From positions 1 to 40,414 of the IMG/VR virus record IMGVR_UViG_3300050821_006666: a stretch of 40,414 nucleotides of DNA. One strand, 5' to 3'. A program made the translations under genes and the position numbers. The notes beneath the pieces were generated by a model. That model had not been told where the DNA came from. It worked only from the letters and a program-made list of their open reading frames with translations, and searched no databases. Shown here one piece after another: positions 1 through 40,414 of the stretch. Every line of letters begins with the position of its first letter. Position 1 is the stretch's first letter. The DNA comes from a virus.

Positions 1-98
1 TACGCATAGTAGACTGCTATGAGAATAATAAGCAGGGACTTGAGCATTATGTAGAATGGTTATCTTCAAAACCTTATCTTTATGGCAAGCATTTTGCC
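1..98. repeat. Terminal direct repeat, copy A (assembly closure)
   Basis: These 98 bases are identical to the last 98 bases of the window (40317-40414). The terminase reading frame runs through both copies in register, so the repeat most likely marks overlap at the ends of a circular assembly rather than a physical terminal repeat. The unique genome length is then 40,316 bp. Confidence 0.95.
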
Positions 99-533
99 CC
101 ATTTGATATCAAGGTCAAAGAGTGGGGATCTGGGATAACGCGATGGGAGAAAGCTCGCCAGCTTGGTATAGAATTCCATATCGCCGATTCATTCCATGAT
201 GGTTCTAAGAAGATTGGATTGATGGATGGAATTGAAGCAGCACGCTCAATAATACCTAAGTGCTGGATTGATGAAGTAAAATGTGACAGACTGATCAAGT
301 GCTTGGAGAACTACCGACAAGAGTATGATTCCAAAAACAAAGTGTATAAATCTCAGCCTCTTCATAATGAGTTCAGTCACATGGCCGATGCTTTTAGGTA
401 TCTTGCATTATCACAGCCCAAGACCAAAGATGGAATGTCTGAAGAGGATTTTAATAAACAATGGATGAAGGTGGTGTATGGTGATAACTCATCTATGCCC
501 GCTGTATTCCGCAATGATTTGCCGAATTATTAA
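1..533 (+). CDS. terL: Terminase large subunit, C-terminal part (continues from 39476-40414)
   Basis: This is the 3' part of the large terminase gene, cut by linearisation of the circle. The first full codon is at position 3. Joining 39476-40414 to 99-533 gives an uninterrupted 457-residue protein. This part holds the end of the RNase H-like nuclease domain that cuts the DNA concatemer at the start and end of packaging. The motif FSHMADAFRY (D410 in the joined protein) is the usual final metal-binding aspartate of TerL nucleases; an earlier aspartate (D262, in SSWDIGVRDS) lies in the other part. The gene is followed after 2 bp by a small hypothetical gene. The order TerL, small genes, portal is normal for a packaging module. 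Confidence 0.93.
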   Translation, partial: RIVDCYENNKQGLEHYVEWLSSKPYLYGKHFAPFDIKVKEWGSGITRWEKARQLGIEFHIADSFHDGSKKIGLMDGIEAARSIIPKCWIDEVKCDRLIKCLENYRQEYDSKNKVYKSQPLHNEFSHMADAFRYLALSQPKTKDGMSEEDFNKQWMKVVYGDNSSMPAVFRNDLPNY

Positions 534-535
534 CA

Positions 536-733
536 ATGATTCAACCACCGATTGAAATCTTATACAAAGACCCATTCATAACGATCACCAAAGGAGAACA
601 TGGTGTTCATTTGTCTATGAGAGAGGGATTGACTGAAGATCAATATCTGAGGCAGATGCAATCCTTCTTTAGGATAATTGAAAGATGTATACGGCAACAT
701 CGTGAGTTGGAGAATGAAGAGGAATATAAATGA
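536..733 (+). CDS. Small hypothetical protein (65 aa)
   Basis: The gene starts 2 bp after the terminase stop and overlaps the next gene by 4 bp (ATGA), so it is translationally coupled on both sides. The product is 65 residues, charged, with a glutamate-rich C-terminus (RELENEEEYK) and a helical segment around QMQSFFRIIERCIRQH. I do not recognise a family. Its place between terminase and portal genes suggests a minor role late in infection, but function is unknown. Confidence 0.75.
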   Translation: MIQPPIEILYKDPFITITKGEHGVHLSMREGLTEDQYLRQMQSFFRIIERCIRQHRELENEEEYK

Positions 734-1098
734 AGAGACAATTAAATTTTAGATATATTGAAAATCTTATGCGGGATGAATCCGTAATTCCGACTGATAG
801 TATAACTGATCAATGGCAGCCTATTAATAAAGGCACAGCCCCTGGTTGTTGTTTATTTATGATTATAAATGATACCGATATTCCTGTAATTGTATCGATT
901 GAAAAGGATCCTAATTATAACTATTATATTAGCAGAAGAAATTCTTGTTATATAGAGCACAAATATATGAATAAATATATCTATCAACCTGACACAAGAA
1001 TATTTATTCGGTCTACTTCTAAAATTGATGATGATGGTGGTGAAGTGAAACTTGTTTGTCTTTATGAAAGAAAAGGTGAACTGTATGAAAAATTTTAA
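730..1098 (+). CDS. Hypothetical protein (122 aa)
   Basis: The product is 122 residues, rich in Tyr, Asn and Ile, with an acidic stretch (KIDDDGGEVKL) near the end. It overlaps its upstream neighbour by 4 bp (ATGA) and its downstream neighbour by 14 bp, which supports a genuine coupled gene. No signal peptide, membrane segment or known motif is visible. The opposite-strand ORF over the same region looks like a low-complexity shadow. Function unknown. Confidence 0.7.
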   Translation: MKRQLNFRYIENLMRDESVIPTDSITDQWQPINKGTAPGCCLFMIINDTDIPVIVSIEKDPNYNYYISRRNSCYIEHKYMNKYIYQPDTRIFIRSTSKIDDDGGEVKLVCLYERKGELYEKF

Positions 1099-1477
1099 AT
1101 GGATATCAATCAAAGATCAATTACCATCAATACCATATTGTTGCTTTGCAACGTGGTCAGAGACTGAAAGATTTCCTAACAATCTATTCATAATATGGTA
1201 TGTGCATGGAAATGAAAGCATTCCTGGACATTGGAGGGGATATCTACTGGGAGATGAAGGTAAGTTCTGCTCTAGAAAGAACAAAGAAGTATTCGATAGG
1301 TACAATATTGATTGTTTTGTTATTGAAGACTATATAACTTATTGGTCACCAATAACTGATGTTCTTGATCCTCGTTTTGATCCTGAAATACATATACCTC
1401 GAATAATAGAAGAGAATTGTAAATATATTGGATGTGACAATGATACCGATATGCACTGTTTGCTAAACAATAAATAA
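1085..1477 (+). CDS. DUF551-like protein (130 aa)
   Basis: The ATG at 1085 is chosen because an AGGTGA ribosome-binding site lies just upstream and the protein then begins MKNFKWISIKDQLP. That is the typical opening of DUF551-type phage proteins (W-I-x-[IV]-x-D-x-x-P). The same family usually ends in a W-x-P motif, matched here by ITYWSPI near residue 100. A second such gene lies at 6827-7108 and three more diverged candidates lie at 33588, 38372 and 38719. The molecular role of the family is unknown. It is the last gene before the tRNA cluster. Confidence 0.7.
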   Translation: MKNFKWISIKDQLPSIPYCCFATWSETERFPNNLFIIWYVHGNESIPGHWRGYLLGDEGKFCSRKNKEVFDRYNIDCFVIEDYITYWSPITDVLDPRFDPEIHIPRIIEENCKYIGCDNDTDMHCLLNNK

Positions 1478-1596
1478 TTTTATATAGTATCTCACTCAGG
1501 GACTCCTGTGATAATAACGCAGTTGCTTTATGGCTACTCGTTCTATAATTATTCAAGCGGGTGTTTTTAGTATATATTTGCACCCGCTTGTCTATT
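1478..1596 (+). promoter_or_regulatory. Intergenic hairpins and candidate promoter before the tRNA cluster
   Basis: This gap has no gene. It contains a bulged hairpin (TCAC-tc-AGG / CCT-GTGA, 1492-1511), a consensus -10 box TATAAT at 1544-1549 with a weak -35 (GTTGCT, 1522-1527, 16-bp spacer), and a perfect 10-bp stem (CAAGCGGGTG at 1554-1563 with CACCCGCTTG at 1581-1590). The stem ends 6 bp before tRNA-Glu and could guide 5' processing or act as a terminator for upstream readthrough. The promoter reading is inference. Confidence 0.4.
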
Positions 1597-1671
1597 GCTC
1601 TTGTCGTCTATTGGTTAGGACACTGTCTTTTCAAGACAGTAAACAGAGTTCAATTCTCTGCTAGAGCTCCA
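1597..1671 (+). tRNA. tRNA-Glu (anticodon UUC)
   Basis: A cloverleaf can be folded. Acceptor arm GCTCTTG pairs with CTAGAGC with one T-T mismatch. The anticodon stem CTGTC/GACAG encloses a loop with TTC. A T-arm with the normal GTTCAAT loop is present. The discriminator T at 1668 is followed by an encoded CCA (1669-1671), as is common in phage tRNAs. Sequence blocks such as GTCTA...GGTTAGGACA are typical of tRNA-Glu. Confidence 0.93.
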
Positions 1672-1687
1672 TCATATTAAATATCTA

Positions 1688-1716
1688 TTTACATCGATAA
1701 TTTTTTATTATATTAT
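1688..1716 (+). promoter_or_regulatory. Candidate sigma70-type promoter for the tRNA-Ser pair
   Basis: TTTACA (1688-1693) and TATTAT (1711-1716) are separated by exactly 17 bp in a very AT-rich 59-bp spacer between tRNA-Glu and the first tRNA-Ser. Initiation about 7 bp downstream would place the transcript start just before the tRNA at 1731. The AT-richness makes chance matches likely, so confidence is moderate. Confidence 0.45.
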
Positions 1717-1730
1717 ATATTATAAATTTT

Positions 1731-1818
1731 GGTGAGATGGCTGAGTGTTTTAAGGCGCCCGTTTGCTAAATGGGATACTGTAACAGGTACACAGGTTAGA
1801 ATCCTGTTCTCACCTCCA
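1731..1818 (+). tRNA. tRNA-Ser (anticodon GCU)
   Basis: The acceptor arm GGTGAGA pairs perfectly with TCTCACC. The anticodon stem CCCGT/ATGGG (one G.U pair) encloses TT-GCT-AA. A long variable arm typical of class II tRNAs follows, then a T-arm with GTTAGAAT and an encoded CCA at 1816-1818. The length of 88 nt is normal for tRNA-Ser. It reads AGC and AGU codons. Confidence 0.93.
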
Positions 1819-1823
1819 ATATT

Positions 1824-1910
1824 GGAGAGATGGCTGAGTGGCCGAAGGCGGCGGTCTTGAAAACCGTTAGATGTCATGTCTCGTGAGTTCGAATCTCACT
1901 CTCTCCTCCA
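1824..1910 (+). tRNA. tRNA-Ser (anticodon UGA)
   Basis: The acceptor arm GGAGAGA pairs perfectly with TCTCTCC. The anticodon loop is CT-TGA-AA, followed by a class II variable arm, the T-loop GTTCGAAT and an encoded CCA at 1908-1910. It lies only 5 bp after the previous tRNA-Ser, so the two are probably cotranscribed and processed together. It reads UCA and, by wobble, other UCN codons, which are frequent in the Ser-rich fibre genes of this phage. Confidence 0.94.
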
Positions 1911-1961
1911 TATATCTCAATTCACTTTTCCTTTCTTGAATTAATCTTCAAAGCTGTATTA

Positions 1962-1991
1962 CTCTGATTTACAACAAATTCTTTATCAGAG
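1962..1991 (+). promoter_or_regulatory. Hairpin covering the portal ribosome-binding site
   Basis: CTCTGAT (1962-1968) and ATCAGAG (1985-1991) form a perfect 7-bp stem. The 3' arm runs into the GAGAGAG stretch that serves as the ribosome-binding site of the portal gene (ATG at 2002). The hairpin could therefore limit portal translation. This is inference from pairing only. Confidence 0.35.
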
Positions 1992-2001
1992 AGAGTACAA
2001 T

Positions 2002-4029
2002 ATGCTATTTCCTGTGCTATCTCCACAATATCTTGACGAGGCCGACAGAGCGATTCTTGCCAAGATGGAGACCTTTTATGCTGAGTCAATAACAATCAAT
2101 CAATCTTTTTGGTCAGAGGCAGATACTGATACTCGGTTTGAGATTGGTGATCAATCCCTCTGGAACGATCTTTATGGCAATCTACCCGCTAACAGACGCA
2201 GACAATTCTCCTTCAATCGCATAAGACGTTGCATAGAGAACGTATCTGGTTATCAACGCCGCAATCGTAAATCAACTGTCTGTATTCCCATCGAGAACTC
2301 CGACGCCAAGACTGCTGATCAGTTTACCAAGATCTTGATGAGCACTGACAAGACCGAAGGTGTCCTTGAGACAATATCCGAATCCTTCCATGGTGCGCTT
2401 GTCACTGGCATGAATCTACTTCATGTGTGGATGGATTATCGTGAGGACCCAGTGTCTGGCACCATCAAGGTTGATAACTGCTCATATAACTCATTTCTTG
2501 TCGATCCCTATTTCAGGAAGTCAGACTTATCAGACTGTAATTCAATATGGAAGCGATCTTTCTTAACAAAGCGCGAGTGTTTATCGTTATTTCCCAACAA
2601 AGAAGAGGAGATAATGGGTCTTATTGGTGGTGACAATGGTACAGGGAGGGACTTTAAGTTTCAATATATGCCCGAATCGTACAACTACGGCTATAAATCG
2701 CTGTTGACGTACGATGAGTTCTATTACCGGGATTTTCGTTCACAGAAGATGCTGGTTGATAGCAATACTGGTGAAACCATGGAATGGACAGGAGAAGACG
2801 ATGACTTGGATCTTTTTCTACAAATTCATCCTGAAATTACTACGATTGATAATCAAATACCGACGGTAAAACTGGCAATTGTTATACAAGGCAAGGTTTT
2901 CTATAATGGGCCGCAGCCCTCGGGGCTGGATACTTACCCTTTCATCGCAGTATTGGGATACTTTAACCCTCAGTCTCCCTATTTCCCTTGGAGAATTCAG
3001 GGGATGGTTAGGGGTCTTCGAGACGCCCAATATCTATACAACCGTCGTCGTATTATTGAGCTTGATATATTAGAGTCCCAGATAAACTCCGGTTGGAAGT
3101 TTAAGGAAAATTCCCTGGTCAATCCATCAGATGCTTACACCAATACTGGCCAGGGAAAACCCCTGATCGTTAAGCAAGAAGCTCAAATGTCCGACGTTGA
3201 GAAAATTCTTCCAGGTGATATCCCTCCATCCATGATCCAGCTTTCAGAGCTACTCGCTAAAGAAGTTATGGAGATATCGGGGGTCAACGAAGAATTACTG
3301 GGTTCGAGCCATGATGACAAAGCTGGCGTACTTTCCATGCTCCGCCAAGGCGCGGGGCTCACAACACTCCAATCCCTTTTTGATCAGCTAGATCGTTCCC
3401 AAAAGCTATTGGGCAACATCATGATCAAACTCATTCAAGCAAACTATACGCCCGGAAAAGTACAAAAGATACTTGAAGGTCAACAACCTTCTGCACAGTT
3501 CTATAACAAAGCATTTGGCAAGTATCATGCCATGGTTGAAGAGGGTCTTAATACAACCAACCAAAGACAAATGGCGCTTGTACAACTATTGCAACTCAAA
3601 GAGATTGGTGTACCTATACCCAACTCAGTCTTGTTGGAACAGGTTACCATTCAAGAGAAAGACAAGCTTATGGAATCAATCAATCAACAAGAGCAACAAG
3701 CATCCCAGATGCAGCAGATGCAACTTGACTTGCAGATGGAAGAGATCAAATCAAGAATCAATCTATCAGAAGCTCGTGCGATTGCTGACCGTGGTCTTGG
3801 GCTTGAAAGAGCATCTCGTGTTGATGAGAATGAAGCACTGGCTGAAGAGCGTCGTGCAGCTGCAGTGAAAGATGAAGATATAGCGCTTCTTAACTTGGTG
3901 AAGGCTATCAAGGAAATGGAGGGGATTGATATTGATAACATTCAAAAGCTTGTTGCCATGTCTTCTATCATTGAGCAACAGAAAGCAAATAATAATGCAG
4001 AGTCTCAACAACAAAAACAGGGAGTATAG
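2002..4029 (+). CDS. Portal protein, P22-like
   Basis: A 675-residue protein of the P22-type portal family. Portals form the dodecameric ring at one capsid vertex through which DNA enters and leaves and to which the terminase docks. Typical stretches are visible: FNRIRRCIENVSGYQRRNRK near residue 75, YNSFLVDPYFR near 165, and SGVNEELLGSSHDDKAGVLS around residue 430, the family's conserved region before the C-terminal helical part. The last 150 residues are a Gln/Glu/Met-rich coiled coil (QQEQQASQMQQMQLDLQMEE), comparable to the P22 barrel helices. The gene follows the tRNA cluster and begins the head-assembly block. Its length is close to that of P22 gp1. Confidence 0.93.
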   Translation: MLFPVLSPQYLDEADRAILAKMETFYAESITINQSFWSEADTDTRFEIGDQSLWNDLYGNLPANRRRQFSFNRIRRCIENVSGYQRRNRKSTVCIPIENSDAKTADQFTKILMSTDKTEGVLETISESFHGALVTGMNLLHVWMDYREDPVSGTIKVDNCSYNSFLVDPYFRKSDLSDCNSIWKRSFLTKRECLSLFPNKEEEIMGLIGGDNGTGRDFKFQYMPESYNYGYKSLLTYDEFYYRDFRSQKMLVDSNTGETMEWTGEDDDLDLFLQIHPEITTIDNQIPTVKLAIVIQGKVFYNGPQPSGLDTYPFIAVLGYFNPQSPYFPWRIQGMVRGLRDAQYLYNRRRIIELDILESQINSGWKFKENSLVNPSDAYTNTGQGKPLIVKQEAQMSDVEKILPGDIPPSMIQLSELLAKEVMEISGVNEELLGSSHDDKAGVLSMLRQGAGLTTLQSLFDQLDRSQKLLGNIMIKLIQANYTPGKVQKILEGQQPSAQFYNKAFGKYHAMVEEGLNTTNQRQMALVQLLQLKEIGVPIPNSVLLEQVTIQEKDKLMESINQQEQQASQMQQMQLDLQMEEIKSRINLSEARAIADRGLGLERASRVDENEALAEERRAAAVKDEDIALLNLVKAIKEMEGIDIDNIQKLVAMSSIIEQQKANNNAESQQQKQGV

Positions 4030-4030
4030 C

Positions 4031-4186
4031 ATGCCTTTTTTAGCATTGTTAAAAGTTATATCTGATCATATTACTGCTGATAATGTTCACCAGTTTATTG
4101 ATCTTGTGAGTAATCTATCAGATCTTCATCAATCAATGAGTTCACCGGACTGTGATTGTAAAAATAATAAGGCCCCTAATAGTTAG
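4031..4186 (+). CDS. Small hypothetical protein (51 aa)
   Basis: It starts 1 bp after the portal stop with GGAG seven bases upstream, giving MPFLALLKVISDH... of 51 residues. A longer in-frame version would begin inside the portal gene but lacks a ribosome-binding site. The C-terminus carries two Cys in CDCK. No known motif. Small genes at this position are common in portal-scaffold intervals and may be minor virion proteins; function unknown. Confidence 0.6.
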   Translation: MPFLALLKVISDHITADNVHQFIDLVSNLSDLHQSMSSPDCDCKNNKAPNS

Positions 4187-4233
4187 AGGCTAAACCCTTG
4201 CACCCAGCGTGCAGTTACTATTGAGGAGTGTTC

Positions 4234-4512
4234 ATGAAAAAGTTTCATGGATCTAAAATGAGTTCATCCAATCAAGGTGAATATGTGGGACACGAATCAC
4301 GTAATGCCCAAGAGCTACGTGATAGCGGTATGATCTCTGAAAACAGATCAGCTATTGCCAATATGCCCCAGGAAGTTATGATCAAGCATTGGCCATCGCC
4401 ATCTGGTTATGCTATTGATGGTCGTCTTGATGACACCATACGTGGTATCAACGAGCAGATGTCCGATGATGTTCGCAAGGGCCGTGCCGATATGAACCCT
4501 AAAAAGGTATAA
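4234..4512 (+). CDS. Hypothetical protein (92 aa)
   Basis: The start at 4234 has a perfect GAGGAG site five bases upstream; an upstream in-frame GTG (4228) overlaps that site and is less likely. The protein is 92 residues, polar, Met- and Asp-rich, with no signal peptide or membrane span. Residues around NAQELRDSGMISEN resemble the SADKTA/NMISAD region of the next gene product, hinting at a loose relationship. It lies in the portal-to-scaffold interval. Function unknown. Confidence 0.7.
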   Translation: MKKFHGSKMSSSNQGEYVGHESRNAQELRDSGMISENRSAIANMPQEVMIKHWPSPSGYAIDGRLDDTIRGINEQMSDDVRKGRADMNPKKV

Positions 4513-4513
4513 T

Positions 4514-4705
4514 ATGGACATATATCTTGGAATGCAATCAATCTTGGAGTCGAATCGATTGGACCCAGCTCGACGTCAAGAGCGCCGGGACTACAATATG
4601 ATCTCTGCTGACAAGACTGCTCCTGCAAACTTACCACAACAGGGATTTCAGCGTGAAATACAACGCGGTTATATCCCTAATGCTGTAATTGGAGATAATC
4701 CCTAA
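4514..4705 (+). CDS. Hypothetical protein (63 aa)
   Basis: It starts 1 bp after the previous stop, with AAAGG upstream, and its stop shares one base with the next ATG (TAATG). The 63-residue product is Arg-rich in its middle (DPARRQERRDYNM). The tight packing with four other small genes (4031-5027) supports a polycistronic unit. No family recognised. Confidence 0.68.
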   Translation: MDIYLGMQSILESNRLDPARRQERRDYNMISADKTAPANLPQQGFQREIQRGYIPNAVIGDNP

Positions 4706-4857
4706 TGCCAGCAATGCTACGACCTAACAAAAAGGCAGAAAAGATTGCGTACGCAATACTAGGCAAGCCCGCTAACCTACGTAAACACAAGACCTCTGCT
4801 AATAAAGAACGAATTGAAAAGCAGTTATTGTTTGAAGAAGCAAGAAGGGCTCGCTAA
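4705..4857 (+). CDS. Small basic hypothetical protein (50 aa)
   Basis: Read directly from the sequence: MPAMLRPNKKAEKIAYAILG... ending in EEARRAR, 50 residues. It is coupled by TAATG overlaps at both ends (stop of the previous gene at 4705, start of the next at 4857). It is strongly basic and predicted helical, so it could bind DNA or a partner protein in the virion. No family recognised. Confidence 0.65.
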   Translation: MPAMLRPNKKAEKIAYAILGKPANLRKHKTSANKERIEKQLLFEEARRAR

Positions 4858-5027
4858 TGGCTAAAAATAAATCTGCTAAGAAGAAAAAGAAAGTGATGAA
4901 AGAGTTTCAGGAAGGAACGCTGAGATCTGGGTCCAAATCCGGTCCAGTTGTTACTGATCCTAAACAGGCTGTCGCGATAAGTTATTCTGAGGCTAAAGAA
5001 GCTAAGAAGAAAAAGAAGCGTAAATAA
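4857..5027 (+). CDS. Small Lys-rich protein, DUF6496-like (56 aa)
   Basis: Read directly: it begins MAKNKSAKKKKKVMKEFQEG and continues GTLRSGS...VVTDPKQAVAISYSEAKEAKKKKKRK, 56 residues. The central pattern (K-V-M-x-E-F-x-x-G-T-L-x-S-G-S, then KQA-x-AI-x-x-SEA) matches the small DUF6496-type proteins found in phages and bacteria. Both termini are poly-lysine, suggesting nucleic-acid binding, perhaps a DNA-associated virion protein; this role is inference. It is followed by a strong hairpin. Confidence 0.75.
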   Translation: MAKNKSAKKKKKVMKEFQEGTLRSGSKSGPVVTDPKQAVAISYSEAKEAKKKKKRK

Positions 5028-5032
5028 AAGAA

Positions 5033-5060
5033 GAACCGGTGCTTATGACTCCACCGGTTC
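5033..5060 (+). terminator. 9-bp hairpin after the small-gene cluster
   Basis: GAACCGGTG (5033-5041) pairs perfectly with CACCGGTTC (5052-5060) around a 10-nt loop, just after the stop at 5027. No clear T-tract follows, so it may be a weak terminator, a processing site or an mRNA-stabilising hairpin. Confidence 0.5.
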
Positions 5061-5130
5061 AACTGTAACCTGACCTCATCAAGCGTAACGCTAATATATC
5101 TTGAAGGGCATCTAAATTATCTTATTTCTT

Positions 5131-5163
5131 TTGACATAAGTCAACAAGTTATGCCAATATAAA
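5131..5163 (+). promoter_or_regulatory. Candidate promoter/operator before the scaffold operon
   Basis: A consensus -35 TTGACA (5131-5136) and a TATAAA box (5158-5163) lie upstream of the gene at 5180, but the 21-bp spacer is too long for a normal promoter. The -35 lies in an inverted repeat TTGAC-ATAA-GTCAA (5131-5144), overlapping CATAA...TTATG (5135-5153). These could be a regulator site. The core AAGTCAACAAGT also occurs at 10299-10310, over the endonuclease promoter. Confidence 0.3.
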
Positions 5164-5179
5164 CTCAAAGGAGATTAAT

Positions 5180-5686
5180 ATGTCAGAAAAAAGAGATACC
5201 GTCGGTAAATTATCAAGCGAACTCATAGTAAAAGCACCAGAATCATCAGATGCCATTGAACAGATGCGCGAGCAACTATCTGAGTATGATGAAAATCTTC
5301 TTCTGTGCGCTCAAGTTAACAGCAAGAAATACCCTGGCATATTCTACATCGTTTCACTCACAAAAAAAGAGAGATTGATGCAGAATGTGTTACGTTCTTA
5401 TTTTTTTGCCAGGCGATCCTGTCCAACACCCGATTGGGACCAAACAGTATATATGGTTGATTCCGTCAATCATTCAATCAATTTCATGTGGGTTATTCCC
5501 TCAAGAGATACCTGTGATTGGATGTATTCTAATCCTCTCCTGGTTCCACATGAACAACGAGAGCTACTTAACTTTGTTATAGATTTTAAGGAAGGGATTC
5601 TTCTTAAGCGTTGCAAGAAACTTAATAATGAAGAAGCAGATTCTCCTTTTCTTATCAATAAAGGATTAATATGTCATACCACCTAA
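5180..5686 (+). CDS. Hypothetical protein (168 aa), pre-scaffold
   Basis: A 168-residue protein with a clear AAAGGAG site seven bases upstream. It overlaps the scaffold gene by 16 bp. The N-terminal 50 residues are acidic and helical (SSDAIEQMREQLSEYDENLL). The rest is mixed alpha/beta with several Trp (TPDWDQTVYMV, NFMWVIPSRDTCDW). No catalytic motif is seen. Uncharacterised genes of this size commonly sit between portal and scaffold in short-tailed phages. A head-assembly role is inferred from position only. Confidence 0.75.
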   Translation: MSEKRDTVGKLSSELIVKAPESSDAIEQMREQLSEYDENLLLCAQVNSKKYPGIFYIVSLTKKERLMQNVLRSYFFARRSCPTPDWDQTVYMVDSVNHSINFMWVIPSRDTCDWMYSNPLLVPHEQRELLNFVIDFKEGILLKRCKKLNNEEADSPFLINKGLICHTT

Positions 5687-6483
5687 ACATGGCGAATGGA
5701 AAAAGTGTACAACAAACTCCCCCTACCGATTTACTTACTCTGGAGCCATCACCAGATCAGACAGTTCTTACAGATGAAATTATGGAAGCTGAACAACAGG
5801 AATCCGTAGAAGAAATCACTGCCGAGCCAGAAGTCGTCGAAGAACAAGAAGCTCCAAAGCCACAAGTACCTTCATACGATCAAGATGAAGCAGATCGTAA
5901 CTTTAAGGCAATGCGTGAAGCAAAGGCACAGGCACAACGTGAACGTGATGAACTTGCACGACAACTTGAAGATCTTAAGGCTGCTCGGGAAGAAGAATTA
6001 TCCATTGGTGATGATGAGCTCGCTGAAGGCAAGCACCTTAAAAAGCAGAATGATCGTATACGTAAGCTTGAAGCGAAGATAATTGAGACCGAGAAGCGAA
6101 ATAATGACCTTCTTATGGAATCAAAACTCAAGTCCAAGTATCCTGATTTTGATGAAGTGGTTAACGAATCCAGTCTATCCCAGTTGTCCAAATCCGATCC
6201 AGATACTGCAGATTCTATACGCATACTTGCCAAGAGCAATGAATATCTTGCAGCGGTTAATGCTTACAAAGCACTCAAGAAAGACTCATCACCTCTTTCA
6301 GTATTAACTCAGGACCAACAAAAAGCACTCAAGAATGCAGCAAAGCCACGTCCCTCAGTAAGTATATCCCCCACACAGGGAGAGAGCCCTCTGACACGCG
6401 CTAATGCGTTTGCCCAGGGTCTTACACCGGAACTTAAAGCACAATTGGCAGCTGAGATGCAAGAAATGCGTAGGAAGTCATAA
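5671..6483 (+). CDS. Putative scaffolding protein
   Basis: A 270-residue highly charged protein with the layout of phage scaffolds. It has an acidic disordered N-terminus (EEITAEPEVVEEQEAPKPQ), a long coiled coil from about residue 70 to 150 (RNFKAMREAKAQAQRERDEL, KLEAKIIETEKRNNDLLMES), and a small helical C-terminal region (LTPELKAQLAAEMQEMRRK) of the kind that binds coat protein. The start at 5671 has AAGGA five bases upstream; an in-frame ATG at 5689 is possible. It lies shortly before the capsid gene, the usual scaffold position. Confidence 0.8.
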   Translation: MSYHLNMANGKSVQQTPPTDLLTLEPSPDQTVLTDEIMEAEQQESVEEITAEPEVVEEQEAPKPQVPSYDQDEADRNFKAMREAKAQAQRERDELARQLEDLKAAREEELSIGDDELAEGKHLKKQNDRIRKLEAKIIETEKRNNDLLMESKLKSKYPDFDEVVNESSLSQLSKSDPDTADSIRILAKSNEYLAAVNAYKALKKDSSPLSVLTQDQQKALKNAAKPRPSVSISPTQGESPLTRANAFAQGLTPELKAQLAAEMQEMRRKS

Positions 6484-6827
6484 TGTCACTACAGAATGAA
6501 CAATATAAATTTGCCCTTAATGTTGCAGATCTGATCAGATATATCAATCAATCAGGGTATTCGTGTACTCTTGGTGAAGTATTTCGTACGAAGGAGCAGG
6601 CAGAGTTAAATGTTAAGAATGGTACTGGAATTCTTGATAGTAATCATTGTCGTAGACTTGCTATTGATATTAACTTATTTTCACCAACTGGGAAGTTTCT
6701 GATAGAGACCAAAGACTATTATAAGTTTGGGCAATATTGGGAATCTTTGGATCCATTGAATCGATGGGGTGGTGGATTTCCTAAAGTGGATGCAGATCAC
6801 TTTGAACGTAATTACAAGGAATCTTGA
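6483..6827 (+). CDS. M15-family cell-wall peptidase (endolysin-like)
   Basis: A 114-residue single-domain zinc peptidase. It resembles phage M15 proteins (D-Ala-D-Ala carboxypeptidase / L-Ala-D-Glu peptidase group). Zinc ligands are visible as H55 and D62 in SNHCRRLAIDINLF, and H106 in KVDADHFERNY; D103 is positioned as the catalytic acid. The stretch YKFGQYWESLD...NRWGGGF is also typical. It would cleave peptidoglycan peptides, either for host lysis or as a virion-associated enzyme during entry. Its position between scaffold and capsid genes does not settle which. It starts on a TAATG overlap with the scaffold gene. No holin is adjacent. Confidence 0.88.
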   Translation: MSLQNEQYKFALNVADLIRYINQSGYSCTLGEVFRTKEQAELNVKNGTGILDSNHCRRLAIDINLFSPTGKFLIETKDYYKFGQYWESLDPLNRWGGGFPKVDADHFERNYKES

Positions 6828-7108
6828 TGAAATGGATTAATATAAAAGATAAAAAGCCGCCAAGAAAAGGTATAATTGTTGCAATTATGAATGGAAGATT
6901 TGAACAAGGTGGTGATCCGGTACAATGGGTTGATATTGTAATGGTAAGATGTGATAACGGACAATTTTTCTCTATGGATTGTACTAAATATTATTATCTT
7001 CCCGATAAAGAGAAACATCACTCATTTTACTATGAGACTATTAATTATTGGATGCCATACGAAGAATTTAACTTTCCAGCGCCTTTACTCTTGCCCAAGG
7101 AATCTTGA
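6827..7108 (+). CDS. DUF551-like protein (93 aa)
   Basis: The ATG at 6827 overlaps the previous stop (TGATG) and has AAGGA five bases upstream. The product opens MKWINIKDKKPPRKGIIVAI and closes with INYWMPYEEF, the two signature ends of DUF551 proteins. It is bracketed by a 17-bp direct repeat (6815-6831 and 7096-7112), so both the preceding and this protein end in KES. This suggests the gene entered as a cassette. Function of the family is unknown. Confidence 0.78.
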   Translation: MKWINIKDKKPPRKGIIVAIMNGRFEQGGDPVQWVDIVMVRCDNGQFFSMDCTKYYYLPDKEKHHSFYYETINYWMPYEEFNFPAPLLLPKES

Positions 7109-7443
7109 TGAATTTTCCATTTCCTTTTGATAGATATCCAGGATTAAAACCAGCAATGGTTCCACTAGGTGGTTCATCATGTAGGCATTCGATATTTAAA
7201 TCTTATAAGTGTAAGAAATGTAATCCTCTAAAGATGAATGAATCTGGTAAATGCGATAGATGTTCTTTTGATTTCCATCCAGAGAATCCAAGGATTGATG
7301 ATGGTTCAATAAAATATTATCCGGCACATTATTATGGATGGACGGATGGAGATAAATATCTGTGCTTAGAATGTGTGAATAAACTTAATACATTAACTAA
7401 AGAATTAGTGGTTGGTTTTATAACAAAATCGAATCTTAAATAA
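7108..7443 (+). CDS. Putative zinc-binding hypothetical protein (111 aa)
   Basis: A 111-residue protein with three CxxC knuckles: KCKKC near residue 28, CDRC near 46 and CLEC near 89, plus an isolated Cys near residue 21, enough for two zinc sites. It starts on a TGATG overlap with the same AAGGA-containing repeat used by the previous gene. No enzyme motif recognised. It is the last plus-strand gene before a convergent HNH endonuclease gene, and a palindrome overlaps its stop codon. Confidence 0.68.
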   Translation: MNFPFPFDRYPGLKPAMVPLGGSSCRHSIFKSYKCKKCNPLKMNESGKCDRCSFDFHPENPRIDDGSIKYYPAHYYGWTDGDKYLCLECVNKLNTLTKELVVGFITKSNLK

Positions 7444-7458
7444 TAGTGTACACTATTA
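7441..7458. repeat. Perfect 18-bp palindrome at the stop codon
   Basis: TAATAGTGT/ACACTATTA is a perfect palindrome whose first three bases are the stop codon of the upstream gene. It may be part of the transcription-termination region with the adjacent hairpin, or a protein-binding site. Confidence 0.6.
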
Positions 7459-7461
7459 TGA

Positions 7462-7505
7462 CCCGGGGATGCGTCTTTATCTCCTTTTTGACAAAAGTCC
7501 CCGGG
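7462..7505. terminator. Convergent terminator hairpin
   Basis: CCCGGGGA (7462-7469) pairs perfectly with TCCCCGGG (7498-7505), with a 28-nt loop. It lies between the plus-strand gene ending at 7443 and the minus-strand gene ending at 7514, followed by GTTTG. Both its position and its GC-rich stem fit a shared terminator. Confidence 0.6.
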
Positions 7506-7513
7506 GTTTGTCA

Positions 7514-8158
7514 TTAAGATTTTCTTGTTCTATTGTTAGAGTTCTCTTTTGGAGTCACCCATCTACAATTTCCTGGCTCATAATTTCCATCATTATCAAT
7601 CCTATCCAATTGCAATCCTGGTGGCCTTTCGCCCATATCTTCTAAGAAGTTATTAAAGTCATTCCATCGATCACAAACTTTAATTCCTCTTCCACCATAA
7701 TTCATGTAATTATCATTGGTTTCTCTTGTGCACCTTGCTCTCATACAGCGCCATGTATCATATGTTGGTGTATTTTCATAGCCATGTTTTACTACATTAC
7801 ATAAATGACATGATTGAGGTTTTCTAATTTTTAATCTTGAAGCAGTTATTATTTTTTGTTCACCACATTCACATTCACAAAGTAGTCTTCTTTGTCCATT
7901 TTTATGATTTTCTGCAACTGATATTACTTTTAACTTTCCAAATTGTTTTCCTATGTAGGATTCTGTATCAATAAACCTTTCTTTCTCACTGCATTCACGA
8001 CATTGAGAGGATCTTCCATTCCTTAATCCATCAGCTCTTACTGTTTTTATAGTTCCACACTCACATTGACATTCAAAGTGCTTAAAACGAGCAGTTCTTG
8101 CCTGAGGTACTTTTACCTCTCTTAAAACCAACCATTTTCCCATCTTGTTTCCAATCAT
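7514..8158 (-). CDS. HNH-type homing endonuclease with zinc-ribbon repeats
   Basis: A 214-residue minus-strand protein. The N-terminal half has two repeated zinc-ribbon modules (GKWLVL...CQCECG...CREC, then GKLKVISV...CECECG...CHLC) that probably bind DNA. The C-terminal third, about residues 140-214, has the signature of phage HNH proteins: YGGRGIKVCDRWNDF, LQLDRIDNDGNYEPGNCRWV and a final NRT. The start at 8158 has AGGA eight bases upstream. Being opposite to all neighbours and next to the intron-containing capsid gene, it is probably a free-standing selfish endonuclease that cuts near the capsid locus. A related zinc-ribbon gene without the HNH part lies at 32890-33330. Confidence 0.85.
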   Translation of the reverse strand: MIGNKMGKWLVLREVKVPQARTARFKHFECQCECGTIKTVRADGLRNGRSSQCRECSEKERFIDTESYIGKQFGKLKVISVAENHKNGQRRLLCECECGEQKIITASRLKIRKPQSCHLCNVVKHGYENTPTYDTWRCMRARCTRETNDNYMNYGGRGIKVCDRWNDFNNFLEDMGERPPGLQLDRIDNDGNYEPGNCRWVTPKENSNNRTRKS

Positions 8159-8197
8159 TGCTTTTATCCTATTTTATGTTCTATAATCTTGTTAACT

Positions 8198-8281
8198 GTA
8201 CCGAGAGTCGTTACCTCGAATTCCAAATTGGACCGTATGAGACTCGTCCACTCGATTAATGACCGTACAAAGTTCTCGTCA
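8198..8281 (+). promoter_or_regulatory. Series of small hairpins upstream of the capsid gene
   Basis: Three short imperfect hairpins follow one another: GTAcCGA/TCGtTAC (8198-8214), GGAC...GTCC (8230-8249) and TGAC...GTCA (8260-8281). The last two share a GACCGT....CTCGTC framework. A CCAAATTGG palindrome (8223-8231) lies between them. This 157-bp gap (8159-8315) holds no gene. Confidence 0.4.
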
Positions 8282-8285
8282 AACT

Positions 8286-8291
8286 TATAAT
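8286..8291 (+). promoter_or_regulatory. Candidate -10 box for the capsid gene
   Basis: A perfect TATAAT lies 25 bases upstream of the capsid ATG, but no good -35 box is at 16-18 bp; the best is ATGACC (8259-8264), 21 bp away. If used, transcription would start near 8298, just ahead of the AAGGA ribosome-binding site (8305-8309). Confidence 0.35.
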
Positions 8292-8315
8292 GTTCAACAT
8301 TTATAAGGATAGCAT

Positions 8316-10837
8316 ATGGCAATAACTACTACAAGTACCCTAGATTAGTGGGGTAGTAAAATCTTCTCTGATTGACTTGAAACTCTGACCGCTAACGACG
8401 AAGACAACAAGGCGCAAGTTTAAATACAGCGTGAACGTAGCAAGCGAGAAGACATCGAAAGATGATGCGGTGCTCTGAACATTATGGAAACATAGTGAGG
8501 GATAAGTAGAGAAAATCCCCGCCTGAATTCAGGTAGTAACAAAACGGCCAGCTCCAGTACAACAAAGTTTCAGTTATAAATTATTGTCGGTGCCAGTTCC
8601 CTATATGATCCACAAGATACCTGCAGTACACAAAGAAATGCCCCGTAATGGTGGTACAACTTTGCGTATGAGAAGGTATAATCCGTTGGCAACCGCGATG
8701 GTTCCGTTGGGTAAATTTATTGCCCAACTGAAATTTCCTCTAATTGACTTGGAAACCCAAGCGTAATAGCGGGCAACAAGGCGCAAGCGTAATTGCAGCG
8801 TGAACGACTAAGTGAGAAGACACCGTAAGGTGATGCGATAGTCTGAACTCTGAGCGATAAGACAGAGAGGAGAACCCGAAGAGGCATATCCCGCCTAGAT
8901 ATATACTAGGTCATAAAAGTAACAGATTGAATTCTGGTATAACACCACCAGCCCAAAACCTGACCGCGGTCGACATTGATGCTAAAATTAGTTTCTATGG
9001 GACATATATTCAATTAAATGAACAGGTAACTCTGCAGAATCAGGATCCCGTTCTCAATGAAGCTGCTGCTCGCTTGGGGGTCAGTTTAAGACAAACAGAG
9101 GATCAATTGACAAGAGATATGCTTGCGTCAACTGCTTCTGCTATAAATTGCGTAGGTGGTGTAAACGGTAGAATTGTTGCCGTTTTAAAATCTTTGGTAA
9201 TTGACTTGGAACTCGAAGTGGCAATTAGCTAACCGACAACAAGGGGCAAGCAAGAAATGTGCAGCCTGACAGACTAAACCCAGAGACCCAGAAATGGGAT
9301 GCGATAGTCGAGCCTCATGCGATAAGTATGAGAGGTAGCAGAAATGACTACCCGCTTAAGAATTAATACCTTTAAGGTTGAGCAAATGAACTTTATTAAC
9401 AATCTCCTCTCTCTGTTTAATGGAATCAGCATAGGATTTGCGGAATTCTTCCGTATGTCTTGCTCCTCCATTCTTAAGAATGGTTTTGTTAAATTTCATG
9501 AGCTCTTCACAAACTGGTTTTTTGTGTATGAGAAATGGATGGATTTTTTCCAATATATTAGCAAGCGAAGCACTTGTAAGTCTCCACGTCAATTGATCTC
9601 TTTGGTTAATATCTTTACTTCTTCTATCAATAAAATGAACTTGTCCTCCAAATCGTTGGAGCAACCATTTAAACACTGGTGCTTTAGTGTTATTACATTG
9701 AAGTTGAATCTTATAAAGGAAATTTGGTTTATCTTTAGATCTATATCTTTGTATTCCAAGGCAGCATTCTGCATCAATAAATCCAGCGAGATAAGCAAAG
9801 TCTTCCTCGGTTGGTTCAATTGTATTTCTTTCAGATTCAAATTCAATCTTATTACTCTTGCATACAAGATTGGTAGAATTTTTGAGAATATACATTTTAT
9901 CAATATTAATATTCTTATCTTCAGTAGTTGTAGAATTTATGAAGTCTATAAATGTTTTAGCTTCAGAAACTTTTTCAACCAGATAAGACATTATTTGTTT
10001 GCTAAAATTAATAGACTTTGTCTTTTTAAGATGGAAGTAATAGATATATTTATGATTGGGAATATGTGTGTTGTTTTTCTGCACACTTCCACCAAAAATA
10101 TCTTTAAACCAATAAAGAACTTCTGGATTAACAGAAGAAATTACAATTGCTGCAGGATATTTAGAAGTGATCTTATTTTTGTAAGGTTCTTTTCTAATGC
10201 TAAAACATCCATCGCCATCTATATAACCAGCCGCATAAGCCAGAGTGGTATTTTTAATAATGTTATTCATAGATATATAATAGCATAGATTAGATCTTAA
10301 GTCAACAAGTAATAGATTTAGGACAACCCTACGGAAATTACTGATTCCGATGTGAACGTGATTACCCAAACACTTGCTGGTAACAACGCTTATATGATCA
10401 CTGATGTAATCGGTGGTGAAGATAAGTTTGGTACAGCTCCTGTTCGTGGAGGTTACTTCGCAATGGGTAATACAGATCTTATCAGCAATCTAAACAATGT
10501 TGATGGATTCACCCAAGTTGCACAATATCCATCGAATATGAAAGCATTGCGTTCAGAATGGGGCGCAGTGGGCAACCTTCGTTTCCTTCTTTCATCTATC
10601 GGTAGCGTATCGCCTAATGCATCTGCAAATGGTTCTAATGTATACAACGTATTCGTTGCTGGCATGGAAGCCTATGCATGTATTGAGCAAGATGGTTATA
10701 GCGCAAGCTTTATCTATCGTCCACCAATATACGATGGGCCATTAGCGCTTAATGCTTCTGTTGGTTATAAATTTGCTGAAGTACCTCGAATCTTGAATGA
10801 TTTGTGGGTATTGAACATGCGTTGCACAATAGCTTAA
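8316..10837 (+). CDS. Major capsid protein, N4-gp56-like, four exons split by three group I introns
   Basis: Exons 8316-8341, 8547-8712, 8930-9169 and 10322-10837 (26, 166, 240 and 516 nt) join to 948 nt in one frame, encoding 315 residues. The junctions restore continuous N4-gp56-type coat sequence: MAITTTSTL|PAPVQQSFSY, MVPLG|NSGITPPAQ and CVGGVNG|DNPTEITDSD. Other recognisable blocks are TTLRMRRYNPLATAMVPLG, YGTYIQLNEQVTLQNQDPVL and EDKFGTAPVRGGYFAMGN. The gene begins after AAGGA (8305-8309). It lies after the scaffold and before other head genes, as expected. Without splicing, translation of exon 1 stops after ten codons at an in-frame TAG, so splicing is essential for coat synthesis. Exon limits were chosen from P1 pairings, reading frame and the family sequence; shifts of a few bases are possible at 3' sites. 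Confidence 0.9.
8342..8546 (+). ncRNA. Group I intron 1 in the capsid gene (205 nt)
   Basis: The exon end TACCCT (8336-8341) pairs with guide GGGGTA (8350-8355), giving a P1 helix closed by a U.G pair at the 5' splice site. A core similar to introns 2 and 3 follows: GATTGACTTGAAACTC, GACAACAAGGCGCAAG, and a P8-like CATC-GAAA-GATG hairpin. Near the 3' end the block AGTAACA is followed after five bases by the terminal G (8546), the same arrangement as in intron 2. The intron interrupts codon 9 after its second base. It carries no ORF. Its first in-frame codons include TAG, blocking unspliced translation. Confidence 0.88.
8713..8929 (+). ncRNA. Group I intron 2 in the capsid gene (217 nt)
   Basis: Exon end GTTGGGT (8706-8712) pairs with GCCCAAC (8722-8728), a seven-pair P1 ending in U.G. 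ATT (8719-8721) just before the guide pairs with the first bases of exon 3 (AAT), a P10 interaction. P7 is GACTA (8806-8810) with TAGTC (8839-8843); P8 is CACC-GTAA-GGTG; a P9-like hairpin is CTCTG/CAGAG. It ends AGTAACAGATTG at 8929. It lies exactly between codons 64 and 65, after a GGT glycine codon. No ORF inside. Confidence 0.9.
9356..10270 (-). CDS. LAGLIDADG homing endonuclease inside intron 3, antisense
   Basis: A 304-residue single-chain enzyme with two LAGLIDADG motifs: AAGYIDGDG at residues 13-21 (catalytic D20) and LAGFIDAEC at 161-169 (catalytic E168). Each is followed by a beta-rich DNA-binding half, so it should act as a monomer on an asymmetric site. Such enzymes cut intron-less copies of the host gene and spread the intron. 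The gene runs opposite to the capsid transcript, so it cannot be translated from the pre-mRNA. A longer ORF starts in exon 4 (10369), but the start at 10270 is favoured: the first motif follows immediately, and a strong promoter lies just upstream. Its stop is close to the intron core. Confidence 0.92.
   Translation of the reverse strand: MNNIIKNTTLAYAAGYIDGDGCFSIRKEPYKNKITSKYPAAIVISSVNPEVLYWFKDIFGGSVQKNNTHIPNHKYIYYFHLKKTKSINFSKQIMSYLVEKVSEAKTFIDFINSTTTEDKNINIDKMYILKNSTNLVCKSNKIEFESERNTIEPTEEDFAYLAGFIDAECCLGIQRYRSKDKPNFLYKIQLQCNNTKAPVFKWLLQRFGGQVHFIDRRSKDINQRDQLTWRLTSASLANILEKIHPFLIHKKPVCEELMKFNKTILKNGGARHTEEFRKSYADSIKQREEIVNKVHLLNLKGINS
10277..10305 (-). promoter_or_regulatory. Promoter of the intron-encoded endonuclease
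   Basis: On the minus strand, TTGACT (10305-10300) and TATTAT (10282-10277) are spaced by exactly 17 bp, a near-consensus sigma70 promoter. Transcription would begin close to 10270, at or next to the proposed ATG, so the mRNA may be leaderless; no ribosome-binding site is visible. The promoter lies within the last 50 bp of the intron. Confidence 0.65.
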
Positions 10838-10847
10838 GGAGAAGTAC

Positions 10848-12116
10848 ATGGACGGAACAATATTAGGACAAGGTACTTTTACTGCAGCATTTAGTGCAGC
10901 AAACCCTAACACAGGCGTTGCAAGCATTGCAGCAGCAAATAATCAAGTAATTCAAATACCTTCAAATGCAGACTGGATGAGAGTATACAACTATACAAAA
11001 GCCGGGGCCAATGGTTCTAATGCTGCGTATGTTGGTGCGACAAGTGGTTCATTTGTTGGTGTAGAGTATATATGGCAACGTGGTATGGCTGCTGGTACAG
11101 GTATTGTAAAATACAAAACCAATAGCTCATCTGCAATGAATGAAGATACTATGGTTGCTGGTGGATTTACCCTATGGGATCCATCCGGCCAAGCTGCTGG
11201 TGCATTGCCATTGGTTGGAAATACTGTAGCTATTCAACGTGTTCAAAGTTCTACTACGCCAACAATAACTACAGCATCAACTACCGGATTAGTTGCATCT
11301 ACTTCAACATCTCTTGGCTCTATTGTTATGCTAACAGGAGTTTCTGCTGTTCAAGACATATGTGGTATACCATTTGTTATTAGCACAGTAACTGCAAATA
11401 CTAGTTTCTTATTAGGTATATCTGGTGTTAATGCTCTTGCAACAGCACCCGGCGTTGGATCTGGAACTTCTCCATATTCAGCAACAATAGGTTATTATAA
11501 AGTTGTTAACTATCAAGCATTATATTATCCACGTAAACGCTATGTAGTGCAGATAACTCAAGCAACAAATGCTCAGGTATCTACTTCTATTCCCCACGCA
11601 TTAACCGTAGGGCAAGAAGTTAGGTTCCATATTCCAACAGCATCTTCAATGATACAATTGAATGCAACATCACAGAATAACTATCAATCGGCGATAGTTA
11701 CCGGTGTTGTTGATCTATTCAATTTCACTATCAATATAGATACTACTGGATTTACAGCATTTACATGGCCTACATCATCTCCTAACCAAATGCCATCTGA
11801 TTTCCCAACAGTTGTACCATTTGGTGAAGACACTGCTACTGCTCTAAGTACACCGGGCTCATCTACAAATATTCAAGTACCTAATGATGGATTTGGCAAC
11901 CCAGTCTTCTCAGCAAATACTGGAATACTTGCAGATGCAACCGTTAACACTGGTTATCTTGGCATGTTACTTGGACAAGGTGGTCTATTGACTGCTGCAA
12001 GTACTACACCGATTACTGGTCCTAGTGGTACGGTGAACTTCAACAGTTCAAACGTTATAACATCGTATGACACTGTTTACTGGGTAGCTGGTAAATCATC
12101 ATTTGGTGGTCTGTAA
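10848..12116 (+). CDS. Virion structural protein (422 aa)
   Basis: A 422-residue Ser/Thr/Ala/Gly-rich, Lys-poor protein, ten bases after the capsid stop and with a GGAGAA site. It has no signal or membrane segment and looks all-beta. Residues about 250-325 (HALTVGQEVRFHIP, FNFTINIDTTGFTAFTWP, FPTVVPFGE) match a module repeated in the gene at 12586 and, more loosely, in the protein at 14850. This resembles the beta module often labelled FCCH-like in phage proteins. Position directly after the coat gene suggests a head decoration or connector protein. A GC hairpin follows its stop. Confidence 0.75.
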   Translation: MDGTILGQGTFTAAFSAANPNTGVASIAAANNQVIQIPSNADWMRVYNYTKAGANGSNAAYVGATSGSFVGVEYIWQRGMAAGTGIVKYKTNSSSAMNEDTMVAGGFTLWDPSGQAAGALPLVGNTVAIQRVQSSTTPTITTASTTGLVASTSTSLGSIVMLTGVSAVQDICGIPFVISTVTANTSFLLGISGVNALATAPGVGSGTSPYSATIGYYKVVNYQALYYPRKRYVVQITQATNAQVSTSIPHALTVGQEVRFHIPTASSMIQLNATSQNNYQSAIVTGVVDLFNFTINIDTTGFTAFTWPTSSPNQMPSDFPTVVPFGEDTATALSTPGSSTNIQVPNDGFGNPVFSANTGILADATVNTGYLGMLLGQGGLLTAASTTPITGPSGTVNFNSSNVITSYDTVYWVAGKSSFGGL

Positions 12117-12131
12117 TAAATAGTTACTATT

Positions 12132-12148
12132 GGGGGGCTTGTCCCCCC
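12132..12148 (+). terminator. GC hairpin after the coat-adjacent gene
   Basis: GGGGGG (12132-12137) and CCCCCC (12143-12148) enclose a five-base loop, followed by TTTAC. It lies in the gap between 12116 and 12166. It could attenuate transcription or protect the 3' end of the upstream mRNA, lowering expression of later genes relative to the capsid. Confidence 0.55.
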
Positions 12149-12165
12149 TTTACTTGGAGAAATCA

Positions 12166-12579
12166 ATGGCTGAATTGGCAACAAAAAAACAACAAGAACC
12201 AATAGTAAAGAATCTACGTTATATGCGTGATAGAGATCGTGAAAAGGTTAAGGGAATCTTCAGATATCATGAGGTACCTGGTGCTGCATTTGCTTTCTGT
12301 CATAGAATATACAAAGAAGACCCGGTAGAGAAATACAATCTACTTGATGGTGAAATGTATGAACTACCACTTGGTGTAGCACGTCACCTTAATGAGGCAT
12401 GCTGGTATCCAATCCATGATTACATCAAAGATGAAACTGGAGCACCAGTTGCACGTGTAACCAAGAAGGTACACCGTACCTCATTTGCATCATTAGAGTT
12501 CAATCACATTGAGGGATTGTCTACTATTGCAAAGCCAGAATCGGGAATCGTTACAGTGGAAACTGTTAATAGAAAGTAG
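12166..12579 (+). CDS. Hypothetical head-region protein (137 aa)
   Basis: The ATG at 12166 follows TTGGAGA; an in-frame upstream TTG (12130) would overlap the hairpin and is less likely. The product is 137 residues, with a basic N-terminal part (RYMRDRDREKVKGIFRYHEV) and motifs LPLGVARHLNEACWYPIHDY and RVTKKVHRTSFASLEF. Small proteins of this type occur directly after coat genes in several short-tailed phages. I infer a head-completion role from position only; no enzyme motif is present. Confidence 0.72.
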   Translation: MAELATKKQQEPIVKNLRYMRDRDREKVKGIFRYHEVPGAAFAFCHRIYKEDPVEKYNLLDGEMYELPLGVARHLNEACWYPIHDYIKDETGAPVARVTKKVHRTSFASLEFNHIEGLSTIAKPESGIVTVETVNRK

Positions 12580-12585
12580 TATACC

Positions 12586-13002
12586 ATGGCAAACACCGGT
12601 TACTTTGCAATAATTAATCCCGTTTATACACCAGCAACACGTTTAGTAATATCTATAACCAATGGCAATCCTGCAACGGTCACCACAGGCACAGTTACAA
12701 CCTCTGGAGGCAACATCGTTACGACAGCATCAGCTCATGGTTATGTTACTGGAACGATTGTGCGTATAAACACCTCATCTGTTTATGGAATGGGACAAAT
12801 CAATCAACAAACAGCTGCTATTGTAGTAACCGGCGATACCACGTTTACTATAGCAATAGATACAACAAATTACGATACATTCTCTATTCCAAGCACAATA
12901 CCGGCTCATACTAACAACTTTCCCAATGTTGTGCCGATTGGTGAAATCAATAGTATATTAACAGCCTCAGTTCAAAATATACTTCCAAACCAAGTGGGAT
13001 AG
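12586..13002 (+). CDS. Small virion protein with FCCH-like beta module (138 aa)
   Basis: A 138-residue, almost lysine-free, Thr-rich protein. Residues about 45-125 (ASAHGYVTGTIVRINTSS, GMGQINQQTAAIVV, TFTIAIDTTNYDTFSIPS, FPNVVPIGE) align by eye with residues about 250-325 of the 422-aa protein at 10848. The two therefore share a domain, probably by duplication. No clear ribosome-binding site is seen, so translation may be coupled to the upstream gene, six bases away. Likely a virion component. Confidence 0.72.
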   Translation: MANTGYFAIINPVYTPATRLVISITNGNPATVTTGTVTTSGGNIVTTASAHGYVTGTIVRINTSSVYGMGQINQQTAAIVVTGDTTFTIAIDTTNYDTFSIPSTIPAHTNNFPNVVPIGEINSILTASVQNILPNQVG

Positions 13003-13005
13003 AAC

Positions 13006-14184
13006 ATGACAGTAGCAGCACCAGATTCAACCCTAGCAGCGATACAGAAGAAAGTACGACGACTTACTCAGAATACTTCAGCAAATCTTTTAACTGATGA
13101 TCAGCTTAATGAGTATATCAATACCTTTGTGGTATATGATTTCCCTGAACATCTCAGAATGTTTAACCAACATATAACGTTTACTTTTGAAACCAACGCA
13201 TACCAAGATGTGTATTACACTGATACTGCATCGTATGGCAGCGCTTCAAATGCAACCGCCAATCCTCTTTATGATTTCCAGAACAAATATATAAGTCTTA
13301 ATGCACCCGTGTATATTGGTGGTTACAATTCAATGTTCAGTCAATCAAGGGAACAATTCTTCGCAATATACCCCATGACCAATAGCATTCAATCAATTGG
13401 TCAAACCGGTAATGGCTCAAAGACATCCTTCTCTGGTAATATATTGCTGATTAATGGACAAACATCAAATAGCGCTGCAGTAATTAATACTCAAAATGCA
13501 TGCATTGTAAAAAACCAGGTACTCTTTACCTCAATCGATATCAATCAAAATTCACTTGCCAGACAGGACTTTCCGTTGCTGGATTCTGTTACTGGAAATC
13601 CAACGCAATGGGGTTTGCTTGTTGCAACCAATGTTGTTCCAACAGCACCAATACTTATAACCGCGCCATATAATAATTTGGCTACATTGCAAGCAAATAA
13701 CCCATCACTTACCTTCAACAATATTATAAATTACACCACGGGTGATTTCACCGTTACATTTAATATTGCTCCGGGAGTTGGTCAACCAGTAGTCAGTCAA
13801 ACGCTGATTCAAGCAATGGCAATACCGCAAACCATGTTGTTTTATGGAAACCAGATAACCATGCGTCCAGTTCCCGATCAATCATACCGTGTGAACTTTG
13901 AAGTATATATGAGACCTACCTACCTCATGGAAACCAATCAATTCCCTCAACTCAATGAATGGTGGCAGTATATTGCATATGGCGCTGCCAAGAAGGTATT
14001 TGAAGATAAATTGGACATGGATTCGGTGAATCTAATCATGCCTGAGTTTAAGGTACAAGAGACATTGGTATTACGTAGAACATTGGTTCAGCTTAACAAT
14101 CAACGTGCTGCAACGATCTACACGGAGCAATCTGGAATCGGTGGAAGCGGATGGGGTTGGGGTAATGGAACAGCAAACTTTTAG
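13006..14184 (+). CDS. Putative head-tail adaptor protein (392 aa)
   Basis: The N-terminus (LAAIQKKVRRLTQN...LTDDQLNEYINTFVVYDFPEHL) resembles the helical adaptor/head-completion proteins that sit under P22-like portals. The large middle part is beta-rich, and the C-terminal half (PTYLMETNQFPQLNEWWQYI, AYGAAKKVFEDKLDMDSVNL) returns to helices. It ends in a Gly/Trp-rich tail (GSGWGWGNG). It begins 3 bp after the previous stop. The order coat, small proteins, adaptor, stabilisation protein is typical of this phage group. The adaptor role is inferred. Confidence 0.68.
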   Translation: MTVAAPDSTLAAIQKKVRRLTQNTSANLLTDDQLNEYINTFVVYDFPEHLRMFNQHITFTFETNAYQDVYYTDTASYGSASNATANPLYDFQNKYISLNAPVYIGGYNSMFSQSREQFFAIYPMTNSIQSIGQTGNGSKTSFSGNILLINGQTSNSAAVINTQNACIVKNQVLFTSIDINQNSLARQDFPLLDSVTGNPTQWGLLVATNVVPTAPILITAPYNNLATLQANNPSLTFNNIINYTTGDFTVTFNIAPGVGQPVVSQTLIQAMAIPQTMLFYGNQITMRPVPDQSYRVNFEVYMRPTYLMETNQFPQLNEWWQYIAYGAAKKVFEDKLDMDSVNLIMPEFKVQETLVLRRTLVQLNNQRAATIYTEQSGIGGSGWGWGNGTANF

Positions 14185-14192
14185 GAGATAAC

Positions 14193-14840
14193 ATGGCAAG
14201 TTTAACGTATTCGGCTACGATACCGCAGCCCACAGATCAATTATCAATTTCTCAAGGTGATATACTCACAAATTTTGCAAGTTTATCTACATATCTTAAC
14301 GTAAACCACGTTGATTTTGGTATCAATAATGACTTTGGTAAGCATAAGCAATTGAGTATGCCTGTTCAAACAGCGTTTACCGTTGCTGCTCCCAACGAAG
14401 TTGTTCTAGTATGTAAAAAGAATATGCCCACGGGAAATAATGAAATATACTTTCAAAGATCCAGTGATGGTGTTCAGACTCCCATAACTGCTTACAAGAC
14501 TGGTACTTATTCTGACACTGTACCATATACTTATCTATATACCTTCTTTCCATCAGGTGTTTTAGTGGTAATGGGTACTATACCTGTAGGGTCAGCAAGT
14601 CAGAATATGACAGTGAACTATCCTACCGGTGTAGGAGCGCAATTTGTTGGTGCTCCCTTTGTTCAATTTACTACTATAACCAGCAATATACCTGCCGGTT
14701 CAGCAAATAATGCCCTATTTCAACTGTCAACTGAGTCTGGAGCAAGTACGGCATTAAAGTTCAAAGTCACTACAAATGCTCCAACAGCAAGCACAGTGGG
14801 CTTTAACTTCTTGGCAATCGGTATTGGACAAGTGGCCTAA
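14193..14840 (+). CDS. Virion/tail-region protein (215 aa)
   Basis: A 215-residue protein rich in Ser, Thr and aromatic residues, predicted mostly beta. The stretch NVNHVDFGINNDFGKHKQLS resembles a short motif seen in many phage tail and fibre proteins (HVxFxxxxxGKHxxVxxP). A hydrophobic C-terminal beta strand (VGFNFLAIGIGQVA) ends the protein. It lies between the adaptor and the large stabilisation protein, each with an AGGAGATA-type site, so all are probably translated at similar levels. Probable tail component. Confidence 0.65.
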   Translation: MASLTYSATIPQPTDQLSISQGDILTNFASLSTYLNVNHVDFGINNDFGKHKQLSMPVQTAFTVAAPNEVVLVCKKNMPTGNNEIYFQRSSDGVQTPITAYKTGTYSDTVPYTYLYTFFPSGVLVVMGTIPVGSASQNMTVNYPTGVGAQFVGAPFVQFTTITSNIPAGSANNALFQLSTESGASTALKFKVTTNAPTASTVGFNFLAIGIGQVA

Positions 14841-14849
14841 GGAGATACA

Positions 14850-17189
14850 ATGGCTTTTGACAGATATCTCATAGCTCCTATGAATAGTGGTTTGCAGACA
14901 GATCTCAAGCCCTGGTTAATTATGGACGATGCTTTTGTTGGTCTTACCAATGCATACACCTTTCGTGGACGTGTTAGAAAACGTTTTGGATCATACTATA
15001 CAGGATCAGGAGCAACAACAACTGTTCAGCAGCAGTTACTATCTCGTGCAAGTATTAATGTTGGAACAACTACATCTATGCCATCTGTAGGGAGTCTTTC
15101 AGGAACAGTACCTGGTGGAATTGGACATATAGGACAGGCATTTTCGGTTACAGGAATTATCTCGAGCGTTACTACAACAGTACTTTTTACCGTTATAAGT
15201 TCTACTGCTGGCGCACAGCCTATGTTAAGATCAGATAGTTCATCTGCAACAGCAACTTTTGATGTATCTAACGGTAATTTTGTGATTCAAGGCTCCCTTG
15301 TGCCAGATGGGACAGTTGTTTACTGGTATCCATCCAATCCAATCATGGGGCTTACCCAATATGCTCGCGGAGAAATCAATAACTTTCCTGCATACGCCTT
15401 TGATACTCAGTTCGCATATCTATACTCTGGTGGTCAATGGACTCGTAGTGGATCATCAAGCTCATTAATATTCCATGGTTCTAATGCACAGTTCTTTTGG
15501 GCAACCAACTGGCGTGGTGCTACCAATACTCCAGCAATGTTTGTTACTAATTTTAATGCATCTGTTCCAATTCCAAATACTACTACTGATGATCCGATGT
15601 GGTATACAGCAGATGGTGTTTCTTGGACTTCCTTCTCTCCTCGCTATGCTCCTGTGACTGGTCCAACAACCGGTCCCTTTGTTAAGACATCTAGAATAAT
15701 AATTGCTTTCAAGAATCGCCTACTCTTGCTCAATACTATCGAGAATGATGGATCTAATAGTAATAGTGGTAATGGTGCAACTACCCAATATGTTAATCGT
15801 TGCAGGTTCTCCCATAACGGTGACCCGACGACCCCTAATGCTTTTTATGAGCCAAGTACTCAAGATAATGTAGGCGGTATAGGAGACGGTGGTGGTTTTA
15901 TTGATGCTACAACCCAAGAGGCTATTGTCTCAGCTGAGTTCATAAAAGATCGTCTTATCATTTATTTTGAACGATCTACATGGGAACTAGCAGCAACCGG
16001 TAATAATATACTTCCCTTTGTGTGGCAAAAAATTAATACTGAGCTCGGTTCAGAAGCAACATTTTCTACGGTACCCTTCGATAAAGAGGTGCTCTCTATT
16101 GGAAACACTGGTGTTCATGCGTGTAATGGCGCCAACGTTGTTCGTATAGATCATCTTATTCCTGAGAAAGTATTTGATATTCAAGACAAGAAGACTGGTG
16201 TTGCTCGGATAGCTGGTATACGTGATTACTTAGTGGAAATGGTCTATTGGACATTCCCTTCTGATAACAATATTAATACCTATTGCAATAAGGTACTTAC
16301 CTACAACTATCAGAACAAATCATGGGCATTTAATAATGATTGCATTACTACTTTTGGCTACTTTGAGCAACAAAATAGTATGACATGGCAATCCTCTGCG
16401 CCAATTACTTGGGAGCAAGCAGAATTTGAATGGAATAGTGGTGTCATAGAGGCGCAGTTCAGACAAGTAATAGCGGGTAATCAACAAGGGTATATATTCT
16501 TAGTATCGGCTGATATTGCTCGGAATGCCGCTGTTATGCAAATTACTAATCTTACTGTTTCATCGGGAATAGTTACAGCGGTTATAATTGATCACACTCT
16601 TACTACAGATGATTACATATCTCTTGAGAATCTAGGTCTTACCGGAACATTTAATACTATTTATAAGGTATCATCTGTAGTAGATTCTAATACTATAACA
16701 GTTGCAGCGAATGATATTTCTATGGCTTTGACTAATGGCCAAGTATATCTTGGTGGGGGAACCTCTGCCCGTGTCAGCAACATCAGTATTCAAACCAAAC
16801 AATGGAACCCCTATGTTGGTGATGGTAACAACGTATATATCTCTAAGATAGAATTCTGTGTAGATAAGACAGCTGTAGGCCAGATAACAGTGGATTATTC
16901 TCCATCTTCAGCAGTCAATCTGTCAATGATATCGGATGGCAATTCTACACAAGCCATCTTGGGTACAGGGATTCTTGAAACCTCTGCCTATTCTGCAGAT
17001 TATGCACCGCTCGAGAAATTTCAAGACAGATTATGGCATGCGATGTACTTTCAATCCCAAGGTGAATGCATACAGCTCAACATGTACTATTCTGCAGATC
17101 AGATAACTAACCCAAGAATAGCTTGGTCAGACTTTGAGCTTAATGGTCTGGTTTTACACTCGAAGCGCATGTCTTCAAGATTATCTTAA
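14850..17189 (+). CDS. Large tail-hub/stabilisation-type protein (779 aa)
   Basis: The opening MAFDRYLIAPMNSGLQTDLK followed by PWLIMDDAFVGLTNAYTFRG and RVRKRFGS is the hallmark of a family of large phage proteins often annotated as phage stabilisation or tail proteins (P22 gp10-like). Repeating beta segments through residues 100-500 suggest a propeller-like fold. A beta insert (ITNLTVSSGIVTAVIIDHTL...TFNTIYKVSSV) resembles the FCCH-like module of the proteins at 10848 and 12586. In P22 the counterpart plugs the portal and carries tailspikes. The 779-residue length is larger than P22 gp10, mainly through such inserts. Confidence 0.75.
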   Translation: MAFDRYLIAPMNSGLQTDLKPWLIMDDAFVGLTNAYTFRGRVRKRFGSYYTGSGATTTVQQQLLSRASINVGTTTSMPSVGSLSGTVPGGIGHIGQAFSVTGIISSVTTTVLFTVISSTAGAQPMLRSDSSSATATFDVSNGNFVIQGSLVPDGTVVYWYPSNPIMGLTQYARGEINNFPAYAFDTQFAYLYSGGQWTRSGSSSSLIFHGSNAQFFWATNWRGATNTPAMFVTNFNASVPIPNTTTDDPMWYTADGVSWTSFSPRYAPVTGPTTGPFVKTSRIIIAFKNRLLLLNTIENDGSNSNSGNGATTQYVNRCRFSHNGDPTTPNAFYEPSTQDNVGGIGDGGGFIDATTQEAIVSAEFIKDRLIIYFERSTWELAATGNNILPFVWQKINTELGSEATFSTVPFDKEVLSIGNTGVHACNGANVVRIDHLIPEKVFDIQDKKTGVARIAGIRDYLVEMVYWTFPSDNNINTYCNKVLTYNYQNKSWAFNNDCITTFGYFEQQNSMTWQSSAPITWEQAEFEWNSGVIEAQFRQVIAGNQQGYIFLVSADIARNAAVMQITNLTVSSGIVTAVIIDHTLTTDDYISLENLGLTGTFNTIYKVSSVVDSNTITVAANDISMALTNGQVYLGGGTSARVSNISIQTKQWNPYVGDGNNVYISKIEFCVDKTAVGQITVDYSPSSAVNLSMISDGNSTQAILGTGILETSAYSADYAPLEKFQDRLWHAMYFQSQGECIQLNMYYSADQITNPRIAWSDFELNGLVLHSKRMSSRLS

Positions 17190-17198
17190 GGAGATACA

Positions 17199-17771
17199 AT
17201 GGCAGAAATTCAACCAGGGTATGCAGGTGTTTACATACCATCAACAAATGTGTGGGATGTCAGTAATGTTGAGAATGCGAACATAGATGATCCTGCGCTC
17301 AAAGAACTTCTCATTCGTCTGTATCAGAACCTTAATGATATGGCTCTTGCAGTGAACTTAAAGAGCTCTGGGTATTTTGTTACACAACAGTTTGTTAACT
17401 CTGAGTTATTCTTTCCAAATCCATCCCTAACATCTGCAAGTTCAACAACCCCGACATTCAGACAAGTTATCCGTGAAGTTGTTAACTTCGGCGCACTACC
17501 CAACAGTACAACTAAAACTTATCTAACTGATATTCTTACTAATTCAGCAATAAGACTTACAAGAATATATGGATGCGCTACAAATCCATCAACGGGAAGT
17601 ATACCTCTACCGTACTCTTCTACGACGTTAGCCAATAATATTGAATTGAAAGTTGATACTGGTGTTAATATGACAGATGGGAAAACATACGAAAGGGTAT
17701 CGATAACCACAGCGTTTAATTATAGCGCTTATACAACAACTTATGTAATACTTGAGTATATAACTTCTTAA
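17199..17771 (+). CDS. Virion protein (190 aa)
   Basis: A 190-residue protein with N-terminus AEIQPGYAGVYIPSTNVWDV, then a helix (DDPALKELLIRLYQNLNDMA) and a beta-rich remainder ending in TTYVILEYITS. It starts 9 bp after the stabilisation gene with AAGGAGATACA. Similar small genes follow the gp10-like gene in related phages, and a tail-tip or fibre-attachment role is plausible but unproved. No enzyme motif. Confidence 0.65.
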   Translation: MAEIQPGYAGVYIPSTNVWDVSNVENANIDDPALKELLIRLYQNLNDMALAVNLKSSGYFVTQQFVNSELFFPNPSLTSASSTTPTFRQVIREVVNFGALPNSTTKTYLTDILTNSAIRLTRIYGCATNPSTGSIPLPYSSTTLANNIELKVDTGVNMTDGKTYERVSITTAFNYSAYTTTYVILEYITS

Positions 17772-17786
17772 CTCTTGGAGAGTATT

Positions 17787-18359
17787 ATGCCTTACGATTT
17801 CAGTCAGTTCGCACAACAACCACAAACAACACCCCGTCAATGGAATCAAACAACCGGTGGCTGGGAACAATCCAATGGTGGTGGAGGTGGATGGAAGGAA
17901 TGGCTCTTCGGTTCACCAGAAAAGATTCAACAGGTAAACAACTATACACCATTACAACAGTCGGCATTCCAGACACAACTCATGGAAGCACTTAACGGCT
18001 TGTTTAATGGCAGCAAATTCGATCTTGGACCACAGGAAAAGCAAGCAGTCAATCAATTTCAAACAGAAACCGTTCCTACCATTGCAGAGCGTTTTTCAGC
18101 GCTTGGTTCTGGTGGCTCACAAAGCTCATCTGCTTTTGGTAATGTACTTGGACGTGCTGGTGCGGATCTTAACCTTGGTCTTGCAGGTCAACGTCAGAAT
18201 GCATTGCAGAATATGTTGCAGTCTGGTCTCACTCAGCAGTTTGATACCAAAATACATCATGCACAATCGGGATTTTTGGGTAATGCCTGGAACAGTGCAC
18301 AGGGAACTGCTAATGAGGGAATTAAAGCATACATTAAACAATATACGGGGGGCTTATAA
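17787..18359 (+). CDS. Putative ejection (internal virion) protein 1 (190 aa)
   Basis: The start at 17787 follows TTGGAGAG; upstream in-frame starts are unlikely. The 190-residue product is Gln/Gly/Ala-rich. Its parts are a disordered N-terminus (PQTTPRQWNQTTGGW, poly-Gly), then NYTPLQQSAFQTQLMEALNG, then FQTETVPTIAERFSALGSGG...SSAFGNVLGRAGADL. The last segment is a pattern seen in many phage genes preceding pilot proteins. It is the first of three overlapping genes (17787-20868) shaped like a P22 gp7/gp20/gp16-style ejection module. Proteins of this class leave the virion with DNA to build a channel through the cell envelope. Confidence 0.65.
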   Translation: MPYDFSQFAQQPQTTPRQWNQTTGGWEQSNGGGGGWKEWLFGSPEKIQQVNNYTPLQQSAFQTQLMEALNGLFNGSKFDLGPQEKQAVNQFQTETVPTIAERFSALGSGGSQSSSAFGNVLGRAGADLNLGLAGQRQNALQNMLQSGLTQQFDTKIHHAQSGFLGNAWNSAQGTANEGIKAYIKQYTGGL

Positions 18360-19561
18360 TGTCTGTAGAATTTGTAAGAGATTTTCCTACCGTAGCATCG
18401 CATGGTGCTGAAGCAGGTAAAGCCACTGGTTCTCTTTTAGGTGGTGCCCTTGGTGCACTTGCTGAAGGTAAAGCTAACCAGATGCTTGAAAGACATCAAG
18501 AACAGAAAGCTATAAAAGATCGTCAGAGAATGGGTCAATTCTACAAGAAATACCCTGGACTGGAAGGATTGGAAGAACAGCCTCAAGATATTCAGAAAGT
18601 TGTACTTCAGAATTATATAAAACATCATCTTGAACAACCTGGACAAGAGGCAACCACCCAAGCTCTTATGAGTATTTTGCAGGGACCTCAAGGGCAACAA
18701 CAACCACAAGAACCATCATTGGGACAACAATTGTCTCAGGCTAAACAACAAGGTATTGGCGGCCAAGATCTTCAGAATATATTGGCAAAGGTTCCCCAAA
18801 AGAATCTTCCACAGGTTCTGAGATTTATGCAGCAACAAGAACAAACTAATGCTATACGTGATCTCAATAGAGAAAAACTTGATCTTGCAAAAACTGCCGC
18901 AGAGGAGAAAAGGCAGTTGGCCGCAGAGAAAGAAGAGCGCATTCGTCTTGAAGCAGAAGAAAAGAAACAGGCTCAGATAGAACGAGCAAATGCAAAATTC
19001 ACTGATCCGTTTAATGATTATCTTCAAAAAACCAACATTCTTGAGGATAAATTAAATGATGTTCGCAGGGCGCTTGCAACAGGAAAGGTAAGTTTAGGTA
19101 TTACCGGAAGAGCTCCTTCTTGGCTTAAAAATGAAGCAACAAGGTCATTTGATAGGGCAACTGAAGATTTGCTGAACGCTTATGCTCAAGCACAAAAAGG
19201 CAACCCTTCAAATTTCAGGATGCAGCAACTTGATAGATCAAAAATCAATTCAAATCAACCACTTGGCACCGTAGAAGAAGGTATAGAAGCTGTACAGCGA
19301 CTTATAGATAAAACAAAACATACCAAAGAAATTGTTGATAGATTGATTGAAGAAAATGGCGGTAAGCAACCCCGTGACCTTGCAACCAAGGTCAATACAA
19401 TAATTGAACAAGAAAGAAAGCAGGAAATACAGCAAGCACTTGAGGCATTGGAAAAAGAACATCCTGCTAAGAATTTTCCCAACAAAGAAATCACTGACGA
19501 TGAAACAGGTGAAGTTTTTGTTAGTCATAATGGCAAATGGCGCACAAGAAAGGGCAAATGA
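18359..19561 (+). CDS. Putative ejection protein 2, coiled-coil (400 aa)
   Basis: It starts on a TAATG overlap. The product has a Gly/Ala-rich helix near the N-terminus (GKATGSLLGGALGALAEGKA) of the membrane-interacting kind, Gln-rich linkers (residues about 110-160), and a long charged coiled coil (LDLAKTAAEEKRQLAAEKEE...RLEAEEKKQAQIERANAKF). Its C-terminal part ends in ITDDETGEVFVSHNGKWRTR. These are common traits of DNA-ejection or pilot proteins. Overlap with both neighbours indicates coordinated production. No enzymatic motif is seen. Confidence 0.65.
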   Translation: MSVEFVRDFPTVASHGAEAGKATGSLLGGALGALAEGKANQMLERHQEQKAIKDRQRMGQFYKKYPGLEGLEEQPQDIQKVVLQNYIKHHLEQPGQEATTQALMSILQGPQGQQQPQEPSLGQQLSQAKQQGIGGQDLQNILAKVPQKNLPQVLRFMQQQEQTNAIRDLNREKLDLAKTAAEEKRQLAAEKEERIRLEAEEKKQAQIERANAKFTDPFNDYLQKTNILEDKLNDVRRALATGKVSLGITGRAPSWLKNEATRSFDRATEDLLNAYAQAQKGNPSNFRMQQLDRSKINSNQPLGTVEEGIEAVQRLIDKTKHTKEIVDRLIEENGGKQPRDLATKVNTIIEQERKQEIQQALEALEKEHPAKNFPNKEITDDETGEVFVSHNGKWRTRKGK

Positions 19562-20868
19562 TGTCACGATTTAAATTTGTTGGAGAAGAAAAATCACCAG
19601 AACAATCATCTGAATTAGCTGGAACTGCTTTAAGGACCATTGGTGGTTCTGCCGCCAGAGCAGCTGAATCTGTTCTTGGTGCTCCTGCTGATATATTATT
19701 TACTCTTCATAAATTGCCTATTAATGCACTATTAGGACTTGCAAAACTGGTAAGCGGTGGAAAAACACCTTCTTATGAAGATCTTGAAAATGATTTCGCA
19801 AAACTATTGAGTGGTGGCAAAACATCTCCTCCTGAAAATGAAAAAAATGATTTTCCCACTAAAGATAAAGCAAATGAACCATTCCCACTTACATCTCAAT
19901 GGTTTAGAAAGGGTACTCAAGCATTAACTGGACAGCATCTTGAACCCCAAGATGAATTAGAGCAAAAAATTCAAGAAACTGTTGGTGATATTGGATCTCT
20001 TGTTGGTGGGGGAGCTAAATCAATAGGAAGAGCCATTGCTCAAGGCATTGGTGGTAAAGTTGCTGAGGAAACTGCAAAGAGCGCAGGGATATCTCCAAGA
20101 ACTGCAAAACTACTTAAAGCTGGTACACAAATTGGCTTGGGAGTAATAGGAACTCGCAAAGTTGTAGAAAAAGCAGCCTCCTCCGGTTTTGATGAATCAA
20201 GAAAGATAGGCAAAACGATAAACTACAATACCCCGGAGACTCGCAAAGAAATATCATCGGTGTGGGATTCTATAAACAAATCCTCATTCAAAGGCAAAGA
20301 GCATCTTCGTGAACTTGTTAAATCAATTGAGAAATCATTTGATAAGAATAATATAAATGGTTCTGACTTGATTGAAAAATATAAAGAAACAAACAATTGG
20401 TTCAAGAGTATTAATGATCCCATTGGACGTCAATATCTTCATGATGTTCGTATTGTTCTTGATAAAGCAATTCAAAAAATTGGTGAATCATCTCCATCAT
20501 ATTCGAACAATTTTAATATGGGCCGTGAACTTTATAAGGTTTTAGCTGAACAGAAAGAGGGTCTTATTGGTGGCAATATAAAAGAACAACTTATTGATGT
20601 TGCAAAAAAACACGCTCCAGGAATTGCCTTGGGCGCCTTTGCTGCTAGGAATTCTTTAAGCGGTGCAAATGCTACATTGGCAGCTACTGCTCTTGGCGCT
20701 AAAGAGCTAGCTAAAACAGGACAGTTGATCTATAAAAGTCCACATGCAGCAAATATATATAAACAATCATTCAAAGAATCTGCTAAGACAACATTACCAT
20801 CTTTAGCAAATATACCTACAGATATTAATGAATCTAAGCCAAAATCAAGATTTAGGTTTAAAAACTAA
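19558..20868 (+). CDS. Putative ejection protein 3 (436 aa)
   Basis: The start is on an ATGA overlap with the previous gene; a second ATG follows directly. Several glycine-rich amphipathic segments (IGSLVGGGAKSIGRAIAQGI, GTQIGLGVIGTRKVVEKAAS, IALGAFAARNSLSGANATLA) could cross or perturb membranes. An internal repeat LAKLVSGGKTP / FAKLLSGGKTS lies near residues 60-90. SRFKF at the N-terminus is mirrored by SRFRF at the very C-terminus. It ends the ejection block and meets a leftward gene island tail to tail, overlapping it by 4 bp. Confidence 0.62.
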   Translation: MMSRFKFVGEEKSPEQSSELAGTALRTIGGSAARAAESVLGAPADILFTLHKLPINALLGLAKLVSGGKTPSYEDLENDFAKLLSGGKTSPPENEKNDFPTKDKANEPFPLTSQWFRKGTQALTGQHLEPQDELEQKIQETVGDIGSLVGGGAKSIGRAIAQGIGGKVAEETAKSAGISPRTAKLLKAGTQIGLGVIGTRKVVEKAASSGFDESRKIGKTINYNTPETRKEISSVWDSINKSSFKGKEHLRELVKSIEKSFDKNNINGSDLIEKYKETNNWFKSINDPIGRQYLHDVRIVLDKAIQKIGESSPSYSNNFNMGRELYKVLAEQKEGLIGGNIKEQLIDVAKKHAPGIALGAFAARNSLSGANATLAATALGAKELAKTGQLIYKSPHAANIYKQSFKESAKTTLPSLANIPTDINESKPKSRFRFKN

Positions 20869-20963
20869 CGTAACGGATAATCATTGACATCTCTTATTTT
20901 TTCCTTGTCGGGTGCCATATTTATGAATATTAAAATAAGAATAAATATAAAAAACCAATCCAT
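20865..20963 (-). CDS. Candidate 32-aa membrane peptide
   Basis: Read directly from the minus strand: MDWFFIFILILIFINMAPDK followed by a charged tail (EKIRDVNDYPLR). One transmembrane helix covers residues 3-15. A purine-rich GGGGGGAAGG precedes the ATG very closely. A different frame from 20991 encodes a 36-residue alternative (MPPSLFGG...) with a good AGGAGG site, so which is translated is uncertain. Its tail overlaps the ejection gene by 4 bp. Small membrane peptides next to a repressor-like gene are often toxic or exclusion factors, but that is inference. Confidence 0.4.
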   Translation of the reverse strand: MDWFFIFILILIFINMAPDKEKIRDVNDYPLR

Positions 20964-20979
20964 CCTTCCCCCCAAACAA

Positions 20980-21005
20980 ACTAGGAGGCATATTTACCTC
21001 CTAGT
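20980..21005. promoter_or_regulatory. 9-bp hairpin in the leftward island
   Basis: ACTAGGAGG (20980-20988) pairs perfectly with CCTCCTAGT (20997-21005) around an 8-nt loop. On the minus strand the stem contains AGGAGG followed by TAAATATG, so it would hide the ribosome-binding site of a 36-residue ORF (20991-20881). It could equally be an intercistronic terminator, lacking a clear T-tract. Confidence 0.45.
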
Positions 21006-21010
21006 ACCCC

Positions 21011-21094
21011 CTAGTAAAATACCATAAACATTGGTGTAATCTTTATTGCCAACTTAACTAAACATAGTATCGATACAACAATAATTATTGCCAT
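21011..21094 (-). CDS. Candidate 27-aa hydrophobic peptide
   Basis: Read from the minus strand: MAIIIVVSILCLVKLAIKIT ending in PMFMVFY, hydrophobic throughout with two lysines. It lies 10 bp downstream of the 48-residue ORF in the same transcript direction. No convincing ribosome-binding site is seen. It may be a short membrane peptide or chance in AT-rich DNA. Confidence 0.3.
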   Translation of the reverse strand: MAIIIVVSILCLVKLAIKITPMFMVFY

Positions 21095-21104
21095 CCATTG
21101 AACG

Positions 21105-21251
21105 TTATACATCGCTCATTTCTACTTCATCTTCAATTTCAATATCTTCAATTGGATTCTGTTCCGATAAGGGCTCTGTATATAAAGAACAATTATCTAT
21201 ATCTACCGGTGCATTACATACTATAGTAAGTATCATTACTGTCTTTATCAT
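21105..21251 (-). CDS. Small protein (48 aa) coupled to the ribbon-helix-helix gene
   Basis: Read from the minus strand: MIKTVMILTIVCNAPVDIDN then an acidic tail (NPIEDIEIEDEVEMSDV). The ATG overlaps the stop of the upstream ribbon-helix-helix gene by 4 bp (ATGA), a strong sign of real translational coupling. The N-terminus is hydrophobic; the C-terminal half is strongly acidic. It might be an antitoxin-like, membrane or anti-regulator peptide, but no family is recognised. Confidence 0.55.
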   Translation of the reverse strand: MIKTVMILTIVCNAPVDIDNCSLYTEPLSEQNPIEDIEIEDEVEMSDV

Positions 21252-21442
21252 ACATTATCCTTGCGATCATAATCATCTTCCAATCTCATTCTTTCATAGA
21301 GGCATCGTATTATATATTGTGTTCTTGTACAGTTATATTTTATGGACATATATTTAAGCCATGTAATTATATCTTTGGGAACTTCAACATTAATTCTACC
21401 GATAGTATCTCTATCTCTAGCATCACAGCGTTTTTTTCTCAT
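21248..21442 (-). CDS. Ribbon-helix-helix DNA-binding regulator (64 aa)
   Basis: The product has a basic arm (MRKKRCDARDRDT), then GRINVEVPKDIITWLKYMSI and KYNCTRTQYIIRCLYERMR, fitting a ribbon-helix-helix (Arc/CopG-type) fold: one beta strand that contacts DNA, then two helices. A GGGGAGAG site lies six bases upstream of the ATG. It begins a short leftward operon with the 48-residue gene. A 7-bp inverted repeat placed inside its own promoter is a likely target, so autorepression is expected. It is oriented against all neighbouring virion genes. Confidence 0.75.
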   Translation of the reverse strand: MRKKRCDARDRDTIGRINVEVPKDIITWLKYMSIKYNCTRTQYIIRCLYERMRLEDDYDRKDNV

Positions 21443-21477
21443 ACTACTCTCCCCTTCTCCATTATTTTAACTCTTTC

Positions 21478-21505
21478 ATTATAACATATCTATGTTAAAA
21501 GTCAC
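21478..21505 (-). promoter_or_regulatory. Promoter and operator of the leftward regulator island
   Basis: On the minus strand, GTGACT (21505-21500) and TATAAT (21483-21478) are separated by 16 bp. Inside that spacer lies the inverted repeat TAACATA-tc-TATGTTA (21482-21497). A dimeric repressor bound there would block RNA polymerase directly. A TTGACG at 21521-21526 could be the -35 of an oppositely directed fibre promoter, without a good -10. Confidence 0.6.
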
Positions 21506-21588
21506 ATTTTTATTTAAACATTGACGTTAAATATTTAGGCATGATTGAATGGTATCATCTTATATTTCTATTTCCTTTGGAGAGATTA

Positions 21589-22878
21589 ATGTCAAATCAA
21601 AATGCCTTTAGACAAAATGCTCCTGGCGGCAAACAACCATTCGTTAATATATTCCCTGCGCCTATTATTGCTCAAAGATCACCGATAAATACCACTGATA
21701 AATATCCAGTTGGTCAGACATGGATTGATGTTAGTGGCAATGGTGTTGCGTGGATGAACCTTAAGAATGCTAATAATTCAGCAACATGGCTTGATATTGC
21801 TGGTGGTACTCAATCACTTACCAATCTTGTTGTTTCTGGTACTACTACGCTTACTGGTGTGACGCTAATCAACTCAACGGGCACTGCTGCAACAACCATT
21901 GGCAACTCTGGTGCTGCGGTAACACTTGCCGGTGGCCCACTTTCAGTCACTGGTGCAGCTGGTTCGTCTATGTCCCTTGCTGGTACTGCTGGTTCTGCTG
22001 TCTTATCAACAACGGTTGGTAATGTAACTATTGCTGCACCAACTGCTGGTTCTGCAATCAGTGCACTTACTGTTGCTGGTCCTACTGATGCCACTGCTAT
22101 GACAATAACAGCTGGAACTGGAAGATCTGCTCTTGCAATCACCGGTGCTGCTGCTACGGCTGTCACTATTACTCCAGGAACCAATAGTAAAGCAATTACT
22201 ATCACTGGCAATGGCACAGCTAATGCTGTTGAACTTACCGCCGGTGCTTCTACTGGTGGATGCCTTCTCTTGACTGGTGGAGCTGGTGCTGGTGTTCCTC
22301 TTGTTGCAACATCCGCTGCTGGCAGTGGTTCTTGTGCAACATTCACTGGTAATGCATCAGCCACTGCTATAACCATTACTCCTGGTTCTGCCCAACGAGC
22401 ATTAACAGTAACTGCTGTCGGTGGTGCTGCTGGTGTAACATTGACAGGTAGTGGTGTTGCCAGCGGTTATGCTCTTGATGTCGTTGGTGCCGCTGGTGAC
22501 TCTGCGTCAAGATTTACTTCAGGGGGATCCTCTCTGGCTGCAATTGAAGTTGGAACTGGTGGCATAAAAGTTAATCCGGTTACATCATCTGGATCTTCAT
22601 CTACATCAACAGCTGCTGTATCAAGATTTAACTCGATAACATTTACTGGGTTCACAACCGCTTCTGGTTCTTCGCAGGCATTTACATTTACCAGCACGCT
22701 TTCTACGGCAACAAATGCTGTAATGGTATCAGTAAGCACCAATGGTTCTAATGATGCAGAGATGACAGTGCAAAGGGTTGATCAAACAACAGCTGGAACT
22801 ATTGTGGTCACCTGCAAAAATAACGGTGCTGCAGCAGTTAATGGAAATATTATAATAAATATCTGGATACTCAATTAA
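21589..22878 (+). CDS. Tail fibre protein with repetitive beta shaft (429 aa)
   Basis: The start at 21589 follows TTTGGAGAG. The N-terminal 85 residues (RSPINTTDKYPVGQTWIDVS...AWMNLKNANNSATWLDIAGG) form an anchor similar to the one in the gene at 29218 (FTLGTIWLDQVHQKAYQLLS). The rest is a Gly/Ala/Thr/Val repeat (for example GTAATTIGNSGAAVTLAG, ATAVTITPGTNSKAITITGN) expected to make a trimeric beta-helix or beta-prism shaft. A short C-terminal domain closes with NGNIIINIWILN. No enzyme domain is apparent. It opens the host-recognition block. Confidence 0.8.
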   Translation: MSNQNAFRQNAPGGKQPFVNIFPAPIIAQRSPINTTDKYPVGQTWIDVSGNGVAWMNLKNANNSATWLDIAGGTQSLTNLVVSGTTTLTGVTLINSTGTAATTIGNSGAAVTLAGGPLSVTGAAGSSMSLAGTAGSAVLSTTVGNVTIAAPTAGSAISALTVAGPTDATAMTITAGTGRSALAITGAAATAVTITPGTNSKAITITGNGTANAVELTAGASTGGCLLLTGGAGAGVPLVATSAAGSGSCATFTGNASATAITITPGSAQRALTVTAVGGAAGVTLTGSGVASGYALDVVGAAGDSASRFTSGGSSLAAIEVGTGGIKVNPVTSSGSSSTSTAAVSRFNSITFTGFTTASGSSQAFTFTSTLSTATNAVMVSVSTNGSNDAEMTVQRVDQTTAGTIVVTCKNNGAAAVNGNIIINIWILN

Positions 22879-22938
22879 CAATCAATCACTCCGGCTTCGC
22901 TTATAAGCTACGCCGAGAATAAATAAAAGGAATGTTCT

Positions 22939-23142
22939 ATGGAACTCACTAACAAAATATGTTTTTCAGTAGAAAAAGAATCACGCACCTATGAATTCCA
23001 TCTTCCAGCCGGTGCTCCGTATGGTGAGGCATATGATGCTGCGTTTCAATTCTTAGCAAAGGTGTCTGAGATGGCAAAGGAGGCCGCTGAAGCACAAAAA
23101 CCACAAGATAAGCAAGAAGAAGTTGCGGCTGAATTAGTCTAG
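22939..23142 (+). CDS. Small hypothetical protein in the fibre block (67 aa)
   Basis: A 67-residue protein with AAAGGAA upstream. It has a beta-type N-terminal half (ICFSVEKESRTYEFHLPAGA) and an Ala/Glu/Lys-rich helical tail (KVSEMAKEAAEAQKPQDKQE). Possibly a fibre-associated chaperone or structural cofactor; no family recognised. The preceding gap holds an imperfect hairpin around GCTTATAAGC. Confidence 0.6.
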   Translation: MELTNKICFSVEKESRTYEFHLPAGAPYGEAYDAAFQFLAKVSEMAKEAAEAQKPQDKQEEVAAELV

Positions 23143-23168
23143 ATTCAGTCTAATTACCGGAGAATATA

Positions 23169-23519
23169 ATGTCTAAAAATTACGTCCAGGCACTAGTTCT
23201 CGCGAGTATTGATTCTTCGACAATGTCATCATCTACTACTTTTTATGCAATCAATTCGGCAGGGCTAACAAAGCCCTGCTCTCTTATTCGCATAGTCAAT
23301 AATTCTAACCAAGATATGACAATAAGTTATGATGGAACCAATGCTCATGATTTCTGTCCAAAAGCCTCAGAGATCCAATTGCCATTTCAATCAAATGCCC
23401 AACCCAATAGCAATATGGCGCTTATTGCTCAGGGAACTGTTGTGTATGTAAAAGCAGCATCTGCTGGTATGGGATTAGTATATCTTGCTGGATACTATCA
23501 AGATCTCAAAGGATCATAA
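23169..23519 (+). CDS. Beta-sandwich virion protein, paralogue 1 of 3 (116 aa)
   Basis: A 116-residue protein whose core (SLIRIVNNSNQDMTISYDGT-NAHDFCP) corresponds to similar cores in the next two genes. It has a CGGAG ribosome-binding site and shares one base with the next gene (TAATG). Predicted all-beta, with hydrophobic strands near the end (TVVYVKAASAGMGLVYLAGYY). Probably a tail or fibre-attached virion component, one of a tandem set. No catalytic residues apparent. Confidence 0.75.
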   Translation: MSKNYVQALVLASIDSSTMSSSTTFYAINSAGLTKPCSLIRIVNNSNQDMTISYDGTNAHDFCPKASEIQLPFQSNAQPNSNMALIAQGTVVYVKAASAGMGLVYLAGYYQDLKGS

Positions 23520-23860
23520 TGACAGTCAAGACCTCATTGAGATTGAGAGCAGAAACATGTAGAACGCTTGATTACACATCAATTTCAACATCATACACTG
23601 CCCTTGGGGCGCCCTACGGTCATGCTATACGAGTTGCTTTTATACAGAATCAGACTAATGCACATCTCATGTTTAGTTTTGATGGGGTCAATGATCATTT
23701 TATAGTTCCAGATGAATCTTTTATTCTTCAAGATATTTGCCTCAATCAATCAATCAATGATGGTCTATATTCTGCCGTTGGCTCTCAATTGTATGTTAAG
23801 CGTTTGGGACCTATAGGATCTGGAGCAGTCTATGCAACTTTATTTTGGGGAGCCCCATAA
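23519..23860 (+). CDS. Beta-sandwich virion protein, paralogue 2 of 3 (113 aa)
   Basis: The core AIRVAFIQNQTNAHLMFSFD followed by GVNDHFIVP resembles that of paralogue 3 (PIRMIYLQNLTDQPVMFSLD, GINDHFPL) more closely than paralogue 1. It also has the shared N-terminal RAETCRTLDY (AEPCRTLSG in paralogue 3) and a C-terminal strand pair ending in a Gly-rich turn (YATLFWGAP). It is coupled on both sides by TAATG overlaps, indicating equimolar translation. Likely forms a mixed or successive ring or trimer with its paralogues. Confidence 0.78.
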   Translation: MTVKTSLRLRAETCRTLDYTSISTSYTALGAPYGHAIRVAFIQNQTNAHLMFSFDGVNDHFIVPDESFILQDICLNQSINDGLYSAVGSQLYVKRLGPIGSGAVYATLFWGAP

Positions 23861-24216
23861 TGTATAACGTATCAATAAAGCTCATGGCAGAACCATGTAG
23901 AACTTTATCGGGTTCAAGTGTTCCCGCATCAAATGCTGCCTATAAAATGGTTGGGACGCCCTACCTTGAACCAATAAGAATGATCTATTTGCAGAATCTT
24001 ACCGATCAACCAGTCATGTTTTCTCTTGATGGTATCAACGATCACTTCCCGCTTATCAGTGATGCATATCTCTTGTTTGATATCACTGCCAATAAGACGC
24101 TCACCCAGGGATTCTATTTGCCCCAAGGTGGCGCTCTCTATGCCAAGGCATTAGGAACAACGCCCCAAACTGGATCCATTTACTACACAGTATTTTATGG
24201 CGGGGGGACTACATAA
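23860..24216 (+). CDS. Beta-sandwich virion protein, paralogue 3 of 3 (118 aa)
   Basis: The ATG at 23860 shares a base with the previous stop. The 118-residue product carries AEPCRTLSGSSVPASN, PIRMIYLQNLTDQPVMFSLD and GINDHFPLISDAYLLFDI, clearly homologous to paralogue 2. The C-terminus IYYTVFYGGGTT mirrors YATLFWGAP. The next gene again begins on TAATG, so four genes in a row are translationally coupled. Probable virion component. Confidence 0.78.
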   Translation: MYNVSIKLMAEPCRTLSGSSVPASNAAYKMVGTPYLEPIRMIYLQNLTDQPVMFSLDGINDHFPLISDAYLLFDITANKTLTQGFYLPQGGALYAKALGTTPQTGSIYYTVFYGGGTT

Positions 24217-24758
24217 TGTCACAGGCAGGTAGATTTCTAGCAACCACCATATCCAATCCAGTAGTCACTCTGACTGGTGCCCAAGGTGGTGGCGCTGTTC
24301 CACCAGATAATAGCGGTAATATCACTATAACAGGTCAGGCTGGTATATCGGTTACCGGTAATCCTGGAACCGATACTATTATCATAACAGGTACCGGTGG
24401 GGGTGGTATTGCATGGCAGATTATAACAGCTTCAACACAACAGATGCTGATAGATAATGGATACGTAGCAAACCATACTTCAACACCCGTAACATTTACC
24501 CTTCCTGTTGCTGCAAGTGCTGCTCTTGGATCGGTGGTATTGGTGAGTGGTTATGGAACCGGTGGTTGGCGAATCAATCAAAACGCATCACAACAGATTA
24601 TTAATGGTCAGGCTCTGACAACAGCGGGTACCAGTGGCCATTTAGATTCAAATGCAACAAATGGACAATATGATAATGTCACCCTCCGCTGTATTGATAC
24701 GAGTGGTTTTATCTGGAAGGTAGAAACATCATTTAGCGCTGGTCTTATTACTACATAA
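24216..24758 (+). CDS. Short fibre-type protein (180 aa)
   Basis: The N-terminal 70 residues are a Gly/Thr/Ile-rich repeat (NSGNITITGQAGISVTGN, DTIIITGTGGGG) typical of fibre shafts. The C-terminal 110 residues form a compact domain (WQIITASTQQMLIDNGYVAN, FTLPVAASAALGSVVLVSG, YDNVTLRCIDTSGFIWKVET) seen at the ends of several phage fibre proteins, where it probably caps the shaft. Function as a short tail fibre or adaptor is inferred. Confidence 0.7.
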   Translation: MSQAGRFLATTISNPVVTLTGAQGGGAVPPDNSGNITITGQAGISVTGNPGTDTIIITGTGGGGIAWQIITASTQQMLIDNGYVANHTSTPVTFTLPVAASAALGSVVLVSGYGTGGWRINQNASQQIINGQALTTAGTSGHLDSNATNGQYDNVTLRCIDTSGFIWKVETSFSAGLITT

Positions 24759-24766
24759 GGAATATC

Positions 24767-27700
24767 ATGGCAATAAATAATTGCACAAACAACACAGATA
24801 ATAGCTTAACGGTTACCACTAGTGCTGTTATTGGTACTACCTTAAATGTGGGAACTACAGCGACTGTCACAGCGGGTCTTACTGTTTTGGGAGGTGGTGC
24901 TAATATCACCGGAAACTCCTCGGTTACTGGAACCTTTGGTGCTGGTGCAATCACGGGTACATCATTAACGGCATCAACGGGGAATATTACTGCCACTACT
25001 GGTGGTGTATTTGCCACAGCATTAAGTGGTTTCAGTAATGGTGTCGGTGTTAATGGTGGCGATCTTGTTGTGGGTACGGGTAATATTATAGTAAGTATAG
25101 GGGATGCAGATATTCTCATCGGCAATCTTTCTGTGAGTACTGGCAATACGACTCTTCAACAAACAACAATATCCGGCAATACATTTCCAACAAACCATGG
25201 TACATCAGGCCAAGCGCTCATAACAAATGGCTCTGGTACTTTAACATGGGGCAATGTTGCTCCAGGAGATTTAACATTAACTAATTCGCATATCTTTGTT
25301 GGTAATTCATCGAACGTTGCTGCAGACGTTGCAGTATCTGGTGATCTTACCGTTGCCAATACGGGTGCATTCAAGGTAGTGAACGTTGCCGGCGTCGCCG
25401 CAACAACACTCACTATTGGTTCTGCGATAACCTCGGGTCAGCTTAATCTTGGAACGTCTGGGACGGGAATAACATCTATTGGTAATACAACGGGTAATAC
25501 ATCGGTCAATGGCACACTTACAACATCTGCTGGTATAACTGCATCTACGGGAAATATTACAACTACTGCAGGAGCAATAAGCGCTGCTACAACAGTAACT
25601 GCTGGGACGGGTCTTACGGTAACTGCTGGCAATATTAATATTGCTTCGACAGCAACTGGTGGTACATCCGGCGTTATCAACGTCAATGGAACACGCTTTA
25701 TTAGTTCATATGATACACGTTCTACATACGTAGGAAGTGGCTCTGGTGTTGTAAATGTTACTGCACCGGGCGTAAGCGATTCAACGGGTATAGGATATCA
25801 AGCACTGAGCTCCCTCACCAATGGTGATAGAAATACTGCAGTTGGCAGCCAGGCATTGGCTAATGTGACAGGTGGAATTTTAAGCGACGGTGATGATAAT
25901 ACGGCATGCGGTTATCAGGCAGGAAATAGCCTCATAGACGGTTACGAAAACACATTTTTGGGTAGTAAAGCCGGTTCAAACTCCGACGGAATTGGAAATA
26001 TTGCGATTGGGTACGTCGCGGCCGCAAATTGGTCCGGTTCAGAAGATAACTGTATTATCATTGGTAACTCAGGAATTGCTGCAACATCTGGCGTTATGCA
26101 GATCGGTGCGCAGGGCGTACAGACTAATACCTATATTGCAGGTATCTATGGAAACACAGGTACTCTCACCACAAATGGTGTAGTACAATGCGATTCCAAT
26201 GGGTTGGTCAAAGCTACCCAGGGACTGGATGGACAATTACTTATTGGTGCCTCAAGTTCTTCCCCGGCATGGGCTAACCTTGCATCTGGCAACTCAAATC
26301 TTGTTATTACACCGGGAACAAATTCTCTGACGCTTACCGTTGGTGGTTCTATTGCCGGAGCAGTAGTATTCCATACCGGATCGGGAGATGCTACAGCCTC
26401 TGGAAATGCAATTACGATGGCCCAGGGTACTAACATGCTCACCACCGGTTCTGGAGCAACAGTGACCTATGCTGTTGTAAATAACCCAACATTCTCAGGA
26501 TTGGTAACCGGGCAAGCTGGTCTTACAGTAACTGGTGCGACGGTTAATCTTAATGCCTCCAGTAACTTTGCAGTAAACATTGGAACCGGCACATCAACGG
26601 GAACCAACTCCATTGGCTCAACAACGGGTGCATCTGGTATTGTTGAGCGTGTAGGTACTGGTAACTATTCTCTTGATGGTGTAACCAACTCTACGTATAC
26701 CGTTGGTACATCAACAACAACTGGTACCATTACCATTGGGGGAACTGCTCAAACGGGTACGATAACTCTTGGCAGCTCATCGGGTACTAATACTGTGGAT
26801 ATTGGAGCTGGAGCTGGAGCAACTACAGTGCTTATTGGCAAAGGTATTGGTGGTAATACGATATCGATTGGTAATGGCGCAAATACATCAGCTCAAACAA
26901 TCAATATAGCTTCTGGTAATGCTGGTGCTAACTCAATAGTTAACATTATGTCTGGGGCAAATACAGCAGGTACTCAGACCGTTAATATAATTACCGGGAC
27001 TACTCGTGCTGCAACCCTGAATGTCGGGACGGGAGCGGCGAATACAATAACCGTGGGCTCGGGCTCAAGTACAACGACCATCAACGGAACGCTTAATCTG
27101 GGCACACCACTCACAGTTGGCAACGGGGGAAGTGGGAGCTCAAGTTTTACTGCATATTCGGTCGTCTGCGCCGGCACTACTTCGACTGGTGCCTTCCAAA
27201 ATGTCAGCGGACTTGGGACGAGCGGGTTCGTGCTAACCTCAAACGGTGCAGGCGCCCTGCCCACGTGGCAAGCGACATCAACATCTGGCGTTGTCACCAG
27301 TATATCGGGCACTGCAAACCAGATTACTGCATCTGCATCAACTGGTGCTGTTACTTTATCGATACCAAGTGCATTCATTGCTCCTGGATCGATTACTAGC
27401 ACAACTAATATAGTAACTGGTACTACGTTTGACATGCCAACATCTACAACAACAGCTGGCCTACTGAGAATAAATTCAACGTCATACTTCCATAATTCTG
27501 GAGTATCAACATCGGTATATGCTGGTCCTACCGCTGGTAATGGCACCACTTCATCTGGAGCAAACGTCTCTGTGTATGGATATATTGCCGGTGCTAGTAT
27601 GACATCTGCGGCTGATGTTGTCCTTGTGGGTACACAAGCAGGCAATAAGATCACCGATACAGGATCTTCGGGCACTGTCGCTGTAGGTTCCGGAGCATTG

Positions 27701-29218
27701 CAAAATGCCACATCAACCACGGGTAATACTATTGGTGGCTACCAGGCAGCAAACTCGCAAACAACTGCCAATCACCTGACGGCATGGGGCTATCAGGCCC
27801 TAAAAGGCAGTTCTGCCACAGGCAGTGACAATACTGCGATAGGGTACCTGGCGGGCACTGCAGCCACCTCCATAGCAGATTCTGTATTTGTGGGATCTAA
27901 TGCGGGCAAGGCATTCACCACGAGTGGTGCATCAGGAAACGTTGCCATTGGATCATCTGCTGCATCAACTCAAACAACTGCCGGTTCCATTACAGCTATC
28001 GGTTATCAGGCGCTAAAGGGAAGTTCTGCTACTGGTTCATTCTGCACGGCTGTGGGGTATCAAAGTGCTGCTGTGGTGACCACAGCGACAGATATGACGG
28101 CAGTTGGCTACAAGTCAGCAGTTGCGGCAACTACGGCAGCCAGTTGCACTGCAATAGGGTCACTTGCTGGTAGTAGTTTCACCACGAATGGTAGCAATAC
28201 TGCGGTGGGCACCCAGGCACTCCAATATAATACTGGTTCCCAGAATACAGCGGTGGGAACAGTTGCTCTACAAGGGGTAAATGGTAGTAGTACCGGTGGT
28301 TCTAATGTTGCAGTAGGTCTTAATGCTCTACAGGGGCTAACAACCTCATCTGGTATTATAGGGATTGGTGTGGATGCAGGTTCTGTTGTTTCATCGGGGG
28401 TTACCGGTTCCGTCTTTATAGGTTCTGAAGCTGGAACAACAATAACTACTGGAACTGGTTCGGTTATGGTGGGCTATCACGCGGGTCAATACACGACTGG
28501 ATCGAACAACACCTATATTGGGCATGCCTCTGGTGCTGGGGTATCATCTAATTCTCATCATGATAATATTGGAGTGGGTGTAAATACATTAACTGCGGCA
28601 ACTACAGCTGCTTATAATGTTGCCATAGGCGGTAGTGCTGGTTCTGGGTTAACTACTGGAGCATTTAATGTTTTCATTGGCGACGGTGCAGGATCTAGTG
28701 TTACTACTGGCGGTGGAAATGTATTAATAACACCATATGCAGCTTCAACTGGAACTGCTAATACTATTATTATTGGATTCGATGGAAATAGAAACGCTTC
28801 TCAAACCCATACTTACATTGACGGAATACAAAATAATACAACAACGGGATCTGCTGTTCTTGTTAATGGAGATGGAACCTTAGCGCCAGTTGCATCTGCG
28901 AAAAGATTCAAGACTAATATCGCTGATATGGGCGATTTCAGTTCAGATATATATAATCTTAGTCCTAGATTATTTAATTACATCAGCACAAAAGATGATA
29001 ATGGTAATGAAAAGTATGATCAATCGCTTCAAGTTGGTCTTATTGCTGAAGAAGTTGAAGAAACTAAGCTAAAAGATGTTCTTGTTGCCTATCAGGAAGA
29101 TGGTCAAACTCAGTCTGTGCACTATTACAAGTTGCCTGTTCTCTTATTGAATGAGATACAGAAATTGAATAAGAGAATAGCCGTTCTTGAAGCCGCTCTT
29201 AACGTTAAGGGGTTATAA
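24767..29218 (+). CDS. Giant tail fibre with adhesin-like repeats and S74 chaperone domain (1483 aa)
   Basis: The largest gene of the phage. The shaft contains many NITGNSSVTG- and TTIGNT-type Thr/Gly repeats. Two regions, about residues 320-440 and 930-1350, have adhesin-head repeats of the YadA kind: GIGYQALSSL, NTAVGSQALANV, NTACGYQAG, FLGSKAGSNS, AIGYQALKGSSATGS. These build left-handed beta-rolls. The last 100 residues are a peptidase S74 intramolecular chaperone (SAKRFKTNIADM with the Ser-Lys pair, LQVGLIAEEVEE, coiled coil NEIQKLNKRIAVLEAAL). Such domains trimerise the fibre and cut themselves off. Probably the main receptor-binding fibre. Confidence 0.9.
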   Translation: MAINNCTNNTDNSLTVTTSAVIGTTLNVGTTATVTAGLTVLGGGANITGNSSVTGTFGAGAITGTSLTASTGNITATTGGVFATALSGFSNGVGVNGGDLVVGTGNIIVSIGDADILIGNLSVSTGNTTLQQTTISGNTFPTNHGTSGQALITNGSGTLTWGNVAPGDLTLTNSHIFVGNSSNVAADVAVSGDLTVANTGAFKVVNVAGVAATTLTIGSAITSGQLNLGTSGTGITSIGNTTGNTSVNGTLTTSAGITASTGNITTTAGAISAATTVTAGTGLTVTAGNINIASTATGGTSGVINVNGTRFISSYDTRSTYVGSGSGVVNVTAPGVSDSTGIGYQALSSLTNGDRNTAVGSQALANVTGGILSDGDDNTACGYQAGNSLIDGYENTFLGSKAGSNSDGIGNIAIGYVAAANWSGSEDNCIIIGNSGIAATSGVMQIGAQGVQTNTYIAGIYGNTGTLTTNGVVQCDSNGLVKATQGLDGQLLIGASSSSPAWANLASGNSNLVITPGTNSLTLTVGGSIAGAVVFHTGSGDATASGNAITMAQGTNMLTTGSGATVTYAVVNNPTFSGLVTGQAGLTVTGATVNLNASSNFAVNIGTGTSTGTNSIGSTTGASGIVERVGTGNYSLDGVTNSTYTVGTSTTTGTITIGGTAQTGTITLGSSSGTNTVDIGAGAGATTVLIGKGIGGNTISIGNGANTSAQTINIASGNAGANSIVNIMSGANTAGTQTVNIITGTTRAATLNVGTGAANTITVGSGSSTTTINGTLNLGTPLTVGNGGSGSSSFTAYSVVCAGTTSTGAFQNVSGLGTSGFVLTSNGAGALPTWQATSTSGVVTSISGTANQITASASTGAVTLSIPSAFIAPGSITSTTNIVTGTTFDMPTSTTTAGLLRINSTSYFHNSGVSTSVYAGPTAGNGTTSSGANVSVYGYIAGASMTSAADVVLVGTQAGNKITDTGSSGTVAVGSGALQNATSTTGNTIGGYQAANSQTTANHLTAWGYQALKGSSATGSDNTAIGYLAGTAATSIADSVFVGSNAGKAFTTSGASGNVAIGSSAASTQTTAGSITAIGYQALKGSSATGSFCTAVGYQSAAVVTTATDMTAVGYKSAVAATTAASCTAIGSLAGSSFTTNGSNTAVGTQALQYNTGSQNTAVGTVALQGVNGSSTGGSNVAVGLNALQGLTTSSGIIGIGVDAGSVVSSGVTGSVFIGSEAGTTITTGTGSVMVGYHAGQYTTGSNNTYIGHASGAGVSSNSHHDNIGVGVNTLTAATTAAYNVAIGGSAGSGLTTGAFNVFIGDGAGSSVTTGGGNVLITPYAASTGTANTIIIGFDGNRNASQTHTYIDGIQNNTTTGSAVLVNGDGTLAPVASAKRFKTNIADMGDFSSDIYNLSPRLFNYISTKDDNGNEKYDQSLQVGLIAEEVEETKLKDVLVAYQEDGQTQSVHYYKLPVLLLNEIQKLNKRIAVLEAALNVKGL

Positions 29219-30552
29219 TGGCAACGAATGTTATTGCATCAAATCCCGTTGGATATAATGTACAAAAATCAGCACCGTTATTTATATTAAATCGCGCTCC
29301 CGGCATCAATGATGTCAACTTCACCTTAGGTACTATATGGCTGGATCAGGTGCACCAAAAGGCATATCAGCTCTTATCTCTTAATATACCCAATACCATT
29401 GGTCTTAATGCAACGTGGGGTCAGTTTAATGCCCCGGGTGGTGAGGTTAATAGTCTTACTGCGGGTGATTCCAATGTTGTGAGTCCAACCTCCGGTACGG
29501 TTAATGTGTTAGGTGATTATAATATCAGTCCATCCACGGGTAATATCACCACAACAAGAACGGGTCCCAATACGCTCAGTATTAATCTGCAACCGGGGTT
29601 ACAGGTAATTTCCGTAGTTACCACTGGTTCCATAGTTGATGGTGGTAATCTAGATGTAACCTACGATACGCACCTTGGTGGATTTCTAACCGTTGGCAAT
29701 ACTGCGACATTTAATGGTGGTATAACGGTAAGCGTTGTTGCTAATCTCAGTACGACAAATATTGTTGGTGATGCCAATATAAACAACCAAGCCCATGGTA
29801 TCACCAATATAGGCACTGATGGTAATACTGGTGCAATTAGGATTGGTACAGCTGGCACAGGATCGGTATCTATCGGTAATACTACTGGCAATACAGCAAT
29901 CACGGGTACATTATCATCATCGGGTGTTATTACTGCATCAACGGGATTAGTAGCTACCACGGGAGGTATAACTGCAAGTGCAGGGGGTGCATCGATCACT
30001 GGTACAACAACCATCAACACATCAGGTTCATCAAATACAACGATTGGAGTTGGTGGTACTGGTTCAGTCTCGATAGGAAATACAACTGGTGGTACATCGC
30101 TAACATTCACTACTGCAAATGGTGGTGGAACCCTATCAAGATACTTGCCGACAACGTCATGGGATGCATCGGGTGGAGCAGTTCCAAATTGGTTAGGAGT
30201 TACCTTCGCTACTGGTCGCACATCAACTATTAGTGTTATAGGAAATGTAGTTACGGTCAGTTGTTATGTTGTAGTTGCTTCTATAACTGACTCTACTAAA
30301 GGTGTAAATATTCTTGGTATACCAAATGCATACTTGCCAGGAATTGGAAATAAATTTCCTTGCAGCGTATTTACGGCAAATGTTGTCAATACCTTGGGAA
30401 GTTCTCAAATAATGGCTTATATAAGCCCCAATGGCATTACAGTATTTATATTAAACTATGCAGATGGTACCTCTAATCAGGTTTCAGAGCTGACTAACGC
30501 TCAGATAACAAGTTCGTTTGTAATATCAATTAGTTGTACGTATACAATTTGA
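29218..30552 (+). CDS. Tail fibre protein (444 aa)
   Basis: It starts on TAATG with the giant fibre gene. The N-terminus (SAPLFILNRAPGINDVNFTL, GTIWLDQVHQKAYQLLS, NATWGQFNAPGG) is an anchor related to that of the gene at 21589. The shaft carries repeats like those in the giant fibre (GTGSVSIGNTTGNTAITGTL). The C-terminal 130 residues (WLGVTFATGRTSTISVIGNV...SFVISISCTYTI) form a distinct globular tip. It ends with TGA, and the rightward operon then terminates at 30630-30657. Confidence 0.78.
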   Translation: MATNVIASNPVGYNVQKSAPLFILNRAPGINDVNFTLGTIWLDQVHQKAYQLLSLNIPNTIGLNATWGQFNAPGGEVNSLTAGDSNVVSPTSGTVNVLGDYNISPSTGNITTTRTGPNTLSINLQPGLQVISVVTTGSIVDGGNLDVTYDTHLGGFLTVGNTATFNGGITVSVVANLSTTNIVGDANINNQAHGITNIGTDGNTGAIRIGTAGTGSVSIGNTTGNTAITGTLSSSGVITASTGLVATTGGITASAGGASITGTTTINTSGSSNTTIGVGGTGSVSIGNTTGGTSLTFTTANGGGTLSRYLPTTSWDASGGAVPNWLGVTFATGRTSTISVIGNVVTVSCYVVVASITDSTKGVNILGIPNAYLPGIGNKFPCSVFTANVVNTLGSSQIMAYISPNGITVFILNYADGTSNQVSELTNAQITSSFVISISCTYTI

Positions 30553-30615
30553 TATTTGATGAATCTCATAGTATGGTAATGGGGTTCTAAGCATTCTCTC
30601 CTCGGATTGCTCTAG

Positions 30616-30903
30616 CTACTCATCATTTTCCCCTGGGTTTTGACATGATCCCAGGGGTTTTCTACTTTCATATAATCTCATCAAGAGAAGTAACCCAAAC
30701 TCATCATCAACAAAATGTTTCATAGCAATAGATAAGAAGTCCCCCAAGTCCTGCCAGTCCATCTCATCACTTGTACTGAGCTGAATATATATCCTCCCTC
30801 CATCAATCTCAGAGCAATCATATACGGTGCCATATGATGCCTTGTCGGTCTTACGTGGATGGGTAAACGCCTTAATACGCATTGGTTGTAGTACATCAAT
30901 CAT
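30616..30903 (-). CDS. Hypothetical protein, last of the leftward operon (95 aa)
   Basis: A 95-residue acidic protein (GGRIYIQLSTSDEMDWQDLG, FLSIAMKHFVDDEFGLLLLM). It overlaps the ERF-like gene by 8 bp, so it belongs to that operon. The strong terminator for the opposite strand lies inside its last codons. No family recognised; by position it may aid recombination, but this is inference. Confidence 0.65.
   Translation of the reverse strand: MIDVLQPMRIKAFTHPRKTDKASYGTVYDCSEIDGGRIYIQLSTSDEMDWQDLGDFLSIAMKHFVDDEFGLLLLMRLYESRKPLGSCQNPGENDE
30630..30657 (+). terminator. Rho-independent terminator of the fibre operon
   Basis: CCCCTGGG (30630-30637) pairs perfectly with CCCAGGGG (30650-30657), followed by TTTTCT. 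It lies 78 bp after the last fibre stop and within the C-terminal codons of the convergent minus-strand gene, saving space. It should stop rightward transcripts before they run antisense into the recombination genes. Confidence 0.8.
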
Positions 30904-31600
30904 GAAGCTCCTTCCGTCTTAACAGTTTGATCTCTCTGATACGGTTAATTGCTGTCTTGTATTGGCTCTTTTTCATGTCGCTTAAGCTGGAGATCTCCAG
31001 ATTCTTATAAATACCCTTCACGATATCATCATATCCTTCCAGCTCATCCCTGAGTATATGAAGCTGCTCTTCAGATATATATTCACTCACCAAATCCAAT
31101 GGTGTCTGTTCAACAACGGTAATACCCAATCCACTTTCTTCCCGTGATCTAACTTTGCTTGATGCGATATCGGCATTATCATCCTCGGCTTCTGAGCTGA
31201 CCCCCAACAAGCTGGATATGATAAAACGCTTCATAGCAGAAAGATAACTACTGAGTGTACTAAGATCATTATCGGGTGGAGTAAATCGCATCCTGCATTG
31301 AATTTGTTGGCCGCTGCTATGGGTTAGTATTGTATGGAGATATGTCTCTCCATTATCTTCGGTATTTAATCGTTGAATGATTGCAAGACCATTACTGGTG
31401 AGTGGTTCTCTGACTGCTTCAAGTACGCTGCTGAGATCTGAGTAGGGCTTATCCCAGTATTTGCTGCGTTTATTGGTTCTTATGACGCTCATCATTGATT
31501 GAGCTTTTGACAGTGCTGAGTAGATATCTTGGTTATCTTGACGGGGTTTATTTTCAATCAATTCAATCAATCTATCAATCTTTTGTTCTAACGTTTGCAT
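30896..31600 (-). CDS. ERF-like single-strand annealing protein, divergent copy (234 aa)
   Basis: The N-terminal domain follows the ERF pattern: IYSALSKAQSMMSVIRTN, KPYSDLSSVLEAVREPLTSN followed by GLAIIQ, then LTHSSGQQIQCRMRF. ERF proteins bind ssDNA ends and anneal strands, allowing phage circularisation and recombination. The usual GSAITYxxRY segment is degenerate here (SSYLSAMKRFIISSLLG), and the acidic DDD loop is EAEDDN. The C-terminal 80 residues form a helical extension. AGGAGATATC precedes the ATG. A better-conserved ERF gene lies immediately upstream (31663-32295). Confidence 0.75.
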   Translation of the reverse strand: MQTLEQKIDRLIELIENKPRQDNQDIYSALSKAQSMMSVIRTNKRSKYWDKPYSDLSSVLEAVREPLTSNGLAIIQRLNTEDNGETYLHTILTHSSGQQIQCRMRFTPPDNDLSTLSSYLSAMKRFIISSLLGVSSEAEDDNADIASSKVRSREESGLGITVVEQTPLDLVSEYISEEQLHILRDELEGYDDIVKGIYKNLEISSLSDMKKSQYKTAINRIREIKLLRRKELHD

Positions 31601-31616
31601 GATATCTCCTTAAAGT

Positions 31617-31647
31617 AGAATGTGATACCATAGTGATACCACATTCT
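31617..31647 (-). promoter_or_regulatory. Hairpin in the leader of the second ERF gene
   Basis: AGAATGTG (31617-31624) pairs with CACATTCT (31640-31647). The stem and loop carry two direct copies of GTGATACCA (31622-31630 and 31633-31641). It sits between the two ERF genes, just before the AGGAG site of the downstream one, and could tune their ratio. Confidence 0.45.
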
Positions 31648-31662
31648 GTATCTTAAGAGAAT

Positions 31663-32295
31663 CTATTTTGCCTTCTCTTTTTGAGCGTATGCAAGGATTC
31701 CTGCAAATCTACTTTGTGGAATCTGAGTTAAATATTTTATATTCAATGCTTTAATAATATAATCATGCACGATCATATCTTCATCAATTTCATGCTTTAA
31801 CTGATTGAGTTGATCTTCATTGATAACTGGATCAGCAATCGGCTTAATTTGTTTTATTGGCTTATCTTCAGGTTTTGGCTGGATTGGTTTATCTTCTTTA
31901 CGATACACCGCAGCTTCACCATCATCATCGTCATCAGATACAATTACTCCCGACATTGCACGATAACTGTAGCGGCACATATAAGTGATTGCTGATCCCA
32001 ATGATTGGATATCCTGTTTTGTAGTAATTACCTCAACCAATCCATCAATCCATTGTCCAGAAGAATGTCCTAATACAGTACGTATGTATTTTATTCCTTC
32101 ATGGGATTCTGGGATCTGGATTATACTTAAACCGTTATTGGTTAACGCTGGTCTAGAGGCTTTGATTAACTCTGCAAGATCAGCATATTTGCTCTTAAAG
32201 AATGGATTGTTTGATGTTAATCCCGCAATCTCCATTTCTGCTTGTGCTTTTGATAACGCAGAAAACAGTTCATTTAGTTGTTCAGATTGTGCCAT
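31663..32295 (-). CDS. ERF family single-strand annealing protein (210 aa)
   Basis: A 210-residue protein with a complete ERF signature: LFSALSKAQAEMEIAGLT, NPFFKSKYADLAELIKASRP, ALTNNGLSIIQ, VLGHSSGQWIDG, QSLGSAITYMCRYSYRAMSG and an acidic VSDDDDDGE loop. A Lys/Pro linker (EDKPIQPKPEDKPIKQIKPI) leads to a helical C-terminal domain. It would anneal complementary single strands in replication and recombination; no lambda-Exo-type nuclease gene is recognised nearby. It starts on a TAATG overlap with the 65-residue gene upstream. Confidence 0.88.
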   Translation of the reverse strand: MAQSEQLNELFSALSKAQAEMEIAGLTSNNPFFKSKYADLAELIKASRPALTNNGLSIIQIPESHEGIKYIRTVLGHSSGQWIDGLVEVITTKQDIQSLGSAITYMCRYSYRAMSGVIVSDDDDDGEAAVYRKEDKPIQPKPEDKPIKQIKPIADPVINEDQLNQLKHEIDEDMIVHDYIIKALNIKYLTQIPQSRFAGILAYAQKEKAK

Positions 32296-32492
32296 TATTT
32301 TTCCTTATAAAAAATATACAATGATTTATAATCTCCACAGCAGTTCACAAATTCTCTTTTCTCTAAGAATTTATTTACCTCTTTTTGAGTTGATCCATAG
32401 GTTCCATAGTATGCGCCAGAGAATACTTTTAATTTAACCGAGCCAAAACAACCTATCGGTAATAGCAATAGCGCCGTCAGTAATTTATTCAT
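32295..32492 (-). CDS. Small exported protein (65 aa)
   Basis: The N-terminus MNKLLTALLLLPIGCFGSVK is a signal sequence: Lys, ten hydrophobic residues, then a possible cleavage site after CFG or an atypical lipobox (PIGC). The mature part is about 48 residues with a Cys pair (FVNCCGDYKSLY). It is coupled to the ERF gene by TAATG. Exported phage proteins of this kind may alter the envelope or exclude other phages; there is no family match by eye. Confidence 0.62.
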   Translation of the reverse strand: MNKLLTALLLLPIGCFGSVKLKVFSGAYYGTYGSTQKEVNKFLEKREFVNCCGDYKSLYIFYKEK

Positions 32493-32501
32493 GTGATTTC
32501 T

Positions 32502-32876
32502 TTATTTAAATTCTTCGCATTTGTCCATATGTGATAATTTTGCTTCTTCATATGTCTTTGACCTTTTACAATCAATATCATCCCTACTATTTTCTTTAAA
32601 AACCATTGTCTCAAAAAAGATAGGGTCATTTTCTTCTCCATGATCCATGGGTAGAAATACAGTAGATACTTCAATGCCATTCTTTAATTTTGTAAAAAAT
32701 AAACGATGTTTATTACTTTCAAAGAACTCATCTGCTTCTTCTGTACATTTAGCAAGAACCACATCATTATTTTTACTAAGAATATATTTTCTAAAATTAT
32801 CTGATCTATTGCCAAGTTCATTTTGTACGTGTGCATTTACCGCATCAATAATCAATTTCATTTCTCTTAAATTCAT
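32502..32876 (-). CDS. Conserved phage hypothetical protein (124 aa)
   Basis: The ATG at 32876 has AAAGGAG seven bases upstream; an in-frame start at 32927 would overlap the neighbour. The central segment GIEVSTVFLPMDHGEENDPI followed by FFETMVF matches a short motif (STVFLxxDH...PLLFETMVF) found in many small phage proteins of unknown function. An internal minus-strand ORF in another frame is a shadow. It precedes the ERF genes and may be an early accessory factor. Confidence 0.7.
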   Translation of the reverse strand: MNLREMKLIIDAVNAHVQNELGNRSDNFRKYILSKNNDVVLAKCTEEADEFFESNKHRLFFTKLKNGIEVSTVFLPMDHGEENDPIFFETMVFKENSRDDIDCKRSKTYEEAKLSHMDKCEEFK

Positions 32877-32889
32877 TCTTTTTTCTCCT

Positions 32890-33330
32890 TTAGCAGGTTT
32901 CACCTGTCCTCGATCTTGTTGAACCACGGCCTTCTCTTTTTACTCTTATCAAATAGCATTCTCTGCAAGATGTGCTTTTATTGTTTCTTAAATTCCATCC
33001 ATCAACGGTATTAAATTTCCCGCAAATACATTCACAAAAATATAATACATCGTAAGAGTTTTTTCTTGGTGTTTTAATTATTTCAACAACAAGCCAATCA
33101 TTATATCGTTCACCAACAGCAATTGGTTTGATTATATTTCTCTTGCAAACAAAATCAGAACACTTTCTGCATGCTGTTGTTCTTCCAGATTCAAGATCCT
33201 TCAATCTATGTAGTCGTATGATGCCGCACTGACAACTACATTCAACCATTTTCTCGCCCCATTTATTGCGTTTGGTTGTAATAACTGTCCACTTATTGTA
33301 TTTATCTTTTATATCATTTTTCTTCTTCAA
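32890..33330 (-). CDS. Zinc-ribbon repeat protein, possible endonuclease relic (146 aa)
   Basis: Two tandem modules of the pattern [YN-x-W-x-V...C-x-C-x-CG...L-x-x-G-x-T-x-x-C-x-x-C] are visible: KYNKWTVITTK...CSCQCG...CRKC and RYNDWLVVEII...CECICG...CREC. They match the N-terminal modules of the HNH endonuclease at 7514-8158, but the HNH catalytic part is absent; the protein ends in a basic tail (KREGRGSTRSRTGETC). It could be a truncated homing endonuclease or a recruited DNA-binding protein. It overlaps the upstream gene by 17 bp. Confidence 0.72.
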   Translation of the reverse strand: MKKKNDIKDKYNKWTVITTKRNKWGEKMVECSCQCGIIRLHRLKDLESGRTTACRKCSDFVCKRNIIKPIAVGERYNDWLVVEIIKTPRKNSYDVLYFCECICGKFNTVDGWNLRNNKSTSCRECYLIRVKREGRGSTRSRTGETC

Positions 33331-33601
33331 CGGGTTTCACCTTGATGTTTTCTTGTAACCAATCAATCAATGGTTTAAAGTGTTCGTTCTTCCAGAGAAC
33401 ATAATCCAAGCAGGGATTGATCTCGGTAAACAGGTTATACATTGCCTTGGCATGTTCTTCCACAGCCTCAAGACGTTGATTTAATTGCTTCTCTAATGAT
33501 TCTGCTAATTCTAGTATTGTTAACTTATCCATATCCATCCCCTTTTTGGTTGAATGTAGTACTTCCTGCCAGTTGGCTGGTACTGGTTTAATCTTTTTCA
33601 T
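33314..33601 (-). CDS. Coiled-coil hypothetical protein (95 aa)
   Basis: A 95-residue helical protein (DKLTILELAESLEKQLNQRL, EAVEEHAKAMYNLFTEI) with Lys/Pro/Glu-rich ends. AGAGGA precedes the start at 33601; an internal ATG (MDMDKL) with AAAGGGG is also possible. It overlaps both neighbours. No family recognised. Confidence 0.65.
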   Translation of the reverse strand: MKKIKPVPANWQEVLHSTKKGMDMDKLTILELAESLEKQLNQRLEAVEEHAKAMYNLFTEINPCLDYVLWKNEHFKPLIDWLQENIKVKPVEEEK

Positions 33602-33884
33602 AAATCCTCTTTATTTGATCATTGACAGCAGTTAAATATTTTTTTAAATGTATATATTCTTTTTCTATATCTTTAAGGCTTGGATGCTCGCACCAATAAC
33701 CATCTTTACATATTTCATTATCTTTATTTAATGGCAATACACCGTAATCATCAAATAGATCAAATAAGTCATCAATTATAATACCTTTTTGCTTATGAAC
33801 TACTGCGCTGAAAACATAATTATTCCAATAAACAAGTATCTTATTACCAACTATTGGATGTATTTCTGATATCTTAATCCACAT
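33588..33884 (-). CDS. Hypothetical protein with DUF551-like opening (98 aa)
   Basis: The opening MWIKISEIHPIVGNKILVYW resembles the first beta strands of DUF551 proteins (W-I-x-I-x-x-x-x-P-x-x-G), continuing into SAVVHKQKG and later GYWCEH. The C-terminal 30 residues form a charged helix. ATG at 33884 is preferred over TTG at 33887. It starts 3 bases after the micro-ORF stop upstream. Membership in the DUF551 group is tentative. Confidence 0.6.
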   Translation of the reverse strand: MWIKISEIHPIVGNKILVYWNNYVFSAVVHKQKGIIIDDLFDLFDDYGVLPLNKDNEICKDGYWCEHPSLKDIEKEYIHLKKYLTAVNDQIKRIYEKD

Positions 33885-33887
33885 CAA

Positions 33888-33956
33888 TTATCTTCTTAAA
33901 ATTAGTAACCGAAAGAAAAAATACACAAATATTAGACATGCTATTGCTGCAATCAC
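33888..33956 (-). CDS. 22-aa transmembrane micro-peptide
   Basis: Read from the minus strand from GTG: MIAAIACLIFVYFFFRLLIL then RR. It is a single membrane helix with an Arg-rich end. The GTG overlaps the stop of the HTH gene (GTGA), AAGGAG lies six bases upstream, and the TAA ends three bases before the next ATG, so it exactly fills the gap between two genes. This packing and the good ribosome-binding site argue for real translation. Function unknown; membrane or toxin-like action is possible. Confidence 0.6.
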   Translation of the reverse strand: MIAAIACLIFVYFFFRLLILRR

Positions 33957-34159
33957 ATCATCTCCTTAGTTGAAAGATAATTCTGTATCTTGAACAATGT
34001 CTTAACGGATGTCTTTCTTCTGTTAAAAACGAAATTCATAATCGTGCTGTGTGGTAATTTCATCTCTCGTGCCTTGTCAGCAATTGAGCAATGTTCTTCT
34101 CTGAGGCAAGTTATTATCTTATCTCGCAGCTCTTGCTCATTGGGCATTTGGTTATTCAT
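33953..34159 (-). CDS. Cro-like helix-turn-helix regulator (68 aa)
   Basis: A 68-residue protein with a helix-turn-helix: CSIADKAREMKLPHSTIMNF followed by VFNRRKTSVKTLFKIQNYL, the layout of small XRE/Cro repressors (second helix ADKAREMK, recognition helix HSTIMNFV). It overlaps its upstream neighbour by 4 bp. It lies in the first part of the leftward operon, downstream of the divergent promoter region at 34926-35004, whose inverted repeats are candidate targets. Its 5' end has been partly duplicated at 34602-34667. Confidence 0.75.
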   Translation of the reverse strand: MNNQMPNEQELRDKIITCLREEHCSIADKAREMKLPHSTIMNFVFNRRKTSVKTLFKIQNYLSTKEMM

Positions 34160-34629
34160 GCTATTATCCTTAAATTATCTGAAAGCTTTTCTATTTCCAT
34201 CATGTATTGATCAAGAAGTTTATCTATATAATTAGAATATTTTATTCTTATCTCTATAGGACATTCGCCTAATGGCTTATTTAATAAAATATCGCCTTCA
34301 TGATTTTCATCATCTTTATCTTGTTTAATAAGATGTATTCTTAGTCTTCCTCTTTCTTGCATACCAGATCTGCGCAATTCTAAGAAATGCCATACGTTAT
34401 ATTCTTTATTGATAAATATTTTGCATTTTATATTTAAATTTACTTTATTTATTTCTTCCTCTGTACTATTTATTAATCTACTATTTTCACTCATTATTGC
34501 TTTTATTTTTTCTGATTCATGAACTACTGATCGTAACTTTTCATTCATCTTTAATTCATTCGATGACATTTTTATATCCTTTTCTATAAATTCATTATTG
34601 TTTAAATATGCTTTAGAATGTCTTGGCAT
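34156..34629 (-). CDS. Coiled-coil hypothetical protein (157 aa)
   Basis: A 157-residue polar protein. The first 70 residues are helical (NEKLRSVVHESEKIKAIMSE, NSRLINSTEEEINKVNLNIK), then a beta segment with aromatic residues (NVWHFLELRR...GRLRIHLI) and a C-terminal helix (YSNYIDKLLDQYMMEIEKLS). Both the first ATG (AAGGATC site) and one 20 codons in (34569) are plausible. The gene is flanked by a duplicated leader, suggesting it was inserted as a cassette. No family recognised. Confidence 0.65.
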   Translation of the reverse strand: MPRHSKAYLNNNEFIEKDIKMSSNELKMNEKLRSVVHESEKIKAIMSENSRLINSTEEEINKVNLNIKCKIFINKEYNVWHFLELRRSGMQERGRLRIHLIKQDKDDENHEGDILLNKPLGECPIEIRIKYSNYIDKLLDQYMMEIEKLSDNLRIIA

Positions 34630-34667
34630 TTCAAAGATCCTTGCTCATTGGGTAGTAAATCATTCAT
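34602..34667 (-). pseudogene. Duplicated 5' end of the HTH gene (21-codon remnant)
   Basis: From 34667 an ORF MNDLLPNEQGSLKCQDILKH plus I resembles the beginning of the HTH protein (MNNQMPNEQEL). The DNA match is stronger: CTTGCTCATTGGG occurs at 34132-34144 and 34640-34652, and ATTCAT followed by TTATCCTTA is shared at both. It then runs out of frame into the next gene. Most likely a remnant of a duplication that brackets the gene 34156-34629; translation as an upstream peptide is possible. Confidence 0.5.
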
Positions 34668-34675
34668 AGTTATCC

Positions 34676-34879
34676 TTATTTTAAAGTCTTCTCATAATCA
34701 AGTAGTAATGTATCCAACTCTTTTTCTCCTTGTGTTCTTTTGCCACTTCTAGCATGTTCTATATCTTTACATTCTATGCATGCAACTTTATCGCATAGCT
34801 CTGTATGTTGATCAACATACCCTCTTATCATTCTCAAGACTTTTTCATAATCTGCTCGAGTTACTTTAGATCTTTGCAT
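34676..34879 (-). CDS. First gene of the leftward operon, hypothetical (67 aa)
   Basis: The ATG at 34879 follows GGGAG by five bases; an in-frame GTG at 34891 overlaps that site. The 67-residue helical protein (RADYEKVLRMIRGYVDQHTE, KELDTLLLDYEKTLK) has four Cys, three clustered as CDKVACIEC, suggesting a possible zinc site. As the first gene after a consensus promoter, it is likely expressed very early. Function unknown. Confidence 0.68.
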   Translation of the reverse strand: MQRSKVTRADYEKVLRMIRGYVDQHTELCDKVACIECKDIEHARSGKRTQGEKELDTLLLDYEKTLK

Positions 34880-34925
34880 TTCAACTCCCACTTGTTTTTG
34901 CTAACTTCTTACTCATCTACTAACT

Positions 34926-34953
34926 ATTATATCACACATAATCATAATGTCAA
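34926..34953 (-). promoter_or_regulatory. Leftward early promoter
   Basis: On the minus strand, a perfect TTGACA (34953-34948) and a perfect TATAAT (34931-34926) are separated by 16 bp. This is the strongest consensus promoter in the window and drives the operon from 34879 leftward. Confidence 0.85.
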
Positions 34954-34976
34954 CAATATTTATTATAAAGATAATA

Positions 34977-35004
34977 TTGACATTAATCATATATGGGGTA
35001 TACT
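34977..35004 (+). promoter_or_regulatory. Rightward early promoter
   Basis: TTGACA (34977-34982) and TATACT (34999-35004) are separated by 16 bp. The two divergent -35 boxes are 23 bp apart and form the ends of an imperfect inverted repeat (TGTCAACAATATT ... AATATTGACA), so a single regulator could control both directions. Confidence 0.82.
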
Positions 35005-35044
35005 AGTAGTAGTGAGTGAGAAGAACCAGTAAAAGGAGTATGTT

Positions 35045-35155
35045 ATGGAATTGATTAGAGTTGATGGCAAGATAGTTAACTTTACGGAGTGGGTAGAGTT
35101 AGAGTCCATGGAGTTATATAATCTGTTTGGTTTTGATGAGATGTTTGGGGAGTAG
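35045..35155 (+). CDS. Small acidic protein, first rightward gene (36 aa)
   Basis: Read directly: MELIRVDGKIVNFTEWVELE followed by SMELYNLFGFDEMFGE, 36 residues. It has a perfect AAAAGGAG site, about 35 bp after the rightward -10 box, and the next gene starts 2 bp after its stop. It is strongly acidic with several aromatic residues, as in small anti-host or DNA-mimic proteins, but its role is not known. Confidence 0.62.
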   Translation: MELIRVDGKIVNFTEWVELESMELYNLFGFDEMFGE

Positions 35156-35157
35156 TT

Positions 35158-35421
35158 ATGTTGCGTAGTAATCAGATTGAGAAGTTCAAGACACAATATA
35201 CGATATATAACGGGATGGATAAGATCTCGCAGATGGAGGAGACGGTATTTAACCGCAAGGCATTGGACAGAGCATTATTGAGGCGCAATGAAGCATTTAA
35301 CAGAATGCAACGCATATACAGGGTATTGAAGAATACGCCATTGGAAGAGATTGATGAGTATGCCAGAGAGGCATTTGAGTTTATGGAAGTTATGATGTCT
35401 GAGAAAAACATTGATAGATAA
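35158..35421 (+). CDS. Helical hypothetical protein (87 aa)
   Basis: An 87-residue, mostly helical, Arg/Glu/Met-rich protein (NRKALDRALLRRNEAFNRMQ, EEIDEYAREAFEFMEVMMSE). GGGAG precedes the ATG. It forms with the 36-residue gene a two-gene early unit closed by strong hairpins (35437-35528). No known motif. Confidence 0.68.
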   Translation: MLRSNQIEKFKTQYTIYNGMDKISQMEETVFNRKALDRALLRRNEAFNRMQRIYRVLKNTPLEEIDEYAREAFEFMEVMMSEKNIDR

Positions 35422-35436
35422 GAGCTCTTGTAGTAT

Positions 35437-35471
35437 TATATTACGGATCTTTTGAGTGGATCCGTAATATA
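35437..35471 (+). terminator. 13-bp hairpin after the first rightward unit
   Basis: TATATTACGGATC (35437-35449) pairs perfectly with GATCCGTAATATA (35459-35471) around a nine-base loop, 15 bp after the stop at 35421. It lacks a T-tract, so it may act with the following hairpin or as an RNA-processing site. Confidence 0.6.
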
Positions 35472-35489
35472 ACAGTTACAGCGTAAATC

Positions 35490-35528
35490 AAAATGAAACC
35501 CGGGTTTTAATTTGCCCGGGATCATTTT
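35490..35528. terminator. Bidirectional terminator hairpin
   Basis: AAAATGA-aa-CCCGGG (35490-35504) pairs with CCCGGG-a-TCATTTT (35515-35528): a 13-bp stem with one small internal loop and A/T tracts at its foot on both strands. The gap from 35529 to 35684 holds no clear gene; a 29-codon ORF (35611-35700) has little support. Confidence 0.65.
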
Positions 35529-35684
35529 AAATCTACAAGATCAATTTTGATATATTTTTAGATGCTATAGTAATGAGATCATTTTTAGAAGACTTGCTTT
35601 CATTACGTATATGACAAACATACAAGAAAAATATATGAGAATAATTATATGTAAAACAGAAACAATAATTATAGAAGTAAGTAT

Positions 35685-36908
35685 ATGCCAATCAAAATAA
35701 AAAATCAAGAAAATCTCAAAAACAGTCCGAACGGCCAGCCTTTTCCCCCAGAGCATATAGCCAACAATGCACATTCGCATATAGTCAATCGTTATGGCAG
35801 TGATAATTATCCCAAAGTATTAAAATTCTTCGTAAAGCTACGTAATGTTACATCGTTGATGTATTTCTCCCAGGAGTACATTGCTCATCAGACACAATTG
35901 TCATTAAGGACCATCAAGAGAATACTACCGTTGTTGGTGGAGGATGGATTCTTGGCTATGACATACCGTGGGGTGAAGCAAACATGTTTATATACGGTTG
36001 CCCGTGACTTCTTTAACCAGGGTCATATACGAGCGGAATTATCACGTCTATTCCCGTGTTTATCATTTCATTCAGTTAAGTTGCTTTTATCTGCAGGGGG
36101 GGTGGCACTCAATAATTGCTTTAATAAGGTAAGTTTATTATTAAATTATGGTTCGGCAAAAGATACACCCGATTTATCTTGGGTTGGCAATGAATATTTA
36201 GATCCAGAATTACACTCAGAGGAGAGTGGTATGACTTTCGAAGAAAAAACAAGAGGATTAGCGATATTGGAAGAGCAACTTTCAAAGCCACTGACAGAAC
36301 CCTTGCAGGTCTGTCCAGTGGGTGATGTTATCAAGTCAATTCAATCAATCAAAGGTATTACGAAGAAAGGTCAGCTATCGCTTACTAGGTTCGCAGACGA
36401 AGCATTGATTGATTCTGATAAGAAATTGATGTTGTACGGGAAGAAAGCCAAGGATCCATACGTATATCTATGCAAGTTGGCTCATGAATGGCACAAGGCC
36501 AATGGTGTTCCCGTCAACAATAGGCATGCCGAACGATTAATGGCATTGTTTAAATGTAATCCGGATGGCCCATTGATTGATTTGACTTGGAAAAAAGAAT
36601 TTGAAATCAATCAATCAATCAATCAATCTCCAGTCCCTGCGATGTACAAAGAGCATGTGATTAAAGACAAGCCACCTGTAGAACCAGTGGAATATAAGAT
36701 TGCACGGATGGAAGAGGCGTTATCCAAATGCACTGACCCTCAAGTTGCTTTCTTTATGGAGTTAGCTCTCCAAGGTTTTAAATCCCAAATCAATCCATCC
36801 GGCGAGGCTGACGCTGTACAAGAGAAGACTGCTGACGCTATCCCCAAACGAGACGTTACTCCCGACATGGTACAGCGTCTAAAAGATTTCGTCTTGCAGC
36901 ACGCTTAG
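35685..36908 (+). CDS. Putative replication initiator, winged-helix (407 aa)
   Basis: The N-terminal 120 residues have the layout of phage O/RepA-type initiators: KFFVKLRNVTSLMYFSQEYI, then AHQTQLSLRTIKRILPLLVE and DGFLAMTYRGVKQTCLYTV, a winged helix-turn-helix whose wing follows DGFLA. The middle and C-terminal parts are helical. Inside the gene at 36605-36628 lie six perfect AATC repeats (encoding INQSINQS), and more TCAATCAATC at 36342-36351. An origin inside an initiator gene occurs in lambda O. No helicase gene follows, so the host helicase would be recruited. The start has only a weak ribosome-binding site. Confidence 0.65.
   Translation: MPIKIKNQENLKNSPNGQPFPPEHIANNAHSHIVNRYGSDNYPKVLKFFVKLRNVTSLMYFSQEYIAHQTQLSLRTIKRILPLLVEDGFLAMTYRGVKQTCLYTVARDFFNQGHIRAELSRLFPCLSFHSVKLLLSAGGVALNNCFNKVSLLLNYGSAKDTPDLSWVGNEYLDPELHSEESGMTFEEKTRGLAILEEQLSKPLTEPLQVCPVGDVIKSIQSIKGITKKGQLSLTRFADEALIDSDKKLMLYGKKAKDPYVYLCKLAHEWHKANGVPVNNRHAERLMALFKCNPDGPLIDLTWKKEFEINQSINQSPVPAMYKEHVIKDKPPVEPVEYKIARMEEALSKCTDPQVAFFMELALQGFKSQINPSGEADAVQEKTADAIPKRDVTPDMVQRLKDFVLQHA
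36605..36628 (+). repeat. Six-unit AATC repeat inside the initiator gene, possible origin
   Basis: AATC is repeated six times without error. Related TCAATCAATC tracts are scattered over the genome, but this is the longest. It could be an initiator-binding iteron or unwinding region, or a simple slippage tract encoding an Asn/Gln/Ser/Ile linker. Confidence 0.4.
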
Positions 36909-36945
36909 AGATTTAGTACGCTGGGGTCATAAATAGGAGAAGTTT

Positions 36946-37338
36946 ATGACCCATTATTATAGAATTGTCGGGGCCCCCACCGCGCTGGCCCGTTGCAGAT
37001 ATTCCCGCAAGACATCCAAAGTATTTAATTCCCAATCCCAGTTGCAGTTGGTTATCGGTATCAGCATGAAGAACCAACACAACAATAAGCCAATGCTCAA
37101 ATGTCCATTGTCCATGAAGGTCATTTTCCATTTTAAGCCACCAAAACAGCATTATAACTCACGATTAAATACCAGCCATACTCAGACCCCTGATTTGGAT
37201 AATTGCATCAAAATGTACGCAGATATTGCGCAACAAGCGGGTATTATATGCAATGATTCGTTTATTGCCCATATTGATGCATCGAAGGTGTGGTCTGATG
37301 ATGAATACACTGAGATATGGTTTGAGGAGATGGAATGA
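36946..37338 (+). CDS. RusA-like Holliday junction resolvase (130 aa)
   Basis: The C-terminal half carries the RusA signature PDLDNCIKMYADIAQQAG-II, then NDSFIAHIDASKVWSDDEYT, including the acidic residues and the lysine that form the metal-dependent active site of RusA nucleases. RusA dimers cut four-way junctions formed in replication and recombination and help resolve DNA before packaging. It follows GGAGAAG and overlaps the small terminase gene by 4 bp. It would work with the ERF proteins. Confidence 0.82.
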   Translation: MTHYYRIVGAPTALARCRYSRKTSKVFNSQSQLQLVIGISMKNQHNNKPMLKCPLSMKVIFHFKPPKQHYNSRLNTSHTQTPDLDNCIKMYADIAQQAGIICNDSFIAHIDASKVWSDDEYTEIWFEEME

Positions 37339-37835
37339 GTAAAATAACCAAGTCTAGCACAATAAGCAAGCCAGTTGCTAAGAATGAAGGGACGCGCGTT
37401 CTTTCTCCGCTCTGTGAGCTGATATCCTGGGACCGGAGGGTAGTTACTGAGAACTTTGCTCGTAATCTATCCAAGGCTGTTGTTGAGTGGTCGTTACGAG
37501 ATGATGCTTTTATCTTTGAGGCATTTCTTGGGATACATTACTTACGCTCCAAGGAGTGGTGGGTAATGTGTAAGAAGTATGACTTTCTGGCACACTCTTT
37601 TGAGTTGGCATTACAGAACATTGGGGTACGCAGAGAGGGGCTGATGCTGCAAGGTAAAGCTGAACGGTCGATAATGTATACGATGCCATCATATAGTGCC
37701 TTCTGGAGGCAACGTGAACAGGAAGTGAGTCAAGATAAACAACAAGAGCCTCCAAAGATTGTGGTTGAAATCGAACAGATACCATCCTCTTCCAGGGTGC
37801 CAATGTTAAAGGTGAAAGATGAATCAAACGATTGA
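37335..37835 (+). CDS. Probable terminase small subunit (166 aa)
   Basis: A 166-residue helical protein starting on an ATGA overlap. The core SWDRRVVTENFARNLSKAVV, then KEWWVMCKKYDFLAHSFELA, LQNIGVRREGLML and TMPSYSAFWRQRE resembles small terminase-type DNA-packaging proteins of several short-tailed phages (helices with Trp/Tyr and a conserved RE). The C-terminal 30 residues are disordered and probably contact the large subunit or portal. It lies 1.6 kb before TerL, separated by tiny genes. The assignment rests on pattern and position. Confidence 0.6.
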   Translation: MSKITKSSTISKPVAKNEGTRVLSPLCELISWDRRVVTENFARNLSKAVVEWSLRDDAFIFEAFLGIHYLRSKEWWVMCKKYDFLAHSFELALQNIGVRREGLMLQGKAERSIMYTMPSYSAFWRQREQEVSQDKQQEPPKIVVEIEQIPSSSRVPMLKVKDESND

Positions 37836-38091
37836 AGAAAGAATAAATTGGTCAAATAATGAATCTTGTTTGAGGATTTTTTATTTGATTCAATTACACC
37901 CTTCAAGGAAAGATTTATTAGCAAGATCAGGTTACAAGTCTGCTCAATCAATTAATCGTTTTATAAGAGTGTTTTTTAAAAATGGGTGGATTTCAAAGAG
38001 TCGGATTGGCAATCGAGTGAGTTATTACTTGACAACAAAAGGTATAATTACGATGAATCGATTTGAGCAGTTTAAGGTGAATAATGAATAA
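37819..38091 (+). CDS. Winged-helix-like protein (90 aa)
   Basis: The 90-residue product reads like an ArsR/MarR-type winged helix: CLRIFYLIQLHPSRKDLLAR, SGYKSAQSINRFIRVFFKNG, then the wing WISKSRIGNRVSYYLTTKG. It overlaps the upstream gene by 17 bp and has AAAGGTGAAAG before the ATG. It could be a late transcription regulator or a small-terminase-like DNA binder. Confidence 0.65.
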   Translation: MNQTIEERINWSNNESCLRIFYLIQLHPSRKDLLARSGYKSAQSINRFIRVFFKNGWISKSRIGNRVSYYLTTKGIITMNRFEQFKVNNE

Positions 38092-38197
38092 CAACTACAC
38101 GCGTTTTATATTTATAGGCGCTGGGATATTGATATGTGTTTGGCATATATTATTCTTTATGGGCGCTATTAAGCTTTTAAATTGGATGGGTAAGTGA
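38084..38197 (+). CDS. Single-pass membrane peptide (37 aa)
   Basis: Read directly: MNNNYTRFIFIGAGILICVW followed by HILFFMGAIKLLNWMGK. Residues 8-31 form one transmembrane helix with a short basic C-terminus. It overlaps the previous stop by 8 bp, and its TGA is followed immediately by the next ATG. It is a candidate lysis or membrane-perturbing factor, since no classical holin is found, though it is shorter than known holins. Confidence 0.55.
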   Translation: MNNNYTRFIFIGAGILICVWHILFFMGAIKLLNWMGK

Positions 38198-38371
38198 ATG
38201 AGTGAAATGAAAACAACTATTCTCGATTGTGGTTGTGAAGAGATAATAATTGGTACTTATTTACAGAATAACAAGAGCAGGGATTGTAATATAGAAAATC
38301 ACACCAATGTAATTATTGGTAACACTGAGTGGAAGCTTAACTTGAGAAAGAGTAAGCCAGAGGGAGAATGA
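38198..38371 (+). CDS. Small hypothetical protein (57 aa)
   Basis: Read directly: MSEMKTTILDCGCEEIIIGT, ending TEWKLNLRKSKPEGE, 57 residues, with CxC near residue 11 and a third Cys at 30. It abuts the genes on both sides without gaps (start follows TGA; next ATG follows its TGA) and the sequence before the next gene contains GAGGGAG. Function unknown. Confidence 0.58.
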   Translation: MSEMKTTILDCGCEEIIIGTYLQNNKSRDCNIENHTNVIIGNTEWKLNLRKSKPEGE

Positions 38372-38722
38372 ATGTACATCAAGAAAGAAGATAGAGATAT
38401 CTCTAAGCTAAATTGGATTGAGATTAAAGATAAGATTCCTGATGAAGGCGATCTGATTGTTATTGCTTATAGAGAGCATTTTCATTTAGAGAGTGGAGAA
38501 TTTTGGGGCGACCATGATAGGGTAGACACCGATCTATCTTTCATTTATGCAGGTGATTTCTTCACATCAGATTCTGATTGGCAGCTTGTTGAAGGTGATA
38601 AAAGATGGAATGGACTAAGATGGGTACGCGTCCATGAATTTTATGGTATAACTACTCCCGAATTATCATTGGCATGGGAAGCGTTTAAGGTTGGACAACA
38701 TTTTGGAAGAATGAACGTATGA
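38372..38722 (+). CDS. DUF551-like protein (116 aa)
   Basis: The segment LNWIEIKDKIPDEGDLIVIA at residues 13-32 is a good match to the DUF551 opening. The rest is acidic with many Trp (GEFWGDHDRVDTD, SDSDWQLVEGDKRWNGLRWV). The usual W-x-P ending is absent, replaced by a helical tail (SLAWEAFKVGQHFGRMNV). GAGGGAG precedes the start. It overlaps the next gene by 4 bp. Function unknown. Confidence 0.65.
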   Translation: MYIKKEDRDISKLNWIEIKDKIPDEGDLIVIAYREHFHLESGEFWGDHDRVDTDLSFIYAGDFFTSDSDWQLVEGDKRWNGLRWVRVHEFYGITTPELSLAWEAFKVGQHFGRMNV

Positions 38723-38988
38723 ACTGGATATGTTTTGCAGATCGCTGGCCTACGGTTAATGAGGTTGAAGGTAAAATTGTTATAGCTACATTATACCATG
38801 ATAGGAGCGCTAAATATTATAACGAAATACTAATATCTAAATCAGGCCATATTGGATATTTTGAGGAAGGTGATTGTTGCAACGGAGAGGAGTTTAAATT
38901 TTTGAAAGATGAGTTCCGCGAAGAGTCTTGGTGTTCAAATCAATCCAAATCCTTCTGGATTGCACTCGGTAAACCGGAGATAAAATGA
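38719..38988 (+). CDS. DUF551-like protein (89 aa)
   Basis: It opens MNWICFADRWPTVNEVEGKI-VIATLY, and ends SFWIALGKPEIK, both ends matching the DUF551 layout (opening W-I, closing W-x-x-L-x-x-P). It is linked by ATGA overlaps to both neighbours. Adjacent DUF551-like genes (38372 and 38719) suggest a local duplication. Function unknown. Confidence 0.65.
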   Translation: MNWICFADRWPTVNEVEGKIVIATLYHDRSAKYYNEILISKSGHIGYFEEGDCCNGEEFKFLKDEFREESWCSNQSKSFWIALGKPEIK

Positions 38989-39185
38989 ATAACAAAATAA
39001 TTAGAGAACAATTAGATATAATCTATAAGGCTCAAATGGATGCGTTTTTTAATATTTTTGATTATGCAGGTAAGTATACATTTGTTAGAAAAGATCCATT
39101 GAAGGAAATCGCCCATACTTTAACTGAGACTATTGTAAATGCTTTAACGGAGATTAATAAAATTATTGATGAGGACTGCAAGTGA
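38985..39185 (+). CDS. Small helical hypothetical protein (66 aa)
   Basis: A 66-residue protein, mostly helical (IIREQLDIIYKAQMDAFFNI, EIAHTLTETIVNALTEINKI). It starts on an ATGA overlap; its TGA overlaps the following GTG-started micro-ORF. No family recognised. Confidence 0.6.
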   Translation: MNNKIIREQLDIIYKAQMDAFFNIFDYAGKYTFVRKDPLKEIAHTLTETIVNALTEINKIIDEDCK

Positions 39186-39265
39186 TAAATGAATGCACAG
39201 AGATAGTGCCAGTAAAATGTAAAGTATGCCATAAGTGTACTTGTAGGTGTGAATGTGCCGAGTAG
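39182..39265 (+). CDS. 27-aa cysteine-rich micro-protein
   Basis: Read from GTG at 39182, overlapping the previous stop (GTGA): MINECTEIVPVKCKVCHKCT then CRCECAE. Seven of 27 residues are Cys, including CxxCxxCxCxCxC, suggesting a metal-binding mini-domain. Its 3' end overlaps the next gene. The ribosome-binding site is weak, so translation would depend on coupling. Confidence 0.45.
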   Translation: MINECTEIVPVKCKVCHKCTCRCECAE

Positions 39266-39479
39266 ATCAAGGCCGCTCCTTATCAACTGTGGTGCCATTG
39301 CAAGAAATAGACGACGACACAAAAGATATCTTAGAGATCAACAATCAATATCAATTACTCCTGCAATGAGGAAGTTTCATGATACATTCTTTTATGTTTC
39401 ATGTAGCCTCTTTGTCATGCTTGTTTTAGGGTTGTTTGGTGGATTGATATATGCATGTTTTATAAAGGATCAAGAATGA
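39249..39479 (+). CDS. Basic single-pass membrane protein (up to 76 aa)
   Basis: The N-terminal part is strongly basic (SRSRPLL...RNRRRHKRYLRD), and residues about 45-71 (FFYVSCSLFVMLVLGLFGGL) form a transmembrane helix close to the C-terminus (IYACFIKDQE). Possible starts are GTG at 39249 or 39255, or ATG at 39366, none with a good site. It overlaps the terminase start by 4 bp (ATGA). With an M15 peptidase in the genome and no recognised holin, this is a holin or lysis-accessory candidate. Confidence 0.5.
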   Translation: MNVPSRSRPLLINCGAIARNRRRHKRYLRDQQSISITPAMRKFHDTFFYVSCSLFVMLVLGLFGGLIYACFIKDQE

Positions 39480-40414
39480 ATGTCGAGACGCGCATAAAAC
39501 TTGATAAGTTCAAGCCCCGTGATTATCAATTGCCATTGCTTGATGCCATTCTTAATAAAGGCTATAAAAGAGTAATTGGCATATGGCCCCGTCGTGCTGG
39601 CAAGGATATCTGTGGATGGAACATAATCATCCGTGCTGCTCTCCAACGTATTGGTACATACTTCTATGTATTCCCCACATATTCATCAGGACGCAAGATT
39701 TTATGGGATGCTATAAACATTCAGGGAATGCGTGTTCTTGATTACCTACCTAATGAATTGATTGAATCCAAGAATGAACAACTTATGAGAATTCGTTTGA
39801 AGAATGGTTCATCAATCCAGGTGATTGGTTCTGATAATTACGATAACTCTATTGTTGGAACAAACCCGGTGGGAATAGTCTGGTCAGAATATGCCATCAT
39901 GGACCCAATGGCCTACTCATTCGCTCGTCCTATTCTTGCTGCAAACGATGGTTGGTCTGTATTCTTATCAACTCCTCGTGGGAAGAACTTCTTCTGGGAG
40001 ATGCTACAGATTGCTGAGCATTCCCCTGAATGGTTTGTGCATAAGCTTACCATTGAAGATACCAATCACTTGTCTCCTGAGAACTGGGAGCGTGAGAAGC
40101 GTGAGATGTCAGAAGACCTTCTCCAACAAGAATATTACTGCTCCTTCTCTTTAGGGGTCGAAGGTTCATTCTATGCAAAGTATATTGATCGTATACGTAT
40201 CAATGGTCAAATAGGTCAAGTACCATGGGAGCCATCATTTCGTGTAAATAGTTCTTGGGATATAGGCGTCCGAGATTCAACCTCGATAATTCTGTATCAA
40301 TGTGTTGGGCAGGTGATACGCATAGTAGACTGCTATGAGAATAATAAGCAGGGACTTGAGCATTATGTAGAATGGTTATCTTCAAAACCTTATCTTTATG
40401 GCAAGCATTTTGCC
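39476..40414 (+). CDS. terL: Terminase large subunit, N-terminal part (continues at 99-533)
   Basis: The first 313 of 457 residues of the packaging motor. The ATPase domain shows Walker A WPRRAGKD (residues 37-44), Walker B VGIVWSE (132-138) and the coupling motif FLSTPRGK (163-170). The nuclease domain begins with SSWDIGVRDS (D262). The motor translocates DNA into the prohead through the portal and cuts concatemers. AAAGGA precedes the ATG, which overlaps the membrane-protein stop. The frame runs off the end of the window exactly on a codon and resumes at position 99. Confidence 0.94.
   Translation, partial: MNVETRIKLDKFKPRDYQLPLLDAILNKGYKRVIGIWPRRAGKDICGWNIIIRAALQRIGTYFYVFPTYSSGRKILWDAINIQGMRVLDYLPNELIESKNEQLMRIRLKNGSSIQVIGSDNYDNSIVGTNPVGIVWSEYAIMDPMAYSFARPILAANDGWSVFLSTPRGKNFFWEMLQIAEHSPEWFVHKLTIEDTNHLSPENWEREKREMSEDLLQQEYYCSFSLGVEGSFYAKYIDRIRINGQIGQVPWEPSFRVNSSWDIGVRDSTSIILYQCVGQVIRIVDCYENNKQGLEHYVEWLSSKPYLYGKHFA
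40317..40414. repeat. Terminal direct repeat, copy B (assembly closure)
   Basis: Identical to bases 1-98 and in the same terminase frame; it marks the circular overlap. Confidence 0.95.

Follow-up and report, generated by a model that had tools for sequence, protein, structure and literature searches.

Landthaler and Shub are said to have found, in 1999, three introns in a single phage gene, orf142 of Twort. One gene of phage ICP1 also contains three introns, as does the locus described here; in ICP1, however, the gene encodes the tape measure and the endonucleases are of the HNH type (PMC10448857). In LittleE (Pope et al. 2013) the interrupted gene is, as here, the major capsid gene; its probable group I intron has a LAGLIDADG-like ORF on the opposite strand, and its splicing was shown by RT-PCR and N-terminal sequencing. 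LittleE, a siphovirus of Cluster J, has only this single intron, described as most likely group I (PMC3706429). The crAss-like phages provide a tailed-phage coat protein (MCP) gene that is broken, like the one studied here, by several group I introns: the sections of Yutin et al. 2021 on these phages describe a Zeta-group MCP in five fragments, with domains characteristic of group I introns encoded in three of the four gaps (PMC7886860). The same sections give genomes of 145-192 kb in which many genes carry introns, these being recognised by endonuclease domains (PMC7886860), whereas the present genome comprises 40 kb, introns matching our covariance model R1 (below) are found in its MCP only, two of the three carry no ORF, and a natural sequence exists that lacks exactly the introns. 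Dense small group I introns also occur in the Jug huge phages, where metatranscriptome reads support the splicing of 37 of 76; the passages of that report concerned with introns describe about 18 per genome over many genes, naming terL, nrdD and DNA polymerase but not the MCP (PMC12363816).

Group I introns in capsid genes, several introns per gene, and metatranscriptome proof of phage splicing are already known (PMC3706429, PMC7886860, PMC10448857, PMC12363816). A preliminary description of this locus considered three introns in one coat gene exceptional. The arrangement is rare, but it is not unprecedented, because group I introns in capsid genes and, in the sections cited above, the five-piece crAss-like MCP have been published (PMC7886860). 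The newer part comprises the MCP as a hot spot and the ORFs in loop L6: the open-licence literature yielded no clade in which the MCP is a hot spot where a single intron lineage occupies dozens of sites, and no L6 ORFs fused to a ribozyme core.

Exons of the coat protein gene

The DNA analysed, here called the window, is the 40,414-nt stretch at positions 1-40,414 of IMGVR_UViG_3300050821_006666; its MCP locus occupies 8316-10837. Three tRNA genes, for Glu (TTC), Ser (GCT) and Ser (TGA), are located at 1597-1910. As had been proposed, the reading frames of the window contain no continuous frame for the coat protein, the first exon is only 26 nt long, and four exons join into a protein of 315 residues; the exon boundaries are those of the junctions in a related contig, L001:

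8316..8341, + strand: MCP exon 1, 26 nt, encoding MAITTTST plus 2 nt
8547..8712, + strand: MCP exon 2, part of the joined frame
8930..9169, + strand: MCP exon 3, part of the joined frame
10322..10837, + strand: MCP exon 4, part of the joined frame

With 5' exon ends taken from the P1 pairing, and with a terminal G and an open frame obligatory, 36 joinings stay open, and a single one (8316-8341 + 8547-8712 + 8930-9169 + 10322-10837) keeps the conserved peptide. The 315-aa product is a major head protein: its residues 2-273 match phrog_1357 of that name (PHROGs, E=8.6e-30), and its score against Pfam Phage_capsid_4 (PF25209), 25.9 bits, falls just short of the cut-off of 27. The nearest annotated phage proteins share only 22-27% identity with it. 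At least 543 stretches in IMG/VR encode relatives, the best 80 of which, besides L001, are 75-83% identical; at this identity, uninterrupted relatives carry a continuous version of the joined protein. The four-exon structure is borne out by the L001 junctions, the phrog_1357 match and these uninterrupted relatives.

Structure of the intervening segments

The three segments between the exons, together with their internal guide sequences (IGS) and cores, are as follows:

8342..8546, + strand: group I intron 1, 205 nt, no ORF, absent from L001, covariance-model match E=7e-36
8350..8355, + strand: intron 1 IGS GGGGUA, pairing with exon end UACCCU (8336-8341), U.G at the splice site
8362..8522, + strand: intron 1 core, P3-P9.1
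8713..8929, + strand: group I intron 2, 217 nt, no ORF, absent from L001, covariance-model match E=6e-38
8722..8728, + strand: intron 2 IGS GCCCAAC, pairing with exon end GUUGGGU
8734..8894, + strand: intron 2 core, P3-P9.1
9170..10321, + strand: group I intron 3, 1152 nt, absent from L001, covariance-model match E=5e-42
9179..9187, + strand: intron 3 IGS GCCGUUUUA, pairing with exon end UAAACGGU
9191..9355, + strand: intron 3 core, P3-P9.1

Each segment has a U.G pair at the 5' splice site in P1, a terminal G (3' ends AACG, ATTG and TTAG) and a group I core, features that the preliminary description had listed and that the sequence and its covariation confirm. In the structures drawn by hand, P2 is missing from all three introns. 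P3 pairs UCUUCUC/GAGAAGA, UUUCCUC/GAGAAGA and UCUUUGG/CCAGAGA in introns 1, 2 and 3, respectively, P4 is CUUG/CAAG, and P5 is UCU/AGA, CCC/GGG and UCG/CGA in the same order. Introns 1 and 2 share P6 (GCGC/GCGU; GGGC/GCCU in intron 3), and introns 2 and 3 share P7 (GACUA/UAGUC; GAGCA with a bulge/UGCUC in intron 1). P8 is CAUC/GAUG, CACC/GGUG and CCCA/UGGG, P9 is present, and the pairings of P3 and P7 cross in each intron.

Inteins and translational bypassing are both known in phage genes, and either could in principle account for interruptions that are not RNA introns; inteins, for example, are reported from crAss-like terminases in the sections of the survey devoted to those phages (PMC7886860). 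However, translation from the upstream exon meets its first in-frame stop 7, 54 and 63 nt into introns 1, 2 and 3, and the 205- and 217-nt lengths are not multiples of 3, which rules out inteins. Stops, lengths and the complete group I core in each segment refute both readings, and we give them practically no credence.

The compensatory changes were counted in 34 cores of the intron lineage over 32 pairs. In these cores, 98.2% of the pair cells are paired, and 21 of the 32 pairs contain a compensatory (double) change, against a shuffle mean of 15.7 (reached by 2 of 500 shuffles). The number of cells changed on both sides is 198, compared to 53 in shuffles, and the covariation score is 0.514 versus 0.149 (reached by 0 of 500); these shuffles ignore relatedness. 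When the partners are slid by 1-3 columns, 39-44% of the cells are paired and the score is at most 0.11, a comparison in which the true register has an advantage, since the structure was partly derived from the same sequences. Compensatory changes occur in all seven pairs of P3 and in three of the five of P7, which covaries even though it is not part of model R1. P4 is paired in 100% of the cells but invariant, and contributes no covariation support; P5 and P6 are paired in 100% of the cells, P8 in 98.5%, and P9 in 89.7 to 100%. In 91 introns P1 has on average 7.1 contiguous pairs, versus 1.8 with the IGS of an intron at another site, a measure that is partly circular, the pairing having already been used to choose splice sites.

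The covariance model R1, built from this lineage with the window's three introns included, has exactly three matches in the window's 40 kb (E=5e-42 to 7e-36), each of them within the MCP gene. The Rfam group I model, which had been put forward as a check, did not serve as one: RF00028 describes the same architecture (P3-P9, with P3 and P7 crossed) but gives no match in the window even at E<=5. Only relatives match it, their MCP introns weakly (best L156, E=1.4e-4; L094, E=0.005), with even the best of these MCP introns, at 32.8 bits, remaining below the gathering score of 50. Because of P1, the P3/P7 pseudoknot, P4-P9 and the covariation, the three interruptions are group I introns of one lineage.

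We are highly confident that the MCP gene holds three independent introns of this P2-less lineage, each of which excises itself; we infer autocatalysis, and likewise every mobility step discussed below, from the sequence. In the proposed reaction the IGS and the last exon bases would form P1, with cleavage after the U opposite G; a guanosine held in P7 would attack, and the exon would be joined after the terminal G. Three such reactions on the late transcript would restore the frame of 315 codons. Because of the in-frame stops, ribosomes on unspliced RNA would terminate, and coat protein would be made from spliced mRNA only. We claim no special selection for these stops, since the true frame is closed no more often than either of the others: in 66 introns, the three frames are closed before the 3' strand of P4 in 61, 62 and 66 cases.

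A counterpart without the introns

Contig L001 (IMGVR_UViG_3300022724_000323, 2362 nt) consists of window positions 8244-8341, 8547-8712, 8930-9169 and 10322-12179 at 100% identity, with no mismatch over 2362 nt, and its junctions coincide with the ones that P1, terminal G and frame had predicted. The absence of a continuous coat protein frame from the window would also be expected if the gene had decayed into a pseudogene or been misassembled, its insertions staying in place for good. The joined frame, however, is intact in L001 at 100% identity, and the same intron lineage is present in the MCP genes of many independent contigs, with the ribozyme structure kept by compensatory changes. L001 and the covariation refute a pseudogene or artefact, to which we assign a negligible probability. 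The group I self-splicing interpretation of the preliminary description is supported by the core structure, the covariation and L001.

L001, L004 and L011 are the three shortest among the contigs listed (2.3-2.4 kb); they begin 72-140 nt upstream of the MCP start and stop around the end of gene 2. L004:1-30 and L011:1-30, from different samples, have nearly one start motif, GCGAATCTAAAATG, about 140 nt upstream of the MCP, which suggests what is expected of a transcript start. Gene 2 is followed in the window by a hairpin whose position fits a transcript of MCP and gene 2:

12132..12148, + strand: hairpin after the next gene, close to the 3' end of L001 (window 12179)

Because the extents of the three contigs are transcript-like, L001 is most likely a spliced transcript; we infer its RNA origin from the extent of the contig and its perfect identity. 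An alternative explanation is that L001 is DNA, an allele without introns from the same phage population. If this were the case, the introns would still be group I, and L001 would reflect a polymorphism through homing or loss and not splicing. The clade has many MCP genes without introns (35 of the 72 that are near-complete); however, the identity of L001 and the window extends through 72 nt upstream and 1.3 kb downstream, and a DNA allele would require three exact losses (or gains) with the flanks unchanged. Furthermore, among the loci examined, L001 and the window are the only intron-plus/intron-minus pair with such near-identical flanks. In view of this and of the transcript-like extents we consider a DNA allele improbable, and retain the interpretation of L001 as a spliced transcript.

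Probable mobility and distribution of the intron lineage

The preliminary description recognised the group I introns but overlooked a gene within the third:

9356..10270, - strand: LAGLIDADG homing endonuclease gene, ~304 aa, antisense to the MCP, within intron 3

This gene sits between the core of intron 3 and its 3' splice site, in what appears to be a P9.2 stem's loop. The encoded protein has two motifs, GYIDGDG and GFIDAEC, and matches Pfam LAGLIDADG_1 (PF00961) in two stretches (E=3.2e-13, 50.9 bits, cut-off 23.1). Just before the gene lies a promoter-like site at 10277-10305 on the - strand (TTGACT, 17 nt, TATTAT, with TG); the count of promoter-like sites in that region is not above chance. 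An antisense LAGLIDADG gene at nt 432 of the MCP (aa 144) is found in at least eight other loci (L092, L102, L120, L133, L161, L176, L177 and L180, the site in L180 being taken from the exon ends), and L178 has an intron of 240 nt at site 432 without the gene. Intron 3 clusters with the site-432 introns (99% SH-aLRT). Site-specific homing fits this shared antisense arrangement and grouping, and intron 3 probably belongs to a lineage specific for the site at aa 144 that was moved by homing together with its antisense LAGLIDADG gene.

The closest relative of intron 1 (86%) is an intron of L178 at another site of the MCP, after aa 27, and intron 2 has no relative at its own site in the MCP sample. 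The intron tree is short, with poorly supported inner branches, and most of its deep branches are weak. Closely related introns at different sites suggest ectopic moves; introns 1 and 2, which carry no endonuclease, were probably acquired through ectopic transfer or with help from another endonuclease. An origin of all three introns by duplication within the gene is unsupported: introns 1, 2 and 3 fall into separate parts of the tree. A free-standing HNH endonuclease gene (7514-8158, - strand) is located just upstream of the MCP on the opposite strand, and a relative of it (43% identity) lies upstream of the MCP in L173. The gene at 7514-8158 could be a collaborative homing partner of the introns without an endonuclease.

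Scanning with the core pattern found 98 stretches, in most of which the core interrupts a relative of the MCP. In a sample chosen by the last exon, 37 of the 72 loci with near-complete MCP genes are interrupted, 28 by one insertion, seven by two, one by three and one by four; these are not independent events, several loci being near duplicates, and interruptions close to contig ends may be missed. All 37 interrupted loci have a covariance-model match. The pattern is thus clade-wide, a feature that the preliminary description, made from one sequence, could not reveal. The sample was ranked by an approximate C-terminal query (NSLNN in place of ISNLNN), the matches to which begin at query residue 1-3, so that the effect on the sample is small. 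Splice-site calling resulted in 91 unique introns at 39 MCP sites, 17 of them at nt 312 and 17 at nt 432; some of the 39 sites were placed by protein joins with low scores, and their positions may be a few nucleotides out. Nine whole records with matches were scanned: in eight virus records all matches lie in the MCP region, and in the ninth, the L268 genome, they lie together on one contig. In L268:4480-7740 the MCP is divided into six exons by five introns, several with L6 ORFs and one with extra inserted sequence in the P8 loop. This 39.8 kb contig, probably a phage, was binned as Parachlamydia; host assignment via GTDB genomes was rejected, five contigs having been binned with unrelated taxa (Saccharibacteria, Thermotoga, Parachlamydia and others).

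Judging gene names from the translated flanks, the lineage is found outside the MCP as well, in tape measure, portal, ribonucleotide reductase and other capsid genes. In L107, L131, L162, L168 and L174 it sits in tape-measure-like genes belonging to other phages or prophages, and in L131 a second group I intron lies alongside (RF00028, E=1.8e-23).

In relatives, 44 cores have at least 60 nt in L6, and in 40 of these an ATG follows 0-4 nt after GGGGCAAG. The frame is open throughout L6 in 38 of the 40, versus 1.8% for shuffled letters and none for the other two frames, and in 37 of the 40 it continues in frame into the ribozyme core, with tails such as QPERLSEKTSKEDAIV. The carriers are found among L083-L180 and L268 (for example L110, L268, L117 and L128); the window's three introns have no L6 ORF. 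DUF551 was matched by two of ten ORFs tested, and others have zinc motifs of the CPFCG type. The AAGGGG of P4/P6 may serve as the ribosome-binding site, and reading would proceed in frame through P7, P3 and P8, making a single stretch of RNA both catalytic core and coding sequence. We propose, tentatively and as somewhat less than an even chance, that one lineage reached at least 39 sites of the MCP by way of the abundant coat mRNA, with some of its introns becoming carriers of L6 genes; for reverse splicing or ectopic homing, no other target would be as abundant as coat mRNA.

No phage protein is made in larger amounts than the coat protein; all three splicing reactions must therefore be both efficient and accurate. 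The MCP is a marker gene in surveys, and in about half of this clade automatic annotation is likely to miss or break it. If translated, the L6 ORFs that continue into the core would make RNA catalysis and coding overlap in an unusual manner. The clade's approximately 90 introns, all from one lineage and spread over 39 sites in a single gene, occur with and without an endonuclease gene and form a natural series that makes a long-standing question testable: how group I introns reach new sites.
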